A stretch of DNA of 59,004 nucleotides, taken from the IMG/VR virus record IMGVR_UViG_3300027909_000023, positions 1 through 59,004 of that record; one strand, written 5' to 3'. This DNA comes from a virus. The notes below the pieces were generated by a model, which saw only the letters and a list, made by a program, of their open reading frames with translations, was not told the DNA's origin and did no database searches. A program made the translations under genes and the position numbers. This document shows positions 1-59,004 of the stretch, piece after piece (the first letter of the stretch is position 1; the number at the start of each line of letters is the position of its first letter).

Positions 1-360
1 ACTGACGGTACCGATCAGTACTACGCCCTCCGCAAGCTCCCGCTCGGCGGCACGCTGCTCGTGCAGGAGAAGTCGACCCACGTCGACGCAGCCCTCTTCG
101 GCATCATCGGCCCGACCGTCGACAAGATCGACTACGTCGAGATCCCGGTGCGCTATCAGCAGCACGTCGGCGTGCTCGCCGCGGCGCAGGCGATCGTCGC
201 GGTCTTCATCCCCGGCCCGACGATCAGCCTCTCAGCCACCTTCGAGGTGCAGCAGCTGCCGGCGATCCCCGAGGCGCCGCCCGAGGAGCCGCTCGCGGAG
301 GACGCCCCCGAGTCGCCCGTCGCGGCGCGCCGTCGCCGGAAGGTCACCGCCGGTGGCTGA
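1..360 (+). CDS. Unknown virion-region protein, C-terminal part only
   Basis: The reading frame is already open at base 1, so the start lies outside the window and only the last 119 residues are seen. They contain a plausible beta-rich stretch (VDKIDYVEIPVRYQQ, then AQAIVAVFIPG) followed by a Pro/Glu/Ala-rich linker and a basic end (ARRRRKV). I do not recognise a family. It overlaps the next gene by 8 bases and sits at the head of the + strand structural operon, so a structural role (capsid, decoration or portal-proximal) is an inference from position. Confidence 0.75.
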   Translation, partial: TDGTDQYYALRKLPLGGTLLVQEKSTHVDAALFGIIGPTVDKIDYVEIPVRYQQHVGVLAAAQAIVAVFIPGPTISLSATFEVQQLPAIPEAPPEEPLAEDAPESPVAARRRRKVTAGG

Positions 361-1069
361 GGACTTCGGCTACTGCTGGCGCACCGTCCGCCTCTACTGC
401 CCGTCCGCCCCGACCTTCCTCGCGCGCGAGTGGGTGAACGCGGCCTACAAGCAGCTCCTGGGCGCACGGCACTGGGGCTTCCTGCGCGCCGAACTCACGC
501 TCACCCCCGACGGTATCGACCCCTACCTGGTGATGCCGTCCGACTTCGGCAGCTTCAAGGTCATCGTCGACCAGTCGGCCCAGTGCCGGATCGCCTTCTG
601 GTACTCGCTCGAAGACTTCGCGCTCATCGACCCCTCCGGCACCGCGACCGGCACACCATCCGCGCTCATCGCCACCACCCCGTCGACCGACCCGCTGACC
701 CTGGGCCAGCTGCGCTACCGCGCCTATCCCCTCGGCGCCTCGACCCTGACCGCGATCTACAACCGCCAGATGCCGCGCCTGACCGATGGCGATGTCTTCA
801 CCGGCGTCCTCGCCGACGGCGCCGAGACCCTGGTCGCGGGCGCGCTCGCGCAAGCCGCGCTCTGGCCTGGCACGGGCGAGAAAGCCAACCCGTACTTCAA
901 CGCCGGCCTCGCCCAGGCGAAAGCGAACGAGTTCCGCATCGGCATCCAGACCCTCTCCCTGCGTGACGACGAGCAATACCCCGACGACCTGTGGGACAGC
1001 TGGCAGGTCTGCGCCGCCGGCCTCGCGGCCGACCCGCGCTCGACGGACGTGTCCCTGTTAACTTCGTAG
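353..1069 (+). CDS. Putative head-tail adaptor-like protein
   Basis: A 238-residue protein with a GTG start at 353 overlapping the previous gene. The N-terminus (REWVNAAYKQLL) has the helical W-x-N-x-A-Y signature seen in the first helices of gp4/gp6-type head-tail adaptors of short-tailed phages. A beta-rich middle and a C-terminal helical segment (AETLVAGALAQAALW) follow the same order as two clearer adaptor-like genes at 9692 and 10433. By analogy it would sit between portal and tail. The family assignment rests on pattern and gene context, not on a conserved catalytic motif. Confidence 0.6.
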   Translation: MAEDFGYCWRTVRLYCPSAPTFLAREWVNAAYKQLLGARHWGFLRAELTLTPDGIDPYLVMPSDFGSFKVIVDQSAQCRIAFWYSLEDFALIDPSGTATGTPSALIATTPSTDPLTLGQLRYRAYPLGASTLTAIYNRQMPRLTDGDVFTGVLADGAETLVAGALAQAALWPGTGEKANPYFNAGLAQAKANEFRIGIQTLSLRDDEQYPDDLWDSWQVCAAGLAADPRSTDVSLLTS

Positions 1070-1089
1070 GCGTAGGTAGGAGTACCCCG

Positions 1090-1374
1090 ATGTCTGATCT
1101 GAAATCGCCCTGGACGAACCCGCCCGCCCCCGACGTCGGCCTCGAAGGCGACCTCATCACCGAGCGCGGCACCGACCCGCTCGTCGACACCGGCGGCACC
1201 AATGCCCTGCAGCCGGTCTGGACCAACGCGCCGGTCTCCACACCTGGCGGCGAGGAGACCGACAACTCGGTCTCTGGCCTGCCGAACCAACCGTCGCGGT
1301 TCCAGCCCTCCGAGCAGCCGCCCGGGCCGCCGGACCTCAAGGAGAAGAACCCCGGGACGATCGACAAGTCCTAG
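1090..1374 (+). CDS. Small proline-rich hypothetical protein
   Basis: 94 residues, rich in Pro, Gly, Thr and Asn with almost no hydrophobic clusters, so probably disordered. The ATG at 1090 is chosen because TAGGAG lies 7 bases upstream and the longer in-frame extension (from 991) reads through the end of the previous gene. It lies inside the structural operon. No family recognised; a linker or decoration component is possible but unsupported. Confidence 0.65.
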   Translation: MSDLKSPWTNPPAPDVGLEGDLITERGTDPLVDTGGTNALQPVWTNAPVSTPGGEETDNSVSGLPNQPSRFQPSEQPPGPPDLKEKNPGTIDKS

Positions 1375-1400
1375 CCGCGGGGCGCTTCACGGGAGTTGAC

Positions 1401-1694
1401 ATGATCAAGACCTATCAGGTCGCGCTGGCCGCGACGTCGAAGCGGCTCTCGGACGGCTTCGGCGGGAGCGAAGCCCTGAACATCCCGTTCCGTCAGCTGA
1501 TCCTCACCGCCACCGGCGGGACGGCGTATCTGGGGAGCGATGCCACTGTGACGACCTCAACCGGGCTGCCGGTCCTCACCACGGCGACCAACCCGCTGTC
1601 GATCGGGCCGTTCCCCACCGGGCCGGTGAAGCTCAGTGACTTCTACGCGATCGGGGCCGGCTCGACCCTGACCATCCTCGGCGTGCCGTTCTGA
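1401..1694 (+). CDS. Small structural-type protein (beta-rich)
   Basis: 97 residues beginning MIKTYQVALAATSKRLSDGFGG, with a ribosome binding site (GGGAG) 5 bases before the ATG. Short beta-strand-like segments and a Gly/Thr-rich centre resemble the small proteins often found between capsid and tail genes (attachment or decoration proteins). Its stop codon overlaps the start of the next gene (TGATG), so the two are translationally coupled. Specific role unknown. Confidence 0.7.
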   Translation: MIKTYQVALAATSKRLSDGFGGSEALNIPFRQLILTATGGTAYLGSDATVTTSTGLPVLTTATNPLSIGPFPTGPVKLSDFYAIGAGSTLTILGVPF

Positions 1695-1936
1695 TGCTGC
1701 TAGCTGACGCGGAACTGTGTTCAGGCTGTGGCGCGCTGGCGCCGCGGCATCCCTACGTCGGCGTCACCCGCGACGACGATGGCCGGATGGCGGCCTTCCC
1801 CATCTGCGCCGCGTGCTATGCGGATCCGGCGCACCGGCAGCGGGTGCTGAAGATGCATTTCTTTGCGCGGGACCAGGCGCCGGAGGCGGTCGATGCGGCC
1901 GAGCGCAACATCCTCGTGGAGCCGCCGCGTGCGTGA
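1694..1936 (+). CDS. Small zinc-finger-like protein
   Basis: 80 residues with two CxxC pairs (CSGC at residues 9-12 and CAAC near residue 39) spaced as a treble-clef or rubredoxin-like zinc site. Coupled to both neighbours by TGATG overlaps. Small zinc proteins inside structural operons are usually of unknown function; no enzyme motif is visible. Confidence 0.7.
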   Translation: MLLADAELCSGCGALAPRHPYVGVTRDDDGRMAAFPICAACYADPAHRQRVLKMHFFARDQAPEAVDAAERNILVEPPRA

Positions 1937-2325
1937 TGGATCCCAACTCGCAGCATCAGCTCTGGTCACGCTGGCACTACCGCGTCTATCCGGCAGCGGG
2001 CACGTCGCCGCGCTTCAGCCAGGTCAAGCTCAATTGCGCGCGGTTCGGGCGGCTGCTGTTCGGCGGCGCATCGGAAATGCTGCTCGAACAGATCGCGCCG
2101 CCGGGCGGGCGCGCCTACTGGGACGTGCAGATCCGCACCGAGGGACCGCCCGCGCACGACCCGCAGTACGTCGTCTGGATGCATGTCCAGTGGGATCGCT
2201 TTTTTCGGCACGGGTTCGGGGCGACGTGTGACGTGCAATCGGCAGTCAAGATCGAAGCGGGCAGTCGGCAGGATGGGAAGCCTGCCGATCAGGTGATCAT
2301 GCTTCCCTATCGCATTGGAGGGTAG
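1936..2325 (+). CDS. Hypothetical protein
   Basis: 129 residues starting MDPNSQHQLWSRWHYRVY. The ATG at 1936 overlaps the stop of the preceding gene (TGATG). It looks like a compact beta-rich protein with several aromatic residues (YWDVQIR, YVVWMHVQWDRFF). No family recognised. Its position in the head/tail operon suggests a minor structural or completion protein. Ribosome binding site GGAGGG for the next gene lies inside its last codons. Confidence 0.7.
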   Translation: MDPNSQHQLWSRWHYRVYPAAGTSPRFSQVKLNCARFGRLLFGGASEMLLEQIAPPGGRAYWDVQIRTEGPPAHDPQYVVWMHVQWDRFFRHGFGATCDVQSAVKIEAGSRQDGKPADQVIMLPYRIGG

Positions 2326-2329
2326 CTAT

Positions 2330-2737
2330 ATCGCGAATGCGCTCTACGACACGTTCAAGCAAGGGCTGCTCGACAAGCTGTTCGATCTGAACACCGACAC
2401 CATCAAGGCGTCGCTCATCGACAGCGCCGACTACACCTACAGCGCCGCGCATGATGAGTACAGCGGGGCGTCGCGTGATGTGCCGCTCGTCGCGATTGTC
2501 GCGGAGTCGGCGGCGCTGACCTCGCCGACGATCACCAACGGGGTGTTCGACACGGCCGATTTTTCCTGGACGAGCGTCAGCGGGGACCAGTCCGAGGCGA
2601 TCATCTTGTGGGACGACACGACGACCAATGATCGGCTCGTGTGTTTCTACGATGCGTCCATGACGGGGATGCCGGTGACACCCAACGGCGGGAATATTAA
2701 CGTCACCGTTCACGCGTCTGGATGGTTCGCCCTTTAG
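2330..2737 (+). CDS. Phage structural protein, apparent ATC start
   Basis: About 135 residues. The start is unusual. The only canonical start in range is TTG at 2315, which has no ribosome binding site and overlaps GGAGGG (2317-2322). That GGAGGG is 7 bases from an in-frame ATC at 2330, where translation as fMet would give MANALYDTFKQG. Small phage virion proteins of this type commonly begin with a MANALYD-like sequence followed by DTIKASLID, as here. Base composition drops noticeably from here to about 4.5 kb compared with neighbours, suggesting a separately acquired segment. Confidence 0.65.
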   Translation: MANALYDTFKQGLLDKLFDLNTDTIKASLIDSADYTYSAAHDEYSGASRDVPLVAIVAESAALTSPTITNGVFDTADFSWTSVSGDQSEAIILWDDTTTNDRLVCFYDASMTGMPVTPNGGNINVTVHASGWFAL

Positions 2738-2767
2738 TGTCGTATCGGTGTTGTGACGGACTAGTTC

Positions 2768-5053
2768 ATGGCTGACGTCAACATCGACACCACCGTCAGT
2801 ACCGCCTCGGCTCGCGGGATGCGCGCGGTCGTGTTCACGACCGACCTGATTGGCTATTGGTTTTACATCGATAGCACCGGCGACTTCGGCTACTCCAAAA
2901 CAACTGATGGTGGCGCGACGTGGGGAGCGAAAGTGACGCTTCACTCAACCACGGCCTTCGTGGCGTTTGACATTTGGTTCGACCAATGGACTCCCGGTGA
3001 CACGGGTGCCAACATTTACCTCAGCGCGTTTGACTCGACCAATGACGCCATCATCGTCGGAAAAGTTCAAACAGCGAGCAGTGACTCGTACGTCAATGTG
3101 ATCGCTGTCAGTTTGGCCTCGGCGGTCGCTGGTCGTGGTGCATTTGTTTCTGTCACGAAAACCCGCAGCAACTACGTGTACGTGGCGTTTGACATTGACG
3201 CTGGTGCGGAACGTGGGTTTTATCGCTCTGCGAATTTCTCGACAGCGGGTCCCGGCGGATCGACATGGAGCGCCAACCTTTCCACGACGTTTATTGAAGC
3301 GACCCTCGATACCTGCAAACTGTTCCCCGACGGCACCAGCGCAGACCCCGACGATTGTTGGGCGGTCTACTACGACGCGTCGGCCACGGCGATCACGCTC
3401 AAGCAATGGGATGCGAGCGCAGGCTCGCAGGTGGAATCGGCCACGATTGGGGTCGCGCACACGGACGGCGCGACCGACCTGACCGGCCAGTTCGGATACT
3501 CAGGCGCGATTCGACATTCGGACGGCCATCTGATCCTCGCCAAGGTTTCGCAGCGGGACAACGCGGCCTCGACGCATCAGGTCTTCGACATCACCGATAC
3601 GTCGACCATCACGACGAAGACGGCGATCACCACCAACATTGACGACCATTACTATCCGCAGGTCTTCATCGATCAAGCCACCAACGCGATTTACGTCGCC
3701 TACAACGGCAAGCGCGACGGCTCGGAGGTGATGGACACCACCACCAAGGTGTACTACACGAAGTCCACCGACGGCGGGACGACGTGGACGGCGGGCGATA
3801 CCGCGTACATGGAGGGCGCGGCGGGCGTCGTTCAGCAAGTGTGGTGTTCGCAGTCGGGGCGGCGGTTCTATGTCGGGTGGCGGGTCGGCACGACGCTGCT
3901 GGGGAACAAAGTCAATAGCGTCGTGATGGCGGTGACCCCGACGATCAGTGCGGGGTCGGTTGCCTCCACGGTCGTGGTGCAAGCCCCGACGCTCGCCTAT
4001 GGCCTGGTTGCGCCAGGGATGGTGCTCGCCGATAGCTATGCCTTCAGCAATCTGGTGAGCACGGCGGCCGAGATTTATCCGGCCTATGGCGTCGGGCAAA
4101 CGTTCTTAGGCAATGGTCAATCCCTCGATGTCGTCACGGTCCTGTTGCGGCAACACACCCTGGGCTCGGCGGGCTCACTGTACGCCTCGGTCTATGCGAC
4201 CACAGGCACACCGGGCACCGATGCGACGCCCACGGGGTCACCATTAGCCGCGTCCTCTGTGGTGCTGGACGTCTCCACTTTGACGAAGGGACGCGTGGCG
4301 CCGTACTCGTTTCCGTTTGTGGGGGCGGATGCGATTGCCCTGACGAACGGCGCGGCGTACGCCTTCATTCTCGACCGACGCGATGATGTGGGGATCGGCG
4401 AAGCCGTTCTGTGCGGCCAAGACACCAGTTCGCCGACGCACGCCGGGAATTACGTCGAGACGACGGACATGGCGGACCCGGTGTTCTGGGACCCGTCGGC
4501 GACTCGGGATCTACTGTTCCAGGTCTGGACGCGGCCGGGCGCGCAGACGTTCGCGCCCACGGTGGAGGCGGAAGCGGCGGGTGGAGGCGCCCAAGCGGTC
4601 ACCAGCGCCACCCTCGCGTCGAGCGCCAGCCCCTTCGCGCCGACCCTGGCCGCTGCCGTCACGACCGCTACCTGTGCGTCGACCGCCGCCGTCTCCGTCC
4701 CCGCGCTCGCCTATGCCCTGACCACCGCGACTCAGGCGACCAGCGCCCAGGTCTTCGCGCCGACCCTGACGCCCTCCGTCCTGCAACCGACGATCACCTC
4801 GACGGCCCTGCTGTTCGCGCCGCTGGTCGTGCCGACGCAGCTCGTCACGACCGCGACGATTGCGGCAGGATCGGGCACCTCGGCCCCGACCCTCGCGGTC
4901 GCGGTGGTCTCGGCTATACTCGCCGCTAGCACGACGCTCTTCCCGCCGCGCGTCGTGGTCGAGGGCGCCCCGCCCACGGACGGTGGGGACACGGGTGCGA
5001 TTCAGCTCGGCGAGACCCTGTCCGCGATGGTCGCGATTGGAGGGAGCTGGTGA
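2768..5053 (+). CDS. Sialidase-like beta-propeller tail/fibre protein
   Basis: 761 residues. Two Asp-box (BNR) motifs of the S/T-x-D-x-G-x-T-W type are visible, KTTDGGATW near residue 45 and KSTDGGTTW near residue 340, typical of sialidase-like six-bladed propellers that bind or cleave glycans. A jelly-roll-like stretch follows (about residues 415-580). The last 170 residues are imperfect repeats with a recurring FAPTL-type core separated by Thr/Ala-rich strands. No complete catalytic set (Arg triad, Tyr, Glu) can be assigned by eye, so binding rather than cleavage is equally likely. Codon use in the first two thirds is clearly less GC-biased than in flanking genes, consistent with transfer. 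Likely a receptor-binding or appendage protein. Confidence 0.7.
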   Translation: MADVNIDTTVSTASARGMRAVVFTTDLIGYWFYIDSTGDFGYSKTTDGGATWGAKVTLHSTTAFVAFDIWFDQWTPGDTGANIYLSAFDSTNDAIIVGKVQTASSDSYVNVIAVSLASAVAGRGAFVSVTKTRSNYVYVAFDIDAGAERGFYRSANFSTAGPGGSTWSANLSTTFIEATLDTCKLFPDGTSADPDDCWAVYYDASATAITLKQWDASAGSQVESATIGVAHTDGATDLTGQFGYSGAIRHSDGHLILAKVSQRDNAASTHQVFDITDTSTITTKTAITTNIDDHYYPQVFIDQATNAIYVAYNGKRDGSEVMDTTTKVYYTKSTDGGTTWTAGDTAYMEGAAGVVQQVWCSQSGRRFYVGWRVGTTLLGNKVNSVVMAVTPTISAGSVASTVVVQAPTLAYGLVAPGMVLADSYAFSNLVSTAAEIYPAYGVGQTFLGNGQSLDVVTVLLRQHTLGSAGSLYASVYATTGTPGTDATPTGSPLAASSVVLDVSTLTKGRVAPYSFPFVGADAIALTNGAAYAFILDRRDDVGIGEAVLCGQDTSSPTHAGNYVETTDMADPVFWDPSATRDLLFQVWTRPGAQTFAPTVEAEAAGGGAQAVTSATLASSASPFAPTLAAAVTTATCASTAAVSVPALAYALTTATQATSAQVFAPTLTPSVLQPTITSTALLFAPLVVPTQLVTTATIAAGSGTSAPTLAVAVVSAILAASTTLFPPRVVVEGAPPTDGGDTGAIQLGETLSAMVAIGGSW

Positions 5054-5385
5054 TCAAGCCCTTCGGCCGCATCATTGTCTCCACGCCCGGTGTGCCCGTG
5101 CCGGTGACGGCGCTGCAGACCGACGCGATCAATCGCCTCAACGTCCACGCCGTCCTCATCCAGGCGCTCTCGTCCAACACCGGCAAGGTCTACATCGGCA
5201 CGCGGGACATCAACCGCTCGACGCTGGCGGGTGTCTACGCCGTCCTCGCCGTCCCGACCCCCAGCGTGATTCCGACCTTCAGCGCGGCGCTGACGCTCGC
5301 CCCAGCGGGCATTCAGGTTCAGGACATGTACCTCGACGTCGACCTCGGCGGTGAAGGCGCGCTCGTCACGGTGCTCATCACATGA
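5050..5385 (+). CDS. Small structural-type protein
   Basis: 111 residues from a GTG start that overlaps the previous stop (GTGA), preceded by GGGAG. Alternating hydrophobic strands (RIIVSTPG, VHAVLIQAL, VYIGTRDI, DMYLDVDLGG) suggest a small beta-barrel or jelly-roll of the kind used as decoration or fibre-collar proteins. Similar in size and strand pattern to the 97-residue protein at 1401. No family firmly recognised. Confidence 0.65.
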   Translation: MIKPFGRIIVSTPGVPVPVTALQTDAINRLNVHAVLIQALSSNTGKVYIGTRDINRSTLAGVYAVLAVPTPSVIPTFSAALTLAPAGIQVQDMYLDVDLGGEGALVTVLIT

Positions 5386-5576
5386 TGGACCTGGGTTCGT
5401 CGCCGTTCACCGTCAGCGATCGCGCGCAGCTCGGGCCGAGCCTGATCAGCGTCGACATCTCCGCGCTCGAACCGCAGCGGCTCCCCCCGTGGGTCCGTCT
5501 GGTGTGTCGCGTCACCGTGTGGCTGCGCCGTTTGGAGGCGTGGGCGCGGGCTTCTAGGTTCCTAGGTTCCAGGTGA
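5382..5576 (+). CDS. Small hypothetical protein with amphipathic C-terminus
   Basis: 64 residues starting at the first of two adjacent ATG codons (5382, 5385) overlapping the upstream stop. The C-terminal half (PPWVRLVCRVTVWLRRLEAW) is an Arg/Trp-rich amphipathic segment that could lie on a membrane or pack against another virion protein. No family recognised. A TAGGTTCC octamer is duplicated across its end. Confidence 0.5.
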   Translation: MMDLGSSPFTVSDRAQLGPSLISVDISALEPQRLPPWVRLVCRVTVWLRRLEAWARASRFLGSR

Positions 5577-5580
5577 TCTG

Positions 5581-6723
5581 ATGCTGCTCTTCATGGACGG
5601 CCAGGCGCACTACTCGACCGCGCAGCTCGGGATGAAGTACTCGCACGTCGACACGACGGCCTGCACATATTCGGTCGTCCCGGAGGGGCGCTACGGCAAC
5701 TGCATCAAGCGCCTCTCGACCGCCAACGGCGGGAGCGGCTTCCTCGACATCACGCCGCTGATGACGCGCAGCGGCGTCTGGTCGCTCACCACCAGCGGCG
5801 TCTGCGGCTTCGCGCTCAAGATCGACGACCTCGAAAAGGTCGACACCTCGCTGGAGCTTGGGGCCGGCAACCTGATTAAGATCGTGGAGGGCGCCAACCA
5901 CCACCTGCGGGTCGTCGTCAACCCGTCCGGCACGCTGGCCCTGGTCCGCTACATGGGGAGCACCTACGAAGGGAGCAACGGCCCCCTCATCATCGCCGAG
6001 TCGGTCGAAGCGCTCGCCGAGAACACCTGGATGTTCATCGAGTTCAAGTGGGTGATCGACTCGACCGCCGGCAGCTTCGAGATCCGGCTCAACGGCGTGA
6101 CGATCCTGACCTACACCGGCGACACGCGCAGCCACGGCTTAATCGGCGACCTCGGCGTCTGGAACACGGTGCGTATCCTCAGCATCGACTCGGTACCCAG
6201 CCCTGGACCCTTGCTCACGCTGCGGATGGCCGACCTCTACGTCGCCGATCTCACCGGCGGCGCGGGCGACGTCAAGGACTTCCTCGGCGACGGCACCATC
6301 GCCACCATCTTCCCCGACGGCCCCGGTCTCGCCGCCGGCTGGACGCCGAACCCCGCCGCGCCGACCATCGCCAACTGGGACCAGGTCAACGACAAGCCCG
6401 CGCCCGACGACGACGCGACCTATGTTGTCACCACTGCGCCGGCCACGCGCGACGTCCACACCTTCGAGAACATCCCCGCCGGCTCGACCGTCTTCGGCGC
6501 GCACTACAACATGCTCCTCAGGAAGGAAGAGGCTGGCACCGCGATGATCAAGCCGGTGGTCGGCCAGGGCGGCGTCCAGTACGACGGGCCGGAACAAGGC
6601 GTGGCGAGCGATGCCTACGACCACTATCTCGCCCAGCCCTACGATCTCAACCCGGCGACCGGGGCGGCGTGGACCGCAGCCGAGATCAACGCGGGGCAGT
6701 GGGGCATCGTCAAGACGGCCTGA
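5581..6723 (+). CDS. Concanavalin-like lectin-fold tail protein, paralog 1
   Basis: 380 residues beginning MLLFMDGQAHYSTAQ. The centre reads like a laminin-G/ConA-type jelly roll (WMFIEFKWVIDSTAGSFEIR then NGVTILTYTGDTR), a fold that binds carbohydrates. It is clearly paralogous to the next gene: shared LLFMD-x3-HY start, F-x-E-x-K-W/V, VRLNGV/IRLNGV, DLYV-x-D, FLGD, GWTP, a PDDD-x-TY motif and a W-x5-NA-x3-G end. Most likely a virion appendage or neck protein involved in glycan binding. Confidence 0.7.
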   Translation: MLLFMDGQAHYSTAQLGMKYSHVDTTACTYSVVPEGRYGNCIKRLSTANGGSGFLDITPLMTRSGVWSLTTSGVCGFALKIDDLEKVDTSLELGAGNLIKIVEGANHHLRVVVNPSGTLALVRYMGSTYEGSNGPLIIAESVEALAENTWMFIEFKWVIDSTAGSFEIRLNGVTILTYTGDTRSHGLIGDLGVWNTVRILSIDSVPSPGPLLTLRMADLYVADLTGGAGDVKDFLGDGTIATIFPDGPGLAAGWTPNPAAPTIANWDQVNDKPAPDDDATYVVTTAPATRDVHTFENIPAGSTVFGAHYNMLLRKEEAGTAMIKPVVGQGGVQYDGPEQGVASDAYDHYLAQPYDLNPATGAAWTAAEINAGQWGIVKTA

Positions 6724-6740
6724 GGCGAGGAGACTGACCG

Positions 6741-7820
6741 ATGGCGCTTCTGTTCATGGACAGCTTCGATCACTACGTCACGGCGGACATCACCGAGAAG
6801 TGGTCCTCCTCGATCTCGAACTTCTTCGGGACGCTTGCCATCAACGCGACGGCGGGGCGGCGCGCCTCCGGGGGCTGGCGCTTCGCGCTGACCGGCAGCA
6901 ACAGCAATGCGTACGCCGGCATCAGCAAGACGCTGGCCCCGGCCGATGCCACCGGCATCATGGGGTTTGCCGTCTTGATCCCCGTGGGCACCGTCGGCAC
7001 CGTGGGCTTCGCGCTGGCCTCGCTGCGCGACGCCGGGACGGCGCAGGTCACCCTGCGCGCCAACGCGGACAACACGATCTCAGTCTGTCGCGGCTTGCAG
7101 AACGGCACGGTCCTCGGCACGTCCACGGCGACCTTCACCAGCGGTAGCTACTTCTACATCGAATGGAAGGTGACGATCCACGCCTCGGCTGGGACTGTCG
7201 ACGTGCGCCTGAACGGCGTGTCGATCCTGTCCCTCACCAGCCAGAACACGCGCAACACCGCGAACACCAGCTGGAACGCCGCGGTCCTGGGGTGGCTGGA
7301 GTTGGTCACCGATTCGTGCAGCGCGAACAACACCAACACCGACTTCGACGATCTCTACGTCTGCGACGGCAGCGGCGCCGCCCCGTGGAACACCTTCCTC
7401 GGCGACGTCCGCGTTGACGTCCGCAACCCGACCGCCGCGGGCGCGACCACCGGGTGGACGCCCTCCACCGGATCGAACTGGCAGAACGTCGACGACGCCG
7501 CGCCTGACGACGACACCACCTACAACTCGACCTCGACCATCAACGCCGTCGACACCTTCGTCGTGCAGGACGCGCCCGTCTCGGGTGCCGCGATCTTCGG
7601 CGTCCAGCACTGCCTGTCGCTGAAGAAGATGGACGCGGGCACCTGCACCGTCGCGCCGGTTGTCCGCCACAGCAGCACCGACTACGCCGGCAGCGCGATC
7701 TCGCCGAGCACCAGCTACGCCTACGGTCTCGTCATCAACCAGACCAACCCCGGCACCGCCGCGCAGTGGACCGAGAGCGACTTCAACGCCGCCGAGTTCG
7801 GCTACAAGCGCGTCAGCTGA
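6741..7820 (+). CDS. Concanavalin-like lectin-fold tail protein, paralog 2
   Basis: 359 residues, tandem duplicate of the preceding gene with moderate divergence, starting MALLFMDSFDHYVTAD after a GAGGAGA ribosome binding site. The jelly-roll signature (YFYIEWKVTIHASAGTVDVR, then LNGVSILSLT) and the PDDD-x-TY and DLYVCDG motifs are conserved. Adjacent paralogs of this type usually form alternating or stacked parts of a tail appendage. Whether the two assemble together or vary receptor range cannot be told from sequence. Confidence 0.7.
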   Translation: MALLFMDSFDHYVTADITEKWSSSISNFFGTLAINATAGRRASGGWRFALTGSNSNAYAGISKTLAPADATGIMGFAVLIPVGTVGTVGFALASLRDAGTAQVTLRANADNTISVCRGLQNGTVLGTSTATFTSGSYFYIEWKVTIHASAGTVDVRLNGVSILSLTSQNTRNTANTSWNAAVLGWLELVTDSCSANNTNTDFDDLYVCDGSGAAPWNTFLGDVRVDVRNPTAAGATTGWTPSTGSNWQNVDDAAPDDDTTYNSTSTINAVDTFVVQDAPVSGAAIFGVQHCLSLKKMDAGTCTVAPVVRHSSTDYAGSAISPSTSYAYGLVINQTNPGTAAQWTESDFNAAEFGYKRVS

Positions 7821-7834
7821 GCGAGGCCATGTAG

Positions 7835-9676
7835 ATGGCCATCGCGCGCGTCAACGTCGGCATCGTCCGCGCATGGGGCACCACCCCGACCGCGACGCAG
7901 ACGACGGCAGCGACGAGCCTGACCGCCGGGAACACGCTCATCGTCGCCATCGGGGCGCAAGACGTCGCGGCGGGCAGTGCCACGGTGACCGGTGTCACCG
8001 ACACCGCCGGGAACACCTACACCAAAGTCGATCACGCCTACCAATCGACCGACTTCCGGGTCGAGTTGTGGTACGCCAAGAACGTCACGGGCCACGCCAC
8101 CAACCAGGTCACCGTCACCTTTACCGGCAATGTGACCTATCGCGGCGTGGTCGCGACGCAGTACAGCGGCCTCGATGCGACCGCGCCGCTCGACACTAGC
8201 GCGAAGGCCAACCAAGCTCCGGCCAGCGGCATCACCAGCAGCACGCTGACCACCACCACCGCCGACGAGGTCCACATCCTCGTCGCGCGGTTCGGGGTCA
8301 CCCCGACCTACCCGGCGGGGTTCAGTGATCTCGGCGGCGATCTCCCCTACCTGCAGGTGCAGGAGAAGATCGTCTCGGCCACGATGAGTGGCACCTACTC
8401 GACCTCTGGCGGGTCGTTCCAGACGGTCATCCTGGTGGGCGCCTTCAAGGCCGCCGCCGCCCTCGCGCGTGTCCAGGCGACTCCCAAAGGCACGAGTGCG
8501 ACGTCACTCACGAACAGTGTTACCTTCGCGACCCCGCCCACCATCGGCAACGGCATCGTCGTCCCCGTCAACATCTGGAACGTCACCGTCTCCACGGTCA
8601 CCGACAACTACGGCAACACCTACACCAGGGCCGCGCAGAAGCTCGGGACGCCGACGAGTGAGATCTGGTACTGCTCCGCGATCACCGCCACCGGCGCCTC
8701 GTTCACGATCACGGTCACGCTGAGTACCACGAACTGGTCCGTCGCGATCGCGATCGAAGTCAGCGGCGTCGGGACGGGCCTCAGCGTCGATCAGTTCAGC
8801 ACCGCAGGCACGACGGGCGCAATCGCCGGGTCAACGGTCACCGTGGGTCCGACGGCGGCGCTGACGGCCAATAACGTCTTCGTCGCGGCGCTCCTCGGTC
8901 TCGCAAGTCTGCAATCAGCGATCACGGTTGAGACGGTCACCCCGGCATGGACAGAAGAGTTCGAGGAACTGACCACCGCCTACGTCGGGGGTGAAGCCGA
9001 TAGCCGTGTCCTGACCACCGCCAGCGGCGCGACGACCAGCGCCACCTGGACGTTGGGCACGGGCGGGACGTGGTCGGGGGCACTCGTCGCCTTCAGAGCG
9101 GGAGTAGTCGCCAGTTCGACCGCCGCCCGCGTCTCCCAGCAGGTCGCTGAAACCCTCAGCCAGCCGACCGCGCCCGCCGCCCGCGTCTCCCAGCAGGTCG
9201 CCGAACTCCTCGGCACCTCCGCCGCCGCCTTCGCTGAGGGGCGCGTCACGCAACTGGTCGCCGAGCTGCTCGGCGCCTCCGCGCCGCCACCCCCCGAGAC
9301 GCGCGTCTCGCAAGCGCTCGCCGAACTCCTCCGCCGCTCCGACCCGATCCCGCTGCGAGCCACCACCCTCTCGCTCGACGTCTTCCTGCAGATCCCGGCG
9401 GGCGCCGCTGCCACGCAACTCGCGCTCGAAGTCTTCGCCCAGCGCGCTGCCGCCCTGCGCGCCAGCCAGCTCGCACTGGAAACCTGGCGCCGGATCAACG
9501 CCGCGACCCGCCTCACGCACGCCGCCGTCGAACTCTGGCGGCACGACCCGGCGCCCATCCGCGCCACGCAACTCGTCGTCGAACTCTGGGTGATCCTGCC
9601 GCCCTGCATCCCGGCCGACTTCCCGATCGACGTCGTGCCGCCCGGGGGGTCTTGCTCCGCCGGCCTCCTCCCCTGA
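7835..9676 (+). CDS. Tail/fibre-like protein with two beta-sandwich domains and C-terminal repeats
   Basis: 613 residues. Two homologous beta-sandwich units share the strand motifs VTDTAGNTYTKV (about residue 50) and VTDNYGNTYTRA (about residue 255), each preceded by a Thr/Ala-rich strand pair and followed by WYAKN / WYCSA. From about residue 430 the protein changes into imperfect repeats: four copies of R-V-S/T-Q-x2-A-E-x-L about 20 residues apart, then four or more copies of R/A-A-T/S-Q-L-x-L/V-E-x-W/F. Such short repeats are typical of extended fibre or scaffold tails. No enzymatic motif. Likely a virion surface protein. Confidence 0.65.
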   Translation: MAIARVNVGIVRAWGTTPTATQTTAATSLTAGNTLIVAIGAQDVAAGSATVTGVTDTAGNTYTKVDHAYQSTDFRVELWYAKNVTGHATNQVTVTFTGNVTYRGVVATQYSGLDATAPLDTSAKANQAPASGITSSTLTTTTADEVHILVARFGVTPTYPAGFSDLGGDLPYLQVQEKIVSATMSGTYSTSGGSFQTVILVGAFKAAAALARVQATPKGTSATSLTNSVTFATPPTIGNGIVVPVNIWNVTVSTVTDNYGNTYTRAAQKLGTPTSEIWYCSAITATGASFTITVTLSTTNWSVAIAIEVSGVGTGLSVDQFSTAGTTGAIAGSTVTVGPTAALTANNVFVAALLGLASLQSAITVETVTPAWTEEFEELTTAYVGGEADSRVLTTASGATTSATWTLGTGGTWSGALVAFRAGVVASSTAARVSQQVAETLSQPTAPAARVSQQVAELLGTSAAAFAEGRVTQLVAELLGASAPPPPETRVSQALAELLRRSDPIPLRATTLSLDVFLQIPAGAAATQLALEVFAQRAAALRASQLALETWRRINAATRLTHAAVELWRHDPAPIRATQLVVELWVILPPCIPADFPIDVVPPGGSCSAGLLP

Positions 9677-9691
9677 TGCTGGTGTCACGGC

Positions 9692-10426
9692 ATGGCCTAC
9701 AGCCAGACCACCCTCGCCGACCTCCAAACCCTGATGGCGCAGCGCTGGGACTCGGTCGTTTTCTGGACGGCTGAAGAAGCGCGCCTCGCCCTCAACGAGT
9801 CCCTCCGCGAGTGGAACCTCCTGACCGGCCGCTGGCGCACGCGCGAAACCATCGCCGTCACCGCCAACGATCCCGAGGTCGCGCTCCCGGGTGTGATGAC
9901 CTACGCGATGCGCGTCACCACCACCGCTGGCATCCCGCTCATCCCGTCCTCGCTCCTCGAACTTGACCTCGGCAACCCGCCGTGGCGGCTCGACACCGCG
10001 ACCATCCCGACCCTCTGGGCGCCGGTCTCGCTGACCCGCATCGCCATCTGGCCGACCTACGCCACCGCCGGCCACTCGCTCCTCGTCGATGGCGTCCTCA
10101 GCACCCCCGTCCTCATCGCTCCCACTGACACGGTCGATCTCGGGGAGGAGATCGTCGACATCATCGCGGACATGGCGCTGCACGTTGCCGCCTTCAAGGA
10201 AGCCGGCAGCCGCTGGCGCGCCACCCGCGTCTACTTCGAGACCTTCCTCCAGGCCGCCGCCGACGAGAACGCGCTGCTCAAGACCAACCAGGCCTACCGT
10301 CGCTTCGCCGGCCTCGACCGCCGTCGTGATCTCCAACCGTCGACCGGCACGCCGAACCAGACCCAGGGCGTGGCGACCGAGTTCTCCCGGCACGACCGCG
10401 CGACCGCGCAGTCGGAGGTGGAGTAG
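9692..10426 (+). CDS. Head-tail adaptor-like protein
   Basis: 244 residues. The N-terminal helix pattern (TLADLQTLMAQRWD, FWTAEEARLALNESLREWN) closely matches the E-x-A-x2-A-x-N-x-A-x-R-x-W signature of phage adaptor/connector proteins that dock on the portal ring. A beta domain and a long C-terminal helix (IVDIIADMALHVAAFKEAG) complete the expected order. It is paralogous in layout to the following gene; the pair probably builds the upper connector. The C-terminus is polar and likely extended. Confidence 0.7.
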   Translation: MAYSQTTLADLQTLMAQRWDSVVFWTAEEARLALNESLREWNLLTGRWRTRETIAVTANDPEVALPGVMTYAMRVTTTAGIPLIPSSLLELDLGNPPWRLDTATIPTLWAPVSLTRIAIWPTYATAGHSLLVDGVLSTPVLIAPTDTVDLGEEIVDIIADMALHVAAFKEAGSRWRATRVYFETFLQAAADENALLKTNQAYRRFAGLDRRRDLQPSTGTPNQTQGVATEFSRHDRATAQSEVE

Positions 10427-10432
10427 CTCGCC

Positions 10433-11071
10433 ATGCTCGATCGCGACCTCCTCTCCGAACTCCAGCTGGTGCTGATCGAACCCGACGACGGCGGCGACAC
10501 CTGGCCGTCGCTGATCTGGGAGCGTGACGAAGTCCTCGACGCGGTCAACGCGGGTGTGCGTGCGCTGGCGCGCGACACTCATCTCAGCGTCACCAGCGTC
10601 GAGCTGCCCGTCCTCTCCGGCGCTCTCTCGATCGATCTGCCGACCGACTGGCTCGCCAGCGCGCACCTGGTCTGGCGCGACACCCTGACCAGCGTTCGCA
10701 CGCCGCTCGGCCCGGTCGACAGCTTCGAGGGCGACCTCGCCCTCCCCGGCTGGGAGACCGCCCCCGGCCTGCCGCTCGGCTACGCCGACCTCGACTCGGC
10801 GACGCTCACGCTCCGCCTCATCCCGACGCCCGCGGCCGACGGCACGCTCGAACTGCTCTACATCAGCGTGCCGCCGCTCATCACCGCCGTCGCTCCCGGC
10901 GCCGATCTCCCGCTGGCCGACGAGTTCGCCTCGGCGCTCAAGTACGCCGCGCTCGGTTCTTTGCTCCGCAAAGTCGGGCGCCTCCTCGACCCGGAGCGCG
11001 CCAACTACTGCGACCGCCGCTACGAGCTGTCACACACGGCGGCGGCGATCATCCTCGGCGGCTGGAGCTAA
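10433..11071 (+). CDS. Head-tail adaptor-like protein
   Basis: 212 residues, start ATG at 10433 with GGAGGTGGAG just upstream. The N-terminus (SLIWERDEVLDAVNAGVRALARDT) carries the same W-x-R-D-E-V-x2-A-x-N-x-G/S signature as the preceding protein, followed by a beta domain and a C-terminal helical bundle (FASALKYAALGSLLRKVGRLLD). This is the usual layout of connector proteins placed between adaptor and tail tube genes in short-tailed phages. It is followed after 3 bases by the giant tail gene. Confidence 0.7.
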   Translation: MLDRDLLSELQLVLIEPDDGGDTWPSLIWERDEVLDAVNAGVRALARDTHLSVTSVELPVLSGALSIDLPTDWLASAHLVWRDTLTSVRTPLGPVDSFEGDLALPGWETAPGLPLGYADLDSATLTLRLIPTPAADGTLELLYISVPPLITAVAPGADLPLADEFASALKYAALGSLLRKVGRLLDPERANYCDRRYELSHTAAAIILGGWS

Positions 11072-11074
11072 CCC

Positions 11075-14000
11075 ATGGCTGAACAGATCTCCCGCCGCTC
11101 GAACAACGTCACCAGCGCCGCCTTCGAGGCGCCGTTCGAGACCCAGATCGTCCGCTACGGCAGTAACGGCCTCAACCTCAAGGACTCGCTCGATGCGATG
11201 GAGGGCTGGTCGCGCCTGACCAACATCTGGCACGAGAACGAGGGCGAGGCGACCGCGCGCCCGGGCCAGACCGTCCTCGCCACCCACCCGGCCGCCTCCA
11301 CCTGCCACTCGATCCGCAAGCTGCGCGACCCCCAGGCCGGCACCTTCACCCGCCTCTGGGGCGTCGGCACGACCCTACACCGCGGCAGTTCCGGCGCGAC
11401 CACGTCGATCGACAGCGGCTACTCGGGCGACCCGCTCACCCTGGCGCCGCACCGCCCGCCCCTCTCCGGCGACCCGTGGATGTTTGTCGGCGACCGCACC
11501 AAGATGTCGAAGGTGCGCGCCGACGGCCTGGTCCTCCCGATCGGCCTGCCGGTCCCATCCACCGCCCCGGTCGTCGCGCTCGGCACCGAGTACTCGAAAG
11601 CGATCGCGATGTGCGACGCCTCCGACTCCTCCGAGCCGGCCAACTGGGTCGGCACCGCCGGCACGGACGAGAACGACCACGCGTCCGACCCGCCCGAAGC
11701 GATGGTCGCGACCGCCGGCCCGATCTCCGGCTTCGGCGTCTACGGGGTGACCGCTCCCGGCCTGCTCGTCGACTCGCCCTACGACTCCTGGTGGGGCGTG
11801 CCGCTGACCCGCGACCTCACCAGCCTGAACGAGGTCGGCGGCGCCGGCACCACTCCCGCCTCTGAAGACGACATCGTTCACGCCTGGATGATGACCTCGC
11901 ACCCGCACCTGCTCGAAGAGATCCGCCTCTACATCGTCGTCTCGGACCCCTTCGACGCGGCCATCCTCCCGGGCACCGACACCACCGGCACCAACGCCAA
12001 CAGCGACGCCTACGTCAAGGCGTTCCGCGAGAACGACTACGTCCAGTTCGTCCAGGCGACTGAATCGCAGATCACCGCCGCCGAGCGCGCTCGCATCTAC
12101 GCGTTGCGCGACAAAGACAGCGCGGAGCGCGGCTTCGACGACCGCCGTGACAGCTGGGAGGACCGCCGCGCGCAGTCCGACCCCGAGCGGGCGCGCAGCT
12201 TCCAGCTCGGGCTGGGCGGCCATCAGTGGTTCGGCTATGGCCAGCTCGGCTCACCGCTGCGCCGCATGGATTTCCAGCGCATCGGCTCGACGCCCGGGCG
12301 CGACTGGTCGACCGTCACCGGCGTCATCCTCTACGTCCGCACGCGCATCACCGACACCGAGCGCGCCATCGGCGTCGGCCTCGACGACTTCTACATCACC
12401 GGCGGCTTCGGTCCCGACACCTGTGAACCCGGCCTGCAGCAATACGACTATCGCGTCACCAACTACGACCCGCGCACCGGCGCCGAATCGAACGGCTCGG
12501 TCGAACAAGCCGCGGCCGACTTCATCGACCCGCTGCGCCGCCAGGTCACGATCGATCCGCCCGCCTACGGCGACGCGGCCATCCGCCAGCGGGTCTACCG
12601 CCGCGGCGGCTCGCTCTTCGACGACTGGTACTACCTCGGCGAGAACAGCGCTGACGGCGGCGTCTACACCGACCAGCTCGCCGACATCGAGATCGTCGCC
12701 GCCGGCATCCTTCCTACCGACAACTTTCAACCGGTGCCGACCGTCAACGACGCCGGCACAACCGTCCTGGCGCAACCGCTGCCCGCACTCTGGGGACCGC
12801 TCGAAGGGATGCTCTTCGGCTGCGGCGACCCCTACCGCCCGGGCCACTGCTACTTCTCGGTCCCGGGCCAGCCCGATCACTGGTCGTCGTCCGGCAACGT
12901 CGAAGTCTCGGCTCCCGGCGAGGAGCTGATGAACGGCGGCATCGCCGGTCACCAGGCCTTCGTCTTCAGCCGTCAACGCCTCTACCTGCTCTACCCGAAT
13001 CTCTCCGGCCAGCTCGGGGGCGTCACCGCCGCGCCCTCGCTCTGCACGCGCGGCCTGCTCGGGCGCTGGGCCTTCACCGTCGGCCCGGGCGGGCTGGTCT
13101 TCTTCGTCGCCGAGGACGGCGTCTTCGTCACCCAGGGCGGTCCCGAGGACTGGATCTCCCAGGACATCAACCCGCTCTTCTACGGCACCACCGTCAACGG
13201 CTACGCCCCGATCGACAAGACCGCCGTGACCGCGCTGCGCCTCACCTGCTGGGAGAACTGCCTCTACTTCCAGTACCAGGACACCGGCGGCGCACGCCAG
13301 GTCATGGTCTATTCGATCCTGCAGAAGTTCTGGCGGCATTACTCCTTCGGCAAGTCGCCCGCCGTCGTCCAGGGCGAGGACGAAGACATCCTCCTCATCG
13401 GCGGCAACGCCACCGGCGCCAGCTACAGCCACTCAGGCACCAGTGACGACGGCACGGCGATCGCCTGCACCATCCGCACCGGCTCGGCCTCCGGCGGCCG
13501 GCGCGAGGAGAAACTCTTCGGCGACATCTTCCTCGACGCCGACATCCAGACCGCCGATCTGGAGCTGCAGGTCTTCCTCAACGAGGAGACGCACGCCAAC
13601 ACCACCGAGACGCTCTTCAGCACCGCCACCAACCGGCAGCGCTTCCTGGTCAACGCCTTCGGCGACAACCCACAGAAGGCGCACTCGATCGCCACCGAGC
13701 TGCGCTGGGCCGGCCCCGGGACCACGCTCTATCAGATCGGCTACGCAATCACGCTGCAGCCCGACATCACCTCGACCCGCGTCACCAACTGGGACGATCT
13801 CAACTCGCCTGACGAGACCTGGCTGACCGGCGTGACGCTCGACGTCGACACCGGCGGCGTCGCCAAGCAGTTCCACGTCGAGCGCGACTTCAACGGCGAG
13901 CGCACGATCGTCGCCAGCTTCTTCGTGACTTCCACCAACCGCCACAAGTTCAAGTTCTCCTGGGCGGCGGTGCCCGCCAACATGGTCCGCCTCCGCCCCG

Positions 14001-15076
14001 ACGACACCGGCTGCGCGACCTGGATCCTCTACCGCGCCGACTGGATCTACGTCCAGGAGCCGCCGCGCATCGCCGACTGGGACATCCACTTCGAGAACAG
14101 TTGGGACCAGTACTACACCGGCCTCGATCTCTACTGCGATACGGTCGGCCAGGAGAAGATCGTCGAGGTCTACGTCGACGAGGTGCGCCTCGTCAACCCG
14201 GCGACGACCGAGCCGTTCTGGCGGGTGGTCGCCAACGGGCGGCGTGTCGTCCACCTCACTCTCCCGTGGGGGCGCGGCCACGTCTTCCGCTTCGTCGCCA
14301 TCGACGAGTACCCGGGCCTGCTCTACACACACCGCTGGCACCTGCAGGACGAACCGTCCGAGCAGACCAACTGGAACCAGAACTTCTCGATCCTCGGCAC
14401 CCGCGCCGACAAGTGGCTGAAGGCGATCATCTTCGAGTGCGACACCTACGGCGTCGACAAGTCGGTCCAGGTCGAAGTCGACGGCACCGTGGTCGAGACC
14501 CTGACCGTCAACGCCGATGGCCGGCGCGTCGTCCAGATCGCGCTCGCCGCACAAGCGCTCGGCCGCGTCTGGCGGATGTTCCCGGTCGACGCCAACCCGG
14601 GCCGGCTCTACACGGCCGAACCGATCTTCGACGAGGAGCCGTTCTGCTTCGATCGCTGGGAAACGCAGGAGACCAATCACACCCTCCCCGGCTGGTTCTA
14701 CCCGCTCTACGCGCACATCACGCTCAAGTCGACCGCCGACGTCACCCTGACCACCACCATGCAGCACAACCAGGTCGGCGGCACGACCACCCGCACCTAC
14801 ACCATCCCTTCAACTGCCGGTCAGAAGCAGCGCCGCTTCCTCAACGGCTTCCACGCGGGCAAGGGTGTCCTGATCAAGTACGTCCTCACCTCCGCGGAAC
14901 CGTTCTGGCTGTATCGGGACGAGACGACGGTTGTCATCCAGCCGTGGGGATCCTACGACGCGGTGACCGTGCAGCCGTTCGGCAACGACGATCAGGACCC
15001 GGCGCGCCCGATGACGCACGCGATCCTCGCGGCGCAGTCCTCGGGAGGTGCCGTGGCGCCAGGACAGGCAGGGTGA
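11075..15076 (+). CDS. Large tail protein (tail tubular protein B-like)
   Basis: 1333 residues. The N-terminus (YGSNGLNLKDSLDAMEGW then NIWHENEGEATARPGQTVLA) resembles the opening of gp12/tail-tubular-B type nozzle proteins and relatives, which begin with an N-G-L-N-x-K/R-D-x-L-D-A-M stretch leading into a propeller-like region. WD-like strands follow (for instance AFTVGPGGLVFFVAEDGVFV near residue 665). The last 450 residues hold several repeats with a W-x3-F/L-x2-D-T-x-G-x2-K-x-V-x-V-x-V-D pattern (around residues 910, 1025 and 1120), probably beta-sandwich modules. Likely forms the distal tail or nozzle. Length is greater than the usual 700-800 residues because of these extra modules. Confidence 0.65.
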   Translation: MAEQISRRSNNVTSAAFEAPFETQIVRYGSNGLNLKDSLDAMEGWSRLTNIWHENEGEATARPGQTVLATHPAASTCHSIRKLRDPQAGTFTRLWGVGTTLHRGSSGATTSIDSGYSGDPLTLAPHRPPLSGDPWMFVGDRTKMSKVRADGLVLPIGLPVPSTAPVVALGTEYSKAIAMCDASDSSEPANWVGTAGTDENDHASDPPEAMVATAGPISGFGVYGVTAPGLLVDSPYDSWWGVPLTRDLTSLNEVGGAGTTPASEDDIVHAWMMTSHPHLLEEIRLYIVVSDPFDAAILPGTDTTGTNANSDAYVKAFRENDYVQFVQATESQITAAERARIYALRDKDSAERGFDDRRDSWEDRRAQSDPERARSFQLGLGGHQWFGYGQLGSPLRRMDFQRIGSTPGRDWSTVTGVILYVRTRITDTERAIGVGLDDFYITGGFGPDTCEPGLQQYDYRVTNYDPRTGAESNGSVEQAAADFIDPLRRQVTIDPPAYGDAAIRQRVYRRGGSLFDDWYYLGENSADGGVYTDQLADIEIVAAGILPTDNFQPVPTVNDAGTTVLAQPLPALWGPLEGMLFGCGDPYRPGHCYFSVPGQPDHWSSSGNVEVSAPGEELMNGGIAGHQAFVFSRQRLYLLYPNLSGQLGGVTAAPSLCTRGLLGRWAFTVGPGGLVFFVAEDGVFVTQGGPEDWISQDINPLFYGTTVNGYAPIDKTAVTALRLTCWENCLYFQYQDTGGARQVMVYSILQKFWRHYSFGKSPAVVQGEDEDILLIGGNATGASYSHSGTSDDGTAIACTIRTGSASGGRREEKLFGDIFLDADIQTADLELQVFLNEETHANTTETLFSTATNRQRFLVNAFGDNPQKAHSIATELRWAGPGTTLYQIGYAITLQPDITSTRVTNWDDLNSPDETWLTGVTLDVDTGGVAKQFHVERDFNGERTIVASFFVTSTNRHKFKFSWAAVPANMVRLRPDDTGCATWILYRADWIYVQEPPRIADWDIHFENSWDQYYTGLDLYCDTVGQEKIVEVYVDEVRLVNPATTEPFWRVVANGRRVVHLTLPWGRGHVFRFVAIDEYPGLLYTHRWHLQDEPSEQTNWNQNFSILGTRADKWLKAIIFECDTYGVDKSVQVEVDGTVVETLTVNADGRRVVQIALAAQALGRVWRMFPVDANPGRLYTAEPIFDEEPFCFDRWETQETNHTLPGWFYPLYAHITLKSTADVTLTTTMQHNQVGGTTTRTYTIPSTAGQKQRRFLNGFHAGKGVLIKYVLTSAEPFWLYRDETTVVIQPWGSYDAVTVQPFGNDDQDPARPMTHAILAAQSSGGAVAPGQAG

Positions 15077-15079
15077 GTG

Positions 15080-15265
15080 ATGAAGATCGCAGCCCGTATC
15101 GTCCGTCTGGAGCGGGAAGCCGACCGGCTGCTCGGGCGCATCCGCCGCGCGCAGTTGCTCTACAACTCTGAACGCCTGCTGCTGGCCGGTGACGCCGTCC
15201 AGCTCGCGCGCCGCGATCTGCGCCTGGCGAAGACCTACGCCAGCGTTCGTCCTCGTGAGGACTGA
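15080..15265 (+). CDS. Small helical hypothetical protein
   Basis: 61 residues, very basic and entirely helical in appearance (RIVRLEREADRLLGRIRRAQLL), with a heptad-like Leu pattern. ATG 15080 is preferred over GTG 15077, which is adjacent to the previous stop; GGGTGAG lies just upstream. It ends in an ATG overlap region with the next gene. No family recognised; a small coiled-coil linker between tail proteins is possible. Confidence 0.6.
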   Translation: MKIAARIVRLEREADRLLGRIRRAQLLYNSERLLLAGDAVQLARRDLRLAKTYASVRPRED

Positions 15266-15960
15266 TGGCGGTCGAGCGGACGACCCCGCCTGCGCTCAAG
15301 CGGCAGTATCCGCACGTCAGCGAGGTCAAGGACTGGACCGCGCAGCAATCGCTCCGCCTGCTCTGGGACCGCATCTTCGATCTCGAAGCGCGCCTGCAGG
15401 CGGCCGAATCAACCGTCGAGGACCTCACCGACGCCGCCAACACGACCGAGGCGCAGCTCACCCGCGTCGACCACAAGGCCGATGAAGCGCTCGCCATCGC
15501 GCAGCGCACAGCGACCGAGACCGAAGACGCGCTGGCCGGGTCGGTCCTCCCGGGCGGCGGCGACGGCGGCGAAGGCGCGGCGGGCTGCGCCGATGCCGGA
15601 GTCGACGGGCACGCGGCGGCACCCGGCCTGACCGCGCGCGAAGCCGGCGTCATCATCTGTGGCACTGGCAACGAGTTCCCGGGTCTGCTCGACGCCGCGG
15701 TCGACGACGCCACCCGCCTCGCCGAGTGCGAGGAGCTGCTCCTGCGCTGCATCTGGCACCTGCAGCAAGCGGGCTTCACCGCCGGCCGGCAGCGCAACCC
15801 GTCGGGCCTGCTCTCCAACGACAAGCTCACCGTGATTGTCGACGGCATTACGCGCTGCTACGACATCTTCGGCATCAACCCGTTCGCCGACCCGATCACG
15901 ATGCACATGATCGAGATCGGCGGGCCGAACATGGTGGCGGACGCGGGCACGGCGGACTAG
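15265..15960 (+). CDS. Coiled-coil structural-type protein
   Basis: 231 residues. Residues about 25-90 form a strongly predicted coiled coil (WDRIFDLEARLQAAESTVED and onwards), then a Gly-rich hinge and a C-terminal globular part ending in acidic residues. In the C-terminal region, LLRCIWHLQQAGFTAGRQRN precedes SNDKLTVIVDG. Similar coiled-coil proteins occur between tail tube and internal virion genes of short-tailed phages, but I cannot name the family. Confidence 0.65.
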   Translation: MAVERTTPPALKRQYPHVSEVKDWTAQQSLRLLWDRIFDLEARLQAAESTVEDLTDAANTTEAQLTRVDHKADEALAIAQRTATETEDALAGSVLPGGGDGGEGAAGCADAGVDGHAAAPGLTAREAGVIICGTGNEFPGLLDAAVDDATRLAECEELLLRCIWHLQQAGFTAGRQRNPSGLLSNDKLTVIVDGITRCYDIFGINPFADPITMHMIEIGGPNMVADAGTAD

Positions 15961-16005
15961 GGGGGTCTTGCCGAGCGGTCGGTTGTCTCGGAGGATGAAC
16001 AGCGC

Positions 16006-17439
16006 ATGGGCTTCCTGGGCATCTCGGGGAAGAACTGGAAGAACGTCGGCAAGTGGGCGCTGCGCGCGGCGCCGATCGTTGCGGCCCCGTTCACCGGCGG
16101 GGCCAGCCTCCTCGCGATCGGCGCGGGCGCCGGAGCCGCCTCGGGCGCGCTGGGCGGCGGTGGCTGGAAGGGTGCAGCCCTGGGCGGCGCCCTCGGCGCC
16201 ATCCCGGGTGGCGGGGCCGGCGGCGCTGCAGCCGGGGGCGCGGCGAAAGCCGGCCTCAAGCAGGGGCTGGTGCAGGGGGCCAAGAAGCTCGGCACCCAGG
16301 CCGCTATCGACGTCGGCAGCAAGGCCGGCGGCAAGTATCTCGGCGGCCCGACCGGTCAGGCGATCGCGGGCGGTCTGGGCAGCGCACTCTCCGGCGGCGG
16401 CTTCAAGACCTCGCTGCAGTCGGCCGGGAAGAACGTCGTCCAGAACGCGCCGCAGACCGCGCTCAATACCGGGCTGAATCTCGCCTCGCGCGGCGGCGGC
16501 GGCGGGAACGGGAACGTCTACCAGAACTCGCTAGGCACAGGCGGAGGCGGAGGCAACAAGATGGTGAGTCCCTACAGCAGTCTGCTGCCGCAGAACTCCG
16601 GTGGCGGTGGCGACGACGAGCCGAGCGGCTGGGGCAAGTGGGGTCCACTCGCCGGCCAGGTCGGCGGCGCTGTCGTCGGCGGCATCATGTCGAACAAGGC
16701 GCAGAAGTCCGCGGAGAAGCGCTCACCCGAAGAACAGCTCGCGCTTTCCGGTGCTCAAGGCGCCGCCGGCACGCTCGGGCAGGGCGGGCGCTCGCTCTTC
16801 AAGGAGTCGCGGCCCTACATCAGCCAGCCCGCCAGCTACTACCAGACGCTGCTGCACGGCAACCGCGCCGCGATGACCCAGGCGGTCGCGCCCGCGATGG
16901 CGCAGGTCACCGGTGCCTACCGCGGCGCGCAGCGCAATCTCAATCAGCAGGGCGTGCGCGGCGCCGCGCGTGATGTCGCCAGTGGTGACCTCGCCCGCGA
17001 CCAGGCGAGCAAGATCGCCGCGCTCACCACCGGCGTGCAGCCGGCTGCTGCCGGGGCGCTCGCCGGTCTGGGCACCGACCTGCTGCAACAGGTCAACCCG
17101 ATGCTCAGTAACTCCGGCAACATCTACGGCAACCTGCTGACCGGCGGCCTCGCCAACCGCACGCAGGCGGCCAAGCGCGGCCAGGAAGCCGGTGCGGCGT
17201 GGGGCGGCCTGGTGCGCGACATCGGCGAAGCGATCCCCGCCGGCAAGAAGAAAGCAGGGTCGGCCAAGACGCCGCCAGCCGGGACCACACAGACGACTCG
17301 CACGCCGGGTGCGCCCGCCGCGCGCGGGGCGCCCGTTGCGCTGCCGCAGATCCCGAACCTCGGCCAGGTGCAGCCCGGGATGCTGCCGCAGAACCCGACC
17401 AACTTCCCGCCCGGTTGGAACAGCGGCGCCTGGGGCTAA
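16006..17439 (+). CDS. Gly/Ala-rich internal virion (ejection) protein
   Basis: 477 residues. After a short aromatic N-terminus (GFLGISGKNWKNVGKW), residues 20-120 form a long Gly/Ala hydrophobic stretch with GxxxG patterns typical of ejected or membrane-inserting internal core proteins. The C-terminal third contains helical repeats (AMTQAVAPAMAQVTGAYRGA) and ends in a Pro/Gly-rich tail. It heads a three-gene set with the next two large proteins, the arrangement seen for internal virion proteins of podoviruses that are injected before DNA. Role is inferred from composition and position. Confidence 0.65.
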   Translation: MGFLGISGKNWKNVGKWALRAAPIVAAPFTGGASLLAIGAGAGAASGALGGGGWKGAALGGALGAIPGGGAGGAAAGGAAKAGLKQGLVQGAKKLGTQAAIDVGSKAGGKYLGGPTGQAIAGGLGSALSGGGFKTSLQSAGKNVVQNAPQTALNTGLNLASRGGGGGNGNVYQNSLGTGGGGGNKMVSPYSSLLPQNSGGGGDDEPSGWGKWGPLAGQVGGAVVGGIMSNKAQKSAEKRSPEEQLALSGAQGAAGTLGQGGRSLFKESRPYISQPASYYQTLLHGNRAAMTQAVAPAMAQVTGAYRGAQRNLNQQGVRGAARDVASGDLARDQASKIAALTTGVQPAAAGALAGLGTDLLQQVNPMLSNSGNIYGNLLTGGLANRTQAAKRGQEAGAAWGGLVRDIGEAIPAGKKKAGSAKTPPAGTTQTTRTPGAPAARGAPVALPQIPNLGQVQPGMLPQNPTNFPPGWNSGAWG

Positions 17440-17451
17440 CGGAGACACCCG

Positions 17452-19344
17452 ATGGGGATGGACTGGCTGACCGGGATGATCACCGGCTACGCCGACCGTA
17501 GCCGCAAGATCGAAGACGAGAAGTTCCAGGCCGCGCGCGAAGCCGCGCAGCGCGAGAACCAGGTCTTCCGCGACCTGCTGAACTCCCCCAACAAGGAAGT
17601 CGCCTCGATGGCGGCGACCGGCCTCATCCTCGGCAGCCAGCCGCAGAAGCGCTCCAAGGGCATCAGCGGCTGGATGGGCGAGATGCAGTCGAACCCCATC
17701 TACCCGAAGCTGCTGGAGTACATGAACACGCCGCAGCTGACCGAGGGCGAGGAGAAGCCCTTCGCGGGGCTGCCGTCCCGGCAGTCGGGAGGCATCAGCC
17801 CGTTCCCGCTCAGTAGCGTCCCGGGCAACTACTCGTCGATGCACCCGCCGCCGACGCCACCGCCCGCGCCGCCGCCCGCCCCACCCGCTCCCGGCGCCGC
17901 GGCACTCCCGGCGACCAGCCCGACCGAGGCCGGCGCCGCGCCGATGACCACACCGCCGCCGACACCCCCGGGAAGCGCCCCAGTCGCGACGCACCAGCAG
18001 CTGCTCGAAGCGCAGACGGCGCAAAACGAACCCAAGCCGCCGCCCGCTCCGCCCGCCCTCGGCGCGCCGCCCCAGCCGCCCGCGAGCGCTGCCGCGATCG
18101 GGGCGCCAGCCGGCTACCCGTCTGCGTCGATGCCGACGCGCGACGTCCCCGGCCAGGCCGTCGCCGGGATGGAACGCACCCAGCAGTGGCAGCGGCCCAA
18201 CGTCTACCCGTCGCAGACCGACCTGCAGATCGCGGCGCGTCGCGCGCAGCTGACCGGCGACTTCGAGGCGCTGCGCGACATCTACCTCCAGACCGGCCTG
18301 TCGCCCGAACAAGCTACCGAGCAGGCGGCCCAGGACGTGGTCTCGTTCCACCAGCGGGCGCTCACCGGGGGGCAATACCGGTCGATGGAGCTGGAGTGGA
18401 CCGACGAGCAGGGCATCCCGCATCGCGAGCTGGGCTTCCAGGACATTCGCAACGGCCAGTACCTCGACGGGCGGCGCAACCCGATCCCCTATACGGTCAC
18501 CCGGGCGATGCCCTACTCGGCGATGAGCGGCGGCCAGTACGTCACCCGAGCGCTCGCTGAACTCGGCTTCTCGCGCATCGAGTACATGAACGACCCGGCG
18601 GTCGCGGCCCAGGTGAATGCCGTCGCCAACCAGAAGCAGCAAGAGGCGTCGCTCGCCTCCGGCACCGGCGCGGGGCTGGCGCGGTACAACCGCCCGCTCG
18701 ACATCCCCTCGGCGCAGGCCGCGCACGTCCCGGTCGGCACCACCAGCGCGCAGGTTGGGGGGCAGATCGTCCCCACGGCCAAGCAAGCCGACCGGCGGAT
18801 GCTCGTCGGCCAGATGGCTACCTGGCTCGAAGAGATCGACAAGGCGCTCGACGTCCTGCCACGCACCAACTCGCTCGGCGGTCTGGCCCCAGGCGCTGCG
18901 ATCGGCGTCGCGCGCCGTATCCCCGAGTATCGCGCGCAGTATGCGATCCTCGACTCCGCCATCAACCAGATCCTCGCCTCGCTCTCGCGCGTGGTGCAGG
19001 AGAACGTCGGCACGCAGACCGACCTGGACGCGCAGCGCGCGATGGACACCCTGGCGCAGATCCGGGGCAACATCCTCGACCCATTCGTCGGGGACACGCA
19101 GGAGAGCGCGCGGGCGCGTCTCGCGGTGACCAAACAGTACCTGCGCGAGGTCCTCCAGACGCTGCCGGCCACGCCGGTGGTGCCGCCCGCCGCCGGTGCC
19201 GCTCCCGCCGCTGCTGGTGGCCCGCCGCCACCCGCCGCCGCCACTGCCGCTCCCAGCGCTGCGCTCCCCGCTCCCGCGCCTGCCCCCTCTGACTGGACGA
19301 TGGTCAACGGCGTGCTGCACTACAAAGGGCAGCCCTACCGCTGA
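17452..19344 (+). CDS. Large internal virion-type protein with proline-rich linkers
   Basis: 630 residues, start ATG 17452 behind GGAG. The N-terminus is charged and helical (RSRKIEDEKFQAAREAAQRE). Residues about 125-220 and the end are Pro/Ala-rich linkers. In between lies a helical segment with RAQLTGDFEALRDIYLQTG, and further on YAILDSAINQILASLSRVVQ. The stop overlaps the start of the transglycosylase gene (TGATG). Composition and context fit an ejection protein, with linkers joining domains that pass through the tail. No catalytic motif. Confidence 0.6.
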   Translation: MGMDWLTGMITGYADRSRKIEDEKFQAAREAAQRENQVFRDLLNSPNKEVASMAATGLILGSQPQKRSKGISGWMGEMQSNPIYPKLLEYMNTPQLTEGEEKPFAGLPSRQSGGISPFPLSSVPGNYSSMHPPPTPPPAPPPAPPAPGAAALPATSPTEAGAAPMTTPPPTPPGSAPVATHQQLLEAQTAQNEPKPPPAPPALGAPPQPPASAAAIGAPAGYPSASMPTRDVPGQAVAGMERTQQWQRPNVYPSQTDLQIAARRAQLTGDFEALRDIYLQTGLSPEQATEQAAQDVVSFHQRALTGGQYRSMELEWTDEQGIPHRELGFQDIRNGQYLDGRRNPIPYTVTRAMPYSAMSGGQYVTRALAELGFSRIEYMNDPAVAAQVNAVANQKQQEASLASGTGAGLARYNRPLDIPSAQAAHVPVGTTSAQVGGQIVPTAKQADRRMLVGQMATWLEEIDKALDVLPRTNSLGGLAPGAAIGVARRIPEYRAQYAILDSAINQILASLSRVVQENVGTQTDLDAQRAMDTLAQIRGNILDPFVGDTQESARARLAVTKQYLREVLQTLPATPVVPPAAGAAPAAAGGPPPPAAATAAPSAALPAPAPAPSDWTMVNGVLHYKGQPYR

Positions 19345-22316
19345 TGCCTCCGCAGCTCCCGACTGGCGCCGGTACCGCTCCCGCCACACCAGCGACCTTC
19401 GCTGATGTGATCGACGGGATGGCGAAGAAGTACCAGATCGATCCGCGGATCGCCAAAGCGATCGCCCGCACGGAGTCGTGGAACCCGAAGCTGAACGACT
19501 TCGACCCCAACGCGCTCTCGCCGAAGGGAGCGCGCGGCATCATGCAGCTGATGCCGGAGACGATGGCGCGGCGCAAGGTCAATCCCAACGACCCGCACGA
19601 CAACATCCGTGGCGGGCTGGAGGAGTTCCGCGAGCTGCTCGACCGCAGCGGGAACGACGTGGTCAAGGCGCTGCGCCTCTACAACGCCAGCCCCGGTGCG
19701 GACCCGACGCTGACCGACCCGTTCGTGCAGAGGGTGCTCGCGGATGTGCAGCGTCAGACGAGCGAGGCCGGCGGCGGCGGCACCGCACCAGCCGCTGCCG
19801 CTCCACCAGCCGCCGCCGCGCCGTCGTCGACCGAACCGACGCTCGGCCTGCCCCAGAACCGCCGCCCGAGCTGGTGGGAGTGGCTCACCAACACGACCGA
19901 GCGGATCCCCGCCGACATCCAGGCGGAGATGGACAAGGCGAAGCAGCTGCGCGGGGCGCAGGCGTCCGGCACCTCGCCCCCTGCGCCGCCCTGGCTCTCT
20001 GCCAGTGGCTCGCCCGTCGTCGGCCAGGCGCAGCAGGCCGGCCGCGCCATCGGCCACGCCTTCGACCCGCGCGAGCGCCAGGGCCGTCAGAACATCGCCG
20101 CCACCAGCGCGGGGATCGCCGCGCTGCCGTTCGTCGTCCCGGCCACCGCCGGTGCGCTCACCACCGCTGGCATCGGTGCGCTGGTCGCTGGCGGCGCGGG
20201 CGCCCTCGAAGAGACCGGCGAGCAGCTCTACGAAGGCGTCACCGGCCAGCGCCGCGCGCCGAACATCCCGGCCATCGCCGAGGCCGGTGGGACGCAAGCC
20301 GCGGCCGATCTCCTCGGCCACGCCACCCTCGCCCCGTTCCGCTTCATCGACCGTGCGCTCGCCGGCCCGAAGGTGATGCGCGAAGTCGTCGAGCACCTCG
20401 GCGCCGAACGCGACCTCCTCCTCAGCGGTCTCGCCACCGCCCGCGACACGATCAAGCAGTCCGCGCGCGACCTGCTCTTCTCGCTGCAGAACATCGGCGC
20501 CAGCCAGCGCGCGACCAGCCAGGCCTCCGTTCGCGTCGCCCAGGACGCCAAGACCGCCGCCGTCCAGGCCGCGCGCGACGAAGCCGCTGCGGCCCTCGGC
20601 CGCGCCGAGACCACCACCCGGCGCAACGTCGCCACGGGTGAGGAACTGGCGCGTGGTGAGGTCGCCACCACGACCGAGGCGGGCGAGCAGGCGCAGCGCG
20701 ACCTCGCCAACCAGTACCAGTCCACGATCGGCACGCCGCCGTCAGAGAGTGCCGTTGGCCGCCAGGTCGCTGACGTCTACCAGGACCCGCTCGCTGCGGA
20801 AGCCAATCGCCTCGGCGAAGCGGTCTCGGGCGCGGCGCGCACCGGCCCCGCGCTCGACCCGGCGCCGCTGCAGGCGGAAGCCCGCCGCATGGTGGCTGAG
20901 GAGATCCTGCCGCCTGAGCGCGCCTTCCCGCGTGTCGCGGCGCCGCCGCCCGCACCGCCCGCTGCGGCGCCACCGCCGGTCTCGACCGGCATCATCGACC
21001 CGTCGACCGGTCAACCCATCATGCGTCCCGCGGCGACGCCACCGCCCGCGCCACCCGCCGCCGCGATCGACCCGCAGCTGCAGATCGAGATCAGCGACGC
21101 TGAGCGCGCCGCGATCGCGCAGCACCCGGTGATGCAGACGATCGCGCGCATCCTCAATCACGAGGGGCCGATCGACTTCTACACGCTGCACCAGTGGAAG
21201 GCGCAGCTCGGGGCGACGCTCGACTTCGACAACCCGCTGAGCAACCTCTTCGAGGGCGCCCGCAAGCATCTCTACGGCGAGATCCGCCGGATGCTGTCAG
21301 TCCACGAACCCTACAACGCGGCGACGCGCGCCTACGAGGACGTCCTCGAAACGACCGCCAAGGGCTACGGCGAGCAGGTGGCGAAGCACGCGGTTGGCGC
21401 GCCCGAGCGCATCGTCCAGATGATCTCGCCCAACGACCCGACGCAGACCCGCCTGATGATGGACGCGCTGACCCGCCACGGCCCCGAGGCTGCCGACTCG
21501 GTGCGTCAGGCGTGGCTGTATCGCAACATCCTGCAGGGCGGCCTGGACACCCTGGCGCAGCGGATGCGCGTCCTGCACGACAACCCGGAGTTCGCGCGCA
21601 ACCTGCTCGGCTCGACCCGCGCCCAGGTCCTCCGCACGCTCGACGACTGGTCCGCCGCCTGGGAGCGGGGCGGCGCCGAAGCCGCCGAGGGCGTCGCCCG
21701 CGCCGAGACCGCCGGCCGGCGCGGCGTCGAGGCCGCTCGTCAGCTGGGCGAGGAGCGGATCGCCAAGACCCGCGAGGGGGCGACCCAGGCGACGCGCGCC
21801 GCCGCCGGCACCGGCGAGCAGGGCGTGCGTGCCGCCAAGCGAGCGGGCGAGAGTCAGGCGCGCGGGCGCAGTGCCGACGTGCGCCAGATTCGCTACAAGG
21901 CCCAGAACGAGCTGGCGCAGAACGCGATCAAGGAGCGGGCGGCCAGAACGATCACCGACGGCGAAGCCGTGGCGATTGACGGCTCGCGCCAGAAAGCGCA
22001 GCAGGTCCTCGACTTGATCCATGCCGGCGCCCGCCCCTTCAGTTACCGCGGCTCGGTCGGGCTGATTCGCATGATGATGGGACCGACCTCGGGCGACCTG
22101 CTCAAGGCGGCGGCGGCCGACCCGCGCGTCAACCGTGCGCTGGTGACCTGGCTCGCCGACCCGAATAGCTCCGTCGCCTACCGGGCGGTGAAGCGCTGGA
22201 TCGGGACCGAGGAGGTCGATCGCGGGAAGAAGCTGGGACCGCAGGGCGGCAGCTCCGACCTCTTCCTGACCATCAAGTCGCAGGTGGGCGGCGGGCCGCC
22301 GCCGCCACCGAGGTGA
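19344..22316 (+). CDS. Internal virion protein with lytic transglycosylase (SLT) domain
   Basis: 990 residues. Residues about 18-125 form a soluble lytic transglycosylase domain that cuts peptidoglycan. Catalytic Glu44 is in ARTESWNP, the conserved G-I-M-Q-L-M-P is at 65-71 and the Y-N-A motif at 113-115. After Pro-rich linkers, a hydrophobic Gly/Ala segment (about residues 250-300) could insert in the membrane. A very long Ala/Arg/Glu-rich helical part includes repeated A-R-x-E/D-A-x-R-x-G patterns. The architecture matches gp16-like ejection proteins, which open the cell wall and help DNA entry. It follows the two other large internal proteins and overlaps the upstream stop. Confidence 0.85.
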   Translation: MPPQLPTGAGTAPATPATFADVIDGMAKKYQIDPRIAKAIARTESWNPKLNDFDPNALSPKGARGIMQLMPETMARRKVNPNDPHDNIRGGLEEFRELLDRSGNDVVKALRLYNASPGADPTLTDPFVQRVLADVQRQTSEAGGGGTAPAAAAPPAAAAPSSTEPTLGLPQNRRPSWWEWLTNTTERIPADIQAEMDKAKQLRGAQASGTSPPAPPWLSASGSPVVGQAQQAGRAIGHAFDPRERQGRQNIAATSAGIAALPFVVPATAGALTTAGIGALVAGGAGALEETGEQLYEGVTGQRRAPNIPAIAEAGGTQAAADLLGHATLAPFRFIDRALAGPKVMREVVEHLGAERDLLLSGLATARDTIKQSARDLLFSLQNIGASQRATSQASVRVAQDAKTAAVQAARDEAAAALGRAETTTRRNVATGEELARGEVATTTEAGEQAQRDLANQYQSTIGTPPSESAVGRQVADVYQDPLAAEANRLGEAVSGAARTGPALDPAPLQAEARRMVAEEILPPERAFPRVAAPPPAPPAAAPPPVSTGIIDPSTGQPIMRPAATPPPAPPAAAIDPQLQIEISDAERAAIAQHPVMQTIARILNHEGPIDFYTLHQWKAQLGATLDFDNPLSNLFEGARKHLYGEIRRMLSVHEPYNAATRAYEDVLETTAKGYGEQVAKHAVGAPERIVQMISPNDPTQTRLMMDALTRHGPEAADSVRQAWLYRNILQGGLDTLAQRMRVLHDNPEFARNLLGSTRAQVLRTLDDWSAAWERGGAEAAEGVARAETAGRRGVEAARQLGEERIAKTREGATQATRAAAGTGEQGVRAAKRAGESQARGRSADVRQIRYKAQNELAQNAIKERAARTITDGEAVAIDGSRQKAQQVLDLIHAGARPFSYRGSVGLIRMMMGPTSGDLLKAAAADPRVNRALVTWLADPNSSVAYRAVKRWIGTEEVDRGKKLGPQGGSSDLFLTIKSQVGGGPPPPPR

Positions 22317-22319
22317 GCG

Positions 22320-23798
22320 ATGCCTGACGTGCAGCCGTCCTCGCAGCCGTCGCAGCCGTCCCCGCAGCCACGCCCGTCGCGCGAACTCCTGACCAGCGTG
22401 CTCGACGAGATGGTCGGCCCGTCGTGGCGGATGCCGCTCGATGCCCTGCGCTGGGTGCATGACCAGCTGCCCGCGTCGCTGACCGCGCCGCGCAGCCCCG
22501 AGCGCCCGCTCGAACGCGCGCTCGAAGCGTCGCGCGCCGACCTGGCCGCCGGCAAACAGCGCCGCGCCGATCTGGTCCCCTCGCCGATCCGCCGCGGTGT
22601 CGACACCGCCAAGGCCTACGCCGCCTCGCTCTTCGAGCTGGACCCGGAAGTCAAAGCGGTCGGCGACGTGATGCACCAGAGCGTCGAGCGGCAGCTGCCG
22701 CGCACGGGCAAGCCGGTCATCGACGCGATGGTCGCGCCGCACCGCGCGCTGCCCAACGCGATGATCGACCAGCTCACCGCCGGCACCACCCCCGGTGGCG
22801 CGGCGCTCAACGTCGATCCCTCGCTCGCGCCGATGCTCGCGGGCACGCCCTACGTCCCCCGGGCGATCGGCGGCATCCCGGCGCGCGGCGAACTCGCCAA
22901 GACCATCTACCAGATCGGCGAGCACTCGCACGCGCTCCACCCCGATGTCATCGAGCGCTTCGGCCACGGCTACAAGTACGGCCTGCCGATGGACCCGAAG
23001 GCCGACTGGTCGAGCGTCATCCACGACCCGGAGATGCTGCAGGCCTTCGGCGGCGACAGGCACGCCGCCCGCTTCTTCGCCGACATCATCGGCGCCACCT
23101 CGCCGACCACGCCCGTCAACAAGAACATGCGCGAGGCGGTGGGCGTCCTCGCGCACGCGCTGGACCGGCCTGGCGAGGATCTCCTCCTCAAGCACTACGG
23201 CGCGATCAACAAGAAGGGCAACCCCTACAAGCAGACCTACCTCCACGGCGATCTCCTCTCGGCCGCGCAGGCGAAGGTCAACGCCATCAATCAGCTGATC
23301 AACGGCCTGCCGAACGAGAGTCCGAAGACCGGGCGCTTCGGGGCGTTCGCCCGCGGCGTCAATAACGTCATGCCGATCGACACGCACATCCTGCACGGCG
23401 CCGGTGCGGAGTCCGACAAGCTCGTCGACGCCTTCCCCGCCTTGCGGAAGTACTTCATGCGAACCGAAGGCCTGACTGCGAAGGAACTCGCCGGCCCAGC
23501 GGGCGAGGAGCTGATGTACCAGCGGCTGCAGGACGCGATGATCCCCGGGATGCAGAGCCTCGACCCGAAGCGGCAGTTCCACCCGCTCTTCGGCGACATC
23601 TGGGAGGGCATCCGCGGCGGGCCGCGCGAGGAAGGGTTGAAGCAGATGAAGTATCAGGGCGGGCCGAAGGACTTCCTCCGCACCTACGATCTGCTCGACA
23701 TGGAAGCGATGGTCGATCCGCAGCGGCTGAAGCGGGCCTACACCCAGAACAAGAAGTGGGTGGCGACACCGCCGCCGAAGCGGACCTACTCCCGCTAG
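22320..23798 (+). CDS. Virion-associated protein with HhH/glycosylase-like signature, function unknown
   Basis: 492 residues, start 3 bases after the transglycosylase stop with GAGGTGAG as ribosome binding site. The N-terminal third is Pro/Arg-rich. The C-terminal half carries FADIIGATSPTTPVNKN, then KVNAINQLINGLPN and a VMPIDTHI motif. I have the impression of a phage family with a helix-hairpin-helix (DNA glycosylase-like) core that often occurs as a domain of large virion proteins. This is a recollection, not demonstrated. An injected DNA-binding or DNA-processing protein is one possibility; a purely structural internal protein is the alternative. It is the last large gene of the virion operon. 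Confidence 0.55.
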   Translation: MPDVQPSSQPSQPSPQPRPSRELLTSVLDEMVGPSWRMPLDALRWVHDQLPASLTAPRSPERPLERALEASRADLAAGKQRRADLVPSPIRRGVDTAKAYAASLFELDPEVKAVGDVMHQSVERQLPRTGKPVIDAMVAPHRALPNAMIDQLTAGTTPGGAALNVDPSLAPMLAGTPYVPRAIGGIPARGELAKTIYQIGEHSHALHPDVIERFGHGYKYGLPMDPKADWSSVIHDPEMLQAFGGDRHAARFFADIIGATSPTTPVNKNMREAVGVLAHALDRPGEDLLLKHYGAINKKGNPYKQTYLHGDLLSAAQAKVNAINQLINGLPNESPKTGRFGAFARGVNNVMPIDTHILHGAGAESDKLVDAFPALRKYFMRTEGLTAKELAGPAGEELMYQRLQDAMIPGMQSLDPKRQFHPLFGDIWEGIRGGPREEGLKQMKYQGGPKDFLRTYDLLDMEAMVDPQRLKRAYTQNKKWVATPPPKRTYSR

Positions 23799-23813
23799 TC
23801 GCCGCTAGTCGCG

Positions 23814-24059
23814 CTAGTCGAGCGGCTGGCCTTCGAGGATGAGGGCAATCGCCATGTTCAGCTCGTCGAACAACACCCCGAGCTTCTCCCGCGTCGCCGG
23901 GTCCTGCTCCATCCGCCAGACGATCTCGCTCCGGCGGCGGCTGGCGTTGTCATAGGCGATGCTCCACTGCTCCAGCCAGTCGTCGAGCTGCTCGCGCGCG
24001 TCCTTCACGTCGTGGTCGTCCTGGTTGTCGTCGTCGTGGTCGTCGCTCATCTCACTCAT
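23814..24059 (-). CDS. Small acidic hypothetical protein
   Basis: 81 residues beginning MSEMSDDHDDDNQDDHDV, strongly acidic at the N-terminus then helical with a WLEQWSIAYDNASRRRSEIVW stretch. The ATG at 24059 is chosen because AGGAG is 7 bases upstream on the - strand. It points away from the + strand gene at 24085, with only 25 bases between their starts. It ends 15 bases from the convergent virion gene. Acidic DNA-mimic-like start is noted but function is unknown. Confidence 0.6.
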   Translation of the reverse strand: MSEMSDDHDDDNQDDHDVKDAREQLDDWLEQWSIAYDNASRRRSEIVWRMEQDPATREKLGVLFDELNMAIALILEGQPLD

Positions 24060-24084
24060 GTCCGCTCCTTCAAAGGAAACGCTG

Positions 24085-24270
24085 ATGTCCGACACGCCGC
24101 TCACGCCCGCGCAGGTCCAAGCCGTCAAGGAACTGCTCGCCGAGCGCCAGGCGCGCTGGCTGTCGCAGATCGAAGGCCTCATCGCCGAGGCGGTCGCGCC
24201 GCTGCGGGTCGAGGTCGATGATCTGACCTCGCAGGTCGCCGTCATACAGGAAGCACTCGGTAACCACTGA
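24085..24270 (+). CDS. Small helical hypothetical protein
   Basis: 61 residues starting MSDTPLTPAQVQAVKELLAE, predicted as two helices with a coiled-coil pattern at the end (LRVEVDDLTSQVAVIQEAL). AAAGGAAAC precedes the ATG at 24085. It directly precedes the holin-like gene, so a small lysis accessory is possible by position, but there is no direct evidence. Confidence 0.65.
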   Translation: MSDTPLTPAQVQAVKELLAERQARWLSQIEGLIAEAVAPLRVEVDDLTSQVAVIQEALGNH

Positions 24271-24283
24271 AGGAGTGTGCGTC

Positions 24284-24463
24284 ATGGATCTCATCGTCCT
24301 CGTCCTGGTCATCGCCCTGATCGGCTTTCTCGTCTGGCTGATCACCAGCAGGGTGCCGATGCCGCCCGGGTGGGCGGTGGCGCTGCAGATCCTGGCCCTG
24401 ATTGTGATCATCCTGTATCTCCTCACGCGGTTCGTGGACTTGCCGAACGTCCTGCCGCGCTAG
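24284..24463 (+). CDS. Small two-helix membrane protein, holin-like
   Basis: 59 residues with two transmembrane segments (LIVLVLVIALIGFLVWLI at 3-20 and ALQILALIVIILYLLTRF around 33-50) joined by a short PMPP turn. Start ATG 24284 is supported by AAGGAG 8 bases upstream. It is the last gene of the + strand virion operon and follows the transglycosylase-containing gene by 2 kb. Size, two-helix topology and position fit a holin or pinholin-type lysis protein. No endolysin gene is recognisable beside it, so holin is a candidate assignment. Confidence 0.65.
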   Translation: MDLIVLVLVIALIGFLVWLITSRVPMPPGWAVALQILALIVIILYLLTRFVDLPNVLPR

Positions 24464-24469
24464 TCCGCG

Positions 24470-24670
24470 CTAGCCCTGGCCGAACGAGTCGGTCGGCCGC
24501 GCTAGCCACTCCTCGATGAGCGACAGGATGACCTGCCGCATCGCGACGTGCTCGGCGCGGGCCTTCTTCCTGGCTCGCTCCCACAGCATCGGCGGGATGC
24601 CGCTCAGCAGGTAGCGGCGCGGGTTCGCCCGCGCCGTGTACTTCGTCGAGTAGGGTTGCTTGGTCGCCAT
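24470..24670 (-). CDS. Small ribbon-helix-helix-like DNA-binding protein
   Basis: 66 residues. A short strand (RRYLLSGIP) is followed by two helices (PMLWERARKKARAEH and MRQVILSLIEEWLAR), the usual order of ribbon-helix-helix (CopG/Arc) domains that bind DNA as dimers through the strand. The N-terminus is basic. Its start overlaps the stop of the upstream - strand gene by one base, so both come from the promoter near 25.1 kb. It may be the factor acting at the palindrome in that promoter, but this is inference. Confidence 0.65.
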   Translation of the reverse strand: MATKQPYSTKYTARANPRRYLLSGIPPMLWERARKKARAEHVAMRQVILSLIEEWLARPTDSFGQG

Positions 24671-25050
24671 CAGCTTGTCGCCCCCGCCTTCTTTAAGAAC
24701 GCCGGCTTGATCCCCTGCGCCTTCCGGTTCGCCGCGTTGGTCTGCGCCGCACGCTTCCGGTTCACCGTCGCCGCGCCGTCCCGATGCCGCGCCAGGACCG
24801 CCGTCACCTGCGGCGGCAGCACCCAGCGTCCGCCACCCGCGCCGTCCTGGCGCTGCAGGAACACCGTGTCGTTGCCCTCGACCCGCACCGTGCGGACCAC
24901 CCAGGTCACGGTGTTGCCGTAGAAGTCACTGACGTCGATCGTCGACTGCTTGGTGACCGCGGCCGGGTGATGGCCGGTCTTCCGCCAGGCTTCGCTGAAC
25001 TCGTCGCGGGCCAGGGTCACGGTCGGTTCGTCGTCTCGGTCTCGCTTCAT
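24670..25050 (-). CDS. Hypothetical basic protein
   Basis: 126 residues. N-terminal acidic segment, a beta-rich middle (IDVSDFYGNTVTWVVRTVRV then DTVFLQRQDG) and a basic C-terminus (ARHRDGAATVNRKRAAQTNA) that could contact nucleic acid. Ribosome binding site GGAGGAG lies 8 bases before the ATG at 25050. First gene after the operator-containing promoter region 25088-25148. No family recognised. Confidence 0.65.
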   Translation of the reverse strand: MKRDRDDEPTVTLARDEFSEAWRKTGHHPAAVTKQSTIDVSDFYGNTVTWVVRTVRVEGNDTVFLQRQDGAGGGRWVLPPQVTAVLARHRDGAATVNRKRAAQTNAANRKAQGIKPAFLKKAGATS

Positions 25051-25087
25051 CGCTCACTCCTCCATCGCAAGCCTCATGCTCACGATA

Positions 25088-25148
25088 CATATACATTACT
25101 CGATGAAGCATATGCTTGTCAAGTTTGCGCTCGAGCAAACTCGAGTTT
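25088..25148 (-). promoter_or_regulatory. Leftward promoter with nested palindromic operators
   Basis: AT-rich 160-bp gap upstream of the - strand genes at 24470-25050. On the - strand, TTGACA (25117-25122) is followed at 18 bases by TAATGT. The perfect palindrome AAGCATATGCTT (25106-25117) sits in the spacer, where a bound repressor would block polymerase. Upstream lie two further palindromes, AGTTTGC-N6-GCAAACT (25122-25141) and AAACTCGAGTTT (25137-25148). The block CATATRCATTA-N6-GAAGCATATGCTT recurs exactly spaced at 55316-55345. Confidence 0.6.
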
Positions 25149-25211
25149 CCGTTCTCGGGATTGCACAGTCTGGCGTGGACAATTCGTGCAGATGCGTGCA
25201 GGCCGCTTGAC

Positions 25212-28200
25212 TCACACGGCGCGCCCGAGGTCGGCCCAGTCGTCCTCGTCCTCGGTCTCGATCGGCTCCGCGATCGGCTCGGCGTGCCAGTCGCTGCTGT
25301 ACCCCGGCACCGCGACCTCTTCCATCTCCGCCCAGTTCTGCCCCGCCTTCGCCGCCACGCCGATCGCGACGCAGTCGCCCGCCTCCCGGTACCAGGTCTC
25401 GGGCAGCGGCTGTTCAATCACCGGCCGTTGCATCTCCATACAGACCGTCTCGAACACCCGGTCCCACTGCCGATCCGGGATCTCCAGCAGCAGCGAGTCG
25501 TGAATCGGGGCGCGCAGCGGCGTCTTCCCGTAATACGCATCGCCGATGTAGCTCGGACTCTCCGGCTCCGCCAGCAACCGGATCATCGCCTCCTTGAGCA
25601 CGCCGGTTGCAATGCTTTGCGGGTAGAAGGCCAGGACGCGCTTGCCGTCTTCGCCTAGACTGACTTTGAAATGCTGCCCGTTGATCTCGACGCACGGCGG
25701 CGGCTGCCCCTGGCGCTCGTACTTCGCGACCAGGCGGTAGTACTGCGTCTGGGTCAGACGCTTGTAGCTGTAGACGGACCAGAACCAGTGCTTATAGGCG
25801 AAGGGATGGTCGCCAGCGCCACCGAGATAATGCTGCCGGCTGGCGCGCAGCTGCGTCTGCCGCTGCCAGTCCGCGACGCCGGGAGCCATCCGCTCGAAGA
25901 TGCGCGCATACTTCTCGCCCACCGCATGGGTCGGAAACAGGTGCGGGAACTGCAGCGTCATCCCCGGTACCGTCAGGCCGTAGCTGCGCCCGTGGATGTA
26001 GCGCTTCGCCGGCTCGTAGATCTCGTGGTGGTCGTGCTTCACCCGCTTGAACAGCGTGGCGAGCGCCACGTCACTCTGGCTCGGGTCGTAGGGCTGCCCG
26101 AGGACATGCGTCACCAGGGCGGCGTGGACACCGAGCTTGGCGAGGCGGTAGTACTCCGCATCACGCGCACACCAGCCCGTCTCGACTGCCTCAATCGCGG
26201 CGAAGTCGACTTCGAGCAGCCGGCAGCCAGCCTCAGCGACGATGCATTTCCTGAACCCGGCGGCGAGGTTGCGCTGGCTGTCCTTGTCGGCGACCACATT
26301 GGTGATGTTCGGGTTCGTATAACTCAGCCGCATGGTTGACGGCTTGAAGGTCGGCGTCGGGTGCAGCCGATCCTCCGCGTCCAGTCTTCTCTCCGTCCCC
26401 TCGACATAGGTCCCTTTGACCTTGCCGATCGCGCGGTAATCGAGCAGCGCGCTGTAGAACGGATCCCGGGTCGTGCGCGCCAGCCGCTCTAGGGTTTCGC
26501 GGTTGGTGCTTTCTTCGCTCTGGCTCTTTTTCGCTCGGCCGGGGTGGTGCTTGCGGTGCTTGATGTAGGCGAGGACCTGGGGGACGCTGTCGGGGTTGAA
26601 GGGTTCCTGCCAGAACCAGCGGCTGACAGTCGCAACGACAAGATCAACGCCTCCACCTCCAGCCGCGTCTGCTGGAGCGAGGCAGCGATGTCGTCGAGCC
26701 ACTTCACGACCGCCACAACTGCGGCAGACGAGGATCTCCCGGAGGACGAGCTTCTCGACAATCCTGGCTTTGGCATACAGCTCCTGTTTGATCTCACTCG
26801 ACGGCTTGCCCTTTCTGAGCGTCCCTTTCCGGGTGAAGGCACTCGCCTTCACATGCAGGAGATCGGCCGCTGGCGGGCGGCGTAGCCCCTCCTTGGGGGT
26901 CAGGGGGGCGAGCGCCTCGGGAACGCATCCCTGGAGCGTCTCCAGCTTCTCGCGCGCCTTGTCGACCAGCTCCTGCTTGAACACCAGCAGTCCCGCCCGG
27001 TCGACCTTGACGCCCACCAGCTGCGCCGGCCGCAGGACCTCGGTCAGCAGCCGGTGCGTATGCCGCATCGCCACCTGATACATCCCCTGCTGCTGCAGGT
27101 CGGTCAGGATCCCGAACCCGACCCGGTGCGTCTGCAGTCCGTCGATCGCCCCGTATTTGGCTGGCTCTTCCGCGGCGAGGTGCTTCCAGGGACCATACCC
27201 GCTGTAGAACGGCGCGACGAACCCTAACCCTCGCGGCAGGTCGCTCTGCAGGAAGTGCCACAGCCACATCAAATCCACCACCCGCGTCGAGTCGATCTCT
27301 CTCATTAGCTCGGCGCGCACCTGCCGCACGAAGTCGTACTCGCGGTTCCACATCCAGATCTGCCCGGGCGACGCGTACAGTCTCTTCAGCTCATCGAGAT
27401 ACGGGCCGGCGTGCGGCACCGTCACGCCCTCATCGGGGTGACAACTCACGTTGTGCCGCAGCAGCTGGAAGCTGACGTCGTCGGCGCCGATCTCGCCCTC
27501 GTCCTGGCCGCCGGCCTTGTCCGGTGTCTCGACGTCACTGGAGATCGGGTAGGCGCCCGGGTCCTGACATCTCGCAGCGATCACCTGATCGACCCAGGCG
27601 CGGAACCACTCGACCGGCGGGTCGACGACCAGCGAGTAGTCGTCCGTCGGCCGCCCGTGGTCTCTCGCCTGCTCGGCCCGCTGCAGGTCCCACAGCACCG
27701 TGCCGATCAGATTCGTCGCGCCGCGCTGCAGGTAGCTCGGGTGGAAGGTCGGCACCACCCAGAAGCGATCGGTCGGGTCGCGCACGACGCTGCCGTGGAA
27801 GTCCTGGACGCGCACCTTCTTCTTGTGTTCGAGGTGCAGCACCCGCCTGAGCGCCGCCATCCCCATCGGCACCACGACCTGGTGGCCTTCATCGAGCGTG
27901 TCTTTCAGGTACGGGCAGTGCCCCATCGCCGAGTAGTACCAGGGCGCGCGTTCGTCGAACCAGTCGTTAGGCGGGTGGCAGCTGATCGTGTTGTGGATGC
28001 GGATCGCGTCGCGTCTCCAGCCGAGCAGATTCAGCAGCCGCGTCAGCATCCCGCCCGCGTCGCCCATGAACGGCCGGCCGGTGAGCGCCTCGACCTTGCC
28101 GAGCGACTCGCCGACCAGCAGCAGCCAGCTCTCGGGCGGACCATCCGCGGGCGCGAAGCCTTCGCCGCGCTCGTCGAGCACGCAGCCGCGACACCCAGGC

Positions 28201-28220
28201 GGATGACTAAGCTGCGCCAC
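25212..28220 (-). CDS. Uracil-DNA glycosylase / 3'-5' exonuclease / family A DNA polymerase fusion
   Basis: 1002 residues from GTG 28220, chosen because AAGGAGG is 6 bases upstream and the next residues are the UDG domain. Residues 1-190: family 4/5-type uracil-DNA glycosylase with four cysteines for a 4Fe-4S cluster (C10, C13, C81, C102), GESLG (37-41), TGRPFMG and the HPSY motif (160-163). Residues 225-370: DEDDy exonuclease with D229-V-E231, N292/D296 and Y356-x3-D360. Residues 380-960: family A polymerase with motif A around D672 (EVDFAAIEA), motif B K739-x3-H-G-x2-YG and motif C H907-D908-S909, where HDE is usual. A small Cys cluster (C499, C502, C513) is inserted between exo and palm. 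This is the phage replicative polymerase; the fused UDG could remove or sense uracil in template DNA. Confidence 0.9.
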   Translation of the reverse strand: MAQLSHPPGCRGCVLDERGEGFAPADGPPESWLLLVGESLGKVEALTGRPFMGDAGGMLTRLLNLLGWRRDAIRIHNTISCHPPNDWFDERAPWYYSAMGHCPYLKDTLDEGHQVVVPMGMAALRRVLHLEHKKKVRVQDFHGSVVRDPTDRFWVVPTFHPSYLQRGATNLIGTVLWDLQRAEQARDHGRPTDDYSLVVDPPVEWFRAWVDQVIAARCQDPGAYPISSDVETPDKAGGQDEGEIGADDVSFQLLRHNVSCHPDEGVTVPHAGPYLDELKRLYASPGQIWMWNREYDFVRQVRAELMREIDSTRVVDLMWLWHFLQSDLPRGLGFVAPFYSGYGPWKHLAAEEPAKYGAIDGLQTHRVGFGILTDLQQQGMYQVAMRHTHRLLTEVLRPAQLVGVKVDRAGLLVFKQELVDKAREKLETLQGCVPEALAPLTPKEGLRRPPAADLLHVKASAFTRKGTLRKGKPSSEIKQELYAKARIVEKLVLREILVCRSCGGREVARRHRCLAPADAAGGGGVDLVVATVSRWFWQEPFNPDSVPQVLAYIKHRKHHPGRAKKSQSEESTNRETLERLARTTRDPFYSALLDYRAIGKVKGTYVEGTERRLDAEDRLHPTPTFKPSTMRLSYTNPNITNVVADKDSQRNLAAGFRKCIVAEAGCRLLEVDFAAIEAVETGWCARDAEYYRLAKLGVHAALVTHVLGQPYDPSQSDVALATLFKRVKHDHHEIYEPAKRYIHGRSYGLTVPGMTLQFPHLFPTHAVGEKYARIFERMAPGVADWQRQTQLRASRQHYLGGAGDHPFAYKHWFWSVYSYKRLTQTQYYRLVAKYERQGQPPPCVEINGQHFKVSLGEDGKRVLAFYPQSIATGVLKEAMIRLLAEPESPSYIGDAYYGKTPLRAPIHDSLLLEIPDRQWDRVFETVCMEMQRPVIEQPLPETWYREAGDCVAIGVAAKAGQNWAEMEEVAVPGYSSDWHAEPIAEPIETEDEDDWADLGRAV

Positions 28221-28416
28221 GCGCTTCCTCCTTGGTCGGCTTGCGCTGGTACAGGTAGCTCGCCCCGCAGCCCTGGCACTCGGCAAACTCGGTGACGACG
28301 CGAGCGATCGTGTCGTAGAGCGCGCCGTGGCGGCGCCACGTCGTGCCTTGGCACACGCCGCAGGTCATGCGCGCCAGCTTGCCCGCGGCATCACAGGCGT
28401 CTCCAGTACCCTTCAT
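28207..28416 (-). CDS. Small zinc-ribbon protein
   Basis: 69 residues with two CxxC pairs (CGVC around residue 19 and CQGC around 47) separated by about 25 residues, the spacing of a zinc ribbon. A basic tail follows. The gene overlaps the polymerase start by 14 bases and the upstream gene by 26 bases, so it is co-translated with the polymerase. Possibly a DNA- or RNA-binding accessory; no enzymatic motif. Confidence 0.7.
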   Translation of the reverse strand: MKGTGDACDAAGKLARMTCGVCQGTTWRRHGALYDTIARVVTEFAECQGCGASYLYQRKPTKEEARGAA

Positions 28417-28687
28417 ACCGCCGCCTCCCCTTCTGCCGCGCCGCTTCGATATTCGCGATCGCCTTCTTCTGCCCCTCGGTCACGCGCTGGGTCCGCTCGA
28501 CCGTCAACGCAATATCCCGCAGCGTCGGCTCGGCCCAGTTGTAGCGCCCGGTGTTGAGCAGGTCCTCGATGTCCTGTGTGAAGCGATACCACTCGGTCGC
28601 GCGCGGGTCGCGCGGGTCCGGTGCGTCGCGCGGCGCTGCATCAAGCGGCGCGTCGCTGACGTTCAACTCGTCTGGTCGCTTGCCCAT
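28391..28687 (-). CDS. Hypothetical charged helical protein
   Basis: 98 residues beginning MGKRPDELNVSDAPLD. The C-terminal two thirds are helical and strongly conserved-looking (WYRFTQDIEDLLNTGRYN, then LTVERTQRVTEGQKKAIANI), ending in a basic cluster. Several phages carry a small protein of this type near replication genes, but I know no function. It overlaps the glycosyltransferase end by 25 bases and the zinc-ribbon start by 26, so belongs to the polymerase operon. Confidence 0.65.
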   Translation of the reverse strand: MGKRPDELNVSDAPLDAAPRDAPDPRDPRATEWYRFTQDIEDLLNTGRYNWAEPTLRDIALTVERTQRVTEGQKKAIANIEAARQKGRRRYEGYWRRL

Positions 28688-29448
28688 GTCGCCTCCTGCA
28701 GCTCGGGCGTCGTCACGCCCTCGACCGGCTCGCCGTCGAACATCACGCGGTAGCGCTCCGCGTTCACCGGCCCGCCCCACTTGCGCGCGTAATAGGTCCG
28801 CGCATACGCCGCGGTCTGCCGCTCGATCCGCTCGCGCGTCGCCGCGTCGACACTCTTCAACGTGGTCGCGCCGTAGTGCAGGAACGGCACGTTGATGCTG
28901 TAGATCCGTCGTCCCTCCCCGGCGAGCATCAGCCGGCGGTGGTAGTCGAGGTCCTCGCAGTGCGCCGGCACGAAGTTCACGTCGAAGCGGAAGCGCTGGT
29001 GGCACGCCTGGCTGACGAGGAAGCAGCTGAAGTCGGGGCCGCCCTTGCCGTTGCCCCCCTCGGTGAGCGCGAGCTGTCCCGGCGCGAACTGCTGCTTGCT
29101 CACACCGACGGCGGTGACAAACAGCGCGTTGGCGATCTGCAGCTCGTCGAGGAGCAGCGACAGTGTGTTGGGCGCCAGCCGCACGTCGTTGTTCACCACC
29201 AGCGCCTGGTGCGCGCCCGCGGCCCAGCAGAAGTCGAGCGCCCGGTTCCACGTCCACGCCAAACTCGGCAGCGGCGGCTGGTGGCTCCACACGAGCACGC
29301 GCGGGTGCTCCTCACTGATGCGCTCCAGGCGCCTTCTGAAGTCGGTGTCGACGCCCTGGTTGACCACCAGCAGGCGGCAGGGCAGGGTCTGCGCGAGGAC
29401 GTCGGCGATCGCTGCTTCGGTGTAGGGCGGATGGGCCAGCACCGGCAT
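28663..29448 (-). CDS. Family 2-type glycosyltransferase
   Basis: About 261 residues from ATG 29448; the open frame extends to GTG 29529, but that codon lies inside the attachment-site repeats and would add an unlikely N-terminus. GT-A fold features: a first strand (MPVLAHPP), the N-Q-G turn near residue 30, the metal-binding region VVNNDVRL around residues 84-91 and CEDLDYHRRL around 157, which matches the E-D-x-D/E acceptor-binding motif of GT2 enzymes. It would transfer a sugar from a nucleotide donor. Start is uncertain because no strong ribosome binding site is seen. Part of the phage's large glycan cassette although separated from it by the integrase region. Confidence 0.8.
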   Translation of the reverse strand: MPVLAHPPYTEAAIADVLAQTLPCRLLVVNQGVDTDFRRRLERISEEHPRVLVWSHQPPLPSLAWTWNRALDFCWAAGAHQALVVNNDVRLAPNTLSLLLDELQIANALFVTAVGVSKQQFAPGQLALTEGGNGKGGPDFSCFLVSQACHQRFRFDVNFVPAHCEDLDYHRRLMLAGEGRRIYSINVPFLHYGATTLKSVDAATRERIERQTAAYARTYYARKWGGPVNAERYRVMFDGEPVEGVTTPELQEATWASDQTS

Positions 29449-29518
29449 CACCGCCCACGGGTCAGCAGGCCGTGTCAATCCTCCGAACGGACGAAAATCG
29501 GTCGTTTCATGTACCGTT

Positions 29519-29544
29519 TTTTGATCCACTTTTGATCCACTTGG
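29519..29544. repeat. 26-bp direct repeat, copy 1 (integrase arm-site candidate)
   Basis: Two tandem copies of TTTTGATCCAC followed by TTGG. An identical 26-bp copy lies at 29710-29735. Tandem 10-11-bp direct repeats near an integrase gene are typical of arm-type binding sites of lambda-type integrases. A second tandem pair, GGGTACGGTC twice, is at 29556-29575. Confidence 0.75.
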
Positions 29545-29555
29545 TGAGAAACGTG

Positions 29556-29575
29556 GGGTACGGTCGGGTACGGTC
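29556..29575. repeat. Tandem GGGTACGGTC repeat
   Basis: Two perfect abutting copies of a 10-bp unit (29556-29565, 29566-29575) inside the non-coding attachment region, 12 bases after the first 26-bp repeat. Could be another protein-binding site in the attP region, for example for excisionase. Confidence 0.55.
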
Positions 29576-29709
29576 AGGTCGTAATTTGTTAGGAAAATCG
29601 AGGGTGCGGGTGGAAGCGGGTCGCTTCTCGGGGCTTTTCGGGCGGAAAATTGGGACTGAAAATCCCTGTTCTCGTGCGAAATTGCTAAGGATTTCGGTCA
29701 TCGGCCTAC

Positions 29710-29735
29710 TTTTGATCCACTTTTGATCCACTTGG
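29710..29735. repeat. 26-bp direct repeat, copy 2 (integrase arm-site candidate)
   Basis: Perfect copy of the repeat at 29519-29544, 10 bases upstream of the tRNA-Phe gene. The 29449-29745 stretch holds no gene; apart from these repeats it is an unusually AT-rich segment, as expected for an attachment site. Confidence 0.75.
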
Positions 29736-29745
29736 AGACCGGTTT

Positions 29746-29821
29746 GGCGAGGTAGCTCAGTCGGTAGAGCACTGCACTGAAAATGCAGGTGTCGCCAGTT
29801 CGATTCTGGCCCTCGCCACCA
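29746..29821 (+). tRNA. tRNA-Phe (GAA)
   Basis: A 76-nt tRNA with perfect acceptor (GGCGAGG/CCTCGCC), D, anticodon and T stems. The seven-base anticodon loop CTGAAAA gives GAA, phenylalanine. The discriminator is A and CCA is encoded at 29819-29821. The integrase stop codon follows directly at 29822, with the integrase convergent to the tRNA. This is the classic arrangement of an integration site in a tRNA 3' end, so the tRNA probably serves as (or is derived from) the attachment site. Confidence 0.95.
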
Positions 29822-31027
29822 TCACGCCGTCTTCTGCGCCCGCTCGTTCTCACGCGACCAGACCTTCTCCCGCAGCTCCTGCGTCGCCAGCCGCAGCTCC
29901 TCGTGCTTGTAGCGCCCGTGCGTATCGGCCTGCGAGGTGTGCCCCTGCAGGAACTTCGCGGTCGCGTCCGACACGCCGCACAGTCCCCACCACGTCGCCG
30001 CCTCGTGCCGGAAGTCGTGCGGGCGCAGGTTCGCGGCCTTGTACGCCTCGCGAGTCTCCGCGGTGAAGTACTTGCCGCGCCCGAGGTACTCGCACGGGAT
30101 ACCGTGGACGAGGCAGACCGCCTGGACCCAGAGCTTGAAGACCTTCCGCAGCGTGACCACGTAGGCCGCAGCGCCAGCGAACCGGCGGCGTTTGAGGATC
30201 TCCGCCACGCGCCCGACTGGATTGAACGGCACCACGCGGAACTCGCCGCGCTTGGTGCGTCGGAGGGTGACGGTGCAGGCGTGCCAGTCGACGTCCTGGT
30301 TCTTCAGGTTGAGTAGCTCGCCCGCCCGCGCCCCGAAGTCGATCCCAAGGATGATGTAGTCGGCGAGCGCCGGCCCTGCCTTCCGGTGCTTCGCGGTGGC
30401 GAGCGGCCCGTAGCACATCTCCAACAGCCACGCCTCGCTGTTCGGGTCGCAGCGCTCGGTGCGTCTGTTCTCGGCCTTGATGTCGATCTTGAACTGGTAG
30501 CGACCGAACGGATTGAAGGTGACGAGAGCGGGACGCTGGTTCAACCCCCACAGCAGCGCCGGACGGACGACGGCGGCGAGGACGCGGTTCGGCGTGGCGA
30601 TCTGGAAGCCGGCGTCGGTCATCCGCGTGACGTAGTCGCGGAAGGTCTCGGCGTTCTCCCACTTCGACAACGGCAGCGCGCCGAACGCCTGCTGCGCGGC
30701 GCGCTCCTTTGACAAGTCGGCTGCTGATTGCTTGCGCGTCTTGGTCGCGATCCAGCGGTTGATCAAGTCGTAGCCGTGCAGCTCGACGACCGGCGCTGGC
30801 GCTTCTACCTTCGGTGTCGGCATCGGCTTCCCCCGTACCAACCAGTCCTCGACGCGGCGCTTCAGCATCATCGTATCGGTCTTCGTCGTCGGGATCGGCT
30901 GGTGCGGTTCGAGCAGGAACGCGAACTTCTTCACCGAGCCGAAACCTGAGGTTCGATCGCCCTCGTGCTGTGCGCGGATCCACCAGGTCTTGCCCCGCAT
31001 CGCGACGCCATCCTTCCACTTCGCCAT
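29822..31027 (-). CDS. int: Tyrosine recombinase (phage integrase)
   Basis: 401 residues. Catalytic residues of the tyrosine recombinase family are all visible: R234 in GARAGELL, K259 in RTKRGEFR, H337-x2-R340 in HDFRHE, H363 in LQGHTS and nucleophile Y373 in HGRYKH. Residues 85-170 form the SAM-like core-binding domain. The N-terminal 65 residues (KDGVAMRGKTWWIRA) look like an AP2-type arm-binding domain. It inserts and excises the phage at a tRNA-Phe. The gene abuts the tRNA and follows an excisionase-like gene without a gap. Confidence 0.93.
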   Translation of the reverse strand: MAKWKDGVAMRGKTWWIRAQHEGDRTSGFGSVKKFAFLLEPHQPIPTTKTDTMMLKRRVEDWLVRGKPMPTPKVEAPAPVVELHGYDLINRWIATKTRKQSAADLSKERAAQQAFGALPLSKWENAETFRDYVTRMTDAGFQIATPNRVLAAVVRPALLWGLNQRPALVTFNPFGRYQFKIDIKAENRRTERCDPNSEAWLLEMCYGPLATAKHRKAGPALADYIILGIDFGARAGELLNLKNQDVDWHACTVTLRRTKRGEFRVVPFNPVGRVAEILKRRRFAGAAAYVVTLRKVFKLWVQAVCLVHGIPCEYLGRGKYFTAETREAYKAANLRPHDFRHEAATWWGLCGVSDATAKFLQGHTSQADTHGRYKHEELRLATQELREKVWSRENERAQKTA

Positions 31028-31246
31028 CTACCGTCCCTGCTTTCGTTTGATGAGTGCGTCGATCCACTCGGGTTTGAAGCGCAGCGTCTTCGGCCCAATC
31101 TTCACGTACTCCAGATCACCGCGGGCGCACAGCTTGCGTACCGCACGCGGCTCGATCTGCAGCTGCTCGGCAACCTGTTCGAGCGTGAGCATCTTAGTCG
31201 GGTCAGCCGCAGCAGGTAGCATATGCATCATATCACTGCTTCTCAC
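31028..31246 (-). CDS. Excisionase-like MerR/HTH_17 protein
   Basis: 72 residues from GTG 31246, with GGGAGG 5 bases upstream; several internal ATGs are possible. The core (MLTLEQVAEQLQIEPRAVRK, then LEYVKIGPKTLRFKPEWIDAL) is a winged helix of the excisionase/HTH_17 type: T-x-E-x-A-x2-L-x-I helix-turn-helix and a K-I-G-x2-x-R-F wing. It sits directly before the integrase in the same operon, as expected for a recombination directionality factor or DNA-binding regulator. A GCATATGC palindrome lies in its first codons (31219-31226). Confidence 0.75.
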   Translation of the reverse strand: MRSSDMMHMLPAAADPTKMLTLEQVAEQLQIEPRAVRKLCARGDLEYVKIGPKTLRFKPEWIDALIKRKQGR

Positions 31247-31353
31247 TACCGCCTCCCGCTACGAAACCGCCACCACTGAATCACCAGCACCGCCAGCACC
31301 CCGACCACCAGCGCCGCCAGCAAATTCCCCCCGATCTCAAGCGTGAGCTGCAT
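31246..31353 (-). CDS. Tiny single-pass membrane protein
   Basis: 35 residues: MQLTLEIGGNLLAAL followed by a continuous hydrophobic helix through VLVIQWW and a basic end RFRSGRR. AGGAG lies about 9 bases upstream of the ATG at 31353. The stop overlaps the GTG of the excisionase-like gene (TAGTG) and the start overlaps the end of the methyltransferase gene, so it fits the tight operon. Topology: N-out, basic C-terminus in the cytoplasm. Function unknown. Confidence 0.6.
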   Translation of the reverse strand: MQLTLEIGGNLLAALVVGVLAVLVIQWWRFRSGRR

Positions 31354-32584
31354 GGATGGTGCTCCTGGCGGTGACGATGTCGACGCTCGGCAGCGGGAAG
31401 ATCAGCGTGCCGCGCTCCTGGTGCAGGAACTTGGCCTCGCGCGCAATCACCGCGTCGCGGAACTGCCAGATGCCGACCAGCAGCGCATCGGGCGGGTCCA
31501 TCCGCCCCGTCTCCTCGCTGACGATCGGGATGTTGGTGGCGACGGTGCGCCGCCCGATCTTCTCGGGGCTGCGCTCCCACGCCTGCCGCAGCCAGTTGCG
31601 GTTCAGTTCACAGACCTGCAAGAGCGTGTTCGCCTTGGTGCTCGCGCCGTAGAGGTCGATCGTCTGGCCGAGGCCGCGGCGCACATCGAGCGTCGCGCGG
31701 ATCTGCTGCCGCACCTGCCGGACATTCCAGGCGAAGCGCTCCAGCGTCGACCACTCCTGGCACCAGGCCTCCTCCGCCAGGGTCTGGGCGACGTGCGGGC
31801 TGACCGGATGGCCCGGGTGCTGGACGTAGATCCGGTAGCTGCCCCCGTTGATCTGGCGCAACTCGACATCCGTCACCACCAGCCCGAAGCGTTCGACCAG
31901 GTGCTTGAAGGTGTGCAGCGAGTAATACGCCAGGTGCTCGTGACAGACGTTGTCGAAGGCGCGGGCGCGGAGCATTCCGGCAAGATCCTGCATCTGGACG
32001 ATCCAGACGCCGTTCGGGTGCAGCAGCGCCTGCACGGCGGTGAGGAAGGTCGCCAGATCATTCACCGCGTAGAACATCGCGATCGAGGTGATCACGTTGA
32101 CCTTGTGCTCGAACTGCCGCACCACCGAGTACTGGTCGGGGAAGTAGCTGGCGATGACCATGTCGGCGTGCGGCTGCAGACGCGCCTGCAGGTTCTTGGC
32201 CGGCTCGAACGCCACCCGCAGCGGCTTCGGCAGGGCCAGCCGCTCGTCGGCGTAGCGCGCCAGCAGCGTGCCGTCGTTCGCGCCCAGGTCGAAGACGACA
32301 TACTCCTCGGTCGCCGGCACCCGTCGGCGTGCGGCATCGACGACATCGTGCAGCTCCGCCTTCATCACCTCGTTGATCCCCGACTGATACCAGTAGCGCT
32401 CGAACAGCAGCTCGCGCGGCGTGGTGTCCTGCAGCTGCACCAGCCCGCACTCGACACACGCGGCGAGCACCAGCGGCACCCGCGGCCGGCGGTCCTCCTC
32501 CGGTTCGAGATACCCCGACAGCTGGATGCTTCCCAGGTCGAGAAACGAATCGAGGCTCCCGCGGCAGCTCCTGCACTGCATCAT
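31337..32584 (-). CDS. Sugar C-methyltransferase-like protein
   Basis: 415 residues. The N-terminal zinc site uses C4, C7, C43 and C46. A class I SAM-binding domain follows with VFDLGANDGTLL (residues 97-108). The C-terminal Rossmann-like part carries YGASTKANTLL and a T-N-I-P-I-V-S stretch. This three-part order is that of NDP-hexose C-methyltransferases such as TylC3/NovU-type enzymes, which add methyl to the C3 of keto-deoxysugars. The CHEHL motif (NVCHEHLAYYS) of that family is also present. Such an enzyme is rare in phages and implies an unusual branched sugar as target. It lies in the glycan operon upstream of two more methyltransferases. Confidence 0.85.
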   Translation of the reverse strand: MMQCRSCRGSLDSFLDLGSIQLSGYLEPEEDRRPRVPLVLAACVECGLVQLQDTTPRELLFERYWYQSGINEVMKAELHDVVDAARRRVPATEEYVVFDLGANDGTLLARYADERLALPKPLRVAFEPAKNLQARLQPHADMVIASYFPDQYSVVRQFEHKVNVITSIAMFYAVNDLATFLTAVQALLHPNGVWIVQMQDLAGMLRARAFDNVCHEHLAYYSLHTFKHLVERFGLVVTDVELRQINGGSYRIYVQHPGHPVSPHVAQTLAEEAWCQEWSTLERFAWNVRQVRQQIRATLDVRRGLGQTIDLYGASTKANTLLQVCELNRNWLRQAWERSPEKIGRRTVATNIPIVSEETGRMDPPDALLVGIWQFRDAVIAREAKFLHQERGTLIFPLPSVDIVTARSTIHAAHA

Positions 32585-33139
32585 CTATCTCCTTGTCAGC
32601 ACCAGGCTCGCCAGTGAATGGTCGTCGAGCAGGTTGCCGTGATAGGTCCAGTCGACACCGCCGAAGGTCTGGAAGCCGGCGCGCTTGGCGTCGACGATCA
32701 GCTTGCGCCAGTTGCGCTCGTCGTAGATCCGCATCCGATGCTGATGCCCCGCCGCGGTGTCTTCTCCCTCGGCATCCCAGAAGGCAAAGGTCAGGAACAG
32801 CAGCCCGTGCTGCCGCAGGACGAGCGCGGCGCGCGACAGGAACTTGACCGGCGCTTCCGTCCGATCGAGCACGCACAGTCCCCAGATCGCCGGCAGCCCG
32901 CGGTGGATGCCGTTGGTCGGCTGCTCGTAATACTCGTAGACCGCCGCCGGCCCCGGGGCGATGAAGCCGATGTCGCTGTAGTTCACCACCAGCGACGAGG
33001 CGCGCGTGCGAATGTGATACTCGCTCTCCCACAGCGCCCAGGCCTCCTCCGCCAGGCTCTGCTGCCAGTCGGCGACCGTGATGCAGCCGGGGAAGTCCCG
33101 GAGATTACAGGTCCGCGACAGCGCGGTCACCACACTCAC
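32585..33139 (-). CDS. Methyltransferase-like protein (degenerate SAM motif)
   Basis: 184 residues from GTG 33139, which overlaps the preceding stop as GTGA and has GGAG 8 bases upstream. The C-terminal half aligns by eye with the next gene upstream: both end TFGGVDWTYHG / AFGGVDPTFHG, then a D-x-x-(L/F)ASLV stretch. LCVLDRTEAPVKFLSRAALV and GLLFLTFAFWD match the later strands of a class I methyltransferase. The glycine-rich SAM motif I is not evident (SDIGFIAPGP is the nearest), so activity is uncertain. Probably a diverged tandem paralog of the 33136-33774 gene. Confidence 0.65.
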   Translation of the reverse strand: MSVVTALSRTCNLRDFPGCITVADWQQSLAEEAWALWESEYHIRTRASSLVVNYSDIGFIAPGPAAVYEYYEQPTNGIHRGLPAIWGLCVLDRTEAPVKFLSRAALVLRQHGLLFLTFAFWDAEGEDTAAGHQHRMRIYDERNWRKLIVDAKRAGFQTFGGVDWTYHGNLLDDHSLASLVLTRR

Positions 33140-33774
33140 AGCCGCTTCTCCACCACCAGACTGGCGAAGGTGTAGTCCCAGACGTGCAGCCCATGAAAGG
33201 TCGGATCCACCCCGCCAAAGGCGGTGAGGTGCAGGGCCGCGAGCGTCTGGCGCAGCTGCGCGTAGGTCTTCTGGCAGAACAGCCGCTCGCGCAGTTCCTT
33301 GTTCCCGGTCGTGTCCGGCCCGCAGCGGTTCCAGTAGTCCATCGTCAGGACCAGCAGGCCACCCGGCGCCACCAGGCAACTCAGGTGATAGAGGAAGCGG
33401 TCCAGCTCCTTGACATGCTCGATGACGGAGAGACAGGTCACCGCCTTACTGAGCGCGGCGCCCCCTTCGCTCACCCACTCCTCCAGCGGATAGCCATCGA
33501 CCAGCGCCGGGTCGACGACGATCACTTCTTTCCCAGTCCAGTCGCGCAGCATGTAATGGAAGGCACTGCCGGCGCCGCCGATGTCGTAGACCGGCCCCTC
33601 CCACGGCCCGCCTCGCTCGCGCCAGCGGCCCAGTGCCTGCAGCGCCAGCGCATACTCCCACCGGCGGTGCGTGTGCGGCAGCGCGTTCGGATGCGCGTCG
33701 ACCGTCTGCAGCTCGTGCTCCAGGTGGTCGTAGTCCTTCGGGTCGAGCGTGCGTGACAGGCAAGTCAGGCTCAC
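33136..33774 (-). CDS. Class I SAM-dependent methyltransferase
   Basis: 212 residues with motif I VYDIGGAGSAF (62-72), an acidic post-I residue in VIVVDPA, CLSVIEHV (motif II region) and GGLLVLTMDYW (motif III). It resembles methyltransferases of glycan and natural-product clusters. Overlaps downstream and upstream neighbours by 4 bases, so co-translated with the paralog and the GT4 gene. Substrate unknown; a sugar or lipid-linked glycan is inferred from context. Confidence 0.8.
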   Translation of the reverse strand: MSLTCLSRTLDPKDYDHLEHELQTVDAHPNALPHTHRRWEYALALQALGRWRERGGPWEGPVYDIGGAGSAFHYMLRDWTGKEVIVVDPALVDGYPLEEWVSEGGAALSKAVTCLSVIEHVKELDRFLYHLSCLVAPGGLLVLTMDYWNRCGPDTTGNKELRERLFCQKTYAQLRQTLAALHLTAFGGVDPTFHGLHVWDYTFASLVVEKRL

Positions 33775-34721
33775 TGGGCTACCTCCCGATAGAGCTGCGC
33801 GTACTTCGCTCCCAGCCGCTGCCAGCTCTCCTTCTTCGCCAGCTGCCGGATGCGGTGCGTATCCCGTTTCTGTGTCGAGGGGATGCTGGCCAGCAGCTCC
33901 AGCCCGAACGTGATCTGGTCGAAGTTCTCATACCAGCGAATCGCCCGATGCCCGAGCGTGTCTTCATAGAGGGCGCGGAACTGCCGGCACGACGACAGCG
34001 CCAAGACCGGCTTGCGCGCCGCAATCCCCAGGAGCAGCGCGCCACTCTGTCCGGCAAACGCGCAGGTGTAAAGGAACGCCGTCGCGTCGCAGCCGGCGAG
34101 CAAACTGATCGCTTTCGCACGCTCGACGAACTCAGGGTGGACGATGACCTCCGGCTGACGCCGCTGCCACTCCGCGACCTGTTCGACGGTCGCCCCCGGC
34201 GCCAGCAGCAGCAGGTCCCAGCCAGCCGCCTTGGTGATGTCGCAGAGCGCGTCGTAGTTCTTCCAGGCGTTCGGGAAGCCGATCGTGCCGAGCAGCGGCT
34301 TGTCGTCCCGGAGTGACTGCGGCGGGCGGGTCCACTCGGGGACGCCCATCCGCCAGTAGCGGGTCTTCTCGGCGGGCAGATCGTCGAACGGCTCATGCAC
34401 GACCGCGGCGTCGGCCGCGTCGACGATTGCCTTGCACTGATCGGAGTTCGGGACGCCGCTGTCGTGATAGGTGACGACGACCGGGACGCGCCGCCGCAGC
34501 TGCGCGATGTGTTCCGGCCACCAGCGCGAGTGCAGGGCGGCGTGATAGTTGAGATGCACGACCTCGACCTCGGTCACGTCGACGTGCGCCGGGTCGAGGG
34601 CTGCCACGTCGGGCAGCATGTCGATCGACGGATCGGCCTGCTCGACCGCGTCGGTCAGCATCGCCGAGTGCTCAGCGATGCCGCAGGCCGTGCCCCAGGT
34701 CGTGACCAGTAGGACTCTCAT
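33771..34721 (-). CDS. GT4-type glycosyltransferase
   Basis: 316 residues from ATG 34721 (GGAGGAGAGG just upstream). N-terminal GT-B Rossmann half starts MRVLLVTTWGTACGIAEHS, with the Gly-rich acceptor loop; VPVVVTYHD is a typical strand before the interdomain region. The C-terminal half has LLGTIGFPNAWKNYDALCD (a donor-side G-x2-K-N pattern) and SGALLLGIAARKPVLA, where the usual E-x7-E is reduced. A family 4 transferase using a nucleotide sugar is the best fit. Part of the glycan operon. Confidence 0.8.
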   Translation of the reverse strand: MRVLLVTTWGTACGIAEHSAMLTDAVEQADPSIDMLPDVAALDPAHVDVTEVEVVHLNYHAALHSRWWPEHIAQLRRRVPVVVTYHDSGVPNSDQCKAIVDAADAAVVHEPFDDLPAEKTRYWRMGVPEWTRPPQSLRDDKPLLGTIGFPNAWKNYDALCDITKAAGWDLLLLAPGATVEQVAEWQRRQPEVIVHPEFVERAKAISLLAGCDATAFLYTCAFAGQSGALLLGIAARKPVLALSSCRQFRALYEDTLGHRAIRWYENFDQITFGLELLASIPSTQKRDTHRIRQLAKKESWQRLGAKYAQLYREVAQ

Positions 34722-34834
34722 AGCCCTCTCCTCCGCCACCACGCCGCGACGGGCGACCAGTAGCGCAGCCAGAACCACCAGCCGCTGAGGCTGCGGGGGC
34801 GCATACCGAGCGCGATCTCCTGCCGCTCGCTCAT
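34718..34834 (-). CDS. Tiny Trp/Arg-rich protein
   Basis: 38 residues, MSERQEIALGMRPRSLSGWW then FWLRYWSPVAAWWRRRGL. AGGAGAAGG precedes the ATG at 34834, and both ends overlap neighbours by 4 bases (ATGA), a strong sign of a real coupled gene. The Trp/Arg-rich C-terminus could be membrane-associated. No family recognised. Confidence 0.6.
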   Translation of the reverse strand: MSERQEIALGMRPRSLSGWWFWLRYWSPVAAWWRRRGL

Positions 34835-35208
34835 ACCTTCTCCTGCACCGCGTCGCCGACCAGCGCGTTGATCGACTGAATCAGCGCCGCCCGCCGGTCG
34901 TTCCACTCCTGGATGCGGAAGGCGCACTCGATGATCTCCTCGCGGTGGCTCACCTTCGTCCCCTCCTGCTTATACCCACGCAGCCGATCCTCGGCCTGCC
35001 ACAGCGCCGAGTTCACCGCCGCCAGGTCGCTGTAGTGCTCGGTCCAGCGGCCGGCGCTCGCCGCCAGCAGCTTCGGCAGCAAGGCGGCGCGCTCGCGCTG
35101 GAAGTGCGTCACGTCGATCCCCTTGACCTCGCCATGCAGGATCTTCAGCGCCAGGATGGTCAGCCGGTCGCAGACTTCCCCCAGCCCGAAGTTCACCAGC
35201 CGACTCAC
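34831..35208 (-). CDS. DUF6165 protein associated with glycosyltransferases
   Basis: 125 residues matching the DUF6165 pattern: G-E-V-x-D-R-L-T-I-L near residue 10, L-A-A-V-N-x2-L-W-x2-E-D-R-L-R (62-76) and E-W-N-D-R-R-A-x-L-I-x2-I-N at the end. These helical proteins are found beside glycosyltransferases in bacterial and phage glycan clusters; their biochemical role is not known to me. Overlaps both neighbours by 4 bases. Confidence 0.8.
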   Translation of the reverse strand: MSRLVNFGLGEVCDRLTILALKILHGEVKGIDVTHFQRERAALLPKLLAASAGRWTEHYSDLAAVNSALWQAEDRLRGYKQEGTKVSHREEIIECAFRIQEWNDRRAALIQSINALVGDAVQEKV

Positions 35209-36020
35209 GCCAGCACCGCCAGGCGCTCACGCACCACATCGACGAGGTGCCGGCTATCAAACGTCGGCTGCCCGTCGAGACCCAGCACCAGCCAGACCTG
35301 GTCGCTCGCTTTGCCGTAGGGGTAGAACACATCGTGGTGCCGCATCGTGTTCGGCTCGATCATCACCACCGGCGTGCCGAGCGCGCACGCGAGTACATGC
35401 AGCGCCGAGCAGCAGCCGACGAACACACTCGCCGTGGCGATCCAGCCCGCGGCCGACTCCCAATCGCAGGTGTAGCCGTACGGCTTCCAGCGCGGGCCGC
35501 CACTGACATTCAGCACGTCACTGGCTGGCGGCGAGTCCTCCTGGACGAAGTGCTGCCGCAGCAGCCAGTACAGCCCGTACTTCAGCTCGAAGTGCTCATC
35601 GCTGAAGCCGACCACGATCCGGCTGGTCGGCATCTGGAAGGGCGGCGCCAGCCACGGGTCGAGTGCGAGCGGCATCGTCAGCGGCAGCTGGTCCTCAGCG
35701 ATCCGGTAGGTCTCATAAGGCAGGGAGAGCTTCGGCCAGCCGTCATACGCGAGGTGGAGGACGATGTCGTAGCCGCTCGGGAGGGTGGGCGGCTCGCGCG
35801 GCGTGATCGGCGCGGTCTCGTGAATCTCCCAATCGTGGGCGACCAGCACCTGGCCGATATAGATCTGCCGGCTGAGCAGACTGCAGAAGCTCGGGTCGGC
35901 ATAGGTCGGCCCGAGGAGGAGATCGACCGGCACGTTGGCGTTGTGGCTGAGGGCGCGCACCGTCGGCAGCGCCCACAACAGATCGCCGTATCGCCCGGGG
36001 TGCGTGCAGAGGATCTTCAT
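35205..36020 (-). CDS. GT9/heptosyltransferase-like glycosyltransferase
   Basis: 271 residues. The N-terminus MKILCTHPGRYGDLLWALPT, with G-D-x-L-x-A-L-P, is the acceptor-side signature of family 9 (heptosyltransferase) GT-B enzymes. The C-terminal half has FVGCCSALHVLACALGTPVV, matching the G-x2-S-x3-H-x-A-x-A-x-G-x-P donor motif of GT9. These enzymes add heptose or similar sugars to lipopolysaccharide core, but phage relatives may act on other glycans. Start ATG 36020 overlaps the next gene by 4 bases. Confidence 0.8.
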   Translation of the reverse strand: MKILCTHPGRYGDLLWALPTVRALSHNANVPVDLLLGPTYADPSFCSLLSRQIYIGQVLVAHDWEIHETAPITPREPPTLPSGYDIVLHLAYDGWPKLSLPYETYRIAEDQLPLTMPLALDPWLAPPFQMPTSRIVVGFSDEHFELKYGLYWLLRQHFVQEDSPPASDVLNVSGGPRWKPYGYTCDWESAAGWIATASVFVGCCSALHVLACALGTPVVMIEPNTMRHHDVFYPYGKASDQVWLVLGLDGQPTFDSRHLVDVVRERLAVLA

Positions 36021-36544
36021 GCGGACACCTCCAGCTCCAGACACGGGTGGTACGCCAGCCGCCCGAGCGCATAGGCGGGTGCCCGCCCGTAGGCATGGCT
36101 CACGTTCCAGGGCTTGACCAGTTCGTCGGCGGTGACCCATCCACGAAAGGTGTAGATCGGCATCACACCCGTCATCAGCGCATAGAGGTCGGCCCGCCCT
36201 GACGCTTCCACCCAGCGGAGGAGCCTGCCGTTCTCCTGGGGCGTCTGCTTGACATCGACACTGCGGCCGTCCTGCAGGTAGACGTCGGGCCGGCCTTCCA
36301 CCGAGTGCCCGTCGAGCGCATACGCCCACACGCCCCGGGCGAGATTGGCGAACGCCAGCTCCGCGCCGACGCTGTTGCATTCATGGGCCAGCGCATCGAG
36401 TTTGTCAGCCGACCAGTTCTGGTAGCGTCCGAGGCGGTCCTTGCTCGCCTGCAGGCGCGCCTTGGCTTCCGCGATGACCGCCTCGCACTCCGCTGCGGTG
36501 AGCCAACAGGTCGCGCCCGCGTAGAGGTAGAGCAGGAGCTTCAT
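36017..36544 (-). CDS. Putative PD-(D/E)XK nuclease-like protein
   Basis: 175 residues from ATG 36544. A Glu in a helix (SVGAELAFANLARG, about residue 75) is followed by RPDVYLQDGRSVDVKQ, which fits the PD...(D/E)-x-K hairpin, and by a downstream helix (GRLLRWVEASGRADLYALM). The arrangement matches small holiday-junction-resolvase-like or restriction-endonuclease folds. Alternatively it could be a structurally similar non-nuclease. It lies between glycosyltransferase genes and overlaps the GT9 gene by 4 bases. Confidence 0.5.
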   Translation of the reverse strand: MKLLLYLYAGATCWLTAAECEAVIAEAKARLQASKDRLGRYQNWSADKLDALAHECNSVGAELAFANLARGVWAYALDGHSVEGRPDVYLQDGRSVDVKQTPQENGRLLRWVEASGRADLYALMTGVMPIYTFRGWVTADELVKPWNVSHAYGRAPAYALGRLAYHPCLELEVSA

Positions 36545-36561
36545 CACCGCTCGCCGGCCGC

Positions 36562-37263
36562 CTACTTCTTCCCCAAGCCCGCCAGCCACTGGTCGATCGG
36601 TCCCATCCCGCTGCCATCGTCGTCAGCAGCGCGGAGCATCCCGATCAGCACCGGCGCGATCTTCTTCAGGCTCTCTTCCGCGTCTTCGACCACCTGATGA
36701 ATTTGCTGTTGGATTTTTTCCGTGTTCGCGTTGTCGGTCGCCATCGACTGCTGATGCAGGTCGATCATCTGCATCTGCAGCGCGTCGATCTTGGCTTCGA
36801 TGCGATTGAGCTGCTCGTTGTCGACGGGCGGTTGCGGCTCGGGTTCTGGCTCCGGTCCCGGTTGGGGCGCGTCCGCTTTCAGCACCAGCGGGCCGCCGTA
36901 GGTCAGCTGCTCCTCGGTCGGCTGCACCCAGTTGTCCGGCGGCAGCGGTGTCCCCGGCGGCGGCGGCGCATACGGCGTGTAGGCGAGCCGGATCTCGCGC
37001 ATCCCGTTCCCGGCATCGACGTCGGTGAGGTAGTCGGCGCCGGTGCCATCGCTCTTGTCGAGGCAGGCATCGACCGACAAGCCGTGATACTGCGTCTGCC
37101 CACCGCTCTTGCCGATATGGCCGACGTTCGGGTTGCTCTGGTGAATCTTGTAGACCGCCCGCGCGTTGAGTTGCCCCTTGCCCTCATCGCCCTGCGCCGC
37201 CGGCACCAGTGGCGACTCGAACTCGGCGAGCGTGTCGGCGTAGACCTGCGTGTAGTTCTGCAC
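36562..37263 (-). CDS. Hypothetical protein with coiled-coil C-terminus
   Basis: 233 residues. The N-terminal 95 residues form a compact domain with HIGKSGGQTQYHGLSVDACL, a Pro/Glu-rich linker follows (residues 115-148), then a coiled coil (NRIEAKIDALQMQMIDLHQQ) and a short C-terminal helix. The layout resembles phage accessory virion proteins that carry a globular head on a stalk. It sits next to the beta-helix gene, so the two may act together on a surface glycan. No enzyme motif. Confidence 0.6.
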   Translation of the reverse strand: MQNYTQVYADTLAEFESPLVPAAQGDEGKGQLNARAVYKIHQSNPNVGHIGKSGGQTQYHGLSVDACLDKSDGTGADYLTDVDAGNGMREIRLAYTPYAPPPPGTPLPPDNWVQPTEEQLTYGGPLVLKADAPQPGPEPEPEPQPPVDNEQLNRIEAKIDALQMQMIDLHQQSMATDNANTEKIQQQIHQVVEDAEESLKKIAPVLIGMLRAADDDGSGMGPIDQWLAGLGKK

Positions 37264-37281
37264 TGCCGCCTCCTGTTCCTG

Positions 37282-38868
37282 TTACCGGCTATAGGTGCCG
37301 ACGCGCGCGGGCGGTGTGAAGCTCGCCCCCGGCGGCGTGCCATCGGTCGTGTTGACGGCGTTTGCCGGCGAGCCTGGCAGCACCATGTGGTCCGGCCCGA
37401 GGCTCGCCTCCCAGTCGGCCGCCGACAGCCGGATGTTGTCGGGCGGCAGCGTCCCCTGCGATCGACTCCCCGCCTTGAAGCAGTTGCCGGTCACGACCGT
37501 CTGCGCGTGCGGCCAGTCCTTCTTGAGCGCCGCGAAGCCGATGCCGTTGGTGGCGGAGAGATAGCCGTAGCTGCCCTCGCAGACCATCGAGTTCTGGAAC
37601 GCCAGCGGCCCGGGCGACGCGGTAATGCCGCTATCGGTGTAGAAGTTCATCCACGAGTGACTGTTGCTGTGATAGGTCACATGGTCGATGACGATGCCGT
37701 CATCGACGCCGTTGGCGACCGGCATCCCGCGGCCGGTGCCGAGATACGGTGTCTGGTTGATGTCGTAGGCGAGCACGTTGCGAATCGCGACGCGCCGCAT
37801 CCAGTCACTCGTCTGGCCGCTGTCGTTCTTCCCGATAATGCCGAACACACTCCCCACATTTCTAATGACCAGGTTCTCCAGGACGACGTCCTCGCACGTC
37901 GCTGTCGGCTCGCCGCCCTCTTGATTACAGGCCTTGAGCATCACGCCCACCCCGGTCGACCAGTCTCGCTTCCAGTTGCACTCCAACAAGCAGTGCTCCA
38001 TCCGCAACCGTTTGACCGACTTGATCTCGAACAAGCACTTGATACTCGGCTGACTGGCGAGGGACATCCAGGCGTAGTTCTTACTCAGGTGGCAGCGGCT
38101 GATGAGAATGTCGGAGCACGCCATCTCCGGCGAGGCGCAGTCGCTGCCGCCGAACATGACGTTCTCGGCCCCGCCCTCTAAGAAGCAGTTCTCGATCTTG
38201 AGATACTGGCCGCCGTTCCAGGCGCTGACCGCCTGGCTATCCCGCCCCGGCTCGAAGATGTCCTTGATGTAGCAGCTGCTCACCGTGACGTTCGACGCAT
38301 TCAGGGTGATGCCGCGATGCCCGCCGAGGACCGGGTCACCGAAGATGTAGCAGCGGTCAAAGAGGAACCCGTCGGGGCGGTCTTCCGGCGTGAGCATGTT
38401 GCGCTTGTCGCCGCCCATCTCGACGTGCGAGTAGCTCTTGGTCAGTGGCGGCCCGATGCCGATATTCACAAAGGCGACGTGGTGCGCTTTGTTCTGGATG
38501 CGGATGGGAGAGGTGGTTTTGGTCACTCCCTGCAGCACGCCCAGCGCCGGCAGGTACTCCGGTGTGATCATCGACCCGACCGGCGGGTACTCGCTGCTAT
38601 CACTGGTGATCGTCACCCACGGCGCGTCCGGTGGGCGCTCGCGGATCCGCAACTCGCCGAGATGCGTCCCGACCTCCAGCTGGATGATGCCGCCGGTCGG
38701 CTCCAGCGCGTCATACGCCGTCTGCACGCTCTCGCCGACCGGCACCTTCACCGTCGGCACGTCGATCGGCGCCGGGAAGGCCTGGTCGACTTCGCTCCGC
38801 AGCTGCTCGGCATCGGCCACGATGTGGTCGATGAGGTCATACATTCGCCGTCGTTCACCCGCCATCAC
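37282..38868 (-). CDS. Right-handed parallel beta-helix protein (pectate lyase/tailspike-like)
   Basis: 528 residues. The N-terminus has a pectate-lyase-type cap (SVQTAYDALEPTGGIIQLEV). Then come successive short rungs with N/C ladders: RIQNKAHHVAFVNIGI, LNASNVTVSSCYIKDI, YLKIENCFLEGGA and CSDILISRCHLSKN. Such folds bind or cleave polysaccharides in tailspikes and depolymerases. No catalytic triad can be assigned safely. It lies in the glycan operon rather than in the virion operon, so it may modify a glycan in the cell or be a late-expressed depolymerase. Two adjacent ATGs are possible starts. Confidence 0.75.
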   Translation of the reverse strand: MMAGERRRMYDLIDHIVADAEQLRSEVDQAFPAPIDVPTVKVPVGESVQTAYDALEPTGGIIQLEVGTHLGELRIRERPPDAPWVTITSDSSEYPPVGSMITPEYLPALGVLQGVTKTTSPIRIQNKAHHVAFVNIGIGPPLTKSYSHVEMGGDKRNMLTPEDRPDGFLFDRCYIFGDPVLGGHRGITLNASNVTVSSCYIKDIFEPGRDSQAVSAWNGGQYLKIENCFLEGGAENVMFGGSDCASPEMACSDILISRCHLSKNYAWMSLASQPSIKCLFEIKSVKRLRMEHCLLECNWKRDWSTGVGVMLKACNQEGGEPTATCEDVVLENLVIRNVGSVFGIIGKNDSGQTSDWMRRVAIRNVLAYDINQTPYLGTGRGMPVANGVDDGIVIDHVTYHSNSHSWMNFYTDSGITASPGPLAFQNSMVCEGSYGYLSATNGIGFAALKKDWPHAQTVVTGNCFKAGSRSQGTLPPDNIRLSAADWEASLGPDHMVLPGSPANAVNTTDGTPPGASFTPPARVGTYSR

Positions 38869-38878
38869 TCCCCCCTTT

Positions 38879-41383
38879 TCACAACCACGCCCGCAGCCGC
38901 GGGTCCGTCACGCACCGCTCCACCAGCGCCTGCGGGCTGCCGACCAATCGCAACCCGGCGGCACTTCTCGCTCGGCTCAACGCGACATAGAGCATCCCTG
39001 GCGACTTGAAGAACGGGTCGCGGATGTTGACCTGGACCCGATCGAGACTCAGTCCCTGCGAGTTGCTGCCGACGAACGGCCCGAAGCCTAGCTCGTGGAT
39101 CGTTTCCAGCTCGATGTCGAACATCGGCACGATCACCTTCAGGCACTCGATCGTCTTGACAGTGTCCGTCCCGTCGAAGTGCTTGATCACGCGGTTCGGA
39201 TGCCACTCGCCTAGTGCGCGCTGTTTCTCGGGGTGGGAGAAGCCGACCAGCGCTTCGTAGCGGTCGCGTTGCTCCGCATTGATCCAGACGTGCTGGTACG
39301 GCCCCGTCGGTCCCGCGTAGGTGCCGCGCGTGCTGGCGATGCCGAGATACAACAACAGCTGCTGCACGTCGCAGGCGAGTCCTTCCGACCGCGTCGCGTA
39401 GACCAGCCGGCGATCGATCATCGAGCCATCGGTGTCGAACAGGCCCTGTAGGCACGCCGCCCAAGCCGACGGCCCCGACGTCCAAATCGCCTCAGGGACG
39501 CGCTTGTCCACCGCGGTGACGTAGTCGCAGCCCCACGCTGCGAGCCGGAGCCGCAGTGGCAGGCTGGTGAGATGACAGCCGCGCTCGTCGCGGCGTGTGT
39601 TCGGCCGCCCACCGAGTCGCTGCGCGATCGCCATCCAGCGCTCGCGCAGGTGCGCGACCTCGCTGGTGAAGTGGATCTGGCCTTCGCGCTGGTCAGCCCA
39701 GGCGGCGTTGCCGAGCGAGGCACCGATCCACCACGCGAGGTCGCTGTCGATCTCCTGTGTGCCGGTGATCGTCGCGGTTGTCGTTAGGCAGATCGGGTGA
39801 TCGGGGACGAGCTTGCACGTCTGGCGGAAGCCATGCGGCGTCTTCCACCGATGGTCGGGCGAGCAGAGCAGTGTGTAGCCGCGCGCGGTGGTCAGTCGAT
39901 GCAGACGACACTCGGTCTGCGCCACCGCCTTGAGGCGTGCGAGGCCGCCGCCCGTATCGATCCACTCGCCGACGCGTAGATCACACACGCGCACAGCGCC
40001 GCGGCCGGCGACTAACACGCGCGTGTCCGGCGCGACGCACTTATGCACCGTCGATGCATATGCAACTCTGAGCGGCAGGTAGGTAATGCTCCCGACCACT
40101 TCCCACTTGCCGTCGATCCGTGTCGCGCCCTCCGGCCCTTTCTCGCGCAGCTCTTTCCTCCGCGCCGAGTCACACGGCACCTTCACATCCCGGGTGACCG
40201 GCTCGACTTCCACCACCTCGCCGGTGCGCTGCAGCTCGACCCAGCAGGTCGCCTCGGTGGCGTCGACGATCGTCCCGAGGTCGCCGTTGACATACAGCAG
40301 CCGCCGCGGCAGCAGCTCGGTCCGGCGGTTGGCGAGGATCATCACCAGCGCGCCGATCTTCAGCGGCAGCACCTTCGGGATGCCCCACTGCGCCTCCGGC
40401 TTCTCCAGCTGGCCCCACTCGCTTCTGAGCTTCCCCCAGCGGTGACTGGTGAACTTCAGCTCTTTGCCCTGCAGCTGTGACATCCGCAGGTAGTTGAAGC
40501 GGTCGACCGACTCGTTCTTCGCGACGATGGTCGGGCCGTCGTAGTGATCGTCGGTCTCGTGGTTGATGGCGTTCCGGCTGGCGAAGTACTCCGCCACCAC
40601 CCGCCCGCGGCCATGGCGCGCCGCCCGCAGCACGGCGATGAAGTCCTGGTCGTCCTGGCGGTAGATGCGGTCCAGGGTGATGACGTTCGGCGCGAAGCGC
40701 TCCCACTCGGGCGACTCGAACGCATAGCTCGCCTTCACCGGACTCAGCTGCGCGAAGTCGCCCACCAGCGTCAGCCCCATCTGCGGCGGGTCGTCGTCGT
40801 CCGGCGTGCTCTTGCCGAGGACATACCCGCGCCCGTTCACTTCGTCGATCGCCCGCACCAGGAAGGTGAGCTGGTCGCCCGCCAACATGCTCACTTCATC
40901 CAGCACCAGCCGGCGCACGCCCGACTTCCACAGTTTCCCGAGCTTGGCGGTGAGGAAGCCGGTGATGTAGGCCTCCTGCAGGCTGGCGGTGTCGAAGTAG
41001 CCGAGCACGCTGTTGATCGTTTCGCCGCCGAGATTGATCGCCGCAATCCCGGTCGTCGCGCACAGCACCAGCCCCGGCTCCTTCTCCGCCCACTCCCGGG
41101 TCGCGAAGGTCTTGCCGCTCCCCGCCGGCCCCGCCAGATAGGTGAAGGTTGGAGCCGGCGCTGCCCACAGCGTCCCATCAGCCGCGCGGGGTGGGCCGAG
41201 GTCCGGCAGGATTGACGGTGCCTCGACGCGCGCTGCTGGCGTCACGACCGGGGCGGGCGCCGGCTCCATCTCGATCGGCGCCCGTTCGATCGGCGCCCGT
41301 CGCCGGGGCTGCACCACGGGTGCGACCGGCGCCGCAAAGGCGAGATCCGGGTCGGGCGGCGTCACTTGTCGGGTGACCGCCAT
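38879..41383 (-). CDS. PIF1/RecD-like helicase interrupted by an intein
   Basis: 834 residues from ATG 41383 (TGATG overlap with the cold-shock gene; GTG 41386 is an alternative). Superfamily 1B helicase with Walker A G-P-A-G-S-G-K-T (85-92), Walker B L-V-L-D-E-V-S-M (159-166) and motif III V-G-D-F-A-Q-L (207-213). Near the end, the signature T-V-H-K/S-Q-G-L-S-L-D is split by a 326-residue intein (449-774). The following VALSRARS is motif VI. After splicing the helicase is about 508 residues, the normal length. Likely unwinds DNA in phage replication or recombination beside the polymerase and RecB-like nuclease. Confidence 0.9.
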   Translation of the reverse strand: MAVTRQVTPPDPDLAFAAPVAPVVQPRRRAPIERAPIEMEPAPAPVVTPAARVEAPSILPDLGPPRAADGTLWAAPAPTFTYLAGPAGSGKTFATREWAEKEPGLVLCATTGIAAINLGGETINSVLGYFDTASLQEAYITGFLTAKLGKLWKSGVRRLVLDEVSMLAGDQLTFLVRAIDEVNGRGYVLGKSTPDDDDPPQMGLTLVGDFAQLSPVKASYAFESPEWERFAPNVITLDRIYRQDDQDFIAVLRAARHGRGRVVAEYFASRNAINHETDDHYDGPTIVAKNESVDRFNYLRMSQLQGKELKFTSHRWGKLRSEWGQLEKPEAQWGIPKVLPLKIGALVMILANRRTELLPRRLLYVNGDLGTIVDATEATCWVELQRTGEVVEVEPVTRDVKVPCDSARRKELREKGPEGATRIDGKWEVVGSITYLPLRVAYASTVHKCVAPDTRVLVAGRGAVRVCDLRVGEWIDTGGGLARLKAVAQTECRLHRLTTARGYTLLCSPDHRWKTPHGFRQTCKLVPDHPICLTTTATITGTQEIDSDLAWWIGASLGNAAWADQREGQIHFTSEVAHLRERWMAIAQRLGGRPNTRRDERGCHLTSLPLRLRLAAWGCDYVTAVDKRVPEAIWTSGPSAWAACLQGLFDTDGSMIDRRLVYATRSEGLACDVQQLLLYLGIASTRGTYAGPTGPYQHVWINAEQRDRYEALVGFSHPEKQRALGEWHPNRVIKHFDGTDTVKTIECLKVIVPMFDIELETIHELGFGPFVGSNSQGLSLDRVQVNIRDPFFKSPGMLYVALSRARSAAGLRLVGSPQALVERCVTDPRLRAWL
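39062..40039 (-). other. Intein with LAGLIDADG-like endonuclease domain
   Basis: 326 residues, Cys1 (C-V-A-P-D-T-R-V-L, block A) to the terminal Asn of F-V-G-S-N, followed by extein Ser. Block B is SPDHRWKT around intein residue 60. A LAGLIDADG-type pair follows: LAWWIGASLGNAAW and LQGLFDTDGSM. The penultimate residue is Ser instead of the usual His, and the first LAGLIDADG helix ends LGNA rather than LGDG, so the first catalytic Asp looks replaced. Inserted exactly inside helicase motif TVHK/SQG. Confidence 0.9.
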
Positions 41384-41646
41384 CACAACCCGCTCTCACT
41401 CCGAATGTGTTCCGCTCGCAGCCCCTTGGCGACCACGCGCGGCTCGAACACCACCATCGCGCCTTCCTCCAGCTCCTCGATCCGCCGGTCGTCGAGACCA
41501 CTCATGTGAAAGAAGTAGTCCTTGCCGACTTCCCCCACGCCCTCGGTGCAGCGGATGAAGCCGAAGCCGCGCTCGGGGTAGAGGCGCTGCACGCGACCGC
41601 GCGCCTCAGGCAACTCGGAGCGGGAGGACGTCTCTGAAGAGGTCAT
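41383..41646 (-). CDS. Cold-shock-domain protein
   Basis: 87 residues. A cold-shock OB fold with RNP1 as R-G-F-G-F-I (26-31) and RNP2 as Y-F-F-H (44-47), followed by EELEEGAMVVFEPRVVAKGL, typical of CspA-like single-stranded nucleic-acid binders. N-terminal 12 residues are Ser-rich. The start ATG 41646 is used because the longer frame runs back through another gene. It overlaps the helicase start (TGATG); a role as RNA chaperone or ssDNA-binding partner of the helicase fits. Confidence 0.85.
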   Translation of the reverse strand: MTSSETSSRSELPEARGRVQRLYPERGFGFIRCTEGVGEVGKDYFFHMSGLDDRRIEELEEGAMVVFEPRVVAKGLRAEHIRSESGL

Positions 41647-42391
41647 AGCCTTTTCGATGTGCTTGTTCCCAGAACCCACGGTCGCCTCCGTTAATCTGTG
41701 TTGCCGCCCAGCGTTGATACCCAGGGTCGCCGACAGCGGTCTGTCCCCCCAGGTGCCGGCACTGCACCGGGACGTAGAAGACCTGCCACTGCAGCCGGCG
41801 CGCGAGACAGCCGAGCGCCCCGTCGTAGAAGTGGTGGACAAAGCCGTTCACCTGCAGGTAGTCCCACGGCGGCATGTGCGTCGCGCCACTCGGACTCCGC
41901 CCCTGCCAGAACGCCCGCCGCCCGATCTGACTGAAGCCGTCGAGACAGACGACTTCCTCCGGCAGCAGGCTCCGCGCGCCGTGCGCTTCGGCGTCGACCA
42001 GATTGCTGCGGAAGCCGATCCGCGCCAGCTGCATCGGGTCATACGGTTCCTGATACAGCTCGTCGCTGCCCAGGCCGATCGCGCCGCCGAAGCCGACCAG
42101 CCCCACGTCTGGATGGCGGCGGAAGCAGGTCTCGACGACGTCGTCCCAGCCCCGTTCGAGGATCAGCACGTCGTCATGCAGGCAGGCGATGATGTCGACG
42201 TCGGGCCACAGCACGAGCATCTCGTCGATGCCCCGCCGGAACGCCGGCACGGTCCCGAGGTACGGCTGCTCGTCGCTGCTGCCGTTCTCCACCACCAGGA
42301 TCGGCAGGTCGGTCACGGCGTGCTGCAGCCACGACTGGAAGCACGGGTCGGCGCGTCGGCGATTGGTCGTCGCGGTGACAATGCCCAGCAT
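41606..42391 (-). CDS. Family 2-type glycosyltransferase
   Basis: 261 residues starting MLGIVTATTNRRRADPCFQS, a GT-A first strand. ENGSSD (35-40) is the usual turn after strand 2. The metal site is DVDIIACLHDDVLIL (about 64-78, D73-D74 as D-D/x-D). FLDG-like acceptor region is VVCLDGFSQIGRRAFW, and GALGCLARRLQWQVFYVPVQ follows. Overlaps the next gene by TGATG and the cold-shock gene by 41 bases. Glycan operon member; donor and acceptor unknown. Confidence 0.8.
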   Translation of the reverse strand: MLGIVTATTNRRRADPCFQSWLQHAVTDLPILVVENGSSDEQPYLGTVPAFRRGIDEMLVLWPDVDIIACLHDDVLILERGWDDVVETCFRRHPDVGLVGFGGAIGLGSDELYQEPYDPMQLARIGFRSNLVDAEAHGARSLLPEEVVCLDGFSQIGRRAFWQGRSPSGATHMPPWDYLQVNGFVHHFYDGALGCLARRLQWQVFYVPVQCRHLGGQTAVGDPGYQRWAATQINGGDRGFWEQAHRKGYDLFRDVLPLRVA

Positions 42392-42651
42392 CAGTTGTTC
42401 TCCGGGTCGAACGGGAAGTCGTACTCCCGTCTGCCGACGACTTCGACGTCGCCCTCGGCGGTCAGCTCGGGGCAGGCCTCGATGAACTCCTGGAACAGCG
42501 CGACGATCGGCCGCAGGTGGTGGCCGGCAAAGGTGACGGTGTGCTCGCCGCAGATGTCGCAGCTGATATGCAGCTCGGCGACGAGGAACGGCTTGCCCTG
42601 CCCCACGGGCGGCGTCACGGTGATGGCGCGGGCGCGCACCAGCGCTTTCAC
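42391..42651 (-). CDS. Small hypothetical protein with CxxC
   Basis: 86 residues, MKALVRARAITVTPPVGQGK, with a C-D-I-C pair in HISCDICGEHTVTF and a following H-H, suggesting a small zinc-binding beta fold. Ends acidic. Overlaps both neighbours by 4-5 bases in the glycan operon. No family recognised. Confidence 0.6.
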   Translation of the reverse strand: MKALVRARAITVTPPVGQGKPFLVAELHISCDICGEHTVTFAGHHLRPIVALFQEFIEACPELTAEGDVEVVGRREYDFPFDPENN

Positions 42652-42857
42652 CGCAGTGCCTCCAGCACGTCAGGTCGGGCAAGGGCGAGTTGCACGCCGT
42701 CCCAGACGCCCTGCAGATAGCAGCTGCGCGTGGCGCTCTCGACGATGTTCGCGTCGTGGCACGCGCGCCGGACGATCGCGGCGATGCGGGCATCGGCGAA
42801 CGCCATGTACTCGTGCGGCACCTGCAGCGTCTCGATCTCCGGTGTGCGCTTCTTCAT
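42648..42857 (-). CDS. Small hypothetical protein
   Basis: 69 residues from ATG 42857, which overlaps the upstream stop by 4 bases; the longer frame upstream runs inside the GT4 gene. Helical (YMAFADARIAAIVRRACHDA, then VWDGVQLALARPDVLEAL). No motif. Tight overlaps on both sides are the main support for reality. Confidence 0.6.
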   Translation of the reverse strand: MKKRTPEIETLQVPHEYMAFADARIAAIVRRACHDANIVESATRSCYLQGVWDGVQLALARPDVLEALR

Positions 42858-44011
42858 AGCCCGCTCCGTATCCAGCTCACCCAGCGGTCGCCGAGCGCCT
42901 CCCAATCGAGGTGCGCGACGCTGCCGCGGCAATACGCGGCGGCGGTCTCCCGGCCGACCTCGTCTCGCCAGGTGAGCGCCCGCTCGGCGGCGTTCGCCAC
43001 ATCCTCGATGCGGAAGACCGGCCGGCGCAGCGCATAGACGCTCTCGGTGCGGTACTCGCGCATCGGCACGCGCCACTCGACCTTCGGCACCAGCTCACTG
43101 CCGCCGCCGAAGTCACCATGGATGACCGGCACGCCGGCCGCGAGCGACTCGACGATCGGATAGCCGAAGCCTTCGCCCAACCCCGGGGCGATCGTCAGGT
43201 CGCAGCGCTGGTAGAAGCAGGCCAGCTGCCGGTCGTTCATCGTGCCGAGCGTCACGGTGACGCGCTTCTGCAGGCCGCAGTCCTCGACCAGCTGGGTGAT
43301 GCTCCAGGCATTGACCAGCAGGTCGGTGTGCAGCCAGCCGTAGACCTTCCGCCCGCGCGCGGCCAGCACGGCGAGCGTCTCGAAGAAGAGCGCGAGATCC
43401 TTCCGCGGCTGGTTGGTGGCGACGCAGCCGATGAGCGTGTCGTCCCGATTGATGTATGGCCCGAGGCGCGACGTCACCCACTCCCGCTCGGTGTCGCTCG
43501 CCTCGCTGTAGTCCGCCGGCCAGAGGCCGTGCGGCAGGTAGCTCACGTCCTCGCCGCGCACGGACTTGATGATCTGTGCGCCCCAGCGGGTATAGGCGAG
43601 CACGCGGTCGAACGTCTGCAGCGGGACAGCGGGCGGGCCGGACAATCCGCCCAGGCGGTTGTGCGAATCGACCGCGGTGTAGCACCACTTCTTCGCCGGC
43701 ACGTCGATGTCGCAATATGCATAGAGGCGCGCCGGATCCCAGACCAGGAACAGCACGCCTGGCTGCTCGCCGAAGCGGTCCTTCCAGATCGCGGCGACGA
43801 ACTTCGCGCCCCAGTCGTCGCCCCGCTCGGCGACGCCCATCGGGACGTGCGGCCACGCCGTCCAGCAGGGCGGCACGGCCCCGCCGACCGAGACGAGATC
43901 GAGCGGGAGGTTGCGCGCCCCGATGAGCACGCCGAGGTCCCGGGCGATCCGTCCCAATCCGGTGGGTTCCTGCGGGCCGTCGCCGACCAGCAGGCAGGGG
44001 ATGCGCTCCAT
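42854..44011 (-). CDS. GT4-type glycosyltransferase
   Basis: 385 residues, GT-B fold. The N-terminal half has the Gly-rich loop G-D-G-P-Q-E-P-T-G-L-G-R-I. The C-terminal half has IGCVATNQPRKDLALFFETL (R-K-x-L donor-side motif) and the family E-x7-E at E280-E288 in EGFGYPIVESLAAGVPVI, which binds the nucleotide sugar. LGTMNDRQLACFYQRCDLTI precedes it as in retaining GT4 enzymes. This is the clearest glycosyltransferase in the cassette and is probably active. Confidence 0.88.
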   Translation of the reverse strand: MERIPCLLVGDGPQEPTGLGRIARDLGVLIGARNLPLDLVSVGGAVPPCWTAWPHVPMGVAERGDDWGAKFVAAIWKDRFGEQPGVLFLVWDPARLYAYCDIDVPAKKWCYTAVDSHNRLGGLSGPPAVPLQTFDRVLAYTRWGAQIIKSVRGEDVSYLPHGLWPADYSEASDTEREWVTSRLGPYINRDDTLIGCVATNQPRKDLALFFETLAVLAARGRKVYGWLHTDLLVNAWSITQLVEDCGLQKRVTVTLGTMNDRQLACFYQRCDLTIAPGLGEGFGYPIVESLAAGVPVIHGDFGGGSELVPKVEWRVPMREYRTESVYALRRPVFRIEDVANAAERALTWRDEVGRETAAAYCRGSVAHLDWEALGDRWVSWIRSGL

Positions 44012-44012
44012 G

Positions 44013-44204
44013 TCAGTTGGTGAGCGGTGCGGGTTCAGCGGTCGCAGCGGCCGGCTTCCTCGTCGACTTCTTCGTCGTCGTCGCGCGCGGCTGCCGGTTC
44101 TTCACAATGGCCGACGCGATCGCCAGCGTCTGCTGGGCGAGCGCCAGTTCGGCGTGCTCGAAGTAGTTGATCACCGCGATGACCGGGTCCTTCGGTTTCG
44201 ACAT
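44013..44204 (-). CDS. Small hypothetical protein with basic tail
   Basis: 63 residues: an N-terminal helix (PVIAVINYFEHAELALAQQT) followed by a Lys/Arg/Ala/Pro-rich tail (RATTTKKSTRKPAAA). Two bases separate it from the neighbouring genes. The tail could bind nucleic acid; function unknown. Confidence 0.55.
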   Translation of the reverse strand: MSKPKDPVIAVINYFEHAELALAQQTLAIASAIVKNRQPRATTTKKSTRKPAAATAEPAPLTN

Positions 44205-44206
44205 CG

Positions 44207-44878
44207 CTAACTCCTGATGTTGTCGACGTTGGCGAACGCCCGCAGCAGCGCGCCGCAGTTGCCACAGGTGATCTCGTACGGCACCTCGCCGTTCGCGCCC
44301 TTCGGCACATCCTCCTGGTAGTAGCTTTCGCCGCAGCCCTTCTTCCCCTCGACCACCTGCACCTGGCCGGCGTTGTCCCGGGCGCGAATATCCCGATCCT
44401 TGCTGCAGCGCCAGCTGTATCTCAGGTCGGCGCTGAACTCCTTGCCCGCCTGCTTCTGCACCGCCGCCATGTACTCCCGGTTGCTCTTCGGCTTGGCCTT
44501 CTCGCCGGTGGCGCGCAGCAGGTAGTCGAGGTCACTGGCGACGACGGACTTGTCCTTGCCGCGAGCGCGCTCGTTGTTGGTGAGGCGCGTCTCGAACGGC
44601 TCGCCGTTGCTCTTGCCCTGGGGCGACTGCACGATCAGCAGCGGATGGTCGCGGTCGAACGCCAGCCGCACGCGCTGCGACGGGTTCTTGTCGGCGGCGT
44701 CGAACAGATCCCAGATCGGCGCGGTCTGCAGGCCAGCGGGGAGCTTGAAGCGATACGCCCCGGGTGGCGGCGGCGGCGCGAAGCTGCCGAAGATCGGGAG
44801 GTCGTCGAGGTCCTGGCCGGCAGTCGGCAGGACTTCGTCTTTCAGCTGGCCCGCGAGTTCTGCGAGTGACTTTCCCAT
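44207..44878 (-). CDS. Hypothetical zinc-binding protein of the replication region
   Basis: 223 residues. N-terminal part has PPPPPGAYRFKLPAG then VRLAFDRDHPLLIVQ (beta-rich). A basic helical stretch follows (TRLTNNERARGKDKS). The C-terminus has YSWRCSKDRDIRA, KKGCGESYYQEDV and ITCGNCGALL, four to five cysteines consistent with a zinc site. Located just downstream of the P-loop ATPase and close to helicase and nuclease; a single-strand DNA-binding or recombination mediator role is possible but unproven. Confidence 0.6.
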   Translation of the reverse strand: MGKSLAELAGQLKDEVLPTAGQDLDDLPIFGSFAPPPPPGAYRFKLPAGLQTAPIWDLFDAADKNPSQRVRLAFDRDHPLLIVQSPQGKSNGEPFETRLTNNERARGKDKSVVASDLDYLLRATGEKAKPKSNREYMAAVQKQAGKEFSADLRYSWRCSKDRDIRARDNAGQVQVVEGKKGCGESYYQEDVPKGANGEVPYEITCGNCGALLRAFANVDNIRS

Positions 44879-44905
44879 GACGATGCACCTCTGACGGATG
44901 ACGAG

Positions 44906-46354
44906 TTACGGGGTACCGGGCGCCTTCGCCGGGGGTTTCATCCCGGGTGGCGGGGGCGGCCCAGCGACAACGGGTGTCGTCGTCGTCGGCGTCGTCGTCG
45001 TCGTCGGTGTAGTCGTCGTCGGTGTCGTCGTCGAGAGTGGCGCGCCCCCGTTGCCGGCCGGCAGCGGCTCGACCTTGCGCTTGCGTGCGGTGACCGTCAC
45101 GGCGACGGGCGCAGCTGGTGCCACTGGCACTGCAGCGGCTGGCACTGGCACTGGCACTGGCACCTGGAGGGGCGTCAGGGTCTCGCTCGTCGAGGCGGGC
45201 GCGCTCGCCGCCGGCAGCTGCGCGAAGGCCTCGCCGTAGTCGCTCGGCGTCCCGGCGAGTCCCGGTGCGCCCGCGATCTGCTCGGTCATCGCCTGCTGCA
45301 GGTCGGCGTCCAACATGCGGAACACCAGACCGAGGTTCGCCTGCGCCCACGGCTGGCCGATCGGGTCGACGAGCTTATCTGGTAACCCGGTGGGGCTGGC
45401 GCTGGTCTTCAGCAGGTGGCGACGGTTCTGCGGGTCGGTGAACGGACGCAAGAACAGCGTGAAGTGCTCGCCGCCCGCGTCGTCGATCTCTTTCCCCATC
45501 TCATAGACGTTGCCGAACCACGCGCTGGCCTCATCGGTCGCGGCGCGGCCTGGCAGCTTGGCGCCGACAATCGGCAGCCCGCCTTCGTCGGTCGCTTCCA
45601 TGCTGAGCGCGGTGAAGATCGGTCCCTCGACCAGGTACGGAATGCTCAGGCTGTTGTGGACACACTGACGGGCGCGGGTCTGGCCGAAGCCGATGTCCGC
45701 GCGGTTGCTGCCGCCGAAGGTGACCGAGCCGCTCCGCACCGTGCCGCCGAACGCGCTCTTCTCGCCGCCGATCTGCCCCGCGCCGCGCGCCTCGTCCATG
45801 TGATCGAGCACGACGCTGCCCATCGAGGTCAGGCCGTCGAAGGCGACGCCGCCCACCAGCTCGAAGCCTCTCGTCCGGTGGACGTCTTCCATCACGTTCA
45901 GCTCACTGACCGGATGCAGCGTCTTGCAGGGCGTACAGTAGGTCGGGGTGAGCAGGCTCTGTGTCGGCAGCTGCGCCAGCACCTCGCCGGTCTTGCGACA
46001 GCTGACCGTGTAGCGCGTGGTGACCGGCGGCACCAGCCGCACGGCCGGTGTGGTCTCGCCGGTCTCGCGGTTGATCTTCGCCGGCCAGTAGCCCTTGGTC
46101 GCCAGCATCAGCGTTTCAATCCCGAGGCCTTCGCCGCTGCGCGTCCTCGCGCGCCAGAAGCGAATCAGCCCCTGCTGCATCAGCTTCTGCAGGTTGGTCG
46201 GGATGGCGCCGCCGTCCCAGGAGTAGAGCAGCAGGATCTTGTGGAAGGTCTCCCAGAGATACTCGGCGAACGGCGCGAGCAGTGACGTCTTGCCGGCGCC
46301 GGGGACGCCGAGGATCAGCGTGGCGGTGAAGATGCGACGGGCGGCGTTAGACAT
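44906..46354 (-). CDS. P-loop ATPase with Thr/Pro repeat tail
   Basis: 482 residues from ATG 46354. Walker A G16-V-P-G-A-G-K-T23 lies directly at the N-terminus. FDGLTSMGSVVLDHMDEARG is the likely Walker B region, and a cysteine set (TPTYCTPCKTLHPV and SCRKTG) could bind zinc. The C-terminal 110 residues are low complexity, with Val/Pro/Ala then TTTTPTT-type repeats and a Pro-rich end. Related AAA-type phage proteins (Sak4/RecA-like or AAA_24) act in recombination. The next genes are a zinc-ribbon protein and a RecB-like nuclease. Confidence 0.75.
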   Translation of the reverse strand: MSNAARRIFTATLILGVPGAGKTSLLAPFAEYLWETFHKILLLYSWDGGAIPTNLQKLMQQGLIRFWRARTRSGEGLGIETLMLATKGYWPAKINRETGETTPAVRLVPPVTTRYTVSCRKTGEVLAQLPTQSLLTPTYCTPCKTLHPVSELNVMEDVHRTRGFELVGGVAFDGLTSMGSVVLDHMDEARGAGQIGGEKSAFGGTVRSGSVTFGGSNRADIGFGQTRARQCVHNSLSIPYLVEGPIFTALSMEATDEGGLPIVGAKLPGRAATDEASAWFGNVYEMGKEIDDAGGEHFTLFLRPFTDPQNRRHLLKTSASPTGLPDKLVDPIGQPWAQANLGLVFRMLDADLQQAMTEQIAGAPGLAGTPSDYGEAFAQLPAASAPASTSETLTPLQVPVPVPVPAAAVPVAPAAPVAVTVTARKRKVEPLPAGNGGAPLSTTTPTTTTPTTTTTPTTTTPVVAGPPPPPGMKPPAKAPGTP

Positions 46355-46865
46355 GAGCCGGCTCCTGAACTTCCAGCTGCAGGCGGCGCAGCAGCAGATC
46401 GACTTCCGCGACACTCAACCACTCGCCGTTGTCGATCTCGTCGGGTTCGTGGACGAGCACCTGCTCTTTGAACAGCGTCAGCGCCGCGATGATGGTGCGG
46501 TTGATCTTCTGGTCGGGGATGTAGCGCACCTCGGACGGCGCCTGGCGGGCCGCCGCTCTCGCCGCCTGCACGCCATCGAGGTAGCCGGCGCGGTAGGCTT
46601 CCGCGATCGAGACGTCGGCGTGCCGGCTCGCCCAGTAGTCGGCGACGTCGCCCTGCACCACCTGCGGCTCGGGCGCCTCAGGCACCTCGGGCGGTGCCGG
46701 CGGTGGTGGGGGCGGTGCCGCCTTGTGCCCGGGTCTGCCGGCGCCGCAATGCACGCAGCCCTGACTGATCGGCCCGGTGTTGTCTTCGCCGCAGCTCGGG
46801 CAGCCCCAGATCCCTTCCTGGCCCAGGCCCGCGCCGCCATAGAACCGGCTCCCTCCGACTGGCAT
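46347..46865 (-). CDS. Zinc-ribbon protein
   Basis: 172 residues starting MPVGGSRFYGGAGLGQ. A zinc ribbon is formed by WGCPSCGEDN and GCVHCGAG (C-x2-C / C-x2-C). A Pro-rich linker follows, then helical segments (IAEAYRAGYLDGVQAARAAA, LSVAEVDLLLRRLQLEVQEP). The gene overlaps the ATPase start by 8 bases and the nuclease stop by one base, suggesting a shared complex. Confidence 0.7.
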   Translation of the reverse strand: MPVGGSRFYGGAGLGQEGIWGCPSCGEDNTGPISQGCVHCGAGRPGHKAAPPPPPPAPPEVPEAPEPQVVQGDVADYWASRHADVSIAEAYRAGYLDGVQAARAAARQAPSEVRYIPDQKINRTIIAALTLFKEQVLVHEPDEIDNGEWLSVAEVDLLLRRLQLEVQEPAHV

Positions 46866-48280
46866 CACTCCTCCTCGTCGACCGCTTCGGCTTCCGCCGG
46901 CAGCAGCCCGCGTGCGACCGCCTGGTCTAACTCTGGTTGGTGGTGAGGTAACCGCGGCTGATACCGGCCCGTGCCGAGCGGATCTTCCCAGCCGCTGTGG
47001 CGGTGGCAGATCGGGACGAACTCGCACTCGTGTTCGCGCCCGAACGGCCGGCAGTTCCAGCTGCAGGGGATGATGCGGTCGAGCGCGTGCTGGAAGGTGT
47101 CGCTCGCCCAGGCGTGTCCCGCCGCCTGCAGCTCGTACAATTCCCAGAGCGCCTGCTGCCAGCGCGCCTCGTCCCCGGCGAAGCCGCGCATCAGCGACTC
47201 CAGCTGATGGTCCTGCCTGTTCATCGGCCCGAGGATGAAGCACACCTTGTCGAGGACGCTGGGCGGCAGCATCCTGACCCAGAACTCGGCGGGACTCATC
47301 TCCGGGTTGGCGGTGGCATAGGCGCGCCAGGTCGGCCAGTCACTCTCCGGCAGATGCCAGACGCCCTTGCGGCGATGCGCCTTGCTCTTGCGCTTGGTCT
47401 GCCCCTCGGCATCGATCCACTCGTAGCTCGGGAGCCAGTCCTCGTGTTGAATCGGCGGGTTACTTGGTCGCACAAAGCCGTAGCAGAGCGGCGACAGCTG
47501 CCGCTTCATCGGGTCGTCTTCATAGCGATCCTTCTGCCGCGTCCCCTTGCTCAAGCCGATGATGAAGGTCTCGGTCACCTCGGCGCCCCACAGCTGCTGC
47601 GCGTCGAGCGTGCCGATCGCCAGCTGCGGGTCGGTCTCCCACTTCTCGCTCCAAGCCGCAGACTCCCACCCCGTCGTCTTCGCCTCGAAGTAGGCGAGGC
47701 TCTGCCCGCTCCGGCGCTGCGCCAGTAAGTCGGTGCGGATCATCAGCGCCTTGCCGCTGCAGCCGCGGCGGATGTGTTCGTCCTGGTCGAGGGGCGGCGC
47801 GCCGCAGCTGCAGTCGAGGAAGTGCAGCCGCTCCTGCTCCACCGTGACCACCTTGTAGGTTTGTAGTAACCAGGGGAGGAACTTCAGGCGCAGCGCCCAG
47901 GCCAGCCCTGCGGCCAGGGTCGACTGCTCTTTGATCGTCTCTTCGGTCTGCGCGCTGCCGAGGATGCTGGTGTAGCCGCGCGCTTCCACCCGCGTGATGT
48001 AGCCCGCGACCGCGTCGTTGATGATGTCGCGGGTCTCGACGAGATCGGGCAGCCGGTCGAACTTCGCCAGCAGCCGTGCGAACGCTTCGAGGATGTGGTG
48101 GACGACGATGCCGGTGACCAGCGGCAGCGAGTCGCGTCGGGTGGTGATGCCGTAGCCGGTGGGACCGAAGTGATACCCCAGGTAACGCTTGCGCCAGCAG
48201 GTCACCGCCGCCTTCCAGCGACTCCGGTCAGTCAGCCAGAGATTCAACGGCGCTGTCGGGGTGGTCGGTGGTGTCGTCAT
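46865..48280 (-). CDS. RecB/Cas4-like PD-(D/E)XK nuclease with Fe-S cluster cysteines
   Basis: 471 residues. The signature includes C28 in VTCWRKRYLGYH, the H in GIVVHHILEAF (motif with H61/62), D184 in IRTDLL, E199-x-K201 in FEAKTTGW and a QQLW Q motif near 228. Four C-terminal cysteines (C406, C410, C419, C425 in the PCSWNC...HECEFVPIC region) together with C28 match the 4Fe-4S arrangement of AddB/Cas4-type nucleases. An additional CSCG...C cluster lies around residue 157-174. Likely a DNA end-processing nuclease in phage recombination. Confidence 0.85.
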   Translation of the reverse strand: MTTPPTTPTAPLNLWLTDRSRWKAAVTCWRKRYLGYHFGPTGYGITTRRDSLPLVTGIVVHHILEAFARLLAKFDRLPDLVETRDIINDAVAGYITRVEARGYTSILGSAQTEETIKEQSTLAAGLAWALRLKFLPWLLQTYKVVTVEQERLHFLDCSCGAPPLDQDEHIRRGCSGKALMIRTDLLAQRRSGQSLAYFEAKTTGWESAAWSEKWETDPQLAIGTLDAQQLWGAEVTETFIIGLSKGTRQKDRYEDDPMKRQLSPLCYGFVRPSNPPIQHEDWLPSYEWIDAEGQTKRKSKAHRRKGVWHLPESDWPTWRAYATANPEMSPAEFWVRMLPPSVLDKVCFILGPMNRQDHQLESLMRGFAGDEARWQQALWELYELQAAGHAWASDTFQHALDRIIPCSWNCRPFGREHECEFVPICHRHSGWEDPLGTGRYQPRLPHHQPELDQAVARGLLPAEAEAVDEEE

Positions 48281-48323
48281 CGCGGTGCTCGCTCCTCTCG
48301 CTCGGCTCTCGGCTCTCGCTCGA

Positions 48324-48539
48324 CTACTTCTTCTTCTTGTTGAGTAACCCCTCCAGCGCAATGCCGGTCTTCTTGTGAATCTTCAGCGCCAGCTCGGGGC
48401 GCGGCACGCGCAGGCCGGTGACCCACTGGCTGACGGCGGACTGTTGGACGTCGAGGGCACGGGCGAACGCGACCTGGCTGGTCGCGGTGGCGCTCAGATA
48501 TTCGTTCAGCGTGCGGTAGGTGCGGCGGGCCTTTCCCAT
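48324..48539 (-). CDS. Cro/repressor-like HTH protein
   Basis: 71 residues. XRE-type helix-turn-helix: TSQVAFARALDVQQSAVSQW is a typical HTH pair (helix 2, turn, recognition helix), followed by VPRPELALKIHKKTGI. A basic NKKKK end. It faces leftward into the nuclease/ATPase operon from the control region 48540-48880, opposite the HTH gene at 48881. By analogy with lambda it may be the Cro counterpart of that gene. Confidence 0.8.
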   Translation of the reverse strand: MGKARRTYRTLNEYLSATATSQVAFARALDVQQSAVSQWVTGLRVPRPELALKIHKKTGIALEGLLNKKKK

Positions 48540-48616
48540 AGCGGAAGGGCGAACCCTATCACGAATCGCAAACGGGTTGCAAACAGGGCCATAACGAAGC
48601 GTTATAGAGGTGTTAT

Positions 48617-48701
48617 CGAGGCGGGGTTACACGGCAGGCGGTCATTTGTCAACCCCGTTCGAGGCGGGATTATCGGCAGGCGGTCATTTGTCAACCCTGT
48701 T
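48617..48701. repeat. 43/42-bp tandem direct repeat
   Basis: Copies 48617-48659 and 48660-48701 abut. They share CGAGGCGGG at the left and GGCAGGCGGTCATTTGTCAA at the right; they differ at about four positions. Each copy contains TTGACA on the - strand with TAATCC or TAACCC 16-17 bases on, so it may duplicate a leftward promoter. Confidence 0.8.
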
Positions 48702-48731
48702 GATAAACTGTTGACAAACCCATTGCAGCGC

Positions 48732-48748
48732 TATCACAAGTTGTGATA
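48732..48748. promoter_or_regulatory. Perfect 17-bp operator palindrome
   Basis: TATCACAAGTTGTGATA, an 8-bp perfect inverted repeat with central G, lies 133 bases upstream of the rightward HTH gene. Related sites (TCACA-N3-TGTGA or TGTTA) occur at 49113-49129, 49146-49162 and 54091-54107. Likely operator of one of the two HTH proteins. Confidence 0.75.
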
Positions 48749-48880
48749 CGGTGTCGGGACGTGACGAAAGCTAACAGGCCAGAAGCGGCCGTAAACGGCC
48801 GGAAGCGGCCCGCGCAGCCCACACCGGCCTGCACGACCAGACCACGCTCCCCCCACGCTGGATTGAAGCGGGAGATAACA

Positions 48881-49612
48881 ATGACTGCCTTCTCCACGGC
48901 TATGCGGGAGCACGTTCGGCAGCTGATCTTCGACTACGGGCTATCACAGAATGCGTTCGCCGAGGAGTTGGGGCGCTCGCAGTCCTCGGTCAGCCAGCTG
49001 CTCACCGGCAATCGCCACAGCAAGGACCTCGACGTCTGGCAGGAGATCGCCGCCTACTTCAATCGGTCGCTCAGTCAGTTGATTCGGGAAGCTGAAGTGT
49101 TGCAATTGTATCCATCACAAACTGTGAAAATAAACAGGTACGCAGAATCACAGTCTGTTATAGACTCCCCCGCACTTCCTACCACTCCTGGCACCTCCGA
49201 AGGAGAACCCAATGACGATCGTCGTACACTTTCGCGACCAGCTGCTCCCGGCTCGTTCATCTCCTACAGCCGCGTCAACAGCAACGACGACCACGACGTC
49301 AACGCCCTCCTCCTCCTCCGGCAGAACATCGAAGCGCTCGTCAACACCGAGTGGCGCAAGCGCAGCCAAGCCAAGCGCCTCCGACTCTTCGAGTCCATCG
49401 CCGGTTTCATCCTCGAAGCTCTCCACTCTCGCGAACTTGCCGGCGACGAGCATGGTGAGCGCCACGCCGAAGTCGCGGCATCGGTATCGCCAGATCAACC
49501 ACGGGATGGCGGCTATCAGGATCCTGCACCAGCAGCTCGCCGACCTAAGCCACGAGCCAAACGCGCAACAGGCCGCGCTGGACAAAGTCCACAGCTACGT
49601 CGAAACGCATAG
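48881..49612 (+). CDS. HTH repressor-like protein
   Basis: 243 residues from ATG 48881, with GGGAGATAACA as ribosome binding region. The N-terminal HTH is LSQNAFAEELGRSQSSVSQL, followed by LTGNRHSKDLDVWQEIAAYF, a typical XRE repressor layout. A linker follows, then a helical region NALLLLRQNIEALVN and TEWRKRSQAKRLRLFESIAG. The last 45 residues (Pro/Arg-rich) look like an out-of-frame stretch and overlap a better-looking frame from 49452. So the natural C-terminus is doubtful; frameshift in the sequence or true overlap are both possible. Two operator-like sites are within the coding region (49113, 49146). Probably the phage immunity repressor or its antagonist. Confidence 0.7.
   Translation: MTAFSTAMREHVRQLIFDYGLSQNAFAEELGRSQSSVSQLLTGNRHSKDLDVWQEIAAYFNRSLSQLIREAEVLQLYPSQTVKINRYAESQSVIDSPALPTTPGTSEGEPNDDRRTLSRPAAPGSFISYSRVNSNDDHDVNALLLLRQNIEALVNTEWRKRSQAKRLRLFESIAGFILEALHSRELAGDEHGERHAEVAASVSPDQPRDGGYQDPAPAARRPKPRAKRATGRAGQSPQLRRNA
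49113..49129. promoter_or_regulatory. Operator-like site inside the HTH gene
   Basis: CA-TCACA-AAC-TGTGA-AA matches the 48732 palindrome in half-sites and 3-base spacing. Located in codons for the linker after the HTH domain. Confidence 0.5.
49146..49162. promoter_or_regulatory. Operator-like site inside the HTH gene
   Basis: AA-TCACA-GTC-TGTTA-TA, same half-site and spacing with one change in the right arm (TGTTA instead of TGTGA), identical in that respect to the 54091 site. Confidence 0.45.
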
Positions 49613-49685
49613 AATGCTGCTGCAGCGGCTGCTGCGCGCCCTGGTGGCGTGCCTGCTCGCGGCTAGCGAGGGCGGCTACGGTTGA
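49452..49685 (+). CDS. Overlapping small helical protein or frameshifted C-terminus of the HTH protein
   Basis: 77 residues from ATG 49452, in the +1 frame relative to the HTH gene, overlapping it by 161 bases. The sequence (RYRQINHGMAAIRILHQQLA, then LDKVHSYVETHRMLLQRLLR) is a natural-looking helical protein, better than the overlapping Pro/Arg-rich frame. No strong ribosome binding site. Either a separate overlapping gene or the true C-terminus of the repressor after a frameshift near 49480. Confidence 0.5.
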   Translation: MVSATPKSRHRYRQINHGMAAIRILHQQLADLSHEPNAQQAALDKVHSYVETHRMLLQRLLRALVACLLAASEGGYG

Positions 49686-49730
49686 ACCCACCACAGCCGC
49701 CCGGTCGGGGCAGCGCGCTCGCGAGCTGGA

Positions 49731-50150
49731 TTACTCCGGGGGCACCGGTCGTACGAACGGCTTGCCGGTGCCCACGTAGCCGTCCTTGGTGATCCTGGCG
49801 TAGCCGTAGCGCGTCAGCGAACCGAAGCCGGCCGCGCCGACCTTGACGCCGAGCTGCGCTTCCAGCCGGCGGCGGAACTCGTCGGTCACGAGTGGGGTCT
49901 TGGCCTGATTCAGGATCTCGACCGCCGCCCGCGCGAACTCGCCGGTCTTCAGCTTCGTCACCGCGATGCGAGCACCACGCTTGCCGTGCCCCTTGCGAAT
50001 CTTGATCGCCTGTACCAGCTGCGCCGGCAGGTGCTCGTGCTTCTTCTCAATCCGGTGCCCGTTCAGTTCCGCGGCGGCTAGGCGGAGGCCATCCGCCTTC
50101 TTCTGGTACTCGTCGGCCAGCTGCAGCAGTCGCTCAGTCGTCGTCGTCAT
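49731..50150 (-). CDS. Hypothetical protein with coiled-coil and winged-helix-like region
   Basis: 139 residues. N-terminal coiled coil (TERLLQLADEYQKKADGLRL), a basic middle (AIKIRKGHGKRGARIAV) and a C-terminal region (AAVEILNQAKTPLVTDEFRR, RYGYARITKDGYVG) whose helix-helix-hairpin order resembles a winged helix. Last gene of a three-gene leftward operon from the promoter near 50.99 kb. DNA binding is plausible; no family recognised. Confidence 0.65.
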   Translation of the reverse strand: MTTTTERLLQLADEYQKKADGLRLAAAELNGHRIEKKHEHLPAQLVQAIKIRKGHGKRGARIAVTKLKTGEFARAAVEILNQAKTPLVTDEFRRRLEAQLGVKVGAAGFGSLTRYGYARITKDGYVGTGKPFVRPVPPE

Positions 50151-50162
50151 CGTTGCTCCTTT

Positions 50163-50651
50163 TTAGCCTGCTCGTTCCGTGAATCGATCGACCCGCAGCT
50201 GCTGCGCCCGATCGCGTCGGCTCGCCTTGCGCCGCTTGCGTGCCTTGCGCTCGTTCGCCACCTCGGCGTGCTCGCGCTTCTTCAGCGTGTCGAACGTGAC
50301 GACCTTGTTGCCGTTCACCAGGTGCCTCCGTACGTAGCTCTCCAGCGGCGCCTGGCCGCCGATCCCCTTCGCCTCGAACGCCGCACCCAGGACCGCCAGG
50401 CTGATCACGCCCAGGTTGGGCAGCGCCAGCGCCGAGGGCGGGATCTTCTCGTAGACGTCGCGCAGGTTCCGCACGTCCAGCTCGCGCAGGACATGGCTCA
50501 GCAGCCGCGCGGCGTGGAAGTTGTAGCACTCGACGCCCGCCAGGTCGGCGCGCGTGAGCTTGTCGCTGCCAATCTGCAGCACCGCTCCCGCTGCGCTCTC
50601 GCGCAAGCGATCGACTGCTGAGGTGCCGAGGATGTTCGCGGCGAGGTTCAT
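50163..50651 (-). CDS. Hypothetical protein with basic C-terminus
   Basis: 162 residues from ATG 50651, overlapping the upstream gene by 4 bases. Mixed alpha/beta first two thirds (VLQIGSDKLTRADLAGVECY, then LRELDVRNLRDVYEKIPPSA) and a strongly basic end (NERKARKRRKASRRDRAQQL) suited to nucleic-acid binding. No family recognised. Confidence 0.65.
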   Translation of the reverse strand: MNLAANILGTSAVDRLRESAAGAVLQIGSDKLTRADLAGVECYNFHAARLLSHVLRELDVRNLRDVYEKIPPSALALPNLGVISLAVLGAAFEAKGIGGQAPLESYVRRHLVNGNKVVTFDTLKKREHAEVANERKARKRRKASRRDRAQQLRVDRFTERAG

Positions 50652-50956
50652 GCTGCGTCCTCCTGGCTGGGCTGGGCGTCCTTGAGCAGCCGGGTGATCC
50701 CCTTGACCCCCACTCGACTGAGCGCCGGGAAGAACACCAGCAGCGCATCGCGCACCGCGTAGGCTTCCTCGGGCGAGTCGCACTCGATCGTCCAGCGCAC
50801 GTCCTTCCAGGCGTGGTACTGCGCCCCCTTGCCCTTGACCTCCCTCAGCACCATGGGCTGTATCCGCAGCCGGATGGGCTTGCCCGACCGCTCCTTCGCC
50901 GCCGCCGCAATCGGGCCGTCTTCGTCGGCCAGATCTCTGATGAACTCACTCTGCAT
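50648..50956 (-). CDS. Hypothetical small protein
   Basis: 102 residues starting MQSEFIRDLADEDGPIAAAA. A beta-alpha-beta-like core (RLRIQPMVLREV, DVRWTIECDSPEEAYAVRDA). First gene after a good leftward promoter (50974-51002). Co-expressed with the next two genes; function unknown. Confidence 0.65.
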   Translation of the reverse strand: MQSEFIRDLADEDGPIAAAAKERSGKPIRLRIQPMVLREVKGKGAQYHAWKDVRWTIECDSPEEAYAVRDALLVFFPALSRVGVKGITRLLKDAQPSQEDAA

Positions 50957-50973
50957 CGCGTGCCTCCGCTCCT

Positions 50974-51002
50974 ACCGTAGCCGAAGTCTGGCAAGCTGTC
51001 AA
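50974..51002 (-). promoter_or_regulatory. Leftward sigma70-type promoter
   Basis: On the - strand TTGACA (50997-51002) is separated by exactly 17 bases from TACGGT (50974-50979), 18 bases before the ATG at 50956. Consensus -35 and correct spacing; -10 is imperfect. It drives the 49731-50956 genes. Confidence 0.65.
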
Positions 51003-51326
51003 CCCTCGAGCGGGCAGGTTGCACACCCACTCCTGGTAGGGGCTGCCGCGCTCTGCCGTACTAGATGCAGGGAGGCGCGAGAGAGGCTGCAGGGAGGCTT
51101 GCTTTACGCGCGCGTGATGCGATAGAACGGGCGCTTCCGACTGGTTCTGACTAGCCTGGCGGAGGAAGGAGCGGGGCTTCCCTGAGCAGGGGAAGCCCCA
51201 AGAGCGGAGCGAGCAAAAGCCGCCGTTTCAACAACGACGACTCCCACGCCGACAACGCCGACAACCACGACGCTGACGACGACGGCCAACCCTCAAGCAC
51301 CAAGGAGGTGCAGAAGGAGCCTTAGT
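51003..51326. other. Intergenic region with TGCAGGGAGGC repeats
   Basis: 324 bases without a supported gene between divergent operons. It holds a direct repeat TGCAGGGAGGC (51066-51076 and 51088-51098), a strong hairpin (51173-51199, listed separately) and an Asp/Asn-codon-like ACGACGAC low-complexity stretch (51228-51290). The ribosome binding site AAGGAG of the next gene lies at the right end. Confidence 0.6.
51173..51199. repeat. 10-bp perfect hairpin
   Basis: GGGGCTTCCC and GGGAAGCCCC separated by 7 bases. Neither side is followed by a T-run, so it is not a classical terminator. It lies 128 bases upstream of the RepA-like ATPase and could act as leader hairpin, protein-binding site or Rho-dependent structure. 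Confidence 0.6.
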
Positions 51327-52292
51327 ATGTCTGCCACAAGTGGGAGGCGAAGTCAACCTGCCTGCGAACCTGCCAGCGAGTACGCCAACGACCCGATCCC
51401 GCTGATCATCCCCGCCTACGGCATCTCACTGCTGGCGGGCGCGCCCAATGTCGGCAAGACAGCGCTGCTGGCTGGCCTGGCGCGCAACTTCCGCGACCAT
51501 CGGGCGATCTTCGGGCACCAGCCCTGTCAGCTGCCGGCGATCGGCGTCATCAACGCTGACCGCAGCTGGGCGCGCGGCACCGGCGAGTGGTTCAAGCGCG
51601 TCGGCTTCGCTGACGTCCGCTACTACTCGATGGCCGACGATCGGAACTTCGACCCCAAGAGCCTGCGCCGCAAATTCGAGCGGGCGCAGCGGCTGGCCGA
51701 GTTCATCCACAAGCTGCAGCTGCCGGCCGAGAGCCTGATCCTGGTCGACCCCATCAGTCTCTTCCTGGGTGGGAACCTGCTCGACTACGACAGCTGCGCG
51801 GTGGCCTGCCATGAGATCCGCGCCATGCTCAACACCAGCAAGTACCACATGATCGCGACCGCGCACTCCAGCAAGCTGAAGGCGGACAAGAAGGACCGCT
51901 ACGTCCGGCTGCAGGACCAGATCCTCGGCTCCACGGCGATCTTCGGCTTCAGTGATACCCAGATGTATCTGGCGGCGCCGGAAGAAACCAACAAGACCTA
52001 CTACACCTTCGTCTGGCACTCGCACCTCGCCCCGCCGGAGTTCTTCTTCCTGGAGCGGGACGAGCAGGGGCTGTTCGTCCCCTACTCGGGGGCTGACGAG
52101 GGCAACTGCACGCGGCTGCTGGCGCTGTTCCCCGACGACGGGACGACCATCACCTTCGCCGCGCTCGTCGAGCTGGCCGAAGCCATCCCGCTGTCGCGCG
52201 CCACGGTCGCTCGCGTGCTCGAAACCCTGCGTGAGCGCGAGCGCATCGAGAAGTCGAAGCACGGCATCTACCGGCTGAAGACCCTCCACTAG
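51327..52292 (+). CDS. RepA/RecA-like replicative ATPase with C-terminal winged helix
   Basis: 321 residues. Walker A G38-A-P-N-V-G-K-T45, Walker B region ESLILVDPISLFLGG (about 135-149), and the sensor-like MIATAHSSKLKADKKDR characteristic of RepA-type hexameric helicases (AAA_25). A final helical segment IPLSRATVARVLETLRERER looks like a winged helix that binds DNA. It is the only rightward gene in this part and is followed by an AT-rich region with iteron-like repeats, so it may be the origin-associated helicase or helicase loader. AAGGAG is 7 bases before the ATG. Confidence 0.8.
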   Translation: MSATSGRRSQPACEPASEYANDPIPLIIPAYGISLLAGAPNVGKTALLAGLARNFRDHRAIFGHQPCQLPAIGVINADRSWARGTGEWFKRVGFADVRYYSMADDRNFDPKSLRRKFERAQRLAEFIHKLQLPAESLILVDPISLFLGGNLLDYDSCAVACHEIRAMLNTSKYHMIATAHSSKLKADKKDRYVRLQDQILGSTAIFGFSDTQMYLAAPEETNKTYYTFVWHSHLAPPEFFFLERDEQGLFVPYSGADEGNCTRLLALFPDDGTTITFAALVELAEAIPLSRATVARVLETLRERERIEKSKHGIYRLKTLH

Positions 52293-52558
52293 TACGGCTG
52301 GTGCGGCTCCACTGGTACCCGAGGCTGCGAGCGAGTACGCGAAGACCGCTGGGGGGGTGATCTGTGAGACTTTCCCCCCTAACCCCTATGTACAGTACAA
52401 GATAGAAAAATCTCAGCTCAGCAGCAGTTTTTGATACTTTCCCCAGAATCTCAATATCGTCTCAGGGGGTCGAGATTCTGTAAGTCGTACACTGCATTGG
52501 ACTTAGCCTCTAAATCTCACAAAAACCACCTATATGGCATCGGCTCCTACGGCAGCTG
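52293..52558. other. AT-rich iteron-like region, candidate replication origin
   Basis: 266 bases with no gene. AATCTCA heptamers at 52409-52415, 52447-52453 and 52513-52519, plus an inverted copy within GAGATTCT (52472-52479). AGAATCTC/GAGATTCT forms an inverted repeat with 19 bases between. ACTTTCCCC occurs twice (52370, 52436). A G7...C6 pair (52351-52357, 52374-52379) can fold. Composition is much richer in A+T than the rest of the window. Adjacent to the RepA-like gene. Confidence 0.5.
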
Positions 52559-53071
52559 CTACGGCAGCCCCGTGGTGTGCTCCAGCGGGCCGCCATACCC
52601 ATGCACCCGGCAGCTGGGTACCCAGCCCTTCTCAGGGCAGCTGCAGTCACCGTCGATCGCCAGGTTGACCTCGTCGCTGCTCCGGTTGTCCTTGTCGATG
52701 AAGAAGCCGCCGGCAGCGCGCCGCATCTCCATCCGCTGGCGCTTGGTCGGGCGGGTATCGGACGGCTCCTCCCGCAGGTACCCGCCTGGGTGAATCGGGT
52801 AGGCGACGATGCCCACCGCGTAGGTCGAGCGGCAGAACGGGCAGCGCAGCCGCTGGGTGACCGGATTGAAGACCATGTCGCGGATGCTCGGCGAGCGCGG
52901 CTTCTCTGCCGCCAGCGCACGGCGCCGATGGTTGGTGTGGCGCCAGCCAGGATGGCGCCGCGCGTCGTGCATGGTGAAGAGCAGCTCCCCGCAGCTGGGA
53001 CACTCGCACTCAAAGCGGTCGAGACGAGCGAAGAAGCGGTTGTTCGGCGGCATCGACGGGACATGCGGCAT
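52559..53071 (-). CDS. Multi-zinc-binding hypothetical protein
   Basis: 170 residues with several Cys pairs: ECECPSCGELL near residue 22, RCPFCRSTY near residue 77, and DCSCPEKGWVPSCRVHG near residue 145. The first two look like a split zinc ribbon. Position beside a candidate origin suggests nucleic-acid binding. The gene's start ATG at 53071 is preceded by AGGGAGG at a rather long distance. Confidence 0.65.
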   Translation of the reverse strand: MPHVPSMPPNNRFFARLDRFECECPSCGELLFTMHDARRHPGWRHTNHRRRALAAEKPRSPSIRDMVFNPVTQRLRCPFCRSTYAVGIVAYPIHPGGYLREEPSDTRPTKRQRMEMRRAAGGFFIDKDNRSSDEVNLAIDGDCSCPEKGWVPSCRVHGYGGPLEHTTGLP

Positions 53072-53128
53072 GGTTCTGTCAACCTCCCTAGGCTGGCAAG
53101 ATTACAACTTGCGGAGCGGTCGGCCGCA

Positions 53129-53216
53129 GGTACTGCTGGTACTGCTGGTACGGGGTACAGGTGCCCGCTGCTGGTACGGGGTACTAGCGCCCGCTGCTGG
53201 TACTGCTGGTACGGTC
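53129..53216. repeat. GGTACTGCT repeat array
   Basis: Short tandem and dispersed copies of GGTACTGCT and GGTACGGGGTAC, including a 15-base GCCCGCTGCTGGTAC repeated twice. Non-coding gap (53072-53231) between two - strand genes. Could be a protein-binding array. Confidence 0.7.
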
Positions 53217-53231
53217 CTGCGGTCCAGCGGC

Positions 53232-53441
53232 TCAGAAGCCCAGCAGCACGTCGAGCGCCAGGAGGACGACGAAGACGACGCCGGCCACGAGCAGCACGCC
53301 GTAGTCGTAGCGGTTGCCGCGCCGGATCTGGGACGGCGTGAGCGGCGAGGGATCGATCAGCCGGTCGCGGCTGTCGATGTACTCGCGGACGCCGCCGACG
53401 AGCAGCAGGCCGGCGATGGTGACGAGAATCAGGATGATCAT
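53232..53441 (-). CDS. Small two-helix membrane protein
   Basis: 69 residues from ATG 53441 with two transmembrane helices: MIILILVTIAGLLLVGGV at the start and YGVLLVAGVVFVVLLALDVL at the end, joined by a charged loop. Overlaps the next gene by 4 bases. Could be an early membrane protein, for instance superinfection exclusion; unproven. Confidence 0.65.
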   Translation of the reverse strand: MIILILVTIAGLLLVGGVREYIDSRDRLIDPSPLTPSQIRRGNRYDYGVLLVAGVVFVVLLALDVLLGF

Positions 53442-53671
53442 GGCTGCTCCTTCGCCGGCAGCTGGCGCACCGCTGCCGCCCACTCGGCCAGTATCCGAAA
53501 GTACTCGACCAGCCGGCGGCGCTCGTCATCCGACAGTGCCGGCTGCTGCGCCAGCTGCGCCGCCAGCTGCTCGCCCGCCGCGATCGCCTCGGGGGTGTGC
53601 GCGTCCATCCATTCGTCGCAGGCCAGGCACTCGCCGTTGTGGTCAGGGCGGAAGACGGGACAGGCGGTCAC
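53438..53671 (-). CDS. Small zinc-binding-type protein
   Basis: 77 residues from GTG 53671 (GGAGGAG upstream; GTGA overlap with preceding stop). VTACPVFRPDHNGECLACDE gives a C-x9-H-x2-C-x2-C site near the N-terminus, and then helices (DDERRRLVEYFRILAEWAAA). Function unknown. Confidence 0.6.
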   Translation of the reverse strand: MTACPVFRPDHNGECLACDEWMDAHTPEAIAAGEQLAAQLAQQPALSDDERRRLVEYFRILAEWAAAVRQLPAKEQP

Positions 53672-53859
53672 AACTCCTCCTTCGCCGACCGGGACCACTC
53701 GGCGCTCTCCAGGTCGACCACGGGTTCGTCGTCGGGTATCCACAGGCCGGTCACTTCAGCGTAGTCACTGGTAGTCGGGGCACCCATGCGGACGATGCGC
53801 TCGCCCTTGCCCTCCTCGATGAGCGACACCAGCTGCGCGTACAGATCCTTGACCGTCAT
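53668..53859 (-). CDS. Small hypothetical protein
   Basis: 63 residues, MTVKDLYAQLVSLIEEGKGE then acidic middle. The N-terminal pattern (T-V-x-D-L-x3-L-x3-I-E-x-G-x-G) resembles short phage early proteins that carry a DUF-type regulatory fold. Overlaps neighbours by 4 bases on both sides. Confidence 0.65.
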   Translation of the reverse strand: MTVKDLYAQLVSLIEEGKGERIVRMGAPTTSDYAEVTGLWIPDDEPVVDLESAEWSRSAKEEL

Positions 53860-54056
53860 GGCTGCAGCCCCTCGTTCATCAGCCGGTTCAGCAGCTGCAG
53901 CGCCGAGCGGTTCGCCTCGATGGCGCTGACCAGCGCCGCGTCATGATGGTTGAAGGCGAGCTGCATCGCCCCGTGGGCGGCGCGTATCTCCTGCAACACC
54001 TCGGCGTGGCTGTCGAGGATGCGGTGAATCTCGATGCGGATGTCGTGCTCGTTCAT
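53856..54056 (-). CDS. Small helical hypothetical protein
   Basis: 66 residues, entirely helical and coiled-coil like (IHRILDSHAEVLQEIRAAHG and so on). First gene of a tightly coupled four-gene set (53232-54056). No family recognised. Confidence 0.6.
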   Translation of the reverse strand: MNEHDIRIEIHRILDSHAEVLQEIRAAHGAMQLAFNHHDAALVSAIEANRSALQLLNRLMNEGLQP

Positions 54057-54090
54057 GGCGTGCGCTCGCTCCTCCAGGCTTCCAGGCCTC

Positions 54091-54107
54091 TATCACAGAT
54101 TGTTATT
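54091..54107. promoter_or_regulatory. Operator-like site upstream of 53.2-54.1 kb operon
   Basis: TA-TCACA-GAT-TGTTA-TT, the half-site pair and spacing of the 48732 palindrome. It lies 35 bases upstream of the ATG at 54056, where a repressor would act on the leftward early operon, and overlaps the end of the 54093 gene. Confidence 0.55.
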
Positions 54108-54260
54108 GTAGCAGCTGCTGCTGCCGCGTAGCAGCTGCGCCAGCTGCGCTCGATAGCGCACCTTGGCGCGGTGCAGCCGGCGGCGCGTGCGGGTCTGCTG
54201 CTCACTGACGCGCGGCTTGCCGGCCACGGTCGTCAACAGCCCCTTCCAGTTCATGCTCAT
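54093..54260 (-). CDS. Small basic hypothetical protein
   Basis: 55 residues from ATG 54260, MSMNWKGLLTTVAGKPRVSE followed by a strongly basic helix (TRTRRRLHRAKVRYRAQLAQ). GGAG repeats lie immediately upstream. Likely nucleic-acid binding by composition only. Confidence 0.55.
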   Translation of the reverse strand: MSMNWKGLLTTVAGKPRVSEQQTRTRRRLHRAKVRYRAQLAQLLRGSSSCYNNNL

Positions 54261-54329
54261 TGCTCCTGCTCCTCTCCTGCTCTCTGCGCCCAGCTGCCGG
54301 CAGCCGCTCCCTCAGCAGCTGCCGGCCGC

Positions 54330-54342
54330 GAAGCATATGCTA
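54330..54342. promoter_or_regulatory. GAAGCATATGCTA operator-like element
   Basis: Matches the palindrome AAGCATATGCTT in 10 of 12 positions, 70 bases upstream of the 54260 start. Not accompanied by the CATATRCATTA arm seen at the other two sites. Confidence 0.45.
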
Positions 54343-54621
54343 GTTCCACATCCGCCGGCCGTCCCGATGCGCGCCGCTGTGGCCGTGCTCCTCGCGGCAC
54401 ATCACGTTCCCGCCGCTCTCCAGCTGCAAGGTGTCGCCGCAGATCTCCACTGGTTCGACCGGGACGTGCGGCGAGATGGTCAGCCACTGCCCCTCGACGT
54501 CGCGGCAGGTGTTCTTCGCCACCTTGGTGAAGACCGGCCCAGCCGGCGCGCCGCCAGCGGCGACGACGCGGAAGCGCTCGCCCTTGAGCAGCGCGCTGAA
54601 GGTCAGTACGGTGGCGCTCAC
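54340..54621 (-). CDS. Hypothetical protein
   Basis: 93 residues. Beta-rich (ATVLTFSALLKGERFRVVAA, VPVEPVEICGDTLQLESGGN) with three or four Cys (T-C-R-D, I-C-G-D, M-C-R-E) spaced as if for a small zinc or disulfide fold. Overlaps the upstream gene by 4 bases. Confidence 0.6.
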   Translation of the reverse strand: MSATVLTFSALLKGERFRVVAAGGAPAGPVFTKVAKNTCRDVEGQWLTISPHVPVEPVEICGDTLQLESGGNVMCREEHGHSGAHRDGRRMWN

Positions 54622-55283
54622 GATGCCTCCTCCTCGCTCCCTGCCGGCAGCTGCAGCCGCTCCTCGCCCTCGCGCATGGAGGCTGCCGGCAGCGCTTCCT
54701 GCGCCGGCTTGCCCTCCTCGACCCAGACGTGAATCAGCTGGTTGATCCGGTTGACGCCGTCGCCGATGCTCATCCAGTCCCAGCCCAGCCCGCTCGTGAC
54801 CTGCTGCCGCTGGCCCCGCGCAATGACGACGCCCTTGCAGCCCATCACCTCCGCCAACCTCCCGCAGTACTCGCCGAAGCTCCGCACGTAGCCCCGCGCC
54901 TCGCGCAGCTTCTCCAGCCCCTTCTCGACCTTCTCAAGGGTCTTCTGCATCCGCCGCACGCGGCGCAGGTCCAGCCGGAAGACGTCGTGATACTCGGTGC
55001 CGAAGCCATACACGGGGCCGCTCTCGCCCGCGTTCTCGTCCGCCCGCTGCCGGCTGCGCGCATCCCCCTGGCAGCTGGCACGCAGCCCCGACCACAGCAG
55101 CCCGTCGCTGTAGTCGTCGTCGACGCCCTGCGGCGTCCACTGGCTGTGCTCGTACTTCTGCGTCACGAAGCGCCCGCGCAGGTGGAAGTACTCGCCGTTG
55201 TAGCCGTCGCGATCGCGCTCCTCCCAGACGTAGAGATACAGGTCTTGCTTCGCGTCGCCGCTCGTTCGCTTGCTCTTGGTCAT
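54618..55283 (-). CDS. Hypothetical protein with coiled coil
   Basis: 221 residues from ATG 55283. N-terminal beta-rich part (DLYLYVWEERDRDGYNGEYF), then a strong coiled coil (RRMQKTLEKVEKGLEKLREA around 108-128), then GCKGVVIARGQR and helical C-terminus ending acidic. The longer upstream frame runs through the operator region and is rejected. The promoter/operator at 55316-55345 lies just upstream. Confidence 0.65.
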   Translation of the reverse strand: MTKSKRTSGDAKQDLYLYVWEERDRDGYNGEYFHLRGRFVTQKYEHSQWTPQGVDDDYSDGLLWSGLRASCQGDARSRQRADENAGESGPVYGFGTEYHDVFRLDLRRVRRMQKTLEKVEKGLEKLREARGYVRSFGEYCGRLAEVMGCKGVVIARGQRQQVTSGLGWDWMSIGDGVNRINQLIHVWVEEGKPAQEALPAASMREGEERLQLPAGSEEEAS

Positions 55284-55315
55284 CGCTCGCTCCCTTCGTT
55301 GTCGTTGTTGGCTTG

Positions 55316-55345
55316 CATATGCATTAGACGTCGAAGCATATGCTT
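55316..55345 (-). promoter_or_regulatory. Conserved promoter/operator block
   Basis: CATATGCATTA (55316-55326), six bases, then GAAGCATATGCTT (55333-55345); on the - strand the palindrome is followed by TAATGCATATG as at 25088-25117. Lies 33-62 bases upstream of the 55283 gene. No TTGACA is present here at the matching place, so the block may be the binding site of an activator or repressor rather than a standard promoter. Confidence 0.6.
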
Positions 55346-55380
55346 TGGTTCCATCGCTGCCGAGGCTCGCCGCCGGCCGG

Positions 55381-55629
55381 CTACATTGGTACGCCCGCAT
55401 CCGCGTCGCCTGCCGCCGGCCTGCCGTCCAGGTACTCGCTCAGGCCAGCCACCAGCGCACGGCACTGAGCCGGGGACAACTCCAGACGCAGGTGTGCGGA
55501 AGCCTTCTCCAGGCGGCCGGCGTACGCCTTCGCCGGGTAGATGGTCAGGATCAACCGAGTGCCGGCCTCGCACGGCAGTGTGGTGATCGTCACGCGCCGG
55601 CCGAGGCTGTCGTGTGTCGTCGTCGTCAT
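55381..55629 (-). CDS. Small beta-rich hypothetical protein
   Basis: 82 residues, MTTTTHDSLGRRVTITTLPC and then TRLILTIYPAKAYAGRLEKA with a helical end (SPAQCRALVAGLSEYLDGRP). Looks like a small globular fold. No family recognised. Separate short transcription unit. Confidence 0.6.
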   Translation of the reverse strand: MTTTTHDSLGRRVTITTLPCEAGTRLILTIYPAKAYAGRLEKASAHLRLELSPAQCRALVAGLSEYLDGRPAAGDADAGVPM

Positions 55630-55717
55630 GGTCGTTGCTCCGCTCCCCTGCAGCTGCCGGCGGTCGGCCCGCCCAGCCCGCCAGCAGCTGCTGCCGGCAG
55701 CTGCCGGCGCTCCCGCG

Positions 55718-55918
55718 TTACCGGTCGTCGTCGCCCTCCGGCGCGCCGTTCAGGGCGTCGTACCGCCGCGCCCAGCGCTCCATGCCCGCCTCGTGGCGCG
55801 CTGGCCAGCGGCCCGCCGTCCAGGCCTGCGCGTGGTTCGCCTTCGCCTGCTGCAGGCGTCGCCCGTGTTCGCGCCGGCAGCGCTTGCACTCGCACGTTGC
55901 CGAGTAGCTGTGCTTCAT
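55718..55918 (-). CDS. Small Cys/Arg-rich protein
   Basis: 66 residues. C-E-C-K-R-C-R near residue 9-14 with H16/H19 could form a zinc knuckle. The rest is basic-helical (RLQQAKANHAQAWTAGRWPA). Function unknown. Confidence 0.55.
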   Translation of the reverse strand: MKHSYSATCECKRCRREHGRRLQQAKANHAQAWTAGRWPARHEAGMERWARRYDALNGAPEGDDDR

Positions 55919-56009
55919 CGCTCACCCCTCCCCCTCCCCTGCAGGCGCCCCTTCGGATACGCGCCCCGGTGGGTTACAGGCCAGCCCCGGCCGGCTGGCC
56001 TGCCGTCCC

Positions 56010-56660
56010 CTACAGCAGGTCGTCGTCGTCGAAGGGCTGGACTGCCGGCGTGCGGCTGATCGTCGCTCTCAGGGCCGCCTGACGCGCCGCCGGGGCGGTC
56101 TGGGCCTTGGCAGCTGCGGCCTCCGTCTGGCGGATCACCGCTGGCAGCCCCTGCCAGTCGTTCCAGCCGGGAACCTGCCAGTCGGGCACGCGGGCCGGCG
56201 CCTCGACGACAGCCGGCGCCTCGACGTCGACCGCGACAGCCGGCGCCTCGACCGCTGCCGGCGGCTGCTGGCGCGGTTCGAGGTCGGCCAGCACGACCGG
56301 CCGCGCCATCAGGCCGGCGAAGGTCTGCGCGATGCTCCCGGCCATGGCCGCTGACATCAGCGCCTTGTCGTCGACCGCTGCAGCTGCCGGCGCGACCGCG
56401 ACCGCGACCGGGACAGCCGCCACGGGCGCCACCGGGGCAGCTGCCGGCGCCGCCACGTAGTCAGCCGGCGCCGACGTCGACAGCGTCGACGCAGGCGGGA
56501 CGTAGCTGCAGGCGTCGGCTAGGTGATAGGTCCGGCCGGGGCCGCCAAACCGGATCGACTGGCCGACGGTGATCGGCCCCTTGCAGCGCTTGCAGGTGCC
56601 GGCGAAGCGGGCGGTAATGGTCCGAAAGGCGGGGGCGGTCGTCGTCGTCGTCGTTGCCAT
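56010..56660 (-). CDS. Zinc-finger protein with Ala/Pro-rich tail
   Basis: 216 residues. N-terminal C-K-R-C-K-G-P-I-T-V-G-Q-S-I-R-F-G-G-P then YHLADACSY, a fold resembling PARP-type zinc fingers (FAGTCKRCKGPITVGQSIRF). A long Ala/Val/Pro linker and short acidic C-terminus (FDDDDLL) follow. Likely a nucleic-acid or partner-binding early protein. Confidence 0.65.
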   Translation of the reverse strand: MATTTTTTAPAFRTITARFAGTCKRCKGPITVGQSIRFGGPGRTYHLADACSYVPPASTLSTSAPADYVAAPAAAPVAPVAAVPVAVAVAPAAAAVDDKALMSAAMAGSIAQTFAGLMARPVVLADLEPRQQPPAAVEAPAVAVDVEAPAVVEAPARVPDWQVPGWNDWQGLPAVIRQTEAAAAKAQTAPAARQAALRATISRTPAVQPFDDDDLL

Positions 56661-56743
56661 GGTCGTTGTCTCCTGCGTCGTCGTCGTTGAAGGGCGGGGC
56701 TGCCGGCGTCATGCCAGCAGCCCCAGAGGGGCCGCCAGGGCGC

Positions 56744-57784
56744 CTAGACCGCGCCCAGCAGCTGCCGCGCCTCAGCGAAGGCTGCGGCCTTCACCTCGGC
56801 ATTGCCGCCGAACAGGGCGGACTCGAACGCGTTCTGGCGGCCGGCGTCGCTCTTCGCCTCAGCCGGCCGAACGTGGTCGAAGTACTCGCTCACGGCGTTC
56901 ACCGTGGCCCAGAGGCTGGCGCTGCCGTCGCGGGTGTCGACCAGCTGGTTCGCCATGGCCGCGCCCCGGCCGGCGTGAACCAACCGCGCCACGGTCTCAC
57001 GCCGCGCCTGAATCACCGGGGCCACGGTCGCGGCCTTCGCGTCAGTGTTCGGGATGACGCTGTCGATGTAGGCGACGATCTGCTGGGCGCTGAGCCGCTT
57101 GGCGGCCATGCCGGCGAAGGTGTCGCCGGTCGTCTTCAGCGCCTCCATCAGCTTGCGGACAATGCCGGCGGCCTCGTCGAGCCGCGCCGACGCGCTCGCG
57201 GTGTGGCGAATGCTGATCCACGCCTTGCGGCCGTTGGTCGCCATGTTCAGGGTGTTCTGGCAGACGACGCGCACCGACGTGCCCAGCCCCTGCACCGACA
57301 TGTTGCCGTCGTGGCCCCAGTGCAGCAGGAAGTACCCGCGCACGTCGTCGCCCGCCACCGGCGTGATCGTCGCGTCCGCGAGCCGCATGAGCATCCAGCA
57401 GCGTTCGCCCTGCCCCAGCACGCCGGCCACAGCCGGGACGCAGCCGAACTCCTCCGCCAGCACCCGCAGGATCGAGACGTTTTCCTCGTTCTGGGTGTGG
57501 GTGTAGCCGTCGCCGACGGGGCCGAAGACAGCCGCGACGGTGCCATCCGCCGCGAAGCGGACGCTGATCTTGTGGCCGCGCACCTCGGTGCCGTCGGGGA
57601 GGTGCATCGGGACGCTGCCCACCTGATACCGCATCTGGGCCGCGTCGAGCGCCACGTCCACGTAGGTGGCGGGCGTGGCCTCCCGCATCAGCTTCAGCAC
57701 GTTGTTGCCGAGGTTGTGCCACGCCGGCCCGTCGATGTAGGCCATAGCGACGGTGTTGTTGAGGGTCGCGAGATTGTGTGCCAT
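56744..57784 (-). CDS. DUF932 phage/plasmid-like protein
   Basis: 346 residues. N-terminus AMAYIDGPAWHNLGNNVLKL (W-H-x-L-G) and the middle VGDGYTHTQNEENVSILRVL match the DUF932 (TIGR03299) family of phage and plasmid proteins. The C-terminal third is helical (AGIVRKLMEALKTTGDTFAG). Family members are widespread on mobile elements; their function is not established. First gene downstream (- strand) of the repeat-rich non-coding region. Confidence 0.88.
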   Translation of the reverse strand: MAHNLATLNNTVAMAYIDGPAWHNLGNNVLKLMREATPATYVDVALDAAQMRYQVGSVPMHLPDGTEVRGHKISVRFAADGTVAAVFGPVGDGYTHTQNEENVSILRVLAEEFGCVPAVAGVLGQGERCWMLMRLADATITPVAGDDVRGYFLLHWGHDGNMSVQGLGTSVRVVCQNTLNMATNGRKAWISIRHTASASARLDEAAGIVRKLMEALKTTGDTFAGMAAKRLSAQQIVAYIDSVIPNTDAKAATVAPVIQARRETVARLVHAGRGAAMANQLVDTRDGSASLWATVNAVSEYFDHVRPAEAKSDAGRQNAFESALFGGNAEVKAAAFAEARQLLGAV

Positions 57785-58404
57785 GTCGGTAACTCCTGCG
57801 AAAGGGCCGACTGCTCAGGCCGGCCGCGGTTGTCGGTTGGTTGCCTCGGGACGAGGTCCAAACGGCTCAGCTGCAGGCATCGTGCCATCTGGCAACCGGC
57901 CAGATTGCCAGCAAACGGCCGCAGCTGCCAGCGAGCCGCCTGCCAGATTGTCTGGAATACCTGCACTTTAGTCTGCCAAACCATACACTTTCCAGCCGGC
58001 CAGCAGCCGCCGGCCGCCGGCTCAGCCCCGCCCACCTGGTTAACATAACCCAGCTTCTCAGACGCGTGGGCTGTAAGTCGCACCGGCTCAGTAGGTTAGC
58101 GGCGCGCTCCGCGACGAAGGTCAGGCGAAACGGCCCGCCGGCCCGCTTCGCCGGCCTCGGCAGCTGGCGGGGCAGCCGGCCGCCGGCCCCGGCAGCTGGC
58201 GGGCGCCTCGACGCGGGCGGCTGGCGGGCGCCTCGACGCCGCCAGCTGGCGGCCAGCCTGCCAGCAGCTGGCGGCGGGCGCATTGTCCGCGAGGCCGTAG
58301 GGGGGAGAGGCGCGAGCGCCTGCACCCGGTATCAGCGATTTTTCAGCGATTTTTCAACTAAATTTTGAAAAAATCTGCGGAAAGCTGAGGAAAGCTGAGG
58401 ATCT
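57785..58404. other. Repeat-rich non-coding region
   Basis: 620 bases with no supported gene. It is rich in CTGCCAG/CTGGCAG and GCCGGC/CAGCTG short repeats. It has a 24-bp direct repeat (58191-58214 and 58216-58239, one mismatch) containing GGCGGGCGCCTCGACG, and ends in an AT-rich segment (58331-58378) with CAGCGATTTTT twice (58333, 58344) and GGAAAGCTGA twice (58379, 58389). Could be an origin, regulatory or packaging region. Confidence 0.6.
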
Positions 58405-58439
58405 GAAGGAAACGGGACCGAACGGCTCAGCTCGGTCCC
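58405..58439 (-). terminator. Rho-independent-type terminator of the 58464 gene
   Basis: GGGACCGA (58414-58421) pairs with TCGGTCCC (58432-58439), loop 10 bases. On the - strand the stem is followed by GTTTCCTT, a T-rich tail. It lies just after the stop of the partial gene at 58464. Confidence 0.65.
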
Positions 58440-58463
58440 TTGCGGTGGGTTGGGCGGGTGCGG

Positions 58464-59004
58464 CTATTCGTCGCGCTTCGGCTCGCCTGGCGGCTGGTTC
58501 TGCTGCGCCTGCTGCTGCTGAGCCATCTGGCCCTGCTGGAACTGCGGCATCATCCCGCCGGGGAACTGCGGTTTGTACGGGCTGCCGCCCCCGCCCGCGT
58601 TGCCGAGCAGCGGGTTGCCGCCCATGCCGCCGGCCTGCGGGTTGTTCATCAGCTGGCCGACGCCGCCCATCATGCCGGCCAGGCCACCGCCGGCCCCGAT
58701 GCCGCCGCCGATGCCGCCGCCCATGCCCATGGCGTTTTTCGCGTTCAGTCCCCAGGGGACGCTACTCTGGGTCTGGTTTGGGCCGCCCATGCCGGGAAGG
58801 CCGCGCAGCGACGGCAGGCTTTTCTTGATCCGGCTCATGAAGCTGCCGCCTTTTTGCTGGCCCAGCGTCGCCTTGAACGTCCCGAGCGCCCCGGGCAACG
58901 CCTGACCCGCGGGTTGGCCCTGGCCCCGCAGGTTGCCGGGTCCGTCGGTGAAGGCCTTGCCGCCGTTGACCTCCCCCTGCGCCGGTGGCATGCCGCCCAT
59001 CCCC
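58464..59004 (-). CDS. Gly/Met/Gln-rich protein, 5' end outside or at window edge
   Basis: At least 178 residues; an ATG occurs at 59000 but only four bases remain, so the true start may be further right. Central Gly/Met-rich low-complexity segment (GGGIGGGIGAGGGLAGMMGG) and a Gln/Pro-rich end, as in scaffold-like or structural head proteins. A second possible start is ATG 58838 (MSRIKKSLPSL). Terminated by the hairpin at 58414-58439. Opposite strand to the virion operon at the left end. Confidence 0.6.
   Translation of the reverse strand, partial: GMGGMPPAQGEVNGGKAFTDGPGNLRGQGQPAGQALPGALGTFKATLGQQKGGSFMSRIKKSLPSLRGLPGMGGPNQTQSSVPWGLNAKNAMGMGGGIGGGIGAGGGLAGMMGGVGQLMNNPQAGGMGGNPLLGNAGGGGSPYKPQFPGGMMPQFQQGQMAQQQQAQQNQPPGEPKRDE

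Follow-up and report, generated by a model that had tools for sequence, protein, structure and literature searches.

A phage family A DNA polymerase with an N-terminal family-4-like uracil-DNA glycosylase domain that retains known catalytic residues

The locus and its genomic surroundings

The window analyzed in this work, i.e., the whole stretch of 59,004 nucleotides, is a virus record of IMG/VR (IMGVR_UViG_3300027909_000023). A single open frame without internal stop, at positions 25212-28220 of the minus strand, encodes a protein of 1002 residues. It starts with a uracil-DNA glycosylase (UDG) domain that is family-4-like and of the Fe-S type, followed by a 3'-5' exonuclease of the DEDDy type, a CCHC insert, and the polymerase, which belongs to family A. 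The preliminary description of the window had proposed a GTG start with a good ribosome binding site, and we find AAGGAGGA, which includes GGAGGA, five bases upstream of this codon. The features of the gene are the following:

25212..28220, minus strand: UDG-exonuclease-polymerase open reading frame (1002 aa, GTG start)
28226..28233, minus strand: ribosome binding site AAGGAGGA, from the sequence
27651..28220, minus strand: UDG domain, aa 1-190 (Pfam PF03167; model with pLDDT 95.9 matching family 4 UDGs)
28182..28193, minus strand: predicted Fe-S ligands C10 and C13, invariant in 17 aligned sequences
28089..28112, minus strand: UDG motif A GESLGKVE (E38, E44), from the alignment; role of its Glu in catalysis according to PMC10359453
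27978..27992, minus strand: predicted uracil-recognition N77 and Fe-S ligand C81 (NTISC), from the alignment; intein site in relatives L011 and L012
27915..27917, minus strand: predicted Fe-S ligand C102, from the alignment
27723..27743, minus strand: UDG motif B HPSYLQR (H160-R166), from the alignment
27021..27623, minus strand: 3'-5' exonuclease domain, about aa 200-400, DEDDy residues invariant in the alignment
26682..26726, minus strand: CCHC zinc-knuckle-like insert (C499-C502-H511-C513), invariant in 17/17 sequences
25326..26606, minus strand: family A polymerase domain, aa 539-965 (Pfam PF00476)
26190..26207, minus strand: polymerase motif A DFAAIE (D672, E677), from sequence and alignment
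25977..26006, minus strand: polymerase motif B KRYIHGRSYG (K739, H743, Y747), from sequence and alignment
25494..25502, minus strand: polymerase motif C HDS (H907-S909), from sequence and motif count

The window phage is probably a temperate tailed phage. The genes up to about 23.8 kb lie mostly on the plus strand, in a block that is probably structural, judging by its layout. A tyrosine integrase gene (29822-31027) abuts, at its 3' end, a full tRNA-Phe (29746-29821), and this junction suggests that the phage is temperate and uses a tRNA as its attachment site. This polymerase is the only one found when the record was searched for family A, from which we infer that it is replicative. Methyltransferase-like and other non-replication genes (31337-35196, minus strand) are found between the integrase and a Dda/Pif1-like helicase gene (38879-41386, minus strand). 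The latter has a LAGLIDADG domain at aa 643-715, after which the helicase sequence resumes, and the insert is a probable intein. A small open reading frame with two CxxC pairs (28207-28416, minus strand) overlaps the start of the polymerase gene and has no tblastn match among the loci of 20 relatives. The search for related prophages gave one match, with 37% identity, in an Ardenticatenales MAG (contig of 7 kb); such a lone match is insufficient to identify the host, and we do not retain this clade as such.

Domains and sequence motifs of the fused protein

In a search with Pfam profiles, residues 25-169 of the window protein matched UDG (E=4e-17) and residues 539-965 matched DNA_pol_A (E=2e-23); each score exceeds the curated cut-off (83.2 vs. 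34.3 bits for PF00476). The nearest solved relatives of the UDG domain by sequence are the family 4 UDGs of Thermotoga and Thermus. The full-length AlphaFold model, made with 17 sequences, resembles Klenow-type polymerases; its UDG part is unreliable (pLDDT about 30) and was replaced by a model of this domain built with 63 sequences (pLDDT 95.9), for which the nearest fold is the family 4 UDG 1l9g (Foldseek, E 1.7e-16). C10, C13, C81, and C102 align with the cysteines of Tm and Tth UDG, the predicted 4Fe-4S ligands. The motif 3 Asn and the HPS motif B of family 4 are present in the window (N77 and H160-P161-S162), and motif A, which is GE[AG]PG in this family, is GESLG, with the Glu kept and both the A/G and the P changed. 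If residues are assigned roles by analogy with published studies of UdgX and Tth UDGa (PMC10359453, PMC10776899), N77 would be the counterpart of the uracil-binding Asn, H160 that of the motif B His, and E38 that of the motif A Glu. Since the domain scores 74.1 bits with TIGR00758, below the curated cut-off of 125.3 bits, we call it family-4-like and do not file it as a member of family 4. Membership in UdgX can be rejected. The hallmarks of this group are the KRRIH R-loop, with its cross-linking His, and a Gln after the motif A Glu (PMC10359453); the window protein has no KRRIH R-loop between N77 and C102 and has S39 in place of the Gln.

The preliminary description had identified the three domains correctly. 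Its four UDG cysteines, as well as the motifs GESLG (37-41), HPSY (160-163), and DVE (229-231), are at the positions it gave, and the residues predicted to be catalytic are present in all three modules, including D672, E677, K739, Y747, and D908 in the polymerase. It had also placed a Cys cluster before the palm, which is indeed there and is more exactly a CCHC pattern at 499/502/511/513 (C499-x2-C502-x8-H511-x-C513), a putative metal site by this pattern. Motif C is HDS rather than HDE, as it had noted, at residues 907-909; this is not unusual, because HDS is the commonest form in a rough motif count (45/74 sequences) and SPO1 has VHDS, so we ruled it out as an oddity. An alignment of motif B by eye suggests that H743 and Y735 are the equivalents of F762 and R754 of the E. 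coli enzyme, respectively.

Relatives and conservation of the fusion

A protein scan of IMG/VR with the window protein identified 24 loci. Among these, 18 are distinct and have a full-length frame, while the rest are genes cut by contig ends, one duplicate, and one split polymerase (L027), whose split at residue ~664 is away from the UDG junction. The scan based on an alignment yielded 39 loci, many of which fall on the same contigs. The 18 full-length relatives, all on other IMG/VR contigs, share the continuous frame (three of them with in-frame inteins), and their start codons, mostly ATG, are homologous to the GTG of the window. We looked for a frame junction or a missed stop between the UDG and the rest of the protein and found none. 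The relatives thus show that the fusion is no artefact, and the chance that two genes were merged by a frame error or an assembly join is negligible.

Conservation is high in the three modules. In 17 aligned sequences, C10, C13, C102, E38, E44, N77, H160-S162, the DEDDy residues (D229/E231, D296, Y356/D360), D672, E677, K739, and the CCHC residues are invariant. A clade of two relatives (L020/L022) lost C81, the third Fe-S ligand, together with its loop, and retained E38, E44, N77, and H160. Against seven relatives (Nei-Gojobori), the UDG region has dN/dS values of 0.13-0.28 and the polymerase region values of 0.22-0.27, which indicates that both regions are under the same purifying selection.

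The fusion extends beyond the close relatives of the window. Among the roughly de-duplicated IMG/VR UDG matches that we examined, 77 out of 86 are fused in the same frame with PolA, a figure that is no census since the main UDG scan demanded the pattern [VI][VIL]P[TS][FY]HPSx[LI] and the sample thus favors intact motifs B and window-like sequences. In the non-redundant UDG-PolA fusions, E38 is kept in 71/74 (two more have Asp), E44 in 74/74, N77 in 73/74, and H160 in 75/75, the figure for H160-S162 being biased by the sampling on the HPS pattern. In a quick UDG tree, the window falls within a cluster of 48 rows, all fused (support 94, unstarred). The distribution of fusions on this tree requires 5 state changes, of which at least 2 are forced by well-supported branches. 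UDG-PolA fusions are a common type of polymerase in environmental phages, where they are usually annotated just as "DNA polymerase".

Some of these genes contain inteins. Two relatives (L011 and L012) have one in the UDG active site, at C81 (TIS^CFPGDT...VHN^CHPP), and another (L024) has one within exonuclease motif II. More inteins were found by eye at exonuclease or polymerase sites in L064, L088, L110, L116, L126, and L129. Inteins usually occupy conserved functional sites, and we counted their presence in the UDG, exonuclease, and polymerase active sites in favor of a conserved functional UDG.

Comparison with known systems

The preliminary description had left open whether this exact architecture was already published, which it is: the UDG-exonuclease-PolA order was reported in 2020 for gp205 of Pseudomonas phage PaBG and its group (PMC7412058). 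As described there, the proteins of this Lupandier group have, like that of the window, an N-terminal UDG, a 3'-5' exonuclease, and a C-terminal polymerase in one chain, and the window protein has these three parts in this order, which is what defines the PaBG type. The likeness to gp205 is by description only, and there are also differences: the window polymerase has the CCHC insert, and the PaBG/Lupandier group consists of jumbo phages whereas the contigs related to the window are mostly of 45-76 kb. The PDB also contains such a protein, the phiLo family A DNA polymerase (9qhs), for which our literature search did not find the accompanying paper. Its residues 9-164 form a UDG-like domain (UDG profile E 9.7e-20; fold match to the window UDG model E 3.7e-07), where the profile match starts past the N-terminal Cys pair, so that this protein may lack the Fe-S cluster. 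Several further phage polymerases with models in BFVD match as well.

The catalytic residues have different fates in these proteins. The family 4 UDGs of Thermotoga (1vk2) and Thermus (1ui0) share with the window the fold, the four Cys, the Asn, the His, and the Glu, but they are stand-alone proteins with motif A GEGPG instead of GESLG. The polymerases of MW202455 (Manatee Spring phage) and vir526 (Methanomicrobiales virus) are single-chain UDG-exonuclease-PolA proteins in which the E, the N, the H, and all four Cys are intact; they are shorter than the window protein (804-859 aa) and 24-28% identical to it over the matched parts. Bacillus phage SPO1 gp31 has a UDG-like N-terminus (E 2.8e-27 with Tth UDGa), an exonuclease, a PolA, and the same HDS motif C. 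Unlike the window protein, it lacks the Fe-S Cys and has Ser for the Asn, given which it is probably not a glycosylase, and its gene has an annotated intron. The polymerases of Serbin, PMBT14, and STP9 have Pro at the position of the uracil-recognizing Asn, while in those of Zuko (Gly for Asn) and Triscuit (Pro for Asn) motif A is lost, as is the His of motif B. A deaminase gene adjoins the polymerase in Serbin, PMBT14, Zuko, and Triscuit, and the first two additionally have a thymidylate synthase beside it. However, MW202455 has a thymidylate synthase and an annotated hydroxymethylase and yet its UDG is intact, so the association between altered pyrimidine metabolism and the decay of the UDG is only a lead.

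Interpretation of the UDG domain

We consider it fairly probable that the window encodes a phage replicative family A polymerase carrying a catalytically intact, family-4-like 4Fe-4S UDG. The profile matches, the invariance of E38, E44, N77, and H160, the low dN/dS, the intein sites, and the single frame support this reading, against which we weighed the GESLG motif A, the TIGR00758 score below the cut-off, and the loss of C81 in the L020/L022 clade. In addition, the fused UDG domains of several cultured phages are degenerate, which shows that the domain can persist without excision. In an intact enzyme, the UDG would flip uracil resulting from the incorporation of dUMP or the deamination of C into its pocket, where N77 would recognize the base, and H160 and E38 would promote glycosidic cleavage. 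The exonuclease would proofread and the polymerase would copy alongside this excision, with the tether holding the glycosylase at the fork. Excision would then be coupled to copying, and the repair would be completed by the host AP endonuclease and ligase, which we invoke because no phage AP endonuclease was found.

More tentatively, the fused UDG could act in cis on the DNA of its own polymerase, i.e., a single polypeptide would remove uracil, and losses such as those of SPO1 and Serbin would reflect an altered pyrimidine chemistry. We regard this extension as possible but doubtful. If true, uracil removal would be built into phage replication. The family of the window has kept the known catalytic residues, and most of the cultured examples that we checked have not; this family is therefore well suited for tests of uracil excision in cis by a replicative polymerase.

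A UDG may also be retained for reasons other than excision. Vaccinia D4 is a separate subunit, from a different UDG family than that of the window, and is associated with a family B polymerase. As the window UDG would be, it is at work inside a viral replicase (PMC10253040), and by this poxvirus precedent the domain could mainly be a module for DNA binding and processivity, with excision as a secondary role. The phages SPO1, Serbin, PMBT14, STP9, Zuko, and Triscuit, which keep the domain after losing the Asn, point to such a non-catalytic use. Pure DNA binding requires none of the catalytic residues, yet these are invariant in the family of the window, and we find this role rather unlikely there. 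It is less probable still that the domain senses uracil in the template and makes the polymerase stall before reaching it, without cutting, as in archaeal family B polymerases. The location of the UDG on the N-terminal side of the exonuclease and the retention of the Asn and pocket residues would fit such a role, but the Glu and His for glycosidic cleavage are retained beside the Asn, and cutting is the simpler explanation.

The preliminary description had suggested that the fusion might serve against deaminase defense or against deamination at high temperature. Protection of phage DNA from a host defense that raises dUTP or deaminates cytosine, which has no more than general plausibility in its favor, seems very improbable: a search of the window and 19 related contigs, which are possibly incomplete records, detected neither a dUTPase nor a thymidylate synthase, a cytidine/dCMP deaminase, or an Exo_endo_phos-type nuclease. 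The same search of four families in 20 contigs gives no support to a link between this lineage and a pathway for dUTP or hmU. The suggestion of high temperature is also unsupported, as nothing points to a hot habitat.

Split polymerases

Together with the inteins in three active sites, relatives with split polymerases provide further handles on these proteins. In L027/L055, L054, L056, L058, and L060, the polymerase is split just ahead of motif A, close to residue 664 of the window protein, and such splits occur in more than one region of the UDG tree. An intron was rejected as their cause, as a search with Rfam found none in the split polymerases and in L055 and L058 there is an overlap between the two frames where they meet. 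Other open reading frames lie between the polymerase halves in L054, L056, and L060. Those at about 7901-8437 in L054 and about 8718-9470 in L056 look NADAR/YbiA-like by eye (FLSNFYP...PTVEHAYQAAK).
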